Made by a program: the position numbers and the translations under genes
Shown: positions 1-64,000 of the stretch, one piece after another
Layout: every line of letters begins with the position of its first letter
How positions within the stretch are numbered: position 1 is the stretch's first letter
Notes under the pieces: model-generated
Databases searched by the model: none
What the model was told of the DNA's origin: nothing
Seen by the model: only the letters and a program-made list of their open reading frames with translations
Assembly (NCBI GenBank): GCA_963682025.1
Contig: OY821517.1
Location: 231,859,603-231,923,602, forward strand
Source: Cordilura impudica
Taxonomy: Eukaryota; Arthropoda; Insecta; Diptera; Scathophagidae
Direction of reading: 5' to 3'
Length of the DNA stretch: 64,000 bases

Positions 1-154
1 TTCAACAAGATCGGTCAAGAACTCTCTGAGTTAGAATGGTCAAAACTTGGCCTTCTGGCCAAACAGGTGTTTTTTCTCATCCATGTAACTTATTACCTAT
101 TGTTCTTAGAAAAATTTGTCCCTAATAGTTTAGATAGCTATTTCTTCAGTCTTT

Positions 155-387
155 CGAAAAAAAAATTTTATTTTATTTATCTAAAAAAAAAAATTTTAAT
201 TTTTTTAAATGAAAAAAAAAATTTATTTTATTTATCTAAAAAAAAAAATTTTAATTTTTTTTAAATGAAAATTTTTTTTGACTTTTTTTGGTCAAAAGTA
301 AGCTCAGGTTTTTCCTCTAAGAGCATTTTTTGTCGCTTAGTGGGATGCGAATGGGATATCTCTCAAAATAAATGTTTTCTAACTCAA
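155..387. repeat. A/T-rich insert in left arm with tandem duplication
   Basis: This block is absent from the right arm of the surrounding inverted repeat. Its first half is two near-identical copies (about 158-214 and 215-270) of a roughly 57-bp unit made of A-runs, TTTTATTTTATTTATCT and ATTTTAATTTTTT. The rest is unique A/T-rich sequence with no gene. It is either an insertion in the left arm or a deletion from the right arm. Confidence 0.5.
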
Positions 388-823
388 GACAACGGGTTTT
401 CAATTCTTAGCATATACACTGTTTTGAATTTTTTCCTATTTGTGCGTAAGTGTTTCTAAAACCTTACAAATAAATCTTATACTGAAGAACTAGACAAATT
501 ACCCTTTCCGACGTTATGTAACATACCTAACTAAAATTTGATACCCTCGATGCTGTAATACCCACAATATGTTAACCTCAGAAAAAATATCACTTTTTTC
601 TATTGTTGCGAAATTGTTTTATTTTATTTATTGCTTATAATTATTAAATTAATATATAATAATAATAAAAATTAAAAGTTAAATAATTAAATAAAATTTA
701 ATCTTAATTACATTAGATCCATTTATATCATAACTATTTGTATACTTAATTTATTGTAGCTGATGAAGTATTTAAGTTTTGTGAATTTTTAAATAAATCA
801 TCCAGCTTATTTATCGCCTTTAT

Positions 824-1183
824 TTGCTGGATCAATGCAGGAAAGAGCTCGGAAAGTTGAAAGAATTACCGGATTTGAATAGTAATGAGCCTTGCGTTGA
901 AGTTATTCCAGATGATGACAAAAGTAATTCTGAGAATGATGACAGAACTGTTAATGTTGATGGTGATTCCAACTTTTTAGTAGAAGGTATAAGTTCAAAG
1001 AATGACTGTCAAAACCAATATCATAAGAATGCAGTTGAAGTTCTTGAACATATAAAAGAGAAATATAAAAGATCACAGAGTAGAGCTGAAAGAATTCAAC
1101 TTCTCACGCTTGCTCCATCGACATGGAGTTGTGCAAAAATAATGACTGGGTTTGGAACGCCACAACATTCAACATTTCTATAG
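824..1183 (+). pseudogene. Transposon-internal partial ORF, unknown function
   Basis: A 119-codon frame without a convincing start runs up to the inner edge of the right inverted arm, which supplies its stop. The middle is acidic (rich in D, E, N, S). The C-terminal part, around KRSQSRAERIQLLTLAP and the following W, resembles helix-turn-helix-like segments in uncharacterised invertebrate transposon proteins; that resemblance is from memory. No DDE motif is present, so this is at most a remnant of the protein encoded by the surrounding transposon. Confidence 0.4.
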
Positions 1184-1547
1184 AAAAAGAGTGATATTTT
1201 GCCTGAGGTATTACAGTATCCAGGGTATTAAATTTTAGTTAGGTATATTACATACCGTCGAAAAGGTTAATTTGTCTAGTTTCTCAGTATAAGATTTATT
1301 TGTAAGGTTTTAGAAACACTTACACACAAATATGAAAAAATCAAAATAGCACATATGCTAAAAATTGCAAAACCGTTGTCTTGAGATTGAGGAAATAGCT
1401 ATCTAAACTATTTGGGATAAATTTTGCTAAGAACAATAAGTAATAAGTAACATTGATGAGAAAAAACACCTGCTTGGCCAAAATGTCAAATTTTTACCCC
1501 TTCTAAATCAGAGAATTCTTGACCGATCTTGTTGCAAAATTGTGTCT

Positions 1548-2902
1548 AAACTACTATCCAATAGGACTAACCTTGGTGCAAATTTCATTCCGATCGGAAG
1601 ACATCGGTTTCGGGTCACTTGACGTGAAACCCCCATATATATGGGGTTCCAATTAAATTAACTAAAATCTGTAAGTGTAAAAATATTCTAAGAGTAGTTT
1701 AATTAACAGTCAGTAGACGTGTCAAAGAGCGAGTTTTATGGATGTGAGTAAACTAACGGTATTAGTTAACCTTGGTCTAAGTATAAAATTCTGTTTTTGG
1801 GTTATGGTTTAACTCAAGTTATACCAGATTAGGAAGTTAAACTCGAGTTATAATTGTTAAAATATAAACAAATGATAAAAAAAAAAACATAAAACGTAAC
1901 ATAATATTTCAACATTTAATAATAAGTATATTTAAAAGATTTATTTGACTTCAAAAAAAAATATTTTATGATTGGCACTTATTACTTTGTGATATTTGCA
2001 AACACTGCCACAGTAGAAATTTCCAATGCTGCCCATTATTTGGCTCCGTAGCGTTACCTAATCAACAATTTCTGAAATAAGCTCTTAAAAACACTATGAT
2101 AAAAACCCAATTAAATTTGTTTTCAGATAACTAATCGGATAGTTAATTTAGTTATAACTCACATCCTAAAAAACTAGCTTTTAATGTGTCAAGGAATGTG
2201 TTTATGGAGTAGAAGCCGAGCCTAGATTTTAATTTTTTTTTTGAAATTTTCAAAAACCCAATATACCAACATTAGAGTGCATAAAAAGTATTGATGTATA
2301 CTCCTGAAATTGAACACAGAGATATTTTATGATGATTTCCGGAATATTTGGGGAGCATCGATAACCGTCCATGAGTTAAACCGTTTTGATAAGCCTCCAA
2401 AAATAGTGGAGGTACATCTGTGATATAGCTATTCTTCGATTCCACATAAAAATATAAAAATCTGTCTTTAGATTCAAAATAATTCCATGACCATAATATA
2501 AAAAAATTAATAAATTTTTATCCGTTTTTCAGTTTCACAACATCGTTCGAGAATATCAACTGATGGCTGAAAACGAAAGCAGCAATCAATATCTGTTAAA
2601 CGACTTAAAACTGATAACAGTCAGAAAAGGAAAATATATTTACATATATAAAATATTATAATGGACATTTATGCTACTAAAATATGTATGGCAAATAGAA
2701 ACACAATATATAAAAAGGTTAATTAGCTACTAAAATTACTAGCAGCATTTAATACCTTTACAGTGATGCATTGGTAATTAAAAACCGAAGAAAATTATAG
2801 AAATTATTTAAATTTTCATGAAAATCTCAGCAAAACAATACATGCAAATCACGTTAGCTGAAAAAACCGTATATGACATAATGTATCTCCATTTTTTGAG
2901 CT
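1548..2902. other. Non-coding stretch; possible degraded MITE
   Basis: No gene is recognisable. Around 1726-2186 there is a weak inverted pair: GGATGTGAGT with flanking GAGTTTTAT near 1729-1750 matches the complement of ACTCACATCC plus TAAAAAACTAG near 2156-2180. This could be an old MITE of about 460 bp, but the arms are short and diverged and no target duplication is certain. The remainder is AT-rich with no structure I can support. Confidence 0.3.
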
Positions 2903-3047
2903 CACAGAGATCTCAAAATTGAAACAGTCAAAGACGAAATTAAAAAATACTCTACTAGGTATCTTGATAGACCATCCTAACCCATTACCTTTAAATCTTT
3001 TAGATGCAATTGGAGAAGAACGAAGGTTGAAATATTACATATATTAG
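2903..3047 (+). pseudogene. Jockey-type LINE ORF2, C-terminal scrap
   Basis: Translation gives the typical end of a Jockey-clade reverse-transcriptase polyprotein: HRDLKIETVKDEIKKYS with a following TRYLDR, then after a frameshift near 2970 HPNPLPLNLLD and a stop at 3045-3047. The same C-terminal module, more diverged, ends the minus-strand Jockey at 8314. Nothing upstream of 2903 is clearly Jockey, so this is a 5'-truncated or eroded insertion. Confidence 0.65.
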
Positions 3048-3358
3048 TTCTACCGTTCAGAGAATAAATCAATAATTATTAAAAATAAAAACATTCTTCA
3101 TAATATTGTAGATTATTTTTTTGTATATATGTATATATTTTGATATAATGTAAAAATTAAAATTAAAATTATATAAAAGAGCTATTGTACACATTGGTGC
3201 GCAATAAAATGTTAATAATTTAAAATTATCTAATAAGCTTATTGTTATACTGAATAACGGATTGCAAATACATATACATATATAAAAAAAAGTTTGAGGA
3301 TTTATCAAAACGTTTTAACGGATATCCTCAGAAAATAGGTCAAGGTACAATTTCATGG

Positions 3359-6300
3359 ATGTACATTAGGGTGACAGCCAAAATTTTTTTCGCGAATTTT
3401 AAAGCTTTTTCAACGGAATATTGTGCCAATAGGTCCAAAAGTTTTGTGACGAAAATTTGAGCCAAATCGGACAACGGTTTCTGGACGCGCATCCAGGTCA
3501 AAGGTCAGGTATTTTCATATTTTACAATATATACGAAATAAATTTTTTGAACTCGTTTATTTTTTTTCAATATTTAATGAAAAAATGTGGATTTATATAT
3601 TTTCGTGAAAAAAATAGTAAAAAGAACTTTTTTGGTAATTAACCTTTCCTTTATGTCAGGAAATTAATAGATGCTTTTATTCAAAAACGTTAACTACAAA
3701 AACACATTTGTTTGTTTGTATTAAATCACACCTTCTACATGGCAAAAATTTTAAAATTGCTAATTTCCTAGACAACAACCATTATTTTTAACGGATTCTA
3801 ATGATAAATTTCAAGGCCTACTAGATTTTTAAAATACGAATGAATTATGTATTTCCCCAAAAATTATATAAATTGCATTCAGTCGTCTGAATTACTTGTG
3901 TAAAGTGCTTTTGGTTAGAGATTTTTTGTGAATTTTGTAAAAATATATAACAATGCCCTCGTTAAGGGAAGAAATATTTTTAATAGGCTATTCAAAACAC
4001 CAAATAGTTGGTTCTAAACTTCCCTCGAAGGGGGACTGCCTCAAAGTTTTTTTTCATAATATGAGGACAACGAAATTAACTGCAAAAGATAGTGCTCATC
4101 TTGTGGTAAGAGAGTGTATAATTTTTTGGGAAAAGGCCCGTATCCCTGTTCACGATTTGCACTGGTGTGCAAAAAAAATGTTGCGTCTGTATGAGGAATG
4201 GAAAGATTTAAAATAAAATATATCTAGAGTGTCCGACATTCATAAAAACAGAAGAAAACTGTGGAGCGATAATTTAGGCGATCTCTTCGATATTGCTCGT
4301 ACCGATGCACTGGAACTAATAGATTTAGAAGAAGACAAGCAATTTTTAATTAAACAAAGAATGAAAGGTCGCGAAGGTTGTATGTTGGGAGTCGACTGTA
4401 ATCTAAAAAAAAAGAGGAAAGAAAAAGAAATCGCAAAAAACAAGAAGAGTTGCGTAAAAAATTAAGTGACTAATTACCATCAACTTCATCAGGTAAAAAT
4501 TTAATTAAATGTTAAATAACGTTGTTTTAAATTTTTGTTGGAAGTACTGAACTGTGACAAAATTTATTTCAGCCTGCAATATGATTGAATTTTCCGCGTC
4601 TGAAGATGCTGCAACATCAGAGGAAGAATATTCTGAATGTTCGATTGAGGCAAAACGTTTTCGCAGTACTTCTTGTACGAAAAAGCAAAGTGTCTTAACG
4701 TCAAGACTAGCTGCAGCTTTCGACAAGTTAAAAATAAGTCAGAGAGATGCTGTACACTTATTGGTTGCAGTTATTGACGCCGTCGGACTTAACACATCCG
4801 ATTATATTTTAAATCGAACCTCCATAAATCGGGAAAGAGCGCAATTAAGATTAACGCAAAGTGAAAAAATTATAGAACAGTTTACTGCAAGTGATCAACC
4901 TTTGACCATCCATTGGGACACTAAACTGTTATCGACAATAATAGGAAAACCAGAAGACCGTTTGGCTATAATTGCTACGGCTCCAGGCCTAGAGCAAATT
5001 ATAGATATGCCTGATATTCCCTCTGGGACTGGAGAGGAAATTTCTTCTGCAGTTTATGATGCATTAGAAGACAAACATATTTTGGAACGAACGGAAGCGT
5101 TTGTTTTTGATACAACATCATCCAACACTGGTAGATTGAAAGGTGCATGTGTGCTTTTGGAGAGATCAATTGGAAGAGAAATTCCATTTCTAGGCTGCAG
5201 ACACCATATTTTCGAAATTGTTTTGGCAGCAGTTTTTACGGAGGCCAATGTTGGAGTGTCGTCTGGACCGGACATAACGATTTTTAAAAAATTCAAAAAA
5301 CATTGGCCAGAAATAAATACAGATAGTTTTGTGCCAGGAATAGCTCATCCACGAATTATGGAAATTATAGGCGATAATGTTGGTGAACTTTAAAATTTTG
5401 CTTTAGGAAAAATGAACGATTCATTCCCGAGAAATGATTATAAAGAATTTTTGGAGTTAGTAATTATATTCCTTGGTGGCAATCCTCCTTCAGGAATAAA
5501 ATTCAGAAAACCGGTGCACTGCACTACGCAAGATGGATGGCCAAGGCTATATACTCTTTAAAGATAGTGATTTTTCGCAATCAATTTCCTGAAGTGACAG
5601 ATTTTGAAATCAGTGCTTTGATAGAAGTAACAGGTATCATTGTAAGTTGTTATTCAAATTTTTGGTTTGATTCAAATAAAGCGGATAAAGCTGCTTTAAA
5701 TGATATTATGTTTTTGAGAAAATTGGAAAACTACAAAAGAGTCAATCAAAATATTGCGGCCAAAGCCATTTCAAAGGTATTAAATCATCTGTATTACTTA
5801 AGCGAAGAATGTGTGGGCTTTTCTTTGTTTGACGAAAGGATAGACAACATAACAAAAAGCAAGCTAGTAGCGAAGATGTCTGTAGATATATCTCAAAATG
5901 AGGATGAAGAGATAGCAAAGAAGCTAATAATAAAGAAGGAAAACTTTAAAAGTTTTATTTTCAGAGACAACTCTGATATTTTACAAGATTTGTTTTCAAA
6001 AAATACCAAAAAAGTTTTCAAGAGATTTGGAATTTCAATAGAGTTTTTCAGCAACGATCCACGTTCTTGGAGTGTTACAGGAGAGTACCTAAGAGCGAAA
6101 CAAATTATTCAAAACTTGGCTGTTGTTAATGATTGTGCTGAAAGAGGCATTCAGTTAATTCAAGAATACCATGACAAAATAACAAAAGATGAGGGACAGA
6201 AACAACATTTAATGAAAGTAACTATCATATATTATAACTTTTTTAATTTTTTTTTCTCTTGACATGGTTTAATATTTTACAGGTGGTACAAAAATATAGG

Positions 6301-6822
6301 CAGCTGTATTCAAAACATGCTAATCTATATTCTCTGCAAAAAGATTTTGATCTGTAGATTTTAAAAGAAAAAAAACCTACCAAATCACCGATCATAATTT
6401 TTGTTTTTAAAATTAGAAAAAGTAGTAGATTGATTTATATACATTGCCAATAATGGCATACATATATTAAACATTTTTGAAATAAAATAGTTTGTGGATC
6501 ACTTTGACGCAAGGGAAATTTGAGAGTTAGTTCCCAAAAAAACCATTTGAGTGTCCTCTTTATTAAAAGTCTACAGAATCCAGATGTTTTTGTAAAATAA
6601 AGTAGAAAATATATGAGTTTCTCAACTTTATTTCATACTAGCTGTGAAATATGCAAATACCTGACCTTTGACCTGGATGCGCGTCCAGAAAACGTTGTCC
6701 GATTTGGCTCAAATTTTCGGCACAAAACTCTTGGACCTATTAGCACAATATTCCGTTGAAAAAACTTTTAAATTCGAACAAAAATTTTTTTACATACAAA
6801 CCATTGTCACCCTAATGTACAT
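3359..6822 (+). mobile_element. hAT-type DNA transposon with 8-bp TSD and long TIRs
   Basis: The element runs 3367-6814, starting TAGGGTGAC and ending GTCACCCTA, and is flanked on both sides by ATGTACAT (3359-3366 and 6815-6822), an 8-bp target duplication as expected for hAT elements. The duplication is itself palindromic, so it could instead be part of the inverted repeat. Inverted repeats are long, about 160-190 bp (3367-3530 against 6647-6814), sharing CAACGGAATATTGTGC and GGACGCGCATCCAGG. TAGGGTGAC termini are familiar for hAT; arms this long are not. The interior holds one broken plus-strand gene. It sits about 170 bp downstream of the nAChR stop codon, in opposite orientation. Confidence 0.75.
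3953..6357 (+). pseudogene. hAT-related transposase, frameshifted
   Basis: The gene begins MPSLREEIFLIGYSKHQIVG, continues in the same frame past a stop at 4214-4216 to 4465 (LDLEEDKQFLIKQRMKGREG), and resumes near 4573 after an intron-like GTAAAA...TTTCAG. The central part has a likely first acidic residue in HWDTK, then FDTTSSNTG and a CRHH motif, matching the D and C-x-x-H arrangement of hAT transposases (RNase H fold). Frameshifts occur near 4445, 5390 and 5520, where ARWMAKAIYSLKI resumes. A second intron (6218-6282, GTAACT...TTACAG) leads to a short last exon ending at 6357. The family is, from memory, a widespread uncharacterised invertebrate group. The copy is dead. Confidence 0.7.
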
Positions 6823-6994
6823 AAATTTTTTTTTAAACAAAGTTTCAGAAAGGTGTTTATTAATGCAGCTCGTATGTTGATATTATTTACTGTGCTTATA
6901 AAATAACGCATTAATTAACAGTAATAACTATTCGTTTAAATTTGATTGTGAATTCTTAAACTTGGTATATATTTTTAATAATTCTGGGAAACTG

Positions 6995-7192
6995 CTATTG
7001 TGGTGGCCGACAACGGCCAGCAGAAGTTCCAGAGAAGTCTATTTCCTTTTGCTCTATTATTGGTATACGATCGTCGTAGAGAGTAGGTGCTTGTAGTATA
7101 ATACCAGCCGTTCCAGCTAAAACGGCTAATGTAAAAATCCATAGGAATAGTCGATCAAGAACCATCGCCACATATTTCCAGTCTTCTTTGAC
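6995..7192 (-). CDS. Nicotinic acetylcholine receptor subunit, terminal exon
   Basis: Reading the minus strand, a splice acceptor (TTCTTAATTTAAG) at 7193-7195 is followed by a 65-codon open frame and a stop at 6995-6997. It encodes [20 protein letters not shown], a fourth transmembrane helix ([13 protein letters not shown]) and [11 protein letters not shown] before a short tail ending CRPPQ. This is the end of the cytoplasmic loop, TM4 and extracellular C-terminus of an insect nAChR subunit, a ligand-gated cation channel at cholinergic synapses. The frame and acceptor are intact, unlike nearby transposon genes. The preceding exons would lie at higher coordinates, but I found none in the window. 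It could also be an isolated duplicated exon. Which subunit it belongs to I cannot say. Confidence 0.85.
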
Positions 7193-7974
7193 CTTAAATT
7201 AAGAAGAAAAAATTCAATAAATATGTGTGAATTAAGAAAAAAAATAATTTTTTAACTTTTTTATTAATAATAATATCAAGGTAGATTTTTTGATGTAAAT
7301 ATCAAGGTTGGAAAACGAAGCTTATCAATTTTATTTGTATTTCCGAACGGTAAAGGTATTTCAAACTGTTACCAGTACTAGTATCGCTCATTTATTTTTA
7401 TAAATAAAATCCTATTTGCGTATGTGTGAAGCCGCATCACGTATCACTCGTTGCATATTTTGAGAAGGCGGCCAAAAATCATTTTTTTATGGTTACCGAT
7501 TTCAAAGTTATGGTACTCATTTGTTAATCCCTATTTCAACTATATCATAGCGACACAGGTGATCCAAAATTCACTTTCTCAGTATTTTGCTAAAATTTTA
7601 ATTTTGTAAATTTTTTATTTTTAAATGACAATAACTTTCTTGTTTTAAAGACTTTAGCAAAATACATTTTTCATTATTATCTAAACTATAAGATATTTAT
7701 CTTTTTTAAAAAAGGTGTATATTGCCCGAAAATCTCATACTTAATCGAGCATAACTCATTCCCGGCAAAATACGTCAAAAAAATCTTGCATTCTTTTGTA
7801 GTCCGAACCCTCCCCAAAACTCAAATACCTTTTATATATTCCTATTTTCGATCTATATCAGATTAATGCTTGAGTTAGAAATTAATCAGGCTCAATATAA
7901 AATGTTTCTACTTTTAATAAAGTAAAAAACATTGGCACATTTGTTGCAAAAATTAATCTATATTCTGCATGACA
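7193..7974. other. AT-rich non-coding DNA, probably nAChR intron
   Basis: This begins with the polypyrimidine tract and acceptor of the nAChR exon on the minus strand. The rest is AT-rich without ORFs, inverted repeats or recognisable repeats. Confidence 0.5.
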
Positions 7975-8021
7975 GGTTATACAGCCGTTTCGGGTCTAGT
8001 CACCAACCCTCATCAGTAACC
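7975..8021 (-). ncRNA. Hammerhead ribozyme motif with very short stem III
   Basis: On the minus strand, GGTTA precedes the core CTGATGA, then GGGT...ACCC forms stem II with a 10-nt loop, then GAAA, then a C-G pair closed by loop GGCT, then GTA (the GUH cleavage triplet), then TAACC. GGTTA and TAACC pair as stem I. Every invariant core position of the hammerhead is present. A 2-bp stem III with a tetraloop is the form described in Penelope-like retroelements. No Penelope reverse transcriptase is visible nearby, so the host element is only inferred. Chance occurrence is unlikely but activity is untested. Confidence 0.6.
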
Positions 8022-8269
8022 AAATCTGTAGATAGTTTGTTTGGTAAAATGTTAAATTCATATACCTTTGCTGTGAAACCAACGCAATGGGAATCCAAGC
8101 AAAGAGCTATGCTATTAAACCTTTTCCAATATAACAAAATAAAATATTTTTTTCAATTCATCTTTATTTGCAATCTATTTTACAAAAATTAAAATAATGA
8201 GCAAATTTTATAATAAAATAACTGAGATACTGAATTCCAATGAACTCAGTAAATAAAAATTAAAAAAAA
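8022..8269. other. Non-coding spacer beside hammerhead and Jockey 3' end
   Basis: AT-rich sequence without a supportable gene. A reading frame that crosses the hammerhead motif shows no recognisable protein and may simply be part of the same non-coding retroelement remnant. Confidence 0.35.
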
Positions 8270-9135
8270 AACTTTTATTATTTACATATTTATATACATT
8301 TTTACATTTTATTTTATAAAGGGTAGGTCAAGTATATGGAATCATCTAAGAGATTTATAGCCAATATGTTTGGGTGATTGCTAAGTCTATTAGGGTATCT
8401 TTCGCTGAAAATGCTAATTTCATCTTTTACTTTTGAAATTTTAAAATCATTGTGTATATCATTGTTAGTCGTAAATTAGGGTGTATTTGTTAATAGCCGT
8501 AATGTTTTTGATTCATATCTCCGCAAAATTTCAATGTTTGAATTGCTGGTAGTCCCCCAAAGTTGGACGTCATAAGTCCAACCTGACTTAAGAATGGTTT
8601 TGTATGCGATTACTTTGTTTTCTAAACTTAATTCTAATCAAGACTTAACAGCCAAATCTCGTTTTAATATTCAAATGCTCTCCTTTTTAACATGTTCCTT
8701 CCATGTAAGTCTTCTATCAAGATGAAGACCCAGATACTTAATGTTGTTATTTATCGGTATAATATCACCGTTTAAGTATATAGTTGGACATTAATTTTTT
8801 TAACGTAAATGTAATATGGACTGATTTTTCTGTATATGTATACTTAACCCATTATCGGCCGCTATCAGAAATCGCAGGAATTTTTTGAATTCCTTTTAAA
8901 TACTTACTTTTAGGAGCTCAATTTAGAAAAATTTAAAAAAAAATTTTTTTTTAATTGTTGTTCTGTAGATATGAAGTGGTCGAAAAATCGACCATTGGCC
9001 AGAAATCAACATCTACATATATAAATAAAGAAATGCGTTTTTTTACGAATATTTAGCTTTAATTCAATTTATTCGTTTTAGTTGTATCAAAAATGTTATT
9101 TATTGATAAGATATGAATAATTAACGCAAAAAAGG

Positions 9136-11195
9136 TTAGACAGTTTGGTGGTATTCATCAAAACATTTGGTGTGCAAGTAAACATTATATTTTTTGCATG
9201 TAAAAATTGTATGTTTTTTGCATACTTTGCAGCGACAATATTTGTTTTGAGGGCTTTTTACCACAATATGGTTTTTTTCGTCGATCCGTGGGAAACCAGG
9301 AGGGCATTCTTTTTTATCAACATCAGCAGCGTTATCTTCCATGTCTTCGTTCATCATATTGGAAGTCAGTAGCTTGGTAGTAACAGCAGAACGAAACTCT
9401 AATTGAGTAAGTGCCTTTGTGTTTTCATGCTTTGCCAACATGCAATGCATCTTCCAAGCATTGACCACTGCATTGCCGAGAGCGTTGGTCCATAGTGGCC
9501 ACCACCACTTCTTTCCTCGTATGCATATTCGATAGTTGGCCACTGCGTTGTCGTGAAGGTCAACGCCTCCCATACCTTGGTTATATTCACGAATCAGTTT
9601 AGGTTGGGGAGTCGCAACTGTTTTCCTTTGCGTACGACAATATCTTCGAGTATTGAACAATGGCTCGACTGTAGAATTATTAGTAATGACATTCACAACT
9701 GCATTGTCATTGCAAAGAAACGGCGTTCATTCAGTAGACACATAAGATGATAGGAGGAAAAAAAATTGTCAAAGAAAATAATATGACAATCGGGATCAGA
9801 TACATTTTCAAGCAAATTCAAAACCGTTTGAGCGCCAAGACCGATATTTTTATCATGGGGAGTTGCCGAGCCACCGTGTGGTACGGAAAAGAATAGATAT
9901 CCTTGCTCTGAACACAAGCACCATGATTTGAATCCGAACCGAATCGGTTTTCGGCGAATAAACATCTTGCACGAGTGTCTTCCAAAATAGGGTATCATCT
10001 GTTCATCTATAGATAAGATGTGGCTGAAAACTCCGAACTGCATAAATTTTTCATTGAGAGCATCAATAATCGGTCGGACTTTCGCAAAGCGATCTGCTAC
10101 GTTCAGATTGTTGTTATCCGAGAGGTGGAGAAATCTTTTTATGACTTTGAATCGATTTCGGCTCATCGTTTGCTTCACCATAGGTACTCCCATGTCCTGC
10201 TGAACTGACCAATAATTATCGATGTGTGGCAGCGTGTGATACCCTGATAGGTACAATGTACCAATGAAGCGCCGCATTTCATTTGGTGTCACATCAATGG
10301 TTGCATTATTTTGAGTGGCATATAAATTCGTGAAGTGAGTAATATCCTCGATCAATGCTCCATCAAAATACAATGAAAATATGTCATACGGTGACATACC
10401 ACCTACCTAAAAACTAAAAATTAAGACTCTAAAAAATTAAGACTCTAAAAAATTTTGAAGTTCCTGATTGGCAGAAACCTGGGGATTTTACTTACACCAG
10501 AGCACCAATCAACGTGGAAGGTTTGAATAAGGAAGAAATTTGCGCAAAAATTGGTAAGTGAACAATTTTTTTTAATATCATTTAGGCCCGGTTGTTCAAT
10601 AGTCAAACAACTCATGAATAAGCTATCTATCGAATAAATTTTTTAAATTCTGTCAAACTCAATACAAATTTTACAAATTTATTCGCTAGAAATCTGAGGT
10701 TTGTTTGTCTATTGAACAACCGGGCCTAAATGATATTAAAAAAAATTGTTCACTTACCAATTTTTGCGCAAATTTCTTCCTTATTCAAACCTTCCGCGTT
10801 GATTGGTGCTCTGGTGTATGTAAAATCCCCAGGTTTCTGCCAATCAGGAACTTCAAAATCTGCCTTTCCTTTGAATAAGGATGGATTAACAGCTTTTTTA
10901 GGTCTTCCACGTTTTTTGCGGCTTTCGATGTTGATGGTTGCGGCTCTTCAGTATCATTAGGTATTAAGTCATTGTCTCGAACGTACTGTAACTCCACTTC
11001 CCCGGTAATTTCATTCGCACAATCATCATTGCCTTCATTTAGAGCAATTTGATTATCGTCGATATCTTCTTCATCTGTCACATAGTCTACTTTAGGTGGA
11101 ATATACACGACATCAACATCTTTTGAACTCATAATGGCTTGATCTTCCTCGTCATCCGAACACGGCTCGTTCAAAGCAGCCATGATTTCTACCAT
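9136..11195 (-). pseudogene. piggyBac transposase, disrupted
   Basis: The first exon (11195 to about 10753) is acidic and contains an AT-hook-like KKRGRPKK in a shifted frame near 10905; it ends at a GTAAGT donor. The second exon starts near 10408 after TTTTAG. All three catalytic aspartates expected of piggyBac are visible: SIDEQMIPYFGR, IIFFDNFF and GGVDLHDN. A cysteine-rich zinc-binding C-terminus follows (CRCKVCKKHTIFTCKK). About 40 codons are missing near 9695, between NERRFFA and VITNNSTVEP, shifting the frame. The intron is enlarged by a palindrome. Confidence 0.85.
10453..10858. repeat. 406-bp near-perfect palindrome in piggyBac intron
   Basis: The two arms (10453-10610 and 10701-10858) are almost perfectly complementary; I counted two mismatches over the outer 130 bp. 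The right arm is the genuine end of transposase exon 1 plus its donor. The left arm is an inverted copy of the same exon end. The centre (10585-10726) is a small foldback element with GGCCCGGTTGTTCAATAG ends. Confidence 0.8.
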
Positions 11196-12098
11196 GGTTT
11201 ACACTTTTCGAAAAGACATTTTATTTATACAAAACCACACCAAAATGCAATTATCTCACTTTTATTTGCCACACACACGTCTGCTCTGCAGAATAGAATA
11301 ACAAATATCACAAAGCAACAGCGAAAATAAAAAAAAGTCGCAGAATTTTTCACAGCCTACTAGCAAAATGTCAAATTCAATTAAATATCTACTTGACGAC
11401 TTCTGGCCAGTGGTCGATTTTTCGACCACCAAAAATAACGCTCTTCTGGGAAGTAGAAAACTTTCAATATTGTTACGGATATCAATTGATTATTGTTATT
11501 TGGTCTTTCCGCTTCCTCAACATGCAAAAATAAAATAAGTAATTTTAGTTTTAAGACTTTTTACTGAATTTTGAAAGTTGGTCCAAAAAAAGTCCTTTCT
11601 TCTTCCTTTCACGAAAATCTGCAAACTTTTATTTTTTTACGAAAAGCTAAAATCAATGCGTTAACAAAAGATCAAAATTGTCTTATCCATCAACGGTTTA
11701 AACAAAACATATCTATCGTTTGAGTTACATCGCTTCAAAGTTGCTGTTCGAAAAATCGACCAGCGGCCGAAAATGGGTTAAACGTTCTATTTTTTAACCA
11801 ATTTTCTATAAGATTTAACTCATTTTGTACCAATTCAGAGGCTACAATTTGTGATTCATTAGATGCAAATATAGCAGTGTCATCTGCATAATTAGTAATT
11901 GTAAGACCATCCATATTAGGCATTTCTGATGTGAATATTGTGAAAAGTACTGGACCAAGTACGCTTCCCAATGGAATCCCTGATTTAATTTGTCCAAAGT
12001 TTGAATTTTCTTTATTGATATTAACGTAGCAGCAGTCCAATATGCCACACTCTTTCAAAAGTTTGTTGAACATCTAAAAATACGGCGGAACAATATTG

Positions 12099-12327
12099 GG
12101 GGAAAGTCGTCGCATTCGATAACGAGTAAAAACAATCGAAATTCCATATTTTGGTTCATTATTTAAAGAAGAAGACAATCGTCCGAACTCGTTTCACTTT
12201 TACTATTAACTATGACCATAACTCGTTAGCTGTGACAGAGTAAAATTACTCTCTGTGTTTTATTTTGGAAAATAAAAAAATAATTGCGATCAAAAAATTT
12301 CGATAACGAATGCGACGATTCGACCCC
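12099..12327. mobile_element. GGGG-ended MITE, copy 1, inside Jockey RT
   Basis: A 229-bp element starts GGGGAAAGTCGTCGCATTCG and ends with the complement CGAATGCGACGATTCGACCCC-like sequence, giving terminal inverted repeats of about 28 bp. TG dinucleotides flank both ends. A second copy of very similar sequence lies at 56492-56712. Removing it and one TG restores the Jockey reading frame between ITNTFERK and SAVFLDVQQ. It has no coding capacity. Confidence 0.75.
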
Positions 12328-13439
12328 TGTTTTCTTTCGAATGTATTGGTAATGACGTCAGTAATCCAGTGACATTCTTCAGGTGTGTCATGTTTGTACC
12401 GGAACCCAAACTGATATTCTGGAATTATTTTTTGTTTTTCTATTATGGGAATCAGTCTTTTAAGAAATAGTCTCTCAAAAATCTTACAAAAGGTTGAAAA
12501 AAGGCTTATTGGTCTATAAGATACAACAGCGTTTTCTGATTTATTAGGTTTAAGTATCGTAACTATTTCTGTATATTACCACTAAGATGGAAAGTGACTT
12601 AATCTCAAGATTGAGTTAAATATCGTCGTAAAAAGTACACCTTTTTCAGGCAAATATATTAATACTTTGGAGTCGATATTATCATATCCTGTAGATTTTG
12701 TGTTGTTTAATTTATTAATAGCACTTCGTACCTCTGAAGAAGTTACATGTCAAGATGTGTCTAAAAAGTTCTAATGAAAATGGGTTGAAAGTTTGTTCTA
12801 TGTTTTTTAAATCAGTTAGCTTTTGTTTTCTCAGATCTAAACTATTCTTCATTAGCAAAACATAATTAATTTGTTCCTCCTTGATGTATGTTTGAGATAT
12901 GTTGTTTGAGATAGATTGTTTAAAAATGTTTTCATCAAATCATTTTTCTATTCTTTCTTTAAATATTGAGATACCCTGCTAAAATTTGTTTTATCTAATG
13001 AACATCTAGTGTTCTGATATAATCTCCATAGCCCTCTTTTTTTTATTAATAAGTTCTCTTATTTCTACCGCTATTCTAATATTACAGCCATTATTTTCGG
13101 ATTTTTTGGACGTTCATATAAACAACATTTTCCAACTCACAACCAGCTTTAATTGGTTTATTTACATTTATGTTCTGCTCTAACCAATATCCAATATATT
13201 ACAAATCTGTTTTAGCGGTAAAATTTTTAGACTTTTTCGCTACAATATGAAGAGCGACACTAAGTGTAATGATTATTGGACTGTGACCAGAACTCGAATC
13301 AGCGCTATGTAACCCTTTCAGATAATAATAAGATAATTGTTTCCAACTAAAACTAAATTTATTTTTCATCCTCATTCTTTTCAGTTTCAAATCAACTGTG
13401 ATTGTGATCGGACGTGTTGATAGTTTACCGCATGTGTAA

Positions 13440-13649
<210 letters not shown>

Positions 13650-13823
13650 TTAAGGAAAATTTCAGTTTCATTTGCATGACTAGAAACCTCATTGACATTC
13701 CATATTGCTATTCTTAAATTTAATTAAATAATTTCGTCATTAATATTGACATCATATTCATTAGATTTGCCATCATTGTTTCAAGTCTATCCATGTGGGA
13801 ACTTTTGTTGGAATTTGAAGTTT

Positions 13824-14818
13824 TTACAGTTTCTGAAAATGATATAATAAATTTGTTTTGTTCGTGGCACCATTTAATTCTTGAGATTCAATAGGATTGA
13901 TACCAAAATTGGTATTTCTTTTGGGTATTTGAAAAAATTTTTTTCCTGTTAGACCTGTTTGCAACAAGGTTTTGATATACTCTACAACCTTTGTAACTGG
14001 CTGTATGATGCAATAAACAATGTACACATTGAGATGAAGTTTCTGCAGTTTTTTTTTGTATTCAGCAGTTGAATGTACCATGCCGCACCATACACATCTG
14101 AATGGCTTTTTACAATATGATTTTGTATGTCGAAATTGCTGGCAAAGATGACATTGAACTAAATCATTTGCTCTAATTGGTGGCTGAATTTTATCGACAG
14201 CGTTATTCAAATGTTTTAAATCATAAATTGATTTATTGTTTGGGTTGGGGTCGAAATTATCATTGAAAGAGGCTATTTTGTAACACGACTCTTAGCATTT
14301 GTAACAGATCTGACTGGATAACATTTTACTATAAGTTAGGTTTTGATATCTTCGGTAGGTGCTGTATGGTGAAGATCTTTAACAACAATTCCATATGAGC
14401 TTTCTTGCTATAATTGATATGTATGGAAATTAATAATAGAAATTTCTAAATATTTGATAGCTTTTCTATAAGCATCAACAGACTTGATCATTAAACGAAC
14501 CTGACTTTCCCTTAAAGGCATAGTTAGAATCAGAACTAAGAATAACATTACTTAGTTGTTTTACCATAAGACTTATATTATGTACATTAAGAACATAGAT
14601 TGCTAGTGGTTTTGGTGTTGTTTGCTGTTTTTCTTATACCTCACCATATGCAGCATCAAGGGCTGCATATCTGTTGTTGGATGATGTAGTTGGTTGATCT
14701 AATACGTCCACTCTTATTTGTTGTTTATGTGGCGATTCTACCCGTTTACGTTTTGTGATGGTACACTCAACCAAATAAGTTGAGCATCATCACTGCTGCT
14801 TTGACTATTGTTTTGCAT
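13824..14818 (-). pseudogene. Jockey ORF1 (gag-like nucleic-acid-binding protein)
   Basis: The likely start is the ATG at 14816-14818 (MQNNSQSSSDDAQLIW). Frameshifts follow; SYGIVVKDLHHTAP near 14370 is the conserved gag-like segment before the zinc knuckles. The C-terminal part has CHLCQQFRHTKSYC and CVWCGMVHSTAEY, CCHC-type knuckles typical of Jockey ORF1, with the last cysteine of the second knuckle apparently changed to Y. Such proteins coat the element RNA. Multiple stops make this copy non-functional. Confidence 0.7.
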
Positions 14819-14864
14819 TTCCATAGCTTCAAACTAAAATATAATTGGGGTCTTTCAAAGAGGT

Positions 14865-15165
14865 GCACTTGTGCGAAAAGCTGGAGAACTCAATACCTCC
14901 GATAATCTCACTCTTTTATATTCCGGCAAGCTGCAAGACCAGCCAAGATTGAGTGGAGTCGGCATCCTTTTATCCAGTGAAGCCCGCAATGCACTGGCCG
15001 ACTGGAAATCTTCTGGTGATGGAATAGTTAGCGCAATATTTCGCACCAGGGCTAGAAACCTGACCTGTGTACAATGCTAGGCACCAACCGAAAACTCTGA
15101 AACTGCGGAAAAGGAAAGTTCTTATAGCCACCTAAACAGAGCACTCTCATTGTTATCTCGTGGTG
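14865..15165 (+). pseudogene. LINE endonuclease scrap (RTE-like)
   Basis: The frame reads NTSDNLTLLYSGK, LSGVGILLSSEARNAL, FRTRARNLT and, after a stop at 15078-15080, APTENSETAEKE. The YSG...GVGI...APTE order is that of apurinic-type endonucleases in RTE-like LINEs, which nick the target for reverse transcription. Only this central piece is present and both ends are lost. It lies between the Jockey and the Helitron. Confidence 0.6.
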
Positions 15166-15546
15166 AGTAGTATGTTTATGGCGTTTCTAACTCAGTTTTC
15201 TCATACAAATTGATGCGTTGATCCATTTTAACTTGGTATCACTAAAAGTTTTCATTGTTTTGTCACCACTGTTTTTTAGCATGTTGACAAGCCCAACTCA
15301 CTTTTTTCAATACAATGTTGATAGAGCTTCCACTATCTAACACTAGGTGGTGGCACCGGTTTTTTTCTTAATTTAATAATCATGTGAACATAATATTTTT
15401 CATATCCGTTACCTTTGAATATTCAAATTTGGTTTGTACGAGTATATGTTTTTGAGAAAAATATAGTTATGATCGACCCATTTTTTGATAGATTTAACTG
15501 AAAATCGGGAATTTACTCTATATGGGGACTATGACTAAAAATTATT
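15166..15546. other. Unassigned spacer
   Basis: Moderately AT-rich DNA without a recognisable gene, repeat or terminal structure. Confidence 0.4.
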
Positions 15547-15877
15547 TCTATATATATAAAAACGGTGGTTCATTTGTTTGTAACGAATGATCTCAGAAAC
15601 CATAATAGCTGTCGGGCTAAGATTTACATCATAGGTTCGAGCTCTTCTGTGTTTTTTTTTAGTTTCACCCCTCTAGCTGGCGTTTGGGGTCAAGTTATAA
15701 CAAAATTCTTATTTTCAGTGCGATTTGACTGCAATGCAGAATGTATGTATGTTTCGTTATAAGAAATTTTTGTATGTATAAATGGACCCGATAGGTGCCG
15801 CTGGGGTAAAGTTATTTCGAATATTCTTATTTACGGTGCGATTTTACTGAAACTAAGTATGTACATATATGTATGTT
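15547..15877 (+). mobile_element. Helitron 5' end fragment
   Basis: It starts TCTATATATATAAAAACGGT, the usual TC plus AT-rich start of fly Helitrons, followed by GTTTGTAACG. Two internal segments with GACCCGATAGGTGCCGCTGG-like sequence recur at 36318-36337, after the LINE cluster. It is cut at 15866-15877 by the 12-bp duplication made by LINE A. The base before TC is T, not the expected A. Confidence 0.6.
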
Positions 15878-16157
15878 CTCGTGCGGAGATGCCAGTCTCC
15901 CATCGGGCGCGTCCCCAGGTGGCGGATAGGAGGGTTAGGATGCACCCTAATGGCTCTGATATAACTGCTCACCGGCTATTGTAGAAGATTACTATTAGAG
16001 AGTATCTTAATTTAAAGATCATCGTAGTCAGGTAAAAGCTCCCTTTGTAACTAAAGATGTTTTTACAAGAGGACGTTGATTTTCGGGGGTCATGCACTCC
16101 TCGCGGTCCAAAAAATGGATAGGGGTGGTTCCCGAAAAGAAACCAAAAAATGGTTGA

Positions 16158-17622
16158 ATGTCTTCTAAAGATAAAATAGTTACGGTGCAGGGCCTGAATA
16201 ACCCAGTACCGGCGGCTAAGTGTTGTGAGCAAGCGGGCCCACAGTCGTCGAGATCAGTTGACTGCAAGTCCACTATAGAGGTGGGTAACTTGGCCTCCAT
16301 AGATGGGTATGTTACAGGAAAAACCCAAAATAAGGAGACTGAGGAGTCGGATCCGAGAGGAGCCTTGTGCGACCTCAACCTCACAGGACAGGTTCGGATT
16401 CCGACGAATCGAATTCCTCAAGCGAAGGTAACGACACAGTCATTCCACACAGCCTAAAGAGGCAAATTCCGATGTGATCAAGATGGTAGAAGAAGTAAGC
16501 GCCAGCATAGCTAAACTCTCTACCAATAAGAAAAGTTATCTGGGGCCCAACGACGAAAAATCGCCAAAATGAACCGGAAAACACAAAAAGCCAAAGAAAC
16601 GCAAGATGTTCTAAAGGAAAATGGACCTTCTACACCCACATCCTCGTGTAGAACTTTGCAGAGGCAAAAAAGAAGAAGAGGAATTCCATGCTAGCCAGTA
16701 CACAGTTGATCAATAACCCCAACCTGAAGATTAGAGGTACCATTGCGGGAACTCAATCCAAAGGAGAGGTTATTGGGCCAACGTTAACTGGGAAAGATGG
16801 TGCAAAAGGTAATCCTTCATTGCAAGTTCAAAACTCCTTCAAAGGTGTTAGAAAAGCAACGAAGAGAAAACAGATTGCACCATCAGGCAAGGAACAATCG
16901 ACTTCATATGCTAGTATGGCGAAAAAACCAGCAATGGACGAACTTTGTTACGCCATTGTAGATTTAAGTAGTCCCACCGGCAAAATCCCAACTGCCCAGA
17001 GAGCAGCACTCGAAGAGGCATTTAATAAAAGGATCATGGAGTATGTTCTAGACGCTGAAAAGGATGCCCAAGAGATCCAAATAAATAGCTGCAAATTCTC
17101 CATGGACGTACTTATGATACAACTTGCGTCCAACGCATGTGTACAAACCCTGGAGAAAATGGTGGAATGTATACCAGCTCCTTGGGACGGTGCCAAACTG
17201 TCCCTTGTCAAAAAGGCAGACATTCCACCCCTAACCAAAGCGTCTTTCTTCACCAAAGGTTGGGGCAGCAAACTTGCTACTGAAGACGTGTTTAAGTCTT
17301 GGCCGAACAAAATAAAGGCATAGCCACTGACAAATGGGAGATATTCCACAGAGAGGAGGGCCAAGACGGCACTCTTTTCGTTGTAGGTATTGATCAGGAG
17401 TCAATGGCTAGCCTCAAAACAACAAAAGGTAAAGCCTGCTTCGTATCAGCCGCAGTTTACTTTAAAGTATGCAAAACTACCATTGGCTGGGAGAAGGCAA
17501 CCGAGAAGACCAAGACGGGTACTAGTGAGGGGAGTTCCACCAACCCAACACCATCTACGTCAGAAACAAAGGGAGAGTTAGAAATAACTAACTCCCAAGA
17601 AGAACAACTTTTAGCCGAATAA
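16158..17622 (+). pseudogene. LINE A ORF1 (gag-like)
   Basis: The frame starts MSSKDKIVTVQGL. Frameshifts near 16457, 16680 and 17300 divide it. The middle has LSGAQRRKIAKMNRKTQKAK, a basic stretch familiar in LOA-type ORF1. The following globular part (YASMAKKPAMDELCYAIVDL through WDGAKLSLVKKADIP, then IATDKWEIFHREE and GTLFVVGIDQESM) parallels LINE B ORF1. It ends at the TAA at 17620-17622, which overlaps the ORF2 ATG. It should bind the element RNA, but this copy is broken. Confidence 0.7.
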
Positions 17623-19894
17623 TGATCATGCTCATGCAGATCAACCTCCATCGGAGCAAAACGGCTACTTTAACTCTGATGGAATAACTACAAAAAGGTA
17701 AGTTACATATCATACTAGTATAGGAACCTTGGACGGTAAATGACAAGGTTACTGGACTCAATGGTCCTAATTACCAAATTTTTTATGCTCATACAGGAAC
17801 TCGACCGAGAACTTGTATTATTTGTTACAAAAACCTATATTATCTCTTTTCTCCAGACTTGTCCACACGGAAGCCAACCGATGCTCTTGGTATCGGTTTA
17901 TCTTCCTTCGGACTCGCCGACATCTCCACCGACGTCGGAACTGGAAGAGATGGTAAGGACAGCTAGAACAACAGGTAAGGAAATTCTCATAGGGTGCGAT
18001 GCGAATTCTCACCATATAAAATGGGGTACTTGGAACTGTAACCAAAGGGGGGACGCTTTGCTTAATGAAAATAACCTTTTCACCCTTAATATTGGGAACA
18101 CGGCAACCTTTGTTAACAGATTAAGGGAAGAGGTTTTAGATATTTCAATTTGTTCAAAAAATCTAGTGGACGATATCCAAGATTGGCATGTCTCTAGCGA
18201 GCATTCCTTCTCGGATCATCGATACATCTTATTTAATCTGATACAACCACTGCCTGAACCCCTTATGTTCAGGAATAAGGCTAAAACGGATTGGCCAAAA
18301 TTTAGAAGAAATCTAATAGCCCGTCTAACTTCTCCTCCCACAGTCCTAAGGAATATTGAAGAAGTTGACGGGGAAGTAGATAGATTAACGAAGAGCCTAA
18401 TTGAGTCTTTCAAGGAATGTTGTCCACTCCGGGAAAGGAGATCTCCCCGAGAGAAACCCTGGCTGACAGGGGAGTTGATAAATCTTGGGAAGGACGTCCG
18501 AAGATTATTTAATAGGGCTCGTCGTAAAAAACATGTAGTATACTGGGATGACTATCATGACAAACTCAGGGAATACAACAAAAAGATTCGAGTAGCCAAA
18601 CGCAACTCCTGGAATCTTTTCTGTGAACAGGTTGATAGCGTTAATGACGTCTCGAAAATCAAGAAATTCTTATCGAAAACCCATTCACAGCCTGAAACTC
18701 TAGTCAATAAATACGGGATTCGGGTGGAATCAATGGAACAGTCCTTAAGAATATTGATGGAAACACACTTTCTTACCGAAAAGCTTGGGCCAAATAGGAA
18801 CCCAGAAATTGGTACCAATGTGTCCCGACAAACTGGAACCAACGTGGAACAACAGACGGGACACGATGGGGAACAATATGAAGGGCCTAATGAGGAACAA
18901 AATTGAGAGGAAAGAAATGATAAAATAACCGAAAATATGGTAATTAAGGCAATACAAAGCTTTGCCCCTTTTAAGGCAGCAGGCCCAGATGAAGTCTTTC
19001 CTGCTCTACTACAAAAAAGCGGGGACTTAATTGGTGGTAGTCTGGCTGTCATATTCTCTGCTTGCCTAAAATTAGCGTACACCCCCAGGGCATGGCAGGA
19101 GGCCAAAGTGGTCTTCATACCAAAACCGGGAAAGGAAAGCTACGCGAACTCAAAGGCCTATCGACCGATAAGTCTTACATCCTTCTTATTGAAAACCTTG
19201 GAGCGAATAGTCGATAACATGGTTAAATGTCAAATCCCAAATGAGTTGTTGAAATTCAAACAGCACGCTTATTTAAAGGGACGCTCAGTGAAGACTGCGC
19301 TCCATGAAGTAGTTCACCACATCGAAAGATCTTGATCCAAAAATCTTCACCCTAGCTACATTCATTGATATAGAAGGAGCTTTTAACAATGTATCAACCA
19401 ATACGCTACTCCAATCCCTAGAAAGATTCGACATTGACCGGGATATTAATGCCTGGATCAGTCACATGCTAGGGAATAGATGGATAAGTTGCGAGGTTGG
19501 TGGCATTAAAATAAGAAACAAGGTTTGTTGTGGGACACCTCAAGGGGGGATTTTATCCCCCCTTCTCTGGGTGACCACTATAAACAGTCTACTAAGGATT
19601 CTAGCCAATAAGGGTTTCCAACCTGTCTGCTACGCGGACGACGTAGTGATACTGTTAAGGGGGAAAGATCCCAGAGATTTATGTAGGAGGGCGTCGAATG
19701 CACTCGAAATAGCATATGACTGGGCACAACCGAGGGGTTTGAATGTGAACCCAGAGAAAACTGAAGTATGTCTCTTCACAAGGAAGACGAAAATAATCGA
19801 CTTTGATGAACCTCGCTTCCAGGGCAAAACGATTAGAATCACACAGACGGTGAAATACCTTGGGGTGATTCTCGATAAAAAACTTACTTGGGGG
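17622..19894 (+). pseudogene. LINE A ORF2, 5' part (endonuclease and RT)
   Basis: ORF2 starts with the ATG at 17622-17624, overlapping the ORF1 stop as TAATG. MQINLHRSKTATLTL begins the apurinic-type endonuclease; EPW follows after a stop. Downstream are GCDANSHHIKWGT and EHSFSDHRYI, the catalytic D and SDH motifs. The reverse transcriptase has KPGKESYANSKAYRPISL, FIDIEGAFNN (motif A), GTPQGGILSPLLW and CYADDVVIL (YADD). Stops or frameshifts lie near 17685, 17860, 18906 and 19335. It stops at LDKKLTWG where LINE B is inserted. Confidence 0.8.
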
Positions 19895-19942
19895 CTATGA
19901 CGCGGTCGACATAATTTTTCCCCTGCACTCGTGGGAACCAAA

Positions 19943-21151
19943 ATGAACTCTTCCAAAACAAACAAAAACAAAAATAAAATTCGAGGCTCTGCCTCACAGT
20001 CCGCTGCTAGCTCATCTAGCAGTTGTCCGAAGGCTGAGACCCAGGAGTCTGGCCATTTAGAAAACGCTGCGACCTCTGGTCAAAGCTCTAGCGGGTTGGG
20101 GTCCGTTGTCAGTCCGACTACAATCTCCATCACTGGCAGCAAACCCATGAAGGCTATGGACAAATCCGGTCACCTTGGGAATGCAGCTAAGGAGGGGTCC
20201 AAGTCTGGTAAGACTGGGGTCAATCACGTCCGTCCGTCAAAGGCGAAATACAATCAGAGGAGACTATGCCTTAAGATTATCGATAGGCTCGACCAAGCGA
20301 AGCTGTCTGATAGACAGAGAGAGTCGCTCACATGGGCTAAGAAGGTCACTGAAGAACAGGACCTCTCAGCTAAGACTAGTGTACCTGATAAACAGGTTGC
20401 TAGTACCTCGAGGGTGGGTAAAAGGCTGCGCTCGCCAGATGAGAAACCATTACCTAAACGTACTAAAGTGGCCGGCAACGCTTTGCCGAAGTCGTTTAGT
20501 CAGGTTGTCAAAGACAGCCTTGTAATGGCTATCATTAACAGGGGAGATGAAGATGGCACTATCCCCAAGGACAAGTGGAGTTATGTGGAGGCCAAACTAG
20601 CCGAAGTATTCTTCACTGTCCTTGAGGAAATGCCACGTCCACCTCCAACCTGCCGCGACGCAGGCTGGCACCAAGGCCGTGCTAAGTTGGTGGCTTTTGC
20701 TGACCAACGCTCATTATCCCTTTACAGGGCTGCCGTCAGCAAACTAGGAGAGCTCTGGCCGGGAGCAAAACTGGATGTTGTGCACAAGCATGACATCCCG
20801 TCCCGACCCAGAGCGCATGCTTGGCTTCCGGCAACTCCTGTTGATGCGGAATCTGTGCTAAAGATGCTGAAGGTCTGCAATCCTGATCTTCCAACGCACA
20901 ATTGGAAGATTGGTAGATTTGGTGATACAGAGGGGGCACGTCGGCAGGTAACACTGTTACTTAATGCCGAATCCCTCCCGCGTTTAACCGAGACAAACAG
21001 CATCATTTCCTACGGATTTGGGCAGATTACGATCAAAGTCTATAAAAGCGATCAGGGACCAATCCCAGAGATTGTCAAGCCAGTAGAGAAGTCTGCTGGG
21101 GAGGGGACCTCTGGTGAAGCTCAAGCTGAGGTGGGTTCCCACACAGCTATG
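19943..21151 (+). CDS. LINE B ORF1 (gag-like), cut at 3' end
   Basis: This is a long clean frame from MNSSKTNKNKNK. The first 180 residues are low in complexity and rich in S, K and Q, with a nuclear-type basic patch (KPLPKRTKV). The globular domain begins NALPKSFSQVVKDSLVMAII and runs through WPGAKLDVVHKHDIPSRPR and IGRFGDTEGARRQVTLLLNA. This domain order matches LINE A ORF1. These proteins form the RNA particle of the element. The natural end is missing because an LTR begins at 21152; reading into the LTR adds about 18 foreign codons. Confidence 0.75.
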
Positions 21152-22395
<1,244 letters not shown>

Positions 22396-23449
22396 TTAAT
22401 GGCGCAGCCGGTCTTCGGACCAAAAATCGTTCCTTGTTTTATTAATTATTTGATTTTTTTTATGTATCAGGTGTAGGGAGTTAGTTGTGAGGATATAACG
22501 CCAACATTATTGGTTAACATTAAAATTGTTCGTTGTTAGGATAATTAATTATTTGTTTTATTGTACTATTTACCAGGTGTAGGTAGTTAATTGTCTTAGG
22601 TTGTTTTATTTATTTTTGTTTTCGGGTCGATTAATTGTTAGATTATTGGATTCGTTTGAAGAATAATAATTTGTTTTTTTGTGTGTTTAGTTTGTTACTA
22701 CTTTTTGGATCGTTTAGTTTTTCGAAGCGTGCAGTTAATTTTCATTGATTGTTTTGTTTTATATGGTGTTTTTAGAGGATATTGCATGCGATTTGATTTT
22801 TGCGTGCATTTTAATTTAGTTTTGATTTATCAGATAGTTAGTTTTCACTGGGAAATATTGAATATATTTTGTAGAGTATTAAATATACATATATATTATT
22901 TTTTTTTTTTGGATCGTCTGTCTTTAGTTTGGATTTTGTTCATTTTTTTTTTCTTTATGTTTAGTCAGGGAATGGTCTTAAAGTTGATTTTTATTTTTAT
23001 TGCGTAATTTTATCAAATATATTATATTTTATTTTATCACATATATTAAATATGGGTTGCGAGTAGGGTTTGAATATTTATGAGTTTGGATATTTATTGG
23101 TTTTTATTTTGTGCAATATATTTAAGTGAGTTTTAATTTCATTGGGATTTTAGTTTTAATTATGAATATGTTTGTTCAAAGGCGCATCATTTTTATATAA
23201 GTGGTCCGATTGTTTTTTTTTTAATTGTTTGTGAAAATTAGGTTATTGATGAATTTCCAGGAATTTTAAATTACAGATGAATGTTTAATTATAGGTTGGT
23301 TTGTTACTCTCAGATTTTATTGTTTTTATTTTTTCAGCATATAGTTTTAGCAATCAAAGCGATATAATTTTTTCTGTTTTTGTTTTATTTAGAACTATAA
23401 AGATCATTTTTTTTACGGTTTAGTAGGGACTGGGTTGGTAAATTCGTAC
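22396..23449 (+). other. Gypsy element leader with primer-binding site
   Basis: The primer-binding site TGGCGCAGCCGGT starts near 22400. The rest is a T-rich leader of about 1 kb before gag. A 108-codon open stretch in it (22681-23007) is F/I/V-rich with no family resemblance and is taken as chance. Confidence 0.5.
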
Positions 23450-24983
23450 GGAGCAAACACTGGTCGAATTAGAACAAGCGAAACAGCTGCTAGCGGACTT
23501 CAGGGCAAAGACGGATTATTTCCTCGAAAGGCTTTGGGGTGAGGTCAGACGTCGGTGCCAGACCCAGGAGAATTTTCATCTCATAAGGGCTAAGGTTGAC
23601 GGTACCTGGAAAATCACTAGATTGGAAGAGGCCGATCTAGTGCTAGAGGAGTTGCGCCGGTTGGTTGAAACTCAAGAGGAGTGTAATACCGGGAAGATCT
23701 TGGAGCTTAAGGAGGAATTGGAGGCTCTCCAAAATCAAAACAAGAGACTTAAGAACGAAATTCAGGAGAATCTAAAGGAGGCCGAGATTTTAGACAAGGA
23801 GAACGAGGCCCTACGGAGGACAATATCGGGTACAGGTGCGACCTCGGTCAGCAGATTAGAGTTCGAGGACCTCGAGGAAGCCAATAGGAGAATTTCCGAG
23901 TTGCAGGGTCAGCTACGTTTAGCACAACAAGAGCACAGTATACAGACGGGGGATCTGTACCATAAGGAGCCTAGGGGGCAACAGCCAACACAGATGATAT
24001 CCTCCCGGGATATTCTGAAAACGGGCAAGGCGTTAGTGCCTACGTTCGGCGGCGAGCCATCGCCAAGCCTGCAAACAGAAGTGTATAAATTCATTGATGG
24101 ATGTAGATTAGCGGCGAAAGGGGTACCGCCGGAAAAGGTGGAGGAATATTTGGAAATTGTGAAACAGAGGCTTTACGGGGATGCATACCAGTTGGTGAGG
24201 TTACGTACTTTTACGTCAGTACATGAGTTGTTGGCAATTGTAAAATCAACATACTTAAAGAGTAGGTCGCTTGACTCGGTGCTAAGGGAGCTATATGAAG
24301 CCTGCCAAAGGAGGGATGAGGATGTGAGACAGTTTGCTAGGCGTCTTCAGACATTAGCAGCAACAGCTCATGCCATACTAGATGAAAACTATAAAGGGAG
24401 AAAGGACGAGATAATGACTATTGAGATAGAAAGAAAGGTATAATCAGCATTCACATCTGGCCTGAGGGACCCAATTCTGCGTGGTAGGATGTTGGCAAGC
24501 AGCTCATGTAAGTTGGACGATCTCTTGATTGAAGCACTGGCGGCTCAAGCAACTCTTTGGCGGGGGGATGATCCTCCGTTAAGGGGTGTAAACTTTAATG
24601 AGGAGTACACCCGCGAGGATCCAGTCTCGGGTCTCGTGGCAGCCGTAGAACAGTTGTTGCGCAGGACGGAGGCAGATAAGGCAGCTCCGCTCAACAATGC
24701 TGGGTCAAGCGGTACGGCATACAATAATGCTGGGTCAAGTGGTACGGCATACGATAATGCTGGGTCAAGTGGCAATGCATATTGCGTTGAATGTAGAATA
24801 TACGGCCATGAGCCAGCTGTGGTAGGACCCTCGACGATGGAGAGAGGGCAACCTGGAAGTTCGAGACCAAAAGGGAAATGCTATAATTGCGGCAAGGAGG
24901 GACATTTTGGTAGGCAATGTACACAGGGGAGAAATGTGTCGGGAAACGGGCAGGGCCACCGACTCGATCACACGAAAGTCTAA
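23450..24983 (+). pseudogene. Gypsy-type Gag
   Basis: An open frame with no ATG starts near 23450 (ELEQAKQLLADFR). A long coiled coil occupies roughly the first 130 residues (EALQNQNKRLKNEIQENLKE). The capsid-like region follows (GEPSPSLQTEVYKFIDGC, LYEACQRRDEDVRQFARR). A TAA at 24441-24443 interrupts it in frame. Three 30-bp repeats (about 24689-24778) encode NNAGSSGTAY units, and a CCHC zinc knuckle CYNCGKEGHFGRQC binds RNA near 24880-24921. Gag forms the particle that packages element RNA. The missing start codon and the stop suggest a dead copy. Confidence 0.75.
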
Positions 24984-27003
24984 TACCGTTGGTAACATCG
25001 GAGTCTGCGAAGGCGGCTGAGGTAGGACCCATTGCGGGGTCGGATATGAATATAGGGGGGATTTCAGCTAGGTGTAGTTACGCAGATTCGGTGTTTGTAA
25101 GATTGCCATGTGCTTGGGCAAAGACGGGGTGTCTGAATTTATTAGTGGATACAGGGGCAGACACCAGCCTGGTAAAGGACAGCAGTCTTACGGGGGACAT
25201 TAGTGTGGACGGGACGGTGGTAAAGGACCTGCGAGGAGCATTCGGAGGATTCACCAGGACTATAGGGTTAGTCAGGATTAAGCATTCGGACATCGCCGAA
25301 TTGGGGTTCGATATGCATTGTGTGGATAAGCATGATAATTTGCCGGGAGATGGTAGGTCGCGATAATCTATGGGGACGCTCCGTCACTGATACGATTAAT
25401 CTTTCTCTGAAACTGTACTCGAAGGGAGGTGAGTGGAACTTACCTCTGGTTTCTTTGCGGGAGGCCACGGGTTCGGGGGCAGTAAATATTGTGGAGAAAA
25501 CCATAGTGGCGAAGGCTAGGACAGTGTCTATTGCAACCATGGGGATCAATACTAAACATACTACAGTGGTCGTAGAGAAGCAAGAATTGTCGCCAGGAGT
25601 ATATCTAGGGGCCGCACTAACTAACGTAAAGGATGGGGTGGTGAAAGCGCCCATTCTGAATTCTACTGAGGTTGACTTCTACGTAAAGGATGGGTTTATG
25701 CCAAAATTCAGTCGATTAGTAAATTTAAAAGATCCAGGTGCGGGTTTGGTGACGCACGTGCAGGCGGTGGATGTCAAGGAGAGGGTCAGTAGGATAATGG
25801 CCACAATAAAGACCGATGCCGACTTGAATAGTGAGGAAATGTCAGGCGATATGCGCAACGTACCATGATATCTTTTGGTTAGAGGGTGATAAACTATCTT
25901 GCACGAATATGGTAAAGCATAAAATTCCCGTGCAGCCTTGACAGCTGCCGATTAATCAGAAGCAGTACAGGTTACCTCAGATGCATCGTGAGGAAATTAA
26001 TCGGCAGGTCCAGAAGCTCCAGGACGATGGCATAATTTCACATAGCGTGTCACCGTGGAATTCGCCCTTACTATTGGTTCCAAAGAAGTCGTCGAAGGCA
26101 GGGACCAAGAGCTGGCGACTGGTGGTAGACTTTCGTAAACTGAATGAAGCAACTCTGAAGCAGGTATTTCCCATTCCAAGGATGGATGAAATATTGGACC
26201 AGCTGGGCAGCAGTAGATATTTTTCCACGTTGGATTTGGCCAGTGGTTATCATCAGGTGGAAATGGATAAACAGGACAAGGAAAAAACAGCATTCAGTAC
26301 GGCGTTGGGTCACTTTGAATTCAATAGGATGCCATTTGGTTTAACAGGCGCACCGGCAACCTTCCAAAGTTTAATGAATCATGTGCTAACAGGTCTTCAG
26401 GGCATTGAATGTTTTGTATATTTGGACGATATTGTCATATATGGAGGGAGTCTGGCCGAACACGACTCAAGGCTATGTAAAGTGTTGCAGCTGTTGAAGG
26501 AAAATAATTTGAAAGTAAAAACGGAGAAATGTAACTTCCTGAGGCGGGAAAAGGTGTATTTGGGCCATAAGTGTTCGGAGAATGGAGCGCTTTCCGACCC
26601 AGAAAAGGTGAAATGCGTTAAGGATTTTCCGCCACCAAGGAACAAAAAGGAAGTGCAATCGTTTTTAAGACTGGTAAATTATTACCGTAAGTTCATTCCC
26701 GGGACGGCCAACATTGCCTTGCCAATAAATAAATTGCTTCGCAAGGATCATGCGTTCAATTGGACACCAGGCTGCCGGCGTGCCTTCGAGGAGCTTAAAA
26801 AGGCGATAATGTCGCCTCCAGTGTTGGCATACCCTGATTTTTCAAAACCTTTCATATTGACCACGGATGCTAGCGGTGGAGCGATAGGAGCGGTTTTTTC
26901 CCAGGATAGTAGCGGGGGTGATCGACCCATTGCGTTTGCAAGCCGCGCGTTGAATGGGGCGGAAACTCGATACTCCACGATAGAGAAGGAGTTTCTGGCG
27001 TGA
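24917..27003 (+). pseudogene. Gypsy-type protease, reverse transcriptase, RNase H (partial)
   Basis: The protease active site LLVDTGADTSLV is near 25140. Frameshifts near 25340 and 25870 separate it from the reverse transcriptase (25981 on), which shows WRLVVDFRKLN, FSTLDLASGYHQV, MPFGLTGAPATFQ and FVYLDDIVIYG (YLDD). RNase H begins TTDASGGAIGAVFSQ but stops at EKEFLA, at a TGA at 27001-27003. The rest of RNase H and the linker to integrase are deleted. These activities would copy the RNA into DNA. Confidence 0.85.
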
Positions 27004-27016
27004 GTTTCTGGAGATC

Positions 27017-28042
27017 GTGACAGTGTTAAAGGATTTTCACGATAGTCCTTTGGGCGGTCACGTGGGTGTGCAGGCGACCGTTAAAAGGATAAGGAGGCAA
27101 TTTCGCTGGGTCGGCATGCACAGGGATATTAAACAATATGTGAAGAAGTGCGTTAAATGTCAGCAAAATAAGAGTGCCAAGAAAACGTTTATGCCGATGG
27201 TCCTCACGGATACTCCTAGTCGACCTTTTCAGAAGGTATATATGGATATGGTGGGACCTCTCCCTGAAGGCACTACGGGTAACAAATTGATATTGACTTT
27301 TCAAGATGATTTTTCGAAATTTATGTTGTGCGCAGCAATGCCGGATGGGGAGGCTAGTACTGTGGCGAAAATTTTCTTTAACGAAATTATAGCCAAGTAT
27401 GGGGTTCCAAGCATGCTGGTCACGGACAACGGGACAAATTTCATGTCGAAGATGTTTTCGGATACCTGTAGGCTGTTAGGGGTCAAGAAATTGAACATCA
27501 CTCCATATCACCCGCAGGCAAACGGTTCATTGGAAAGGAGTCACCGTCCTTTGGCGGAGTACCTGAGGAGCTTCGTCAATGAGGATGGCAGCAATTGGGA
27601 CCAATGGTTGGCACCGGCTATGCATGTGCACAACAACACTGTACATTCATCTACGGGGCAGACCCCATTTAAGACATTATACGGCTTCGACATCGACTTA
27701 CCGACCAACCTAAGTAAAAAATGTACACCACTTTACAATACGGAGGACCCAAACAAGGTCCTTAAATATCAGATACAGCGCTCGCATGAACTAGTGCGAA
27801 AGAATCAGACGAGGGCTAAGTTGTTATCGAAAAAGGCTTATGACAGGAAGGTAAATTCTGTGTCCTTTGCAGTAGGTGATAGGGTGCTTGTTAGGAACAA
27901 CACCAGGAAAAATAAGTTTTCACCCATTTGGACTGGACCTTATGAGATAGTTGTGGTAAACAGTCCGGTAACGTCCACGGTGCGCATAAAGGTGAAGAAT
28001 CGTAAGTGGCATAATAACCATTTACGGGCTTTCCAGCAGTGA
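27017..28042 (+). CDS. Gypsy-type integrase
   Basis: An uninterrupted 341-codon frame starts inside the pre-zinc region (LKDFHDSPLGGHVGV). The HHCC finger ends CVKCQQNK. The catalytic D, D and E are visible in VYMDMVGPL, LVTDNGTNF and GSLERSHR. The C-terminal DNA-binding part includes FAVGDRVLVRNN and WTGPYEIV. Integrase inserts the cDNA into the chromosome. It was originally part of the Pol polyprotein, and a deletion just upstream now cuts it off from RNase H, so it has no proper start. Confidence 0.85.
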   Translation: MTVLKDFHDSPLGGHVGVQATVKRIRRQFRWVGMHRDIKQYVKKCVKCQQNKSAKKTFMPMVLTDTPSRPFQKVYMDMVGPLPEGTTGNKLILTFQDDFSKFMLCAAMPDGEASTVAKIFFNEIIAKYGVPSMLVTDNGTNFMSKMFSDTCRLLGVKKLNITPYHPQANGSLERSHRPLAEYLRSFVNEDGSNWDQWLAPAMHVHNNTVHSSTGQTPFKTLYGFDIDLPTNLSKKCTPLYNTEDPNKVLKYQIQRSHELVRKNQTRAKLLSKKAYDRKVNSVSFAVGDRVLVRNNTRKNKFSPIWTGPYEIVVVNSPVTSTVRIKVKNRKWHNNHLRAFQQ

Positions 28043-30430
28043 TCGCATTATTTGGTATGAAATCATTCCATTTAATACACATGTCCATGGTGAAGGTTTT
28101 GTTTTGTTGTTTATTTTAGTAATTGTGTATTTGAGGTGGTGAGGGGAAGGTTGGGGGTTATGCGTAACCCGCCGACAAGTGGCTCCCACTAGGAAGCCTC
28201 AGTTTTTTATAGGGAGGGTGACGCCATGTGTAGCGGGCACACCTCAGTGGTTGAGAATGGTTCAACGGATTGAATCTGGTATGGGGAGTCAGAAGCGAGT
28301 CTCGCAAAATTCGCGGCATACACTGTGGGGAGGGTTTTTGCCGAGAATAGCCTCACAGTGGCCCGGTTCCGGTTTGCGGAATGCAACAGGAAACCGTTCT
28401 GCTCCAGAGAAGGATGACGCTTTGTGTGCGGTCATGGGTGGCAGTGTCTAGGAAGGACACGTGCCTTAATTTTTTGTTATTTATTTTGAAGTGTTTTGGA
28501 AATTTTAGGTTGGACATGTGTATACAAAGGGGCTTAGATATGATTTCAGTCGGACCACCGATGGGTTGGCTTGCTGTTGTCTTATTGCCGTAGAAATAGG
28601 AACAGTGCTGCTGTTAGGGAAAAATGCTTTATTTATTTTATTTATTAGAGCATAAGTAACCATTCAATAAAATACAGTGATTTGAGTTGTTTTTCTGTCA
28701 AAGGTGTAAATGCGTATTGGTATAGTATTAGCTGAGTATTTTTTTCCCTATGACATTTTTCTTTTAGCATAGGTTGGAGATAACTGGAATTCGGAGTCGT
28801 CTGGATAGTCGCCGCACTCCTACGGTTGGGCCGACGAGGCCATGAGATACTTTTCGGATGCAGCGGACACTCTGATGGAGGAGAAAATATATTTAAAAAA
28901 TATATATATATATATATATAAGAAAAGATATTAAAAAGAACAGAAAAAAAAATTATAAGAAAAGATGGGAAATCTCCCCAGGTAAAAAAAAAAAAATCTA
29001 TATTAATAACGAGAAAAGATGGGAGATTCCTCACGTTTTAAAACTAAAAACGATTGAAAAAAAAAAGAAAACAATTATATTTAAAACTAAGTATTTAAGC
29101 TAGGTGAACGACGGGGAATATTCCCAAATTAAATTTTGAAAATTATTAGAAAACAAAGTTATTGGAAAAAGGAAATATTGTACTGAAATGTGAGAAGAAA
29201 ATATACGTATAGTTAGTTAGTCGTTCAATAGATAAAATACTCCATTTTTTATTATATATTAGTAGAGTTAGGGAATTCCGACCCAAGTCCACTGAGAGCG
29301 ATGCTGATCAACAATCATCAAGAAAGCAGCTAGAAGCAGTAGGCTGACAGGTCTGATGGGTGGCCACATGACGGACATAGGGGTGAATGCCTGTACGGAG
29401 CTGATGATCCAACCCCAGATGCAAAGGCGAATTGCGAACGAATCCATCGAGAATTGTATATGCGATGAATTGGCTATTGGTTTGGTTCCAGCGAAACAAC
29501 ATTCCTGTTTAGTTTGTCAGGGATGTCGTCAAGAGGAAAGTTAAGCTGAACTATATCCGTTTGGCAAAGCAGCAAGCCGATTCCTGTGGCGATGACGTAA
29601 CCATTTGCATCATTGCGAATCATTTGAAAATTTTCGGTTTTCGCCTTGGATCACCGTTTGCGACAAGTTTCATCATTGAAGGTGATCAGGGGAGTGCTCA
29701 GATCTTATGTTGAATGCCACAATAAGCACCAATTGACTAACGGGAAATTAACAATCCATTGCTGAAAGTACTGTCCCCAATGCCGTCATCCAAGTGACAG
29801 GCCAAAATTTGTTTTACGAAGCGGCCAGCCAAAGTATTTTTTTTTTACGAAGAAGGTGGCCAAGAATCCGTTTTATGAAGCAACAGGCCAACGATTGTTA
29901 TGGTGTAGCATTGGAATCGAATCACAGGAATGGTTATATGCAACGAGGTGAAAGTTAACGGTCATGCACATGCTAGAGTAAAAAGACGCATTGTGGTGCC
30001 CGATCAGTAAACCAGACAGCGACTGTCGAAATTATCGTCATTAGTAGTATCTTCATCGTCATTAGTAGTATCATCAGCATTCGTTCCGGATTCATCCTTA
30101 TCGGTTTGGTCGCTATCAGCAGCCTTAACACCAACATTATCATCAACATCAACATTATCTTCAGCATCAACATTAGCATCCTTATCGGTTTGGCCGCTAT
30201 CAGCAGCCTTAACACCAACATTATCATCAACATCAACATTATCTTCAGCATCAACATTAGCATTATCATCAGCAACAACATTATCACCAACATCAACATC
30301 ATCTTCAGCATCAACATTATCATCATCATTAGCAGCAGCAGAATCAATAATAGCGGCAGCAGAAGCAGCGTGCCAGTGCAGTGTCGCTGGTAAACGATGT
30401 GGGAATCGTTTTCGTGGAAAGGGGGAGGAA
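28043..30430 (+). other. Gypsy element 3' non-coding region with low-complexity repeats
   Basis: No env-like gene is visible. A (TA)n tract lies near 28900-28920. From 30093 to 30260 there is an 84-bp tandem duplication (two copies starting CATCCTTATCGGTTTGG), rich in CAACATTATCATCAACAT-type units. The polypurine tract AAAGGGGGAGGAA ends the region. Small open frames here are low-complexity and not supported as genes. Confidence 0.6.
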
Positions 30431-30497
30431 TGTTGTGAAACAGAGTTTCACATGTATAAGATTAGTATAAGATTAGATTATTGATAATAATAATAAT

Positions 30498-30541
<44 letters not shown>

Positions 30542-31537
30542 TTAAAATATAACATAACAGAAACAATAATAACACTGCAAGTAAACATAACTGAAATATA
30601 AATTCATTTAATTAATAACGATCGATTTTTCTCGAGCGTAATTATTAAATGTTTATTCAAGAAACATACATACAACCCAATTTGGCATGGTAACGCACAT
30701 TGGCTCATTTGCTTATGTTTGAATTTTTCGCCACTTTCAATGTGGAGCAATACGATATTGTTCCGCATTGACAGGTGTTGTGCTGTTTATTTTTTTTTAC
30801 CATGCGTTGGCTTGCTTATGTTTGTATTTTTTTTTAGAGTTTTTTTTTTGTATCGCAATGTTCCGTTATTGCAATTTTTAGCAATAACCTTGATTTAATT
30901 CTCTTTTGTTAATTTCCGCGTATATTAAATGTAAACGTATGTCTTTTTGTTTTTCCCACGGTACTTGCATTGTTATTATTTGTTTTCTTTTTGTTATTGG
31001 TTAAGTTAGCTATTTAAGTATGCCATGGCCATGAACTGCATTGAGTTATGGTTAATGTTTGTTTTCTTTTTATTATTAATTTTTTTACTTACATTATCAA
31101 TGCAATTTTTGCTTTTATTTTTGTTGTAGATATTTTTAATTAGTTTTAAGATTTAATATAAATAAAGGGGGAAAAGTCAGAACAGTGGCAGATGAAGATA
31201 AGTAAGTGCGCTGATCTGACTTAACCGTGAGAGAGCCTACTTGTCTTTGCCTATCCTTTTTTCTTTCCTTTTATAGCAACATTGACGCCGTTTGGGCGTC
31301 GATTGACAGCGCCTGCCAGCGCTAAAATACAATAGGCAAATCCGCGGTTAGGGCCTGATAGGGATTTGTTGTGTTAATAAATTTATGTGAGGTTAGTCCT
31401 TGGTATTTGGTCTTAAGACTTAGAGACTAAAGGCTAATGTCATATAGGTTATAGTCTTATATTTTGTAGTGTTTTGGGGTTATAGCCACGGTGATCAAGC
31501 TGCTGGAATATAGCCAAAACATTAATGACGCAGCCGG
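30431..31537 (+). repeat. 3' LTR of gypsy-type element, right end lost
   Basis: Near-identical to the 5' LTR from TGTTGTGAAAC onwards but with a shorter AAT tract. The match stops at GCAGCCGG (31537), about 70 bp before the inferred LTR end; LINE B endonuclease sequence follows directly. Confidence 0.75.
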
Positions 31538-34500
31538 CGAGGAACAGTTTTAATATTTACTTGTTATCTAATTTCAGTGACAGAGATGTAACAGCGGCTA
31601 GCCTGGAGTTAGATGGTAAAACAATCTGGCTCGCCTCCGCCTATTTTTGCGATCCTGGGCCTATTCCCATGGACAGCGTGGCAAATCTGATCCGGAAGGC
31701 CGAAAGAACTGCACACCAACTGGTGCTGTGCTGTGACGTCAATGCGCATCATCCGATCTGGGGAAGTACGGACATAAACGAAAAGGTGAGTTGCTTTTTG
31801 AGTTTTTACTTAGTACTAACCTGTATATATGTAACAAGGGAAATGAACCGACCCTTGTGACTAGTATTAAAAGGGAGGTTCTTGACGCTACCTTTGTATC
31901 AGATACATTATTTGATAAAATTGATGGTTGGAGGGTGTTGGATGACCACTCCTTTTCTGACCATCGCTATATCGAATTCTTACTTACAGAAAAGGACCCA
32001 ACGGAGAGTGTCCCCAGGAATCTGAAGAGGACAGATTGGGTTAAGTGTAGGAAAACCTTTGCTGGGTTATTGGAAACAATACCCTTAACCGAACCGCGCA
32101 ATTCTGCGGACATTGATTGTCTTGTAGATCATATTACGACGGTTTTTAACAAGTCTTTAGATTCTTCTTGCCCAGTGGCAAGGCCTACGGGCAAGAAGAA
32201 ACCACCATGGTGGTCTAGCGAGCTGCAGCAGGGTAGAGACTCCTGCAGAAAACTCTTTAACAAGGCAAAGTCTTCAAGAGCGGACGAGGATTGGTCGGCG
32301 TACAAGCTGCAGCTTAGGACCTATAAGAAGAAGATTAGAACGGCAAAATGCGATTCTTGGAAAAAATTCTGTGATAACATAGAGGAAGTTTCCGAGGCAT
32401 CCAGGCTGCGAAAGGTTCTGGCTTCTACCCCTCACACATTAGGCTATTTGAAGGATCCAGTGGGGCTGTGGACCACCTCCAGTGGAGAATCACTTAGGTT
32501 GCTACTGGACACCCATTTTCCGGGCAATTCTCATACGTCACTACAGGCGTTGGAATACTCTGACGCTAGCACGGCGGACATTGCTTCGGAGATAGTTAAT
32601 GTACCAACATTGACCTGGGCGATTAAATCTCCGGGACCTGACGGTATCATTCCAGCTGAATTGCAGCATGTATCGGACTACATTTCCCCTTGGCTATGCA
32701 GTCTTTTCACTTGCTGCATAAACACACCGTATATTCCTTTGAAATGGAGGGAGACAAGAGTGGTGTTCATTCCAAAAGCTGGAAAGAGCTAACACACTGT
32801 CCCAAAGGATTTCAGACCAATAAGCCTATCATCGTTCCTATTGAAGACAATGGAGCGTATGATAGACTCTTACTTACGTAGAATTATTGACCCTAAACTG
32901 CTATCAACGAAGCAACATGCCTACAGCAAGGGAAGGTCAACTGAAATAGCTCTACACGAGCTTGTAGGTACCATCGAGAAATCGCTCTCGGCAGCAGAAT
33001 ACACTATGACAGCCTTTTTGTCTAGGAGTGAATTCTGTGATCATCTCATTGATTGGAAATCTGCTTGTCAACAGGCGGATAACGTCTAAACTGGGAACGT
33101 CGGAAATATCCCGATTTGTGAACAGGGGAACGCCACAAGATGGCGTTCTATCACAACTTCTCTGGAACTTGGCGCTAAACCCAGTGCTAGTATCGTAGGA
33201 GGGGCAAGGCTGCAGCGTAGTCGCATATGCTGACGACGTGGCCATGGCCGTAAATGGGAAGTTTCTATCTACAATTAGAGATATTCTGCAACGGGCTCTC
33301 ACAGAGCTATCTATTTGGGCAAGGGGTTGTGGTCTGGGGGTTAATTCGACCAAAACGGAACTGGTTCTTTCCACTAGGGAGTATAAGATCCCTACCTTCG
33401 ATCCCATTTCTCTCAACGGCACTGAAATCGTCTTCTCTGATGGAGCCAAGTATCTCAGACGGAATTTGGAGGAGCGGGTGAAGAAGGCGACTATAGCTTT
33501 ATACTCCTGTGGTAAGCGATGGGGCTTTAGTCCGAAAATTGCTCACTGGATCTATACAGCGGTGGTCCGTCCAATACTCCTGTACGGAGTCATCGTCTGG
33601 TGGCCTGCTTTGGAGAGGGCCACCAATAACAACCTTCTCGCAAGGGTACAGAGAATGGCTTCCATGTGCATCACTGGAGCCCTTCGTACTACACCTTCGG
33701 ATGCCTTGAATATCCTATTATACCTAATACCACTGGACATAGTAGGGAAGCAGTCGGCGGCCTCATCGGCCATTCGATTAAGAAGCACACTAAAATGGCG
33801 GGGCTACAATTGTGGCCACGGGGTGATCCTGAATGGCAGGAACTTGCCATTGAACGTGGAATACACTATTCCAAGGAGCGTATTTGAACGTCACTACTGT
33901 ACGCTAATACCGACCAGGGAATCTTGGTCTGGGAGGACACCAGGCAGTAGGCGTTCCGTAAATTTCTATACTGACGGATCGAAATTGTGCGGTCAGGTTG
34001 GTTTTGGAGTCCATTCAGGGGAGCTTGGACTAAATTTGGCTCGAAGGTTACCAGACCATTGCAGTGTATATCAGGCAGAGGTACTGGCAATAAAGGAGGT
34101 TGCTGACTGGTTGGGTCGGAATATTCTGTCTACGACCGCAGTCAACATCTATTCTGATAGTCAAGCCGCGGTAAAATCCATGCGATCAATGTTCCTGAAA
34201 ACGAGAACCGCCCTTAGATGCCGCACGTCCTTAAATGAGGTGGCCAAGCAGTTCGACATCAGGCTCATATGGGTCCCAGGGCAGAGGAACATACCGGGAA
34301 ACTGCAAAGCGGATGAGCTGGCAAGACAGGGTACTACCTTACAGGTTCCAGCGGATTTGGAATGTGTTGGTACACCCCTGGGATCGTGCAAGCTTGAACT
34401 TCGGCTTCGCACCGCTGGCATAACGAATAACAGATGGGCTAATGGATTAACGCGTAGGATCACAAGACAAATCTGGCCTGCTCTGAATCGAAACCGCACA

Positions 34501-34809
34501 AATGCGCTATTATCACTCCCCCGTGGGGAGATATCAACGGTAGTTGCTGTTGTTACTGGGCACTGCCTTATAGGGAGACATGCTGAGCGCCTTAAGGTCT
34601 CGTCAAATGATTTCTGTCGTAGCTGCTTGGATGTGGAGGAGGTAGAGACCATAGAACACTTCCTCTGCCACTTCCCGACGCTATCCAGAAAGAGACTACG
34701 GATATTGGGATCGCCGTTTCTTCACGATCTCTCTGACCTCTCAAACGTGGAAATTTCACATCTTAGGGGCTTCATGAGAAGCTCGAACTGGTTCTTCGGT
34801 GGGGACTGA
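31538..34809 (+). pseudogene. LINE B ORF2 (endonuclease, RT, RNase H)
   Basis: It begins mid-endonuclease (FNIYLLSNFSDRDVTAASLE, CCDVNAHHPIWGS, DDHSFSDHRYIEF). Frameshifts lie near 31785 and 32790. The reverse transcriptase has GPDGIIPAEL and ALHELVGTIEK, but motif A is deleted after TAFL near 33020; NRGTPQDGVLSQLLWN and YADDVAMAV follow. From 33238 a long open frame covers the thumb, RNase H (NFYTDGSKLCGQ, E in VYQAEVLAIKE, IYSDSQAA, ADELAR) and a C-terminal knuckle (CRSCLDVEEVETIEHFLCH). Loss of the motif A aspartate makes it inactive. The stop is at 34807-34809. Confidence 0.85.
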
Positions 34810-34889
34810 GGGGAACACCCATTCGTTCCGTGGTATCACAACGGACCCCAGAGTCTAAGTGTGCTGGTCCTTGGATCAGCAGCCACTTC

Positions 34890-34908
34890 CAACCTAACCT
34901 AACCTAAC
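34890..34908 (+). repeat. CCTAA-repeat 3' tail of LINE B
   Basis: Four AACCT units end LINE B in place of a poly(A) tail. LINE A ends the same way at about 36265-36278. The unit is the complement of TTAGG. Confidence 0.8.
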
Positions 34909-34913
34909 CTATG

Positions 34914-36144
34914 GGCCTTCTGCAGAAGGGCTATAAGCTCAAAATGGGGTTTAAACCCAAAGATGACATATTGGCTGTACACAAGCGTCATATGGACATC
35001 AATGAACAGGAAATGTTACATTAAACCACTCCAAAAGATACAGCGTCTCTGCTGCATAGGAATCAGTGGTGCAATAAGGACTACATCTACGAGGGCTTTA
35101 TATACCCAATCGATTTTAGAATTAAATATGAGGCAGCTCTGGCCATGTTACGACTAAGGGTAACAGGGGAATATATCACCGACCACATGACCAGACACCA
35201 GACTATTTTAGACCAAATTCCGGGACTCAACACAGTGAATATTAGCTGTGATAGAATCGCGGAAGTGTCAACAGATATACCCTGCAGTATACGGATACCA
35301 GACAGGGAAAGTTGGATGAACGGGAATATTCTACAGAACCTTCCAGGGTCACATTACTATACGGACGCCTCTAGTCTGCATGGTAAGACTGGGATAGATT
35401 TGCACGATGAGGACCGTTCCACAGGGGTATACCTCCGTGTTCCGGACCACAGCTCCGTCTTTCAGACTGAATTGGTGGCGATAAAGGAATGTATTAGGTA
35501 TATTAACGCACGGGATTCCCCAAGTCCCGGAGACGTGAATATATTTACGGACAGTCTAGCGGCTATCAGATCGAGTGTAAGGAGGAGATTTCAAACTTCT
35601 CCAGAAGAGGCAGACATGAAATCGTTTGGATCTCAGGACACAGTGGTATAATGGGAAATGAGATTGCTGACAAACTGGCCAGGAAGGGATCTTTCCTGGA
35701 AACATTAAATTTGGAATACCCAATACCTTTCAAGTCTCTCAAATTGGAACTGGCAGACTGGGCGACCAGTTCACATGTATCAATTTGGGAAGGGAATGAC
35801 GTGGGTAAGGTTACAAAGATATTATGGGATTCTCCAACGCAACAAGAACAAGGGAGATCCTGAATCTGAATAGGGTAGAACTTAGTAGGGTAATTGGCAT
35901 CCTCACTGGACACTCTGAGCTTAGGGCTCACCTATACCGTATAGGACGGGCGGAATCAGCTGTTTGAGGAGCTTGCGGAGAGGATGACGAAACCCTAGAA
36001 CACTACCTCTGTTACTGACCTGCATTTGCGAGAACAAGGGTCAGATATCTATCCAGCGACATCTTACCAGGCCTGACGGGTCTAAGGGGGATAAGCTGGA
36101 AAATACTCAGGAAATTTGCTGATGAGACCGAATTTCTAAGTTAG
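34914..36144 (+). pseudogene. LINE A ORF2, 3' part (thumb and RNase H)
   Basis: The frame continues from LWAFCRRAISSKWG through MTYWLYTSVIW, then IQRLCCIGISGAIRTT. RNase H has HYYTDASSLHGKTG, VFQTELVAIKE, IFTDSLAAI and EIADKLARKG; a stop at 35649-35651 falls before the last motif. The C-terminal knuckle region reads CGEDDETLEHYLCY and is damaged. The final stop is TAG at 36142-36144, and about 130 bp of 3' UTR leads to the CCTAA tail. Several frameshifts make it inactive. Confidence 0.75.
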
Positions 36145-36278
36145 TAAGAGGGGTAGATAACCGGAAAGTAGAGATGTAGAGCGCACAACAAGCCGACCTA
36201 CTGGCTTAGGTGTATATCCAGACATAACGGATATGAGCTATGTGTATACATAGCTCCTCTTATCAACCTAACCTAACC

Positions 36279-37848
36279 TATATGTATGTTAGATGATGCC
36301 AAAAATTTTTTGTTGGACCCGGTAGATGGCGCTGGCGTTAGAAAAATAATGAGTTGTCAAATTTATTTAAATTTTATAAGTTACAAAATTCACAAACGTT
36401 TTTATATATAAATATTCTAACCAAAAAGGAAGGAAAAATCCCTTTGGCTATTGCTTCGTCCGGAATAGCCGCAACATTATTGCATGGTGGTCGTACAGCT
36501 CATTCAGCACTCAAATCACCGTTAAACGTACAAACAAATGAGAATGCCGTATGTAATATCAAAAAACATTCTGGTATGGCATAAGTTCTGCAAAAATTCA
36601 GTATTGTTATTTGGGATGAATGTAACATGGCTCACAAACATTCCTAAGAAGCATTACAAGAACTTTAAAAGATTTGAAAGGCAACGAAAGACTTTTGGTG
36701 GAGCTCTCATTTTATTATCTGGAGATTTTCGTCAAACATTGCCAGTCATACCAAAAACAACCTTTGCTGACGAAATAAATGGCTGTTGAAAATCACCAAC
36801 GCTATGGAGTAGCGTTCAAACTATAAAATTAATAAAAAACATGCGAGTACGATTACAAAATGATCCAACGGCTGACCAATTTTCAAAACAACTACTTGAT
36901 CTTGGTAATGGTAAAATCAATATTAACCCAACCAGTCAAACTATTAAAATATCCACAAGATTTTTGTCAATTTATATCGTCATGCGATGAATTAATTGAA
37001 AATATATTCCCCGACATTCAAAATCAATACCGTGACCATGATTGGTTAAGTGAAAGAGCTATTTTAGCCGCAAAAATGTCGATGTCGATAGTATTAATGT
37101 TGTTATTCAGGACATGATTGATTCCGAAACGTTTTCTTTCAAATCTATGGATAGTGTTGTTGAAGAAAATGAAGCAGTCAATTATCCAACAGAATTTTTG
37201 AATTCGCTTGATGTGCCCGGTCTACCGCCACATTTATTAAAATTAAAAGTTGGTTCTCCAATAATTTTTCTACGTAACCTCAACGCTCCGAGACTATGTA
37301 ATGGAACCAGGTTAATTGTTGAGAGAATAATGCCCAATGTTATTGAGGCCACAATTCTTAAAGGAATATTTAAAGGAGAACATGTTTTGCTGCCAAGAAT
37401 TCCTATGATTCCTACCGACACACCGATAACATTCAAAATTTGCAATTTCCGATCAGATTGGGCTTTGCCATGACCATTAATAAATCTCAAGGACAATCAT
37501 TGCAAATATGTAGTTTGAACCCCGAAAACAGTTGTTTTTCCCAGGAGCAACTATATGTGGCATATTCCCGTGTCGGAAAGCCAGCATATTTATTAATTTA
37601 CTGCAAGAATAATTAAGCTAAAAATATTTTGACAGTCTTTAGCATTACAATAATTGAAATATATTGGTCATTGTATGTTGCAATAAATATTTATTTTCAT
37701 TTTCATAAATAAAACATGGTTTTTCTTTAACAGTTATCAATTAATATTAACAAATGCACAAACTTTTTTTTTTATATAGGAATATACAGATGCTAACTAA
37801 AACAAAAAAATCATTGAGGGCAAAACAACGTTTGCCGGGTCCAGCTAG
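36279..37848 (+). mobile_element. Helitron 3' part and end
   Basis: After the LINE A target duplication the Helitron resumes (GGACCCGGTAGATGGCGCTGG). The 3' end is textbook: a hairpin GGCAAAACAACGTTTGCC (37819-37836), then CTAG at 37845-37848 followed by T. The replication-initiator half of the protein is missing, so the element is internally deleted. Confidence 0.8.
36395..37616 (+). pseudogene. Helitron helicase domain (PIF1-like), fragment
   Basis: The pieces read IPLAIASSGIAATLLHGGRT, SIVIWDECNMAHKHS (Walker B-like DE), GALILLSGDFRQTLPVIPK, then LPPHLLKLKVGSPIIFLRN and, after a shift, [12 protein letters not shown] and [13 protein letters not shown], ending at 37614-37616. These are consecutive motifs of the 5'-to-3' helicase of Helitron Rep/Hel proteins, which unwind DNA in rolling-circle transposition. 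At least five frameshifts or stops are present. The ATP-binding P-loop is not seen. Confidence 0.8.
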
Positions 37849-38555
37849 TTGCATATAATAGATAAATGTACAGCATTCTAAATTAATTATTAAATTTTTT
37901 ATATGGAGGATTTTTCAGTAGGGAATAAAGGCAGTTTTTAATTTTATATGATTTTTTACAAGTATTTCTAAAAATTTTACAAGTTTATTATATCTAAAAA
38001 TTTTCAAGTATATTATAAATAAAAAAAATCCTGTGAGTCCGATTACAGGGCAGATGTGTAAACATCTATTAATTCAAGATTTTTTATGGAACTTTTTTAA
38101 AATCAAACAGAAAGCGCCATCTATGTATCACTTATAGCAATCAACTGCAGGGGCTCTGCTAATGTAAGAATATTTATTATTATTTATTATTTCAACCGGC
38201 TAATTTTTAATTTTTCGTTTTTTATTTTTCATTTGCGTTTCTCATTTTTTCATTTTCCGTTTTTCGTTTTTAATTTTTTTATTTTTAATTTTTCCTTTTT
38301 AATTTCTTAGTTTTAATTTTTAATTTTTTATTTTTAATTTTTAATTTTTAATTTTTAATTTTTTATTTTTTATTTTTCATTTTTATTTTTAATTTTTTAT
38401 TTTTCATATATTATTTTTCGTTTTTTATTTTTAATTTTTATTTTTATTTTTTTATTTTTCATTTTTTATTTTTAATTTTTCAATTTTCATTGGTTATTTT
38501 TCATTTTTTATTTTTCACATTTTTCTTTTCATTTTTTATTTTTAATTTTTATTTT
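37849..38555. other. Non-coding; T-rich degenerate tandem tract
   Basis: From about 38190 onward the sequence is a degenerate array of TTTTTCATTTTTTATTTTTAATTTTT-like units of about 7-14 bp. 37849-38190 is plain AT-rich DNA. No gene is present. Confidence 0.6.
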
Positions 38556-38746
38556 TATTTTTCATTTTTTATTTTTCATTTTTAAGTTTTTATTTTACAT
38601 TTTTTATTTTACATTATTTATTTTTCATTTTCTAACAGGTTATCATATTTTTTTCACCAATACATTCATAAGTCACACCGATTTTGTGTTACGGCTCACA
38701 TGTTACGCTGTTTTTGTGATTGTATTATGAAATAGAAATTTACTCC
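38556..38746. repeat. Tandem duplication copy 1, left part
   Basis: This is near-identical to 47453-47640. The common sequence ends at GAAATTTACTCC, where the BEL element begins; the rest of copy 1 resumes at 46872. Confidence 0.85.
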
Positions 38747-39021
38747 TGTTAATTTGATAATATTTGTCTCGAAAAAAATGGTTGAACAGAAAAGAAAACA
38801 CAATTAGATTATATTTTCTAAATCGTTATAATTTATTAAAAAAATAATTCGGGGGTTTATTTCTTCGTACGTACCGTACTCGGCTGGGGTATACAAGCGT
38901 ATAAAAAAAGCTTTTTTTTTTCTTTTTTAATACATAAAAAGCACTTAGACGCCAAATAGAAAAACGAAGGATAAGATAAAAAAAAAAGATAAAAGGCACT
39001 GAACAGTAACAGGCCCTTTTA
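38747..39021 (-). repeat. BEL 3' LTR
   Basis: Plus-strand sequence starts TGTTAATTTGATAATATTTG and is shared with the other LTR to CAGGCCCTTTTA. The outer edge may be the ACA at 39009-39011 or TTTTACA at 39023. Confidence 0.8.
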
Positions 39022-39195
39022 CACGATCTGCGCTTAAACATCCCGCCCCCTTGCAAGAATGCAACAAGGAAGGCGAAAGATACAGCGGTAAAAACAAAGG
39101 AAAAAAGAGTTAAAAAAAAATTCATTTAAATAAATAATATATATGTATGTATATAAACAAAAAAAAGATAATGTTATATATAAAAAAAAAAAAAA

Positions 39196-39840
39196 TTAAA
39201 TTCGCTCAGTGTGAACGTTAATAACGATGGTGGCGTTAGGTTGGCCTGGGTACGCCATTTGTGCAGGTGCCATCACATTCTGCGCCATACTCTGCTGGAC
39301 CTGATGGTTGCAGCAATGACCACTGCAATGACTTGGATTGTTGTTGTTGTTATCGTTGATGGGGTTGTTGTTGTTGACGTGGTTTTTGTTCCGCCTTTTG
39401 TTCTTCCGCTTATTTCGCCGCTTTGCGCATATTTGCCTTACGGTGGTAACAACGGTAGGCTCACTGGGAACTGGAGGATTCGGTTGGACTGGTGGAGCTG
39501 CTCGGGAATTTTTATGGTTTTTGAACCGATGCAGCAGAGAATGATGGTCCGGCATACATTCTATACATCTCTCCCGGCTACTATATCGGTCCTTCATGTG
39601 GGAATGTGCCAAGCAATTTAAACAATACTGGAAACGTTTGACAGTTTCCCACCGCTCTTTCACCGACATTTTCCGAAATTTAAGGCATTTACGCAGCGCG
39701 TGCTCGCTCTTGCACAAGCAGCAATCGCGCAGGCTCTCATCACGAGGTGCCTTCTGGGTGGCCTTTCCACCAGCTTCGCCATTCCCTTCTGTAGCACGAT
39801 GCACTTGGAGACGGGCAGAAACCTTTGGCATCTTCAACAA
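39196..39840 (-). CDS. BEL third ORF: zinc-knuckle, basic-tail protein
   Basis: A clean 214-codon frame lies between the end of pol (39866) and the 3' LTR, where env sits in BEL elements that have one. It has no signal peptide or membrane segment. Residues about 35-105 hold CCLCKSEHALRKC, FQYCLNCLAHSH and CIECMPDHHSLLH, the zinc-knuckle array of BEL Gag proteins; the fourth ligand after LAHSH is replaced by Y. A basic stretch RRNKRKNKRRNKNH and an N- and P-rich tail follow. The element's own Gag has a separate, diverged array. It is probably an RNA-binding accessory protein derived from a Gag nucleocapsid; function unknown. Confidence 0.75.
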   Translation of the reverse strand: MLKMPKVSARLQVHRATEGNGEAGGKATQKAPRDESLRDCCLCKSEHALRKCLKFRKMSVKERWETVKRFQYCLNCLAHSHMKDRYSSRERCIECMPDHHSLLHRFKNHKNSRAAPPVQPNPPVPSEPTVVTTVRQICAKRRNKRKNKRRNKNHVNNNNPINDNNNNNPSHCSGHCCNHQVQQSMAQNVMAPAQMAYPGQPNATIVINVHTERI

Positions 39841-39865
39841 CTAAGGGGAAAGAAAAAAAAATATA

Positions 39866-42800
39866 TTAATTGGGTTCTTCATTGGGTAGGAGAACCAGCT
39901 TCACAATTGGGCGGGTAAAAATTCCAGAAGCAGTTCTCACGTCAGCTGCGCGGACTTTCAAATCATCTCCTAGGTAGACCTTTTCAAGTCGCCCTAATTT
40001 CCATTCATTAGGAGGGAGATTATCTTGTCGGATAACAACTAAGTCACCTACTGCAAAATCCCTCTGAGGATACTTCCACTTTACGCGTCTGTGGAGTTCC
40101 TTTAAATACTCTTCTTTCCACCTGAGAGCAAATTGGTGGTGAAGAGCCTTAAGTTTTTGCCACCTATTGGCAACACTCAACGTCAAATCGGAATAGTCGG
40201 GTTCAGCGGGTGCTAATAAAGGCATTCCGACTAAAAAATGACCAGGGGTTAAAGGAACTAGTTCCGTGGGATTGTCGCTCATTGCACTTAGAGGCCTAGA
40301 ATTTAAGCACGCTTCAATACGGGTTAGCATTGTCGTGAACTCTTCAAAAGTAAATCTCTGTGCATTAGAGACCTTCTTTACATGGGTTTTTACACTTTTT
40401 ACGCCGGCTTCCCATAAGCCGCCGATGTGGGGTGCACCAGGTGGAATAAAATGCCATTCTACTGGCTAAAAACCGTTTCCGACAAGAACTTTGTCCTTTA
40501 ATACGGCCAGAAACTTTTTCGAATCGATTTCGAGTAAATTTGAAGCACCCACAAGGGCTGTCCCATTATCAGAGTATAAATGGGACGGGCATCCTCGTCG
40601 TGAGAAAAAACGAGTGAAAGCCGCCAAAAAGGTATCAGACGACATGTCGCCTGTAGCCTCTAAATGAATTGCCTTTGTCGAAAAACAAACGAATACTAGA
40701 ACATATCCTTTTGTGATTCGACAACCCCTTCCCATGTAGGATTTTATATCAAATGGACCTGCGAAATCTAAACCGGTATGAGTAGAAGGTCTCGAAAGAA
40801 CACTTCGCTCAGGGGGTAAAGCAGCCATTATCTGCAGACCGGTTTTCTTTCGGTAAATGGTACATTGTTTGCAATTATCAATTACCGAACGAATCAAATT
40901 CTTTAATTTCGGAACCCAAAACTCAATTCGTACAAGGCGCAATACTAATGAATGCCCTCCATGTACTGAGCATTTATGGACATGTTCCACATATAAACGG
41001 GTAAAACGAGCCGAATAGGGTAAGATTTTCGGAAATCGTTCATCATATGTCAGACCGGGTGATCGCACTAATCTGCCATTCATTCTAACAAATCCATTAG
41101 AATCTATAAAGGGGTTTAATGTGAGTAAACTACTTTTTGGGGATAAGGGAATACCTTTCGATAAATTATCATATTCTGCAATATAGGCCTGTTGACATAC
41201 GAGAATTTAACGATCTCTTACAAACTTCAGCTCAGATTGAGTCATATTTGGAGTAGCGTATAGACTGATGCGTGTACGCAAATAGTGCAAACACCGAAAC
41301 CAATACGCTACAATTCGCATTGCACGGGGTAATTCAGAGAATCGTGCGAGTATGTCAAATGGCTTTTTCATCTCCGCATGATGGGACTGAATTTCCAAAT
41401 GAATATGATAATTAAACGTTTTCTGTGGCCAGTTTTCCCTAGGTTGTTGCAACCATTTCGGACCGTGCCACCATAACGAATTGTTTATCATATCGCTAGC
41501 GAGAGATCCACGACTTGCCAAATCGGCGGGGTTATCTTTGGAATCTACATGAGACCAATTCTCATTTCCAACTTTACTCAAAATAAGCGTCACCCTGTTC
41601 TTGACAAAAGTAGGCCAATGGCATGGGGGTTTTTTAAGCCAAGATAGAATCAGTCCACAGATAAATCTTGTTCTTGGCTAGATTTAGTTGACCACATAAC
41701 GATTCTATCATATTTGCCATTAATGTCGCTCCGCAAAGCTCCAAACGGGGTAGTGTTTCAAATTTAACAGGCGCTACTTTCGTTTTAGACGCAAATAAAT
41801 GCGTTTTAACCTCAGACGAGGAGGTACTACGAACTTAAAGAGTGGCAGCTTTTTCAGAAGCATCAAAAAAAGCCGTGGATCTCAATCTCATAATCGGGGT
41901 GAAAATTAACCCATCTTGGAATGCTAATTCTCTCAATATTTTATAATCGCTTAAAAATCCGTGCCATTGCTTTAGAGTTACGGGGTTTAAGCATTCATCC
42001 CAATCTGTCTTGTCTTTCCATATTTGTTGCATTATCATTTTTGCAACAATTATTTTCGGAGAGAGCCAACCGGCGGGGTCGAATAGTTTTGCTATTTCTG
42101 ACAAGACAGCACGCTTTGTAACAACATACCTACCTGGCTGCGATATGAGTTTAAAATAAAAACTGTCACTATCAGCGTTCCATCGCAAGCCAAGGGTCTT
42201 ATCTGTACTAGCATCCGAAAATTTCAAGAAGTTTGCATTTAACAGATTCTCGCAGGGTAAATTTTCTAAAAGACGAATGTGGTTTGCAGTCCATTTCCGA
42301 AAAACAAAACCAGCAGACCCAAGAACTTCAATAAGCTCATTTCGTCTTTTAAAAGCGTCCGCTAGCTCATGAGAGCCAGCTAGTATATCATCAACGTACA
42401 TCTGGGTTTTCAAAATTTCGGATGCCGCAGGATTTTGAGCTTCACATTCTCTCGCTAATTGTATAAGAGTTCGAATTGCAAGATACGGTGCACAGTTCAC
42501 TCCAAACGTCACCGTATTAAGCTCATAATCCTTTACGTCGACCTCGGGATCCTTACGGAATAAAATCCGCTGAAAGTGGGTTTGATTAGGGTGAATCAAA
42601 ATTTGTCGATACATTTTTTCAATATCGGCATTAAAAACGTAACGGTATAGTCGCCAACGCAGAATTAAAACCGTTAAATCTGCCTGTAATACAGGACCGG
42701 GGTGCAAAATATTGTTTAAACTTACGCCATTAGACGACGGATTTGAAGCGTTAAATACTACCCTAAGCTTGGTAGTAACACTATCGGGTTTAAATACCGC

Positions 42801-43712
42801 ATGGTAGGGTAAATAATATGCAGCAGAGCCTGATGTAGAAGAGTCTACTTCCCTCATGTGACCCCATTCGAGATACTCGCCAATCACACTATCATATTGT
42901 GATTTTAGTTCGGGGCTTTTCAAAAGACGAGTTTCATTTCTCATGAATTGGGATAAGGCCACATTCCGAGAATTTCCAAGAGATATATTACTCGAAAATT
43001 CCCGCCGGAATGGAAGTGAGACTACATAGCGACCATCTGGATTTCTATAAGTTGTCGACTGGAAAAGTTCTTCGCAATACTCATCGGCTTCAGACAATTG
43101 TGTCGCTTGTGGAACTTCTTCAAGGTCCCAAAACTGAGAGAGTTGAGAACTTAGCTCAATGTGGTTGAAATATGATTCAACTGAATTTAGGGGTTGTGGG
43201 TGAAAAACTTTACCTGTCACAATCCAGCCGAAAACTGTTCTCTGTGCGACTAGGTTACCATCCGGGTGTTTTTTCACATCGGGTAATATAATGTGAGAAT
43301 AAAGATCTCCCCCGAGGAGAAGATCCATTCGGGTGCATTTGACATCAGTCATAGAAATTTCAGGGAAATTTGAATTCATAATGTTCGCAAACGAACACGA
43401 GGGCAAACGACCCGTCAACTTCTCCACCACATATGCTTCAGTACGAATTTCAAAACTAGGGTCGATTGCTGAGCATATCGAAATAAAACATAGTTTTGAC
43501 GAAGTAGCTGTCAAACTCCCTTTAAGTCCAGTTATCTGCGCCGTTGGAGCAGAAAATGTGGGTATTGACAACTTTCTTTGCAACTTTTTTGATATAAAAG
43601 TGGCTTGAGAAGCTGGGTCAATTAAAGCACGAGCTGCGCACTTCATATCATTGACATGAATTTCACATAAAGTTGTTCCCAGCAATACTGTGGAATAGGG
43701 GTTGGAATGCAA
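39866..43712 (-). pseudogene. BEL Pol (protease, RT, RNase H, integrase)
   Basis: From 43712 a 625-codon frame holds the A17-type protease (CAARALIDPASQATFI, where DPAS stands in place of the more usual DSGS), then RT with VVFNASNPSSNGVSLNN, YVFNADIEKMYRQI and MYVDDILAG (YVDD). A stop near 41835 falls in RNase H (FFDASEKAATL); a frameshift, then LPRLELCGATLMAN and TDSILA. Linker sequence runs to 41207. The integrase (41083 on) has the zinc-binding part HVHKCSVHGGHS...CKQC, GLDFAGPF and YSDNGTALVG; after a stop at 40466-40468 come GLWEAGVKS and the C-terminal domain to 39866. At least three breaks make it non-functional. Confidence 0.85.
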
Positions 43713-43776
43713 ATGAGTTGCATATGTTTGGAATGAAGCAGCTGCAGCTGATGTAGATGCTCCATTTCCAGGGTTA

Positions 43777-45203
43777 TTAGGGGGTTGTCTGATTTTGAGT
43801 CTGGATATTAAAGCTTCCTGGATTATTTACGGGGTTATTAGTGCGAGGGTTTTGTAGTACAACTGTACTGTTCCGGGGGTTTTGTGGTACAAAAGTACCG
43901 TTTTGGGGGTTTTGTGGTACAAAAGTACCGGTTTGAGGGTTTTGTTGAACGAAAGTACCAGATCCAGAAGCTTGAGTATCCCGATGCAAAAGCGAATGAT
44001 GCTTTTGTTTGCACAAAAAACAAACATTTACGCTTTTACAAGCTCTAAATTCGTGGGATGTTTCCAGACAGTTCGAACAGCATTTGAGCCTTTTCACTGT
44101 CGCAAGTCTCCCCTCCACATTTTTTTGTAAAAATGTTGCACAAAGTCGCAAGGGATGTTGCTCCTGACAGAGAGCACAACGCAATACCGTCTGACTAGTA
44201 CTAGTCTTTGTAGCAAAAGTTTTTATTTTCTTCGAATCCTTAAACGATTTTTTTGATTCGGGTAAATTTGCGCTTTTATTTTGAGTTTGAACTGGGTTTG
44301 GATTCGAGCTTTTTATATCAGAAACGGCCTCAAGGGTATGATAACGAGCCGTTAAAAACTTATCCATTTCCTCCCACCTTGGATTAAATTGATCCGCTTT
44401 CGGAGAGTCTTCCCAGAGCGCTACAATATACCCGACCATATTGTAGCGCTCTGGGAAGACTTCGAAGAACATATAAAAACTAAAGCGTGATGCCAAATAG
44501 TTTCAAAACTAAGCTTTAACTGCGATAAATTAGTAATACAATCATTTATAGTGCGTTGTATACTTTTCAAATCAGGCCCAGTTTCCTTAGTGAGTTGAGG
44601 TATATTATAAAATAGGGTTTTAAATTGAGCATGTATTATAACATGTTTGTTTTCATACATGTCAACTAAATTTTTCCACGCAAGCTCAAAACCTTCATTC
44701 GTTAATGGACATGTTCGAACGATATTATGGGCTTCTCCTTTTGTTTTTTGCAAAAGGTAGTACAATTTCTCAACCGGGGATAGTCGAGAATTGTTTTTGT
44801 ACAAAGCAGTGAACATGTCCCTAAACGTAGGCCAATTAACATAATCCCCATAAAAAATATCAGTATCACACGGGGGTAAATGTATATTGGGCTTCAGGCT
44901 AAGCTCCTGGCGCTTTGCTGCCGCCTTAATTCGCTCAGTATTTTCGGTAATTAGAGAGATACCGCGAACGTAGGTAGTATACGAAGCCATATACCGCTGC
45001 TTGAGCTCCAATTGGGCCTTCTGAGTACCACCGCTTAAAAGGGACTCGTAGGTTTCCCGAACGGATTCCCATAACCGAGTCAACTCCTTTTCGTGAGCGT
45101 TTAAAGACCCGGTTTTATGGTCCGCTTGGGGTAATATGGCAATAAATGCCTCAAACTCAGTCAGGCGATCACAAACCCTAATGAAATCGTTCATTTCAGC
45201 CAT
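43777..45203 (-). pseudogene. BEL Gag
   Basis: The start is the ATG at 45201-45203 (MAEMNDFIRVCDRL); the frame is open further upstream but without BEL homology. DTDIFYGDYVNWPTFRDMFT and SPVEKLYYLLQKTKGEA are the conserved BEL capsid region. At 44407-44460 a perfect inverted repeat shifts the frame; Gag resumes as VALWEDSPKADQFNPRWEEM. The zinc-knuckle array follows (CALCQEQHPLRLC, CCSNCLETSHEFRAC, CFLCKQKHHSLLH), then three or four 10-residue QNP repeats (GTFVPQNPQN). Gag forms the particle. Its knuckles are intact. Confidence 0.8.
44407..44460. repeat. Perfect 23-bp hairpin inside BEL gag
   Basis: GTCTTCCCAGAGCGCTACAA plus TAT (44407-44429) is followed by an 8-nt loop ACCCGACC and the exact complement (44438-44460). 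It replaces the expected gag sequence and shifts the frame. Confidence 0.9.
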
Positions 45204-46596
45204 CTTTAAAAGATTAAATACTAAAAACGGGTTTGAAAAAAATTTAAAAAGGGTAAAATAAACTTTAAAATTGAATGACTGCGGGTTAAATTCAACAAAA
45301 AAATTTAATAATTTGAAAAAATTATCAAAAATACTCAAGAAAAATTGAGAAGATTAAAAAAAATGTTTCGGGTAAGTATTTTGGGGTGGAAAACTAATTG
45401 AAATAAATTTGTTTTCGTGTTAAACAAAAAAAAAAACAATTAAATTTTGGGTAAAAATTCGAAAAAAAAAATCAAAAATATTGACAATATAATACGTAAC
45501 AAAAGTAATTTACACATACGTAACAAAAGTAATTTACAAAAGTAATTTACAAAAAACCGGGTTAAAATTGCGAAGTTATCTTTAATTTACACTTAAAAAC
45601 AAATTAAAACAACAATTTTTACAGTGTAAATCACTTTCGGTAACAAAAATATGTATTAAAAGTTCAAATTACACTAGCGTCGCAACTTTTAAACACGGGT
45701 ACTCACAAACGGGTTCAATGAATTGAATTAATCTCACAAAATTTAATTAAATTTCACAAAATTACGGGTACTTTTATTAAGAAATGAGCCGAATAATTAA
45801 TTTATACCGAATTATGGCGAAAAAATTAATTAGAAATAACAAATACAGTGTCAAATAGCGGTATATTTCACTTTTATTTTAATAAAACTCACTCAATTAA
45901 TGCATTCACTGGGGTTAATATTTAGTTTTAATTAAATTAAATAATTTTATCAGAAAAAAATCACTAAATAGTTTTAATATTGTTATGTCCGATTTTGTTT
46001 ACAATTTTGTGTTTTATTCGTTCTAATTAGAACTAACGAGTAAAAATGGCAGCAATGACTTTAAACTGTAAAGCTTTATTTTAACAGAGAATTAAAATCT
46101 TGAGTTAAAAACAAAAAACAGAGCTTTATAAAAAAACTATTTTGCTTTGATATGAACATAACACAAAAAAAAACTAAAAACACAAGTAATGAGAAAAAAT
46201 ACAAGTAAAAAAAATAAATTTTTCTTCACTTTCGCTAAATGTTAACCAAGGGTGTTGTTGGTAAAATTTTAAAAGGGGTTTTTTTTTTTAACACTTGCAC
46301 TTGTTTCTGTTTTTGTAATTGTGGATTATTTAACACTTTTTGTTGGTATTTCTTTTTTCTATTTTATCAAAAAAAAAGGAACACTTTTTATGTTGTTACA
46401 CTTCACTTTTTATATTTTTCACACAAAAAATAAAGCCAAAAAAATACGTACCTTTTTCCTTTAAAGGGGTTTAGTAAGGGGGTACTTAAAATTGTCCGTC
46501 CAAATGGAAAGCCAAAGGGGGTTTCTAAAAAGAAATATTTCTCTTAACAAATATTATCAACGGGGTGGACTGTATAATCCGGTTCGAAGGACCAAA
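45204..46596 (-). other. BEL 5' leader with primer-binding site
   Basis: Immediately inside the 5' LTR (minus strand) is TTTGGTCCTTCGAACCGGAT, a primer-binding site of the type usual in BEL elements. The remaining 1.3 kb is A/T-rich leader without a supportable gene. Confidence 0.7.
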
Positions 46597-46871
46597 TGTT
46601 AATTTGATAATATTTGTCTCGAAAAAAATGGTTGAACAGAAAAGAAAACACAATTAGATTATATTTTCTAAATCGTTATAATTTATTAAAAAAAATAATT
46701 CGGGGGTTTATTTCTTCGTACGTACCGTACTCGGCTGGGGTATACAAGCGTATAAAAAAAGCTTTTTTTTTCCTTTTTTAATACATAAAAAGCACTTAGA
46801 CGCCAAATAGAAAAACAAAGGATAAGATAAAAAAAAAGATAAAGGGCACTGAACAGTAACAGGCCCTTTTA
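46597..46871 (-). repeat. BEL 5' LTR
   Basis: Near-identical to 38747-39021; only small differences in A and T runs and a few substitutions were seen. The outer edge merges into AGATGTTTACACATC of the duplicated flank. Confidence 0.8.
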
Positions 46872-47452
46872 AGATGTTTACACATCAAAAATTTTGTTTA
46901 TGTTTCACCTTAATACAATTTATACATTGTTTAAACCTACATGTATGCATTTCTCTAAAATACGTACGTTTTTTCATGTTTTGTATTTTAATAAGTGTAT
47001 GTTTATATTCGTCCTAATCAATATTAGAGAATAATTTAAGGAAGTTGAATATTTCTGTCAGTATCATGTTGTGTTTTAGTGTATACTTATATACATTTGT
47101 CTAAAATACATCCGTCTGTATGTTTGTTTTCTTTATACAGGTAATATTACATATTTTCTTGAAATAAAATGCAATATTTCCATTCATAAATTTCAACATA
47201 TATAAACAACAATACAAATCGGTGATTTTGTGCATTTGTTTAAAATACATTCGTTATTCACATAAATCTGTATGCCTGCTTCCATTGAAATAAATTTTTT
47301 ATTTAGAAATCATATATCACATAATAAAATGTGTCTATGTGGAGTTAATTGTGTTAAATAATTATAATGACCTCAATAAGTATAACATGAATTTTAGTAT
47401 TAATTATTATCGGTCTAATTCATAAAAAAACTTTATTTTGCCTCTAAAGTAT
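46872..47452. repeat. Tandem duplication copy 1, right part
   Basis: From AGATGTTTACACATC to GCCTCTAAAGTATA it matches 47652-48238 almost base for base. No coding content. Confidence 0.85.
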
Positions 47453-48238
47453 ATATTTTTCATTTTTTATTTTTCATTTTTAAGTTTTTATTTTACATTT
47501 TTTATTTTACATTATTTATTTTTCATTTTCTAACAGGTTATCATAATTTTTTCACCAATACATTCATAAGTCACACCGATTTTGTGTTACGGCTCACATG
47601 TTACGCTGTTTTTGTGATTGTATTATGAAATAGAAATTTACTCCCCTACGCGTTAAGATGTTTACACATCAAAAATTTTGTTTATGTTTCACCTTAATAC
47701 AATTTATACATTGTTTAAGCCTACTTATATGCATTTCTCTAAAATACGTACGTTTTTTCATGTTTTGTATTTTAATAAGTTTATGTTTATATTCGTCCTA
47801 ATCAATATTAGAGAATAATTTAAGGAAGTTGAATATTTCTGTCAGTATCATGTTGTGTTTTAGTGTATACTTATATACATTTGTCTAAAATACATCCGTA
47901 TGTATGTTTGTTTTCTTTATACAGGTAATATTACATATTTTCTTGAAATAAAATGCAATGTTTCCATTCATAAATTTCAACATATATAAACAACAATACA
48001 AATCGGTGATTTTATGCATTTGTTTAAAATACATTCGTTATTCCCATAAATCTGTATGCCTGCTTCCATTGAAATAAATTTTTTATTTAGAAATCATATA
48101 TCACATAATAAAATGTGTCTATGTGGAGTTAATTGTGTTAAATAATTATAATGACCTCAATAAGTATAACATGAATTTTAGTATTAATTATTATCGGTCT
48201 AATTCATAAAAAAAACTTTATTTTGCCTCTAAAGTATA
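47453..48238. repeat. Tandem duplication copy 2 (empty BEL site)
   Basis: An uninterrupted unit of about 786 bp. Its centre, ACTCCCCTACGCGTTAAGATG-like sequence near 47640-47660, shows the state before BEL insertion. It is A/T-rich and non-coding. Confidence 0.85.
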
Positions 48239-49500
48239 CTTTTGTTATTACACGGATTTTGTGTTATAAACCATTATTAGAAAAAAACACTATTCACAAA
48301 CATGTAGTTTTATAGTTTTGTGATGGCAACACTAGTCCTCTGTAGTTGTCAGTTTGTTGGTAGTGATGAATAAAGTAAATAAATCATCTACTCGGTAATT
48401 GAATAATATTTAATTTATATTCTTTTATATTATTATAGAAAAACAACTTCTCTTTAATAAAGAACAAAAAATATTTTTAAACAAATGATAATAATACAAA
48501 AAAAAATAATTTTTTACACATATTTGTTCGACGCGGTAGTAAAAGTATTGGAAAACGAATATGGCGTAGCAAAATTAAGAACACTGGTTTGTTTTGATTT
48601 AATTTTTATTTATATGTGAAAAAACAAGGAAAAGAAAAGCAAGGAAAATGGATGGAGCAACAAAACGTTTAGGAACATACCGATACAGAAAGATATATTG
48701 AAGAGATGGGAACAGGTGGAGTTTTATTTTATTTTTTTCCCGAGTTATGGACTTCCGAAGTTTTGACATTGACTTGTATAACACTTTGTTATTTAGTATT
48801 GGATTTCAGCAATATATATATCATTTGAAAGCTTATTTGATTGCCTTTTATTTGATATTTTTTAATTTGAAATCCATTAACCCATTATGAACCTATTTAA
48901 AAAAATTTTTTTTTTTTAATAGATTTTTTTTTCTTAAATATGGAATTATCTCGTAAATATACATATATCATGTGTGCTTTTACGAAAACTGAAGAAAAGC
49001 TGGCTCCACTTGCTTCATTTCGATTTTGACCTCTTAACTCTTTCAGGACCTGATATATTAGGGATTTTACCTACACTTTTTAGTTTTTTCGAAATACATA
49101 TTCTTATTTTTATATATTTTTTTTATATATTTTATATATTTAGAATTAAATGATTTTTTCAGCAGTCTAAAAGTATGACACATATTTTTTCTATTTTATA
49201 TTGACATTTATTTTGTATTTTAATAAGTTCATCGTAACCTATATAAGAGAATAATATATGAGTAAAGAAGTTGTATATCTCTTTTAATATCATGTATGTT
49301 TTACTGTATACGCATACGCAAAGTTTACAAATAATCTTTCAAGTTAATTGTTTTTATATTTATTTAAAAAAGTTTTTTTTTTTATATTTATTTTTAATTT
49401 TTAGCTCTATTCATAAAAAGTTACTGTAGGTCACGGAGGTGTTTTTTTTAGGTTTTTAGTAGATTAACAAACAAATGTTGCTATCTTACACTAGATGGTC
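48239..49500. other. Non-coding; includes a foldback-family repeat copy
   Basis: About 48700-49090 matches 59114-59590 (CCCGAGTTATGGACTTCC, TGACATTGACTTG, ATATCATGTGTGC) and, more distantly, the arms of the foldback element at 54277-55507. The rest is A/T-rich with no gene. Confidence 0.55.
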
Positions 49501-49994
49501 TTATGCTATGTTCACACGGACAGCAGGATTCGCGGTTCTCTCTCTCATTCACGGTTCGTGCCCGAATCATGATTTAATGTACATGATTCGCCATACAAAA
49601 TTTTGAGAGCGAATCTACTTGGTTCAAAATGAACCTAGTTGTGAACCAAGAAACATTGAGTGTCATCTCCAAGTTTGATAAGAAATTATCGCTAGTTTAT
49701 CTGAACTAGCTGTCAAAAATATATAAACAACGAAAAAAAAAAAATTAATTTGTGCAATAAAATAAATAGAAACATTTAACAAATAAAAAGTATAAATTTA
49801 CATATATATATTCAAGTAAAAATGAAAAAAAATTAAAAAGTAAAACGTACAATGTAGAAGGATGTCTTCAAATATATGCACAAAAAATATAAACGTCAAA
49901 ATGAAACAAGAACATTCGTCTGAACACCAAAGTTCACAATCATGATTCAGAGAGCGAATCAAGTGGTTCAGTTTGCCGTCTGAACATGCTATTA
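49501..49994. mobile_element. MITE with TTA target duplication
   Basis: TTA at 49501-49503 and 49992-49994 flanks an element of about 488 bp with inverted ends containing ATGTTCACACGG (left) and the complement of CCGTCTGAACAT (right). Inner blocks with GATTCG and GGTTCA also mirror each other. A 3-bp TTA duplication suggests the PIF/Harbinger group. No coding capacity. Confidence 0.65.
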
Positions 49995-50463
49995 GTGTTT
50001 TTTTAAGATTTTTTTCAATTGATTAACAAACGCAAAACCTTATCCATCCGTAAACTTTGAATATTCAAATAAAGATAATATTTATTTTTATATTCTTTTA
50101 AGGTTGAAATAAGTTTATTTTTGTTTTGGAATTTGAGTTAAATTTTATTTGAAATTAAATTTTTTTTTTTAGTTTTCCTGCTGTCTAAAAGTATGCCGTA
50201 TTTTTTTTAAATATTATTTTGCATTTTGAAACTCTTTCTTTTAACTCATACCCTCTGTCTGTCTGCCATGGGGCAACCCCATTTCCCCTCATCCAATTTT
50301 TCTGAAACTTGGTCCATAGACTTGTTGTGGCCAAAGATTAATTTTACGCACAGTCACGGAGAGATTCAAAACTCATATGTATAAGGAAAGAAAGAGTTTT
50401 AATAAAAACTTTGTTTTTATGGGTTAGATTATATTCAAATATTTTTATATATTCCAGGTGTAA
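49995..50463. other. Unassigned AT-rich spacer
   Basis: No gene or repeat is recognised apart from short T runs. Confidence 0.4.
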
Positions 50464-51240
50464 TCATTATACCCTCCACCCCAGTGTGCAGAGGGTATAT
50501 ATAAGTTTGTCATTCCGTTTGTAATAATTAAAAAAAATTTCTGGACCTAAAAAAATATATATATTTGTGATCCTTATAACAAGCGGAGTTGATATAGCGA
50601 TGTCCGTCTGTCCGTCTGTGGAAATCACGATGACAACTTCAATCGGGCAGCTAGGGTGCTCGTTGGCATAACAACTGATTCAATAACATTCTGAGAAGTT
50701 TTTTGTTTAAAATCGCCCAAATCGATTGATTAGGGCCCGAGATTTGAATGAAGAACTAAAAAACGTCTTAAAAAAAAATGATTTTCTATGTTCTACTTGT
50801 CACGATAACGCCCTCAGTAGGATAGTTAGGGTGATTATTTTTAGTTAGGATGATTCATCAAGGTCATGGGAAGATTCCTGTTTCAAAAATCATTAAAATC
50901 GGTGGAACAGGTCCAGGGAAATCTCTCAAAAAGTAAAAAAAAATGAAAAATATGATGTTTCTATATTGCTCTTGATGTTATTCTAAATGTTGTATTGTTG
51001 TCATAGCTGGACTTGTTGTTTTTGTGGTCATTGTGGTAATAATATAATAAAAACTAACCCTTTGTAAATTTTTTTAATCAACTCGGGTAGAAAAATTTAA
51101 AAGTTTCCATTGTTTTGGCATCACTAAAAAAAAACTTGTTGGATCATTTTTTCCATCGCCACGAGCCTGCTTGCAAAGTTTCAGTTCAACTGGGTCACGG
51201 GAAAGGTGTTAAAAATCGATCCAAAATTTTGTCGCCAAGC
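50464..51240. repeat. Dispersed ATACCCTCCAC repeat
   Basis: It begins ATACCCTCCACCCCAGTG and includes GATATAGCGATGTCCGTCTG and AATCGGGCAGCTAGGGTGCT. The first 300 bp match 63651-64000 closely, and part matches 60010-60185. I know this type of repeat from fly intergenic DNA; its superfamily is uncertain (Helitron-like is possible). Confidence 0.6.
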
Positions 51241-51514
51241 AGAGAATAATATAAAGGGAGTAAAAATTCACCAACATCTAAACTTTAGATTCTAAACATC
51301 TTAACCTAGATTCTAAAGCAAATAATGCCAAACTACCTAGTTGTTAATAAAAAAATAACAATGTAAATTAAAAAAAAAATATGTATTAATTTATTTAAAG
51401 AAAACTAATTAAATTAAAAAATAATAAAATAATAGATATACAAATCAATAAAAAAAAAAGAATATATAAAAACATAAATGCATTCATAGCATTATAATAT
51501 ATATAAAAGGTCAA
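51241..51514. other. A-rich spacer
   Basis: Runs of A and simple AT-rich sequence; nothing recognised. Confidence 0.4.
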
Positions 51515-51675
51515 TGTTTTCTAACCGTAACCGTAACGTGCCAGCTGTTTTTTTTTTTTACATGAAAGTGATTTAGAGCAGTTCCGAACGTTACCGGAAC
51601 GTCTCAATTCTTTTCATGTGAAAAAAGGCTGACACGTTACGTTGCGGTTACGTGCGGCTAACTAGTTCTTTACAC
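51515..51675. mobile_element. Degraded MITE related to 60373-60668
   Basis: It shares TTTACATGAAA, TTTAGAGCAGTTCCGAACG, ACCGGAACGTC and the end CGTGCGGCTAACTAG with the complete copy at 60373-60668. The left terminus is diverged and no target duplication is certain. Confidence 0.55.
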
Positions 51676-51881
51676 AGGACACTGATTTGCAGCCAACTTC
51701 AGGTCTGTTTATATAGTTTTGTAAGCATTAGAAACTGCTGATAAAATTGTTTCTATTTTTTTTTTTGCTGTAAGTATTAAATAATAAAGGGTCCGCCAAA
51801 TATTTTTTTGAAAATGCTATAAAAAAATACTGAATATTATCTCAAATTTCTTTTTTTTATTTGAAAGCACAATCCTTCCGG
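51676..51881. other. Mariner 3' flank, ends not resolved
   Basis: Non-coding. The 3' inverted terminus of the mariner element should lie here (AGGGTCCGCCAAATATTT near 51789 is a candidate) but I could not match it to the other end. Confidence 0.35.
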
Positions 51882-53459
51882 TTAATAATGGAAAATAATT
51901 TCATTCAAATGGCTACCTCGGCTGGCCATGCAGTAGCCTACACGATCGGTCCAATTTTTAAGCACATTATCGATTGTGTGCAGCTGTATTTCACCAATGG
52001 CTTCACGAATTTTGTCCTTTAAAGCGTCAATTGTCTCTGGCTTGTTGGCGTTACACTTATCTTTGAGGGCACCCCACAAATAATAGTCCAACGGTGTCAA
52101 ATCGCAGCTCCGAGGTGGCCAAACGACATCAGCTCTGCGGCTGATAATGCGATCTTCAAAAACAGGGCGCAAATCATCGAGTGTAGCTTCGGCTGTGTGG
52201 CACGTAGCGCCGTCCTGTTGAAACCGTATGTTGCCAATATCCGCCTCTTCAATTTTTGTGAACAAAAATTCGTTCAACATGGCCCGATAATGATCGCCAT
52301 TGACTGTAACGGCCATTCCTTGCTCATTTTCGAAGAAAAATGGCCCAATTATGCCTCTGGACCAAAATCCGCACCAAACAGTGACTCGTTTTGTGTGTAT
52401 CGACTTTTCAATGTATGCGTGCGGGTTTTCTTTGCCCCAAATGCGACAATTTTGCTTGTTTACATACCCGCCAAGATCAAAATGAGCTTCATCTGAAAAG
52501 ATGATTTTTTTTTGGCAAAATCGGCATCTTCTGTAAGTCGATCGCAGGCCCACTTAGCGAAGCGAAAACGCATTGGATGGTCAGTTGGCTTCAACTCTTG
52601 AACCAATTGGACTTTGTATGGCGTCATACCAAGGTCTTTATGCAAAATTCGTCTCAATGATGCCTCCGAAATGTTCAATTCTTGAGAACGACGGTGAATT
52701 GAGGTTGATGGCGCTTCACGCACATTTTCTGCCACAGCAGCAATATTCTCGGGTGTGCGCACTGTTTTTGGCTTTTCACGCTTTGGTTTATCGATGAGGA
52801 TGCCAGTTTCTTTCACTTTTTTTACAAGATAACGAACGGAGCTGACGGTGCTTCTCTTCTTCCAAAATCCGTACGCAATTTTCGCACACATTCTGCAATA
52901 TTACCATGATTTTCAAAGTAAAGGTGCTATTACATGATGTGTTTTTTTACATATGTACTGTCAAATTTTCCCACAAGAAAAGTTGTACACATCGTGTGAT
53001 ACATATGAAACATTGTTTATGTACAATACATGAGGAAAGTCACATGTACATTTTTCAATTAGAACAGGTTCTATTTTTGCATGACAAACATATTAAAATA
53101 CAACACTGCTTGTGGCGAAAGAAAAACAGAGTAAATTTTTAAGATTAATATTGAAAGAAAAATAAATTGTTTAGTATTTATTAACAATTAAAAAATATAT
53201 AACTTTTTTTAACAATAAATTTTTGTAAATTCACAATTTAAATCAGCTGTTGTTTACATTTAGAGGTTATGTCATACGGAAATACATATGCACGTGTGAT
53301 AGCAAAAATCATGAATCGTATGTAAAAGACAATTTTGACAGACATGAGGAATTTCATATGGATAAAAAAAGTGACAGTACATATGTAAAAAACACTTCGT
53401 GTAATAGCACCTTAATGTCGCAATATTTCCCAGCGTTGTTCAAGCGTATACACAACCAT
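51882..53459 (-). pseudogene. Mariner transposase, DD41D (rosa-like), split by MITE
   Basis: The likely start is the ATG at 53457-53459 (MVVYTLEQRWEILRH). A MITE at 52922-53412 with TAA duplication splits the next codons, and the frame continues YFENHGNIAEC when it is removed. Frameshifts lie near 52845 and in the T-run at 52506-52514. The helix-turn-helix region includes SIHRRSQELNISEASLRRIL. The catalytic domain has IIFSDEAHF, RFQQDGATCH and DLTPLDYYLWG; 41 residues separate the second and third aspartates, the spacing reported for the rosa group described in tephritid flies. Mariner cuts and pastes at TA sites. Terminal inverted repeats were not identified. Confidence 0.85.
52919..53415. 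mobile_element. Harbinger-like MITE inserted in mariner
   Basis: The element 52922-53412 starts AGGTGCTATTACATGATGTG and ends in the complement (CACTTCGTGTAATAGCACCT), flanked by TAA (52919-52921 and 53413-53415). Inverted arms are about 50 bp and include TTTTACATATGTACTGTCA. The 3-bp TAA duplication is as in PIF/Harbinger elements. There is no transposase gene. Confidence 0.8.
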
Positions 53460-53549
53460 ATTCGTTCAGCGGAAGGATAAAACTAATTATCTGTCAAATC
53501 AAACATGAGCTAAGTGTTACCATTCACGAAATAAGCACTAGTTGAAAAA

Positions 53550-54012
53550 AAAAACGTTAGATGCAAAAGAGTACCATTTCGGCTCGTAAACATACCTTTA
53601 AAAGTAGGTTCAAGGGTAAGTCAGCATAATATTTTTTTCATGAAATCAATAATTCAAGGATTTATTTGTTTCCTTAAGGTCAAATTTCATTTCCAAACTC
53701 GGACCTTGGATGGACCCATGGGTAAAAAATTTAAATTGGAAGTATGGGAAGTTCACGTCATATAAAATTATGCCCAGTGTCGTTTCCTTTGCAACGATTA
53801 TTGCGCTATTATTGAACATTATAATGAGAAATTCCAATTAGATCCGCTAAATGTTAAGGCATTTTACCGAAGAGCAAATGTTAGTTTTGGTGCTTGGAAT
53901 CCTCGAAAGGCTCGTAAAGATTTCCTAAGAGCTGCTGAACTAGATCCTTCATTGCAGGTACAACCTGAACGAGATCTTGATATGCAACGTTTACAGCCAC
54001 TTTTTAAGCTTA
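53550..54012 (+). pseudogene. AIP-like (CG1847-like) gene fragment with intron
   Basis: Exon 1 ends PLKVGSR at 53615; a 63-bp GT-AG intron (53616-53678) follows; exon 2 reads VKFHFQTRT, then GKKFKLEVWEV. A large internal deletion joins this to NYAQCRF (after a stop) and the tetratricopeptide segment LDPLNVKAFYRRANVSFGAW, ARKDFLRAAELDPSLQ. This order matches the aryl-hydrocarbon-receptor-interacting protein family (FKBP-like domain then TPRs), co-chaperones of Hsp90. Most of the FKBP domain and the first TPRs are missing. Because an intron is kept, it derives from genomic DNA. Upstream exon limits are unclear. Confidence 0.75.
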
Positions 54013-54276
54013 ACTTGTGCGCAAGTTGCGTGTGCAAATATTGTGCATTTTCGTTTTTGTGACTATTTTAAATGCAAAAAAAGTAACAGATACGTAGATA
54101 ATACAAAAAAAGTAAATTATGTATTTAAAAAAACCGAAATTGATATTAATAGTAAAATTTTTAGATATATATTTTTTAACAATGTGTATACAAATACTTT
54201 CTTAAATAAAGCTTAAAGGTAACAAATATTTAGGGCTTGAAACGTTTTGGCTATAAGAGCTAAATGAAAATGTCAA
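54013..54276. other. Spacer between AIP-like fragment and foldback element
   Basis: Mostly AT-rich. The last 60 bp (54218-54276) read in one frame as NKYLGLETFWL, a stop, then ELNENVK, which may continue into the coding fragment at 55512 on the other side of the foldback element. Confidence 0.4.
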
Positions 54277-55507
54277 GTCTAGTTTAATGGCAACACCCCG
54301 ATTTTTTTTAAATTTTTTGGAGGGGTTAGGGGCTTTTGGGCGATTTTGGAGATATAATTTTTTTAGCGGTCGAGCCTATTTTCGAAGTCATGGACCGACA
54401 AAACTTTGACTTTGATTTGTACATAACTTTGTTACTTATGATGGGATTTCAGCACTTGTTATTTTAAAATTCGAAATCCATTAACCCGTTACGAACCTAT
54501 TGATTTTTTACATTTTTTTTTGTAAAACGTGGCATTATCTCCAAAAATAACGTATTTAGTGTATGAAGTTACTAAAACGCGGTAAAAGCAGTTACCATAA
54601 GCTTCATTTTGATGTACGAAATGTCTTTGTAGCTCCTTAGATGCTGGAGTTATTAGTGGGTAAAGCTCGATTTTTTAGATTTTCATAATAGGACGGATAA
54701 GAGTAGAATAATAGTATAATATATTATGGGTTAATTTCGCCAAAAAAAGTAAAAAGTGTAGGTAAAATTCCTAATAAATCCGGTTCTGAAAGGGCTAAGA
54801 GGGCAGACCATACATCGAATTGAAGCTAGTGGACCCAGCTTTCATTTAGTTGTTGTAAATACCAACATTATAGGTCAGATAAATGAGAGTAGAGTTAGTT
54901 TCGCCAAAAAAAAAAGTAAAAAGTGAGGTAAAATCCCTAACATATCTGGTCCTGAAAGGGCTAAGAGGTCAAAACATACATCGAAATGAAGCTAGTGGAC
55001 CCAGCTTCCATTTAGTTGTTGTTAATACCAACATTATAGAACAGATAAATGATAGTAGAATGTTAGTATAATATATTATGGGTTAATTTCGCCAAAAAAA
55101 AGTAAAAAGTGTAGGTAAAATCCCTAATATATCCGGTCATGAAAGGGCTAAGAGGTCAAAACATACATCGAAATGAAGCTAGTGGACCCAGCTTTCATTC
55201 AGTTGCTGTAACTACCCACATTATATAGACTATTTTATGAGATATTGCCACGGTTTCTTAAAAAAATTGTAAAAATACAAAAAAATCAATAAGTTCGTAA
55301 CGGGTTAATGGATTTCGAATTTTAAAATAACAAATGCTGAAATCCGATCATAAGTAACAAAGTTATGTGCAAATCAAAGTCAAAGCTTTCTCTGTCCATA
55401 ACTCCGAAAATAGGCTCGACCGCTAAAAAAAAAATATTTCTTCTAACCACCCCAAAACCCCTCAAAAAAAAATTTAAAAAATCGGGGAGTAGCCACTAAA
55501 CTAGACT
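54277..55507. mobile_element. Foldback-like element with internal tandem repeats
   Basis: The ends are inverted: TCTAGTTTAATGGCAACACC on the left matches the complement of the right end (GGTAGCCACTAAACTAGA-like). Arms of about 250 bp include GGTCGAGCCTATTTTCG and CGAAATCCATTAACCCGTTA. The interior holds about three copies of a roughly 180-bp unit (GAAGCTAGTGGACCCAGCTT, TGAAAGGGCTAAGAGG, GGTTAATTTCGCCAAAAAA). Long inverted arms around tandem repeats is foldback-element architecture. Related single arms occur at 48700-49090 and 59114-59590. No protein is encoded. Confidence 0.65.
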
Positions 55508-55511
55508 TAAG

Positions 55512-55640
55512 CCACATATCGTCACTCCTACGGGAGATCTCTATAAGTATCCTCATTTCCCGAAAACATTTAGAGTATATGCAAATATGCATCATAATCG
55601 CAAAAGAGCTCATCCTAAGGAGCGGGCTGAGGCAAGATGA
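55512..55640 (+). pseudogene. Unidentified coding fragment (42 codons)
   Basis: A frame with ordinary, non-repetitive composition reads PHIVTPTGDLYKYPHFPKTF and then RVYANMHHNRKRAHPKERAE to a TGA at 55638-55640. It looks like protein-coding DNA rather than noise, and ELNENVK at the other edge of the foldback element may precede it directly. I do not recognise the protein. It is likely another host-gene fragment like its neighbours. Confidence 0.4.
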
Positions 55641-56491
55641 AATAAACCTATGATAACTAAGGTTGATGTTAATCTGGTTTCAAATAAAATTATAATTTAA
55701 AAAAATATGATAATGTAGTTTTTATATTATTTCCTAATAGGAATAGCTCGAATTCTCTGACTTGAGATCAAAATCACTATTAATTTTAAGGGAATAATTA
55801 GTTATGCTGATTTTTCGATGTATGTACAACTAAAATATGTATGTTGAAATGTAATAATATTAATAAAATCTGATTGGATCGATTTAATAAAGTGGTGCAA
55901 CCTACATGTAATACACCGGATACAATTTAATATTTATGTGATATTTTTATTCATATATTAAGGGCTGTATACACGGTCAAAATGTCTGACGTCAAATTCA
56001 TGTGTGTGCATGACGCTTTTCTCTTACTGCATAGCTCTTCAATCATTCATTTGGTATTTCCACGTCTTCTATTAATTCTAATACGTTTTTCTTTTCTTCC
56101 GACATTTTTACATCCATTCGCTTCGAAGTCACATCAAAAATGAGACTATGCAGGGCGATCAACGATTTACACGCATCAAAATCGCACGCCAAGCGAGCAA
56201 AAAATCTAAAATTTTTGATTTTGCTTCAATCGTCATCGGCGTGACACATACAGCCACATTTTCACTAATACCACTACAATGCTTGTCATGCATTTTGAAG
56301 GGATGGAGATATCCATCATCGTTGACCGGTCACGCTTGCTTATAATGAAACACGATTTATTATTTTTTATTTATTTATTGTATTAAAAATCAAAAAATTC
56401 AAAATTATAATTAAACATTAAAAACACTACAATATAACTAATTCCGAAACGTGTTGATAACTTTGAGCCAATAAACATAAAGACAATGCTG
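55641..56491. other. Spacer; possible small transposon remnant
   Basis: No certain gene. Between about 55970 and 56345, CGGTCAAAATG near the left and the complement of CGTTGACCGGTCACG near the right could be weak inverted ends, and the minus strand has a short frame MSEEKKNVLELIEDVEIPNE near 56040-56105. Not enough to classify. Confidence 0.25.
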
Positions 56492-56712
56492 GGGGCAAAT
56501 CGTCGCATTCGATATCGAGTAAAATCAATCGAAATTCCATATTTTGGTTTATTATTTCGGACAATCGTCAGACCTCGTTTCACTTTTACTATTTACTATG
56601 GTACATAACTCGTTAGCTGTGACAGAGTAAAATTACTCTTAGCATTTTATTTTGGAAAATAAAAATAATTTCGATCGCAAAATTTCGATAAAGAATGCGA
56701 CGATTCGACCCC
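56492..56712. mobile_element. GGGG-ended MITE, copy 2
   Basis: A 221-bp copy starts GGGGCAAATCGTCGCATTCG and ends with the complementary GAATGCGACGATTCGACCCC. It is flanked by TG on both sides, as is copy 1 (12099-12327). The two copies are closely similar throughout, including TTAGCTGTGACAGAGTAAAA. Confidence 0.75.
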
Positions 56713-56873
56713 TGACTTTTCTCTCGAAACATGCCTCAAAGTGGTACGTAACTGAATAAATTGACTAAACTCAATAGAAATATCCGGTAATGGGCCTTAT
56801 TGAAATCAGTAGTTTCTTAAAGAAAACAATTTATTGTAACACTTATATATCAAAAATTCATATTAAAGCTTAC
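56713..56873. other. Vac14 pseudogene downstream region
   Basis: On the minus strand this follows the third-exon donor (GTAAGC). An acceptor-like TTTTCTTTAAG near 56819 could open a further exon, but no Vac14 similarity was recognised beyond it. Confidence 0.35.
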
Positions 56874-57965
56874 CTTTTGAGTGTTGCGAATTCACAATTT
56901 GGCCAAAACTGATATATGTACTTCATTTCGAAAATTGATGAGTAAATGATGTATCCATTCACATACTGCTATTTTGTTTGTACAGAACCATGTGTGAGAT
57001 GTATTTACGGATACTTAACATTCCTTAATATTCTTCATATTATCAACATTATATTCCAGACATGGTAGAGTAGCATAAACTAAAACATTCGAGTCAAATA
57101 TTAAAAGAAATTGCCGTGTCCATGTTATGGCAATAGACTGAAAGATAGATACATATAAGGATTAGTGTAAAATTCTGCAAGGAAGATTTACTTTGTTTCT
57201 AGCTAGCATTTTTAACAAAATGTCAGTGTATTACCTTAATAAGTTCATTTGGTGATTGCGCATGTATTTTCAATGTATTTATAGTCTTCCATGCGCACTG
57301 AACTGGATTTATTACGAAACGATGTAAGCAACTGTGTCAGAGTAGTTTCACACATTTGTATTTCTTGTGTATTATCTTCAACATCATAAAAAGTCAGCCA
57401 ATAATATCACTCAAAAAGATAACCATATTATTTTCTGGTACAGCATTCAGAATCGAAATCCAGGATATAACATATTATCGCACAATATAATTCTTTACAT
57501 AAATGCGTTGCTTATGATGAGGTTTAAGTTTCTAAATTGAAAGTTTGTGAAGATTCTATAACAATATTTTTAAGCAGCAAATAAATCGGGGAAGAAGGGT
57601 ATAATGGAGGGACGGGCCATCACATTATACAAGGATCACACGGAAAATACCGGACACGTAAATCTTGATCGTTTAAACAATTGAGAATGGGACTAACGAA
57701 TTCACTGAAATATTTTGAAGAGTCCTAAAGAAACAACAAAAATTAACTCGGAACTTTTAATTTAATTAATTACTTACCTTTCTTAAACCTAAACTTGTAA
57801 TCGCCAAACCAATTGAACCTCCCTTTCTGTTATTTGAATGCCAGAAGAGGCAGTCATTGGATAACAAACACCTTTATAAGTTTTCGCATTTGGGCAGTTA
57901 TTTTTCATATTAAACTCTTTAACAATTCTGTGCGCGATATCAGTTGAATCATTTAAATAATCAGC
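56874..57965 (-). pseudogene. Vac14-like gene fragment, three exons, degenerate
   Basis: Exon 1 (to 57778) contains IVKEFNMKNN and, after a shift, NNRKGGSIGLAITSLGLRK, ending at a GTAAGT donor. Exon 2 (57724-57235) reads DSSKYFSEFVSPILNCLNDQ, then ARPSIIPFFPDLFAA, ISWISILNAVPENNMVIFLS, EDNTQEIQMCETTLTQLL and HAQSPNELIK. Exon 3 (57137-56874) reads SIAITWTRQF, LPCLEYNVDNMKNIKEC and IAVCEWIHHLLINF. These are consecutive segments of VAC14, the HEAT-repeat scaffold of the PIKfyve/Fig4 complex on endosomes. Introns of 53 and 97 bp with GT-AG ends are retained. Many stops and frameshifts show it is dead. N-terminus and C-terminal half are absent. Confidence 0.85.
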
Positions 57966-58249
57966 TTTTTTTAAATATACATGTATAAAGTATTAACTTT
58001 ATTTATGTCTATATTTTTGTTTATTTTAACAATTTTACACTTCACAGTTTATTTCACTTTCCGACAGCCAAATACACAGGCCAACCAAATGTCTAATGAA
58101 TAATACCCGGGAGTTCACAAATATTGGTGTTTACCCACCAATCTCATCACACTGCAAGTTCGAAAAACTCAATACACTCACATTTTTTTTACTAATACAC
58201 ACACATTTTCCGCAGTGGTCACACTAATGGCACCAAATTTTTCGTGCGA
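57966..58249. other. Unassigned spacer
   Basis: AT-rich, no recognised element. Vac14 exon 1 may begin near 57965 on the minus strand. Confidence 0.35.
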
Positions 58250-58520
58250 GTAGTGGCAGACACTAACGATGATTAATGTTACCCTGTTATAAATTTAATG
58301 CAAATTTACTGGATTCTGCAAAATTGTAATTAAAGTTTTAACTTGTTAAATCTATTAGAATGATTTATTTTTTGAAATGCGCATACAAAAACGCAAGTTT
58401 GTTAATTATAGAGCATAAATATTATTAACTATTATTAAAATAATAGTAATAATAATAAATGTAAACATTTTCCCTCAAACATGTGCCTGTATAATAAACT
58501 CGGTAACTCTACTTAAAATA
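58250..58520. repeat. Inverted repeat partner of 62715-62965
   Basis: Blocks such as AATGCAAATTTAC, TTAAAGTTTTAACTTGTTAAA, TTGTTAATTATAGA and AACTCGGTAACTCTA recur in reverse complement at 62715-62965, at roughly 80 percent similarity by eye. Either the arms of one 4.7-kb element or two opposed copies of a repeat. Confidence 0.6.
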
Positions 58521-59113
58521 AAATAAGAGAGAGAAGTATACAAATTTTTTCAAGTCTACGCTTCGACAACATTTTAAAAATGAGATTGCAGTCAGATACG
58601 TGAGCATAAAATTTAATGGCGATGGATTCGACTAATTCGAACAATTTTTCGTTGATAATACGTACACAATGATTTTACAATTTCAGTGTGATGTGAGATT
58701 GGGGGGTTAACGAAAAAAAAAATTGGAGAAAAAATTTCAAAAATTCAACTCTACATTTTCAGATAGAAAAGAACTAGAGATGCCAGACCATGTAAATGTA
58801 CTGGAAGGAAAACGTGATGCATGAAACACATAGACGACAGCGGATACACGACTACTGCCTATCAAAAATAATATACACACGCTTATTGAAAATGATCATT
58901 TTGACACTAACACAGCTGCACGGCTACACGACTACTTTTGTCGCTGTAGTCAACTTAGAATAATATCTATTTTTGTTGGCTACAAAACAAAAATAGTGTT
59001 GACAATATAACAAAATATCTAAAAGAAATAAGTGCTATGAAATACTGCACAAAATGAAATGCCATAATTCCATTAATAATCAAAAGGAATTAAATAAATA
59101 AATTTATTTATTT
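58521..59113. other. Unassigned spacer
   Basis: No gene or element recognised; contains the motif pair CTACACGACTAC / ATACACGACTAC near 58850 and 58935, too short to interpret. Confidence 0.35.
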
Positions 59114-59590
59114 CTACTGGAACAAGTGGAGTTTAGTGGCAACTCTCCGATTCTATTTTTTTCTTTTGGGGGGGTAGGGTCTTTTGGGTTGATTCTAAGA
59201 AAATATTTTTTCGTCAGTCGAGCCTATTTCCCGAGTTATGGACTTCCAAAGTTTTGACATGGACTTGTATAAACTTTGTTATTTAGTATCGGATTTCAGC
59301 GATATATATATATATATCATATGAAAGCTTACTTGAGTGCCTTTTATTTGACATTTTTTAATTTAAAATTTGTTAACCCATTATGGACCTATTTCAAATT
59401 TTGTATTTTTGTAATATAGGTTTTTCTTAAAAATGGATTTATCTCATATATAGACATATATCATGTGTGCGTTTACGTAAACTGAATAAAAGCTAGGTCC
59501 AATAGCTTCATTTTGATATATATTTCGACCTCTTAACCCTTTTCAGGACCATATGGTAATATATTTGGATTTACTTACTGTATTAACACG
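59114..59590. repeat. Foldback-family repeat, single arm
   Basis: It shares GAGCCTATTTCCCGAGTTAT, TTAACCCATTATGGACC and CCTCTTAACCC with 48700-49090 and with the arms of 54277-55507. No second arm is nearby. Confidence 0.6.
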
Positions 59591-60009
59591 TTTTGCTGTT
59601 CTTAAAATTTTGTTTACAAGTGCCCCTATATTAAAAAAAGGAAATATATAAATAAAATATTTATCGCTAAATCGATATATTTTCTAAACCTTATTCTTAC
59701 AATTGAAATAAAATAGGTTCGCATTGGTTTTACCAAGAATATAAGTATTCAAGTGGAGGGTATCAAAGATCCGGCACAGCCGAATTTAACACTCTTGTTT
59801 AGTTAATTTTGATTAAATATATAAAATTAAGAACTCCTCCACGTAAAACAAAAATTCATATAATTATTATTCAAATATATATTTTAGCTTATTAACTAAA
59901 ACTATATCAATATCTTTATTTAAAAAATTATATAATTTTATTATATTATATTTTTTATCTTTCAATGATTAAATTTTTACATATTCTATCGAAAATCAAC
60001 TATTGTTTT
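59591..60009. other. Spacer with edge of a dispersed repeat
   Basis: 59748-59803 carries, in reverse complement, the CGGCTGTGCCGGATC...GATACCCTCCAC start of the repeat family seen at 50464 and 63651. The rest is AT-rich. Confidence 0.45.
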
Positions 60010-60260
60010 TGTTATACCCTCCACACCTCAGTGGCAGAGGGTATATAGTATTGTCATTCCATTTGCAACGCATCGAAAAACTAATTTCCGACCCCATAAA
60101 ATATATATATTATTGATCCTTATCACAGCTCGAGTAGATATAGCGATGTCCGTCTGTCCGTCTGTCTGTTGAAATCACTCTCAGTTACAAAAAAAAACAT
60201 TTAACTGGGTAACGTTAGGATAGTATCATTTGCCATTATTCCAGCCAGGTTGGCGTTTAA
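60010..60260. repeat. Dispersed ATACCCTCCAC repeat, partial
   Basis: ATACCCTCCACACCTCAGTG, GATATAGCGATGTCCGTCTG and adjacent blocks match 50464 and 63651; the match fades after about 60185. Confidence 0.6.
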
Positions 60261-60369
60261 AATGGGGTGAATCGGGCATACTGTGCTTAGATACGAGCAA
60301 AAATATGTAGATACCTCTAAACAAACATAAAACCCAGTGTTTTTGTTGTAATATTTGAGTGGTTGAACA

Positions 60370-60671
60370 TAAAGGCCTAGTTAGCCACACGTAACCTTAA
60401 CCAAACGTGTCAGCTGTTTTTTTTCTGTTACATGAAAAAGCATTTAGAGCAGTTACCGAACTCAACTGTCATGTAACCGGAACGTCCCAATCTGTTGAAA
60501 ATAGATTTTTGCTACGTTTGTATGTGACATTTGTGAACAGCTGATAAAGTTTGGTTAATTTTACACAGCAACATGCTGGTTCCTTTTTTACGTTCTATAA
60601 TTGCACCAAATGCCAACGTTACATTTACGGTACAGATACATTTTAACAACGTGTGGCTAACTAGGCCTTAA
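60370..60671. mobile_element. MITE with TAA duplication, complete copy
   Basis: The element 60373-60668 starts AGGCCTAGTTAGCCACACG and ends in the exact complement (CGTGTGGCTAACTAGGCCT). TAA flanks both sides (60370-60372 and 60669-60671). About 296 bp, non-coding. Partial relatives lie at 51515-51675 and 62988-63118. The TAA duplication suggests PIF/Harbinger. Confidence 0.8.
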
Positions 60672-62714
60672 CAGTTGTACAACAACATTCACAGTTCAAA
60701 ATAAACCACAAAAAAATTATGCAAGCATACCAACAAACACTACTACCATGAGCTATGTTAATAGTATTGCCACATATTTTCGTTATCAAGATATAATAAA
60801 AAACAAGTAAGAGTGCCGAATCTTTGATACCCTCCACCTCGGTTTGAGTATTGATCATAAATGTAAACAAAATATTTGAAAAAGTAAACAATTTGTTCAA
60901 CTTAATACCAAATTATTTCAGCAAATTCTTTGGTTTTATCTGGATTTTTGTTTATTCCAAGAGTTGGTATATATGTAGAGCTCTCTCACATTAGTAATTC
61001 GCGCTCCAGCGAGGAAAGATCGTTTTCGTCTTTTCTATTATTTCGGATAAAAGAAAACACGTTTCGGTGTTTGCTTTTTGGTCATCGTGGTTGCTGATCG
61101 GCATGCATTGAGGTTATATACATATATGCAAGTATTTCCGGTTATATGACATAATTAGTTAATTAATTTAGTTTAAGTTTTTGCAAATTAAATAGGGTGG
61201 CTATACGCTTTAAATCGTGCTAATTGGAGGTGGCTGTATAGTTTATTTTAACTGGCCAAATAATTCTTCACTGCGGCCGTATAGGTCGCATCGAGTAACA
61301 AAATAATAACCAAAAAAAAAGCTCTCTCAATTTTTTTGTTAAAATATTGCCATTCTTGGAAAATAAATTTTTTTTACATACTAAAAGGAAGTTTTCTAAC
61401 CCAGTGATGCCAACTTTTGATTTAGAATTGAATTATGTTAAAAAAAATATATTTTCATTTATCTACTCCAAATACTACTACCTGGGAATTATTATCGAAC
61501 TTCAATGTTTTGGGTTTTACCTTGCCTACCATGAAGTCAAATTTTGAAGTCATCATGGTTCAAATTAGGGATGCGAAACGCAAAAAACCAAATGTCCCAA
61601 AAATTTTAAATAACATAATTTGTTATCTTTATTTTCTGATAAACTTCAAATTTTCATCCAAAAAATTGTGAAAAAGAATAAACAAATAACATTCTCTGCG
61701 CTTTATCTATGTAACAATTTTTATGTTCGCAATACTTTAATATCATTTGAGGTTTTCTAAACTTCATTGAATTTAAATTAATGTTTTCTTATCCTGAAAT
61801 GCTATTAATGTCTCCTGAATCGCAATATTTTTTTTAATTTCAGTTGATTTTTAAAATGTAAGCATATTTGGTGTTTTCTGAATTTCAATATGTTTAAAGA
61901 ATAAAATTTATATTTTAAAAATTCAATTGATGTCTTCTTAATTTCAAGTTATTATTTCCGACGTTTCAATATGATTTTCTGAAATTTTATTGATATTTTC
62001 TAATTTTTATTTGGAAATCTGAATTCCAGTTTTTAGAATTGATATTTTCTTAAATTTGAATGGAAAATCTAAAATTTAACTTTTTTAAAATTATATGTAA
62101 TCGCAATCAGATATTTTGTAGGTAAAGCAGAATAATAATTTTATATAACTACGTAGAACTGTTTTGAAAGCAAAAAACTCATTACTTCTTCTTTACTCAG
62201 CTCTGTGTGTGCTTTTAACATTATCGTGTTTGATATCTAATTGAAAATGTTGACGTTCATGTTAAAATAGAAATAACGATTACAAAGCTAATTAGAACAA
62301 AAATTGTGGCGTCATCTACAGTGGCATAGTCACACTGAGCAAAATGAAGTGACACTGTTAATGCAAAAGAAATGTATTTTCCATAAAACAAAATATTGCA
62401 ACATTTCATATAAATAAAATAACATACCAATTTATTCCTAACATGCGGTTATTATGAATATACATACATATATAAAATATATGTATATTATTTTATTATT
62501 TAATATATGTATGTATGTATATGTAAATATTACACACCAAAACACAACACCAAACTGCTAAAAAATCAACATCAATGTATTTTATATTAATTTTCTAAAC
62601 TTATATATAAATAAATATTACTTTTTTTAATAATAAACAAAAACCATACGTTGTCCCATAATTCTTTTTCAAATATGACCATAAGTTTGGCATATTACTT
62701 TTTGTTTTGTTTAC
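60672..62714. other. Long AT-rich non-coding stretch
   Basis: 60806-60840 carries a further start of the ATACCCTCCAC repeat (GAGTGCCGAATCTTTG). From about 61740 to 62090 a degenerate motif of roughly TTTTCTGAATTTCAATTGAT recurs several times at irregular spacing. Short frames such as 61435-61671 have no recognisable protein content. Confidence 0.45.
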
Positions 62715-62965
62715 AAAATAGAGTTACCGAGTTCATTATATGCACATTTTTGGGGAAACGGTTAACATTTAATATCATTAGTTTTATTTTGATAATATTT
62801 ATGGTCTATAATTAACAAACTTCCATTTTTATATGCGCATTTCAAGAAATAAAGCATAATAATTCATTTAACAAGTTAAAACTTTAATTGCAATTCTATA
62901 GTAATCCTGTAAATTTGCATTACATTTTTAAGAGGGTTACATTATTCACCTTTAGTGACAGCAAG
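62715..62965. repeat. Inverted repeat partner of 58250-58520
   Basis: Reverse-complement match to 58250-58520 (see there). The MITE fragment at 62988 starts just beyond its outer edge. Confidence 0.6.
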
Positions 62966-62984
62966 CAATAATGATAGAACTAAC

Positions 62985-63118
62985 TTAAGGCCTAGTTAAC
63001 CACACGTAAAAGTAACGTAACGTGTCATTTGTTTTTTAGTTACATGAAAAGCGGTGGAACATTCCGGTTACGTTCAGTAATGTTCTAAATTCTTTTCATG
63101 TATATGTAGGTATGTATA
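62985..63118. mobile_element. MITE fragment (60373 family)
   Basis: AGGCCTAGTTAACCACACGT at 62988 matches the 60373 terminus, with TTA just before it (62985-62987). GTTACATGAAAAG and ATTCCGGTTACG follow. The right end is missing. Confidence 0.6.
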
Positions 63119-63329
63119 TTATTTAGAGTATTTTGATATTTGCAAAACTTGCGATGTTACTTGGTATCTCGACTAGCTATAATTTATGGCAATGATCAAG
63201 TCAATGGCTAGTGGAGACCGCTAATGTTCATGTCATGACTTTAAAATCCAACTTTTTGCCATGACAGAAATTCTGCCATAAACCCTGCCATTAATTTAGA
63301 GTTTCACTCGATTTTGACGTTTAAGTATA

Positions 63330-63508
63330 ATGGCGAAACTTAAATCAAAAAATAAAAGCCAAATTAATAATTTCATTAATAAATATCGCGAATATGAGTG
63401 TTTATGGAACCAGAGAAGTGAAAACTAAAAACAACGGATTTAAAAAGAAAAGCGTGGGAGGAAATTGGACACAAATTTAAGTGTTTACAGTTCAAAGACA
63501 TTTTGTAA
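63330..63508 (+). pseudogene. MADF-domain fragment
   Basis: An ATG at 63330-63332 opens MAKLKSKNKSQINNFINKYR, then EYECLWNQRSEN and, after a stop and frameshift, AWEEIGHKFKCLQFKDIL to a TAA at 63506-63508. The I..Y...ECLW...AWEEI spacing is that of the MADF (Adf-1-type) DNA-binding domain, common in fly transcription factors and in the second protein of PIF/Harbinger transposons. Only the first half of the domain remains. Confidence 0.6.
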
Positions 63509-63650
63509 ATGGAATGTCTGTTATAGAAATCCCAGATATTTTTTATATATATATTTTTTTTATTTAATATATGTACGTATATGTAAATATTACATACAAA
63601 AAAATATTACATACAAAAAATACAACATCAAAAGTTAGGGTTGTGTTTTT

Positions 63651-64000
63651 ATACCCTCCACTCCAGTGTGCAGAGGCTATATATTTGTTCGTCATTCCGT
63701 TTGTAATAATTAAAAAAAATAATTTGGACCCCATAATATATATATATTTGTGATCCTTATAACAACCGGAGTTGATATAGCGATGTCCGTCTGTCCGTCT
63801 GTGGAAATCACGATGACGGCATCAATCGGGCAGCTAGGGTGCTCGTTGACATAAAAAATGATTCACTAACATCCTGAAAAGTTTGCTATTTAAAATTGTC
63901 CAAATCGGTCGATAAGGGCCCGAGATTTGAATGAAGAACTAAAAAAAGTCTTGAAAAAATATAATTTTCTATCGTGTTCTTGTCACGATCACGCCCTCAA
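63651..64000. repeat. Dispersed ATACCCTCCAC repeat, runs off window
   Basis: Starts ATACCCTCCACTCCAGTGTG; very similar to 50464-50820 (TGATCCTTATAACAA, CAATCGGGCAGCTAGGGTGC, GGGCCCGAGATTTGAATGAA). It continues past the window end. Confidence 0.65.

Follow-up and report, generated by a model that had tools for sequence, protein, structure and literature searches.

The third open reading frame (ORF3) of a BEL/Pao LTR retrotransposon found in the window (the whole 64-kb stretch of DNA that was analysed) is probably a genuine accessory gene of a fly BEL/Pao lineage. With a probability of about 0.6, it would occupy the env position, be expressed from a spliced RNA and encode a free-standing nucleocapsid that acts in trans. 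ORF3 follows the integrase in this copy, has homologues in which its zinc-knuckle array and its C-terminal tail are conserved, and is preceded by a splice acceptor of exceptional score. We infer the same place after the integrase in other species, and the putative assignment to a fly lineage rests on the named relatives.

Structure of the element and of ORF3

The BEL/Pao element occupied 8125 bp on the minus strand (38747–46871), as did all of its features given below. The 3′ LTR was located at 38747–39040 (right end approximate) and had TGTT...AACA ends, as judged by eye; the 5′ LTR was located at 46597–46871, without 19 nt that were present at the start of the 3′ LTR. The LTRs were 275–294 bp long and 98.2% identical over 276 columns. 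Over the 275 bp common to both (38747–39021 in the 3′ LTR), they differed by three substitutions and two one-base indels, both in homopolymers. A probable polypurine tract, purine-rich and found by eye, adjoined the 3′ LTR (39041–39054). The probable primer-binding site (TGGTCCTTCGAACCGGAT, 46577–46594), an 18-mer adjoining the 5′ LTR, was recognized by eye; it looks nearer to the 3′ end of tRNA-Tyr than to tRNA-Arg or tRNA-Gly. The literature gives tRNA-Arg or tRNA-Gly for the primer-binding site of BEL/Pao elements, an LTR pair of 0.2–1.2 kb and a total length of 4.2–10 kb (PMC8742986), and the LTR size and total length of the present element both fell within these ranges for Belpaoviridae.

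The gag gene was distributed over two ORFs and pol over four, in the usual domain order according to Pfam. The first part of gag (44421–45338, with an ATG at 45203) carried DUF1759, and the second part (43777–44496) contained the element's own nucleocapsid knuckles, as identified from the ORF list and the knuckle array. The pol gene began with protease, reverse transcriptase and Peptidase_A17 (41835–43712), of which Peptidase_A17 exceeded the Pfam cut-off and RVT_1 remained just below it (27.5 bits; cut-off 29.6). It continued with a fragment that had no Pfam match (41207–41593), an integrase fragment with the H2C2 zinc-binding domain and an rve core below the Pfam cut-off (40466–41083), and an end with DUF5641 (39866–40330; E 2.8e-29). 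Pfam placed a gag and a Pao-type pol in the element (DUF1759, RVT_1, Peptidase_A17, integrase H2C2/rve and DUF5641). A nearly perfect hairpin (44406–44461; stem of ~25 bp, 6-nt loop, −46.9 kcal/mol for 71 nt) was located at the reading-frame break in gag, and it looks like an inverted duplication.

The element was inserted within a tandem repeat, of which 46869–47464 matched 47653–48249 (97.8%) and the left flank 38556–38746 matched 47454–47644 (99.5%). Compared with the repeat, the right junction was missing ~8 bp of flank, and the 5′ LTR its first 19 nt. Directly past the 3′ LTR, there was an AT-rich array with a spacing of ~14 bp (38154–38692). By eye, the regions 27017–28042, 31525–34809, and 36538–37473 held remains of other mobile elements: an integrase ORF of gypsy type, a stretch with endonuclease, RT and RNase H as in a LINE, and fragments of helicase-like sequence similar to Helitron/PIF1.

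ORF3 followed pol with its integrase and DUF5641, and was itself followed by the purine-rich tract and the 3′ LTR. The earlier note had described an ORF of 214 codons, and the frame indeed extends over 39196–39840, minus strand; this length counts from a TTG, and 211 codons remain from the first ATG at 39831 (39196–39831). The ATG lies 34 nt past the pol stop in a different frame. ORF3 is a separate frame and thus not part of a Gag polyprotein with a capsid domain; against Pfam it gave no match, with neither DUF1759 nor a capsid part. Its product is a stand-alone nucleocapsid-like protein with a three-unit zinc-knuckle array (39529–39723) of the patterns C-x2-C-x3-H-x4-C, C-x2-C-x4-H-x4-C, and C-x2-C-x3-HHSLLH. 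The array had the same knuckle spacing as that of the element's own Gag and was 44.6% identical to it (BLASTP of ORF3 against own Gag, E 2e-16). The ORF list, Pfam and the two arrays thus bore out the claim that a third ORF with knuckles follows the integrase while Gag keeps a separate array. The three knuckles of a BEL nucleocapsid are present in the ORF3 family, of which the window copy is a damaged member.

Behind the array, the linker contained a lysine/arginine-rich stretch (residues 137–149; 39385–39423), which also occurred in most ORF3 relatives, with a maximum of 11 K/R per 20 residues. The tail alignment revealed a C-terminal motif, TIVINV (residues 201–206; 39214–39231), and the protein ended with ATIVINVHTERI. 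As judged by eye, ORF3 was basic, rich in Asn/Gln and without a long hydrophobic stretch, and no signal peptide, fusion peptide or transmembrane segment was seen, so that it did not look like an env-like glycoprotein. The structure model of ORF3 was poor (mean pLDDT 57.6), and a comparison with PDB sequences gave only one match (E 0.93).

Relatives of ORF3 and its possible origin

Protein searches, limited to 0.55–1.75 times the query length and thereby excluding long Gag-Pol proteins by design, recovered 5 homologues among 32 candidates, 78 among 3632, and 32 among 811, 91 different proteins in all. The best homologues were P0001 (E 6.6e-48) and P0002 from Lucilia sericata (E 1.3e-36), which indicated that ORF3 is not a chance frame. 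Two classes that were ORF3-like over the whole length were set up by eye, comprising 27 proteins together with the window copy. Class 1 (P0001–P0006) measured 172–223 aa, and only a few residues followed its terminal ATIVINV. The 20 proteins of class 2 measured 138–182 aa, and most of them had [APT]T[IV][IV][IV]N[VL] equally close to the end. The named members belonged to Lucilia sericata (P0002, P0005, and P0007) and Cochliomyia hominivorax (P0012). Identity to the window ORF3 was 44–54% overall in class 1 and 28–40% in the aligned members of class 2.

Among the 27 proteins, knuckle 1 was found in 25, knuckle 2 in 26 and knuckle 3 in 26; the strict tail T[IV][IV][IV]N[VL] was found in 22, including the window copy. 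A tail variant, [TM]FVFHF, occurred in P0014 and P0079, and neither form in P0018, P0025, and P0060. ATIVINV was invariant in a six-row alignment in which 2 of 98 linker residues were invariant. Five of the six class 1 relatives start at the window ATG or have an internal Met there, and P0005 starts later. The earlier note had left the existence of other copies to be checked. Relatives were found at the protein level; a second copy of the element was not found within the window, the viral contigs (four queries) and genome contigs (one query) yielded no second ORF3 locus, and a plasmid search with a piece of pol gave nothing useful.

The same array was joined to a protease-like domain in 35 of the 91 matches (259–386 aa; among P0019–P0059, P0084, and P0086–P0089), 30 of them from the 78-match search and five from the 32-match search. 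Most of these proteins start shortly before the array, they stop within ~10 residues past the domain, and no Gag capsid part was seen in them. Ten had names, all from flies (Lucilia, Stomoxys, Haematobia, Drosophila, Musca, and Rhagoletis), and were labelled uncharacterized. The AlphaFold2 model of P0044, made with 24 others, was confident in the protease-like domain (overall pLDDT 82.8). In Foldseek it matched Ddi1 and proteases of retroviruses best, with a lowest E of 6.2e-05; 11 chains had E 0.001 or lower, and TM by target was mostly 0.5–0.7. The catalytic triad was examined in 25 of the 35 proteins (alignment A3, picked by eye from the first 30), where it read D-[ST]-G in seven and the aspartate itself was lost in six. 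Departures of the triad alone do not prove loss of activity, because the element's own Pol reads DPA at that site. A different stand-alone form of the knuckle protein, in which the C-terminus is rich in Leu/Gln (e.g., LQQLQRLLG), was seen in P0057, P0058, P0061, P0062, P0064, P0067, and P0069; those with names came from Zeugodacus, Bactrocera, and Haematobia.

With hhalign, the class 1, class 2, and protease-like arrays were linked at probabilities of 99.9–100% (99.9% for class 2 against the 25 protease-like proteins); the class-against-class alignments did not extend into the tail. In the array tree, ORF3 paired with P0001, the array of the own Gag paired with P0024, and class 1 and class 2 were split; this tree held 67 of 80 arrays, as 13 with a misplaced first knuckle or no HHxLLH were dropped and P0079–P0091 lay outside. 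Among the classed stand-alone rows, 34 of 49 were nearer to ORF3 than the own Gag is, compared with 2 of 16 other rows. In AU tests, neither a clade of ORF3 with its own Gag (p 0.22) nor a single clade of all 50 classed stand-alone rows (p 0.196) was rejected. The 65 columns of the array tree thus cannot settle descent from the own Gag or a single stand-alone clade, and the tree was set aside as a proof of origin.

The earlier note suggested that ORF3 may be a duplicated nucleocapsid that had become an accessory RNA-binding factor. The conserved family and the splice signals support the accessory part, and a duplication of the own Gag was neither proved nor rejected by the AU test. At odds of perhaps two to one, we think that ORF3 arose long ago from a nucleocapsid-protease unit rather than recently as a copy of the own Gag. 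The TIVINV-type tail is similar to the strand with which the protease-like domain begins (e.g., PTIVVNV in P0047). When a matrix of this first strand was run on 25 of the 27 proteins (P0025 and P0060 left out; the rows are related), the true column order scored best and 7 of 2000 shuffled orders reached its score. As exceptions, the best stretch of the window copy was not TIVINV, and P0014, P0018, and P0079 scored below zero. This led to the suggestion that the ORF3 tail may be a remnant of the first strand of a protease-like domain. The related fly proteins would form a natural series (canonical triad, degenerate triad, strand only) in which to follow the evolution from a polyprotein to an accessory RNA-binding factor.

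Splice signals, proposed function and alternatives

A 3′ splice site (TATATTTTTTTTTCTTTCCCCTTAG, 39841–39865) was predicted directly before ORF3; the exon would begin at 39840, with its first base 9 nt upstream of the ATG. It scored 7.5 and ranked first among the 391 scored AGs of the element, the next best reaching 3.4. In the leader, 145 nt past the 5′ LTR, a 5′ splice site was predicted (AAAAAG/GTACGTATT, 46443–46463; intron start 46451), which scored 10.04 and ranked second among 433 scored GTs; the top donor (11.0) was located in pol at 42133. All these scores came from a matrix with approximate weights. Markov sequences of the length of the element held on average 0.17 acceptors this good, and 30 of 200 held at least one, so that an equally good acceptor is not rare somewhere in the element and is rare at this place; for any one ATG, ~0.0004 would be expected at a distance of 20 nt or less. 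No ATG was present between the LTR and the leader donor, and one was present upstream inside the LTR. If transcription starts past the LTR ATG, no other ATG would precede that of ORF3 in the spliced RNA.

Eight relatives extending past the conserved Met, picked by eye, were checked for the acceptor by a permissive back-translation with no control: FFPLVAK in P0001 fitted CCCTTAG/T of the window within one nucleotide, an AG near the ATG could be encoded in six others (P0008, P0010, P0025, P0030, P0053, and P0060), and P0033 fitted poorly. Like an env-like third gene, ORF3 follows pol and has a predicted acceptor of its own.

ORF3 takes the env position of retroviruses, as seen from its post-integrase place in this one copy. 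Its product would most likely be translated from a spliced subgenomic RNA in which the leader donor at 46451 is joined to the acceptor at 39840 and gag-pol is skipped. The array suggests that the three knuckles and the basic stretch bind nucleic acid, and the beta-strand-like motif at the C-terminus would probably serve self-association or docking on Gag or protease. ORF3 would most likely act in trans on the unspliced RNA of the element in packaging, chaperoning or nuclear export. We put forward an extended version more tentatively, at somewhat less than even odds. According to it, flies possess an undescribed BEL accessory system, in which a spliced, free-standing nucleocapsid in the env position derives from a nucleocapsid-protease unit, the protease being either kept without its triad or, as in this lineage, cut to its first beta-strand and conserved as a docking or self-association tag, and this second, trans-acting nucleocapsid would serve a step that Gag's own cannot.

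Four other explanations were weighed against the accessory gene. ORF3 might be a self-restriction factor: like p22 of yeast Ty1, this shortened relative of Gag would poison the assembly of particles and keep the copy number low. The knuckle modules of a Gag nucleocapsid without a capsid domain agree with this role, and the strand-like motif could engage Gag or protease. However, Ty1 p22 includes capsid sequence and ORF3 has no such part, and a separate gene kept in several flies would be odd for a purely self-limiting role, which makes this explanation unlikely.

The target may instead be the host, with a nuclear, basic knuckle protein acting against small-RNA silencing or altering host RNA metabolism. 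A density of up to 11 K/R in 20 residues would suit such a protein, and an accessory ORF of MDG1 retrotransposons is described as serving cell-to-cell transmission and not replication as such (PMC11952523). A nucleocapsid-like array, however, points first to the element's own RNA, and we regard a mainly host-directed action as rather improbable.

A neutral relic, i.e., a duplicated or recombined piece of gag after pol that is open by chance, would fit the state of this copy. A simulated neutral ORF of the same size stayed open in 88% of runs under the LTR substitutions only, and in 13% when the LTR indel rate, based on the two homopolymer indels, was added. The 88% neutral survival ruled out the open frame of this copy as a sign of selection. 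In addition, knuckle 2 of this copy was without its last ligand (a cysteine), and the full C-x2-C-x4-H-x4-C was kept in all 26 relatives of classes 1 and 2; because of this loss, the ORF3 protein of this copy is already damaged. The copy of the element is decaying, with one zinc ligand gone. The statement that this ORF is not broken therefore held for the frame, which is open, but openness is weak evidence and the protein has lost a ligand. The relatives tell against a relic: in class 1, at 44–54% identity, knuckles 2 and 3 and the tail were kept in six of six proteins and the start and knuckle 1 in five of six, and the strong acceptor lies at the ORF3 ATG. Judging from the sequences compared, the conserved array and tail of the relatives are stronger evidence for a real gene than the openness of this copy, and we give the relic little chance.

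A host origin, in which the stand-alone relatives would be domesticated genes and ORF3 a captured one, is very improbable. Gene annotations exist for some relatives (in Lucilia, Stomoxys, Drosophila, and others; one reads "transcription factor asR4-like"), but annotation pipelines often label transposon ORFs as genes, the array is of the BEL Gag type, and ORF3 lies inside the LTR boundaries in the window.

Comparison with known systems

In the open-licence literature, no description of a nucleocapsid-like third ORF in BEL/Pao was found in titles and abstract starts among the matches listed. Among accessory ORFs of LTR retrotransposons, the ORF3 family appears undescribed in this literature. 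The earlier note did not mention the splice signals, the conservation of the tail, the loss of a zinc ligand, or the kinship with the knuckle-plus-protease-like proteins. If the accessory gene is real, several "uncharacterized" or oddly named fly genes would be relabelled as transposon products.

The closest known counterpart is the Gag nucleocapsid of BEL/Pao elements (Belpaoviridae), which likewise has three knuckles with the same spacing, an HHSLLH end and 44.6% array identity. In contrast, ORF3 stands alone after the integrase, has no DUF1759 and carries its own basic stretch and TIVINV tail. The knuckle-plus-retropepsin-like fly proteins share a homologous array and, like ORF3, show no Gag capsid part; they carry a Ddi1/retropepsin fold (P0044), of which ORF3 would retain no more than a trace of the first strand.

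The env or env-F gene of insect endogenous retroviruses (gypsy clade of Metaviridae) is also a third ORF downstream of pol and is spliced (PMC12992720); splicing of ORF3 is predicted. ORF3 differs from it as a knuckle protein in a BEL element with no glycoprotein features by eye. The sORF1 and sORF2 of the Drosophila MDG1 group are also small accessory ORFs of an env-less fly LTR retrotransposon, sORF2 being transmembrane and fusogen-like and sORF1 a potential helix-turn-helix protein, and they are usually located upstream of gag (PMC11952523), whereas ORF3 encodes a knuckle protein downstream of pol. The ORF3s of bdelloid rotifer LTR retrotransposons are diverse and, as here, not only env; DEDDy, GDSL, and env-like types are named, and the words zinc and CCHC are absent from the main text (PMC5408684). 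In the literature compared here, the accessory genes are env, captured enzymes and membrane proteins, and a free nucleocapsid gene, if true, would represent a different accessory function.
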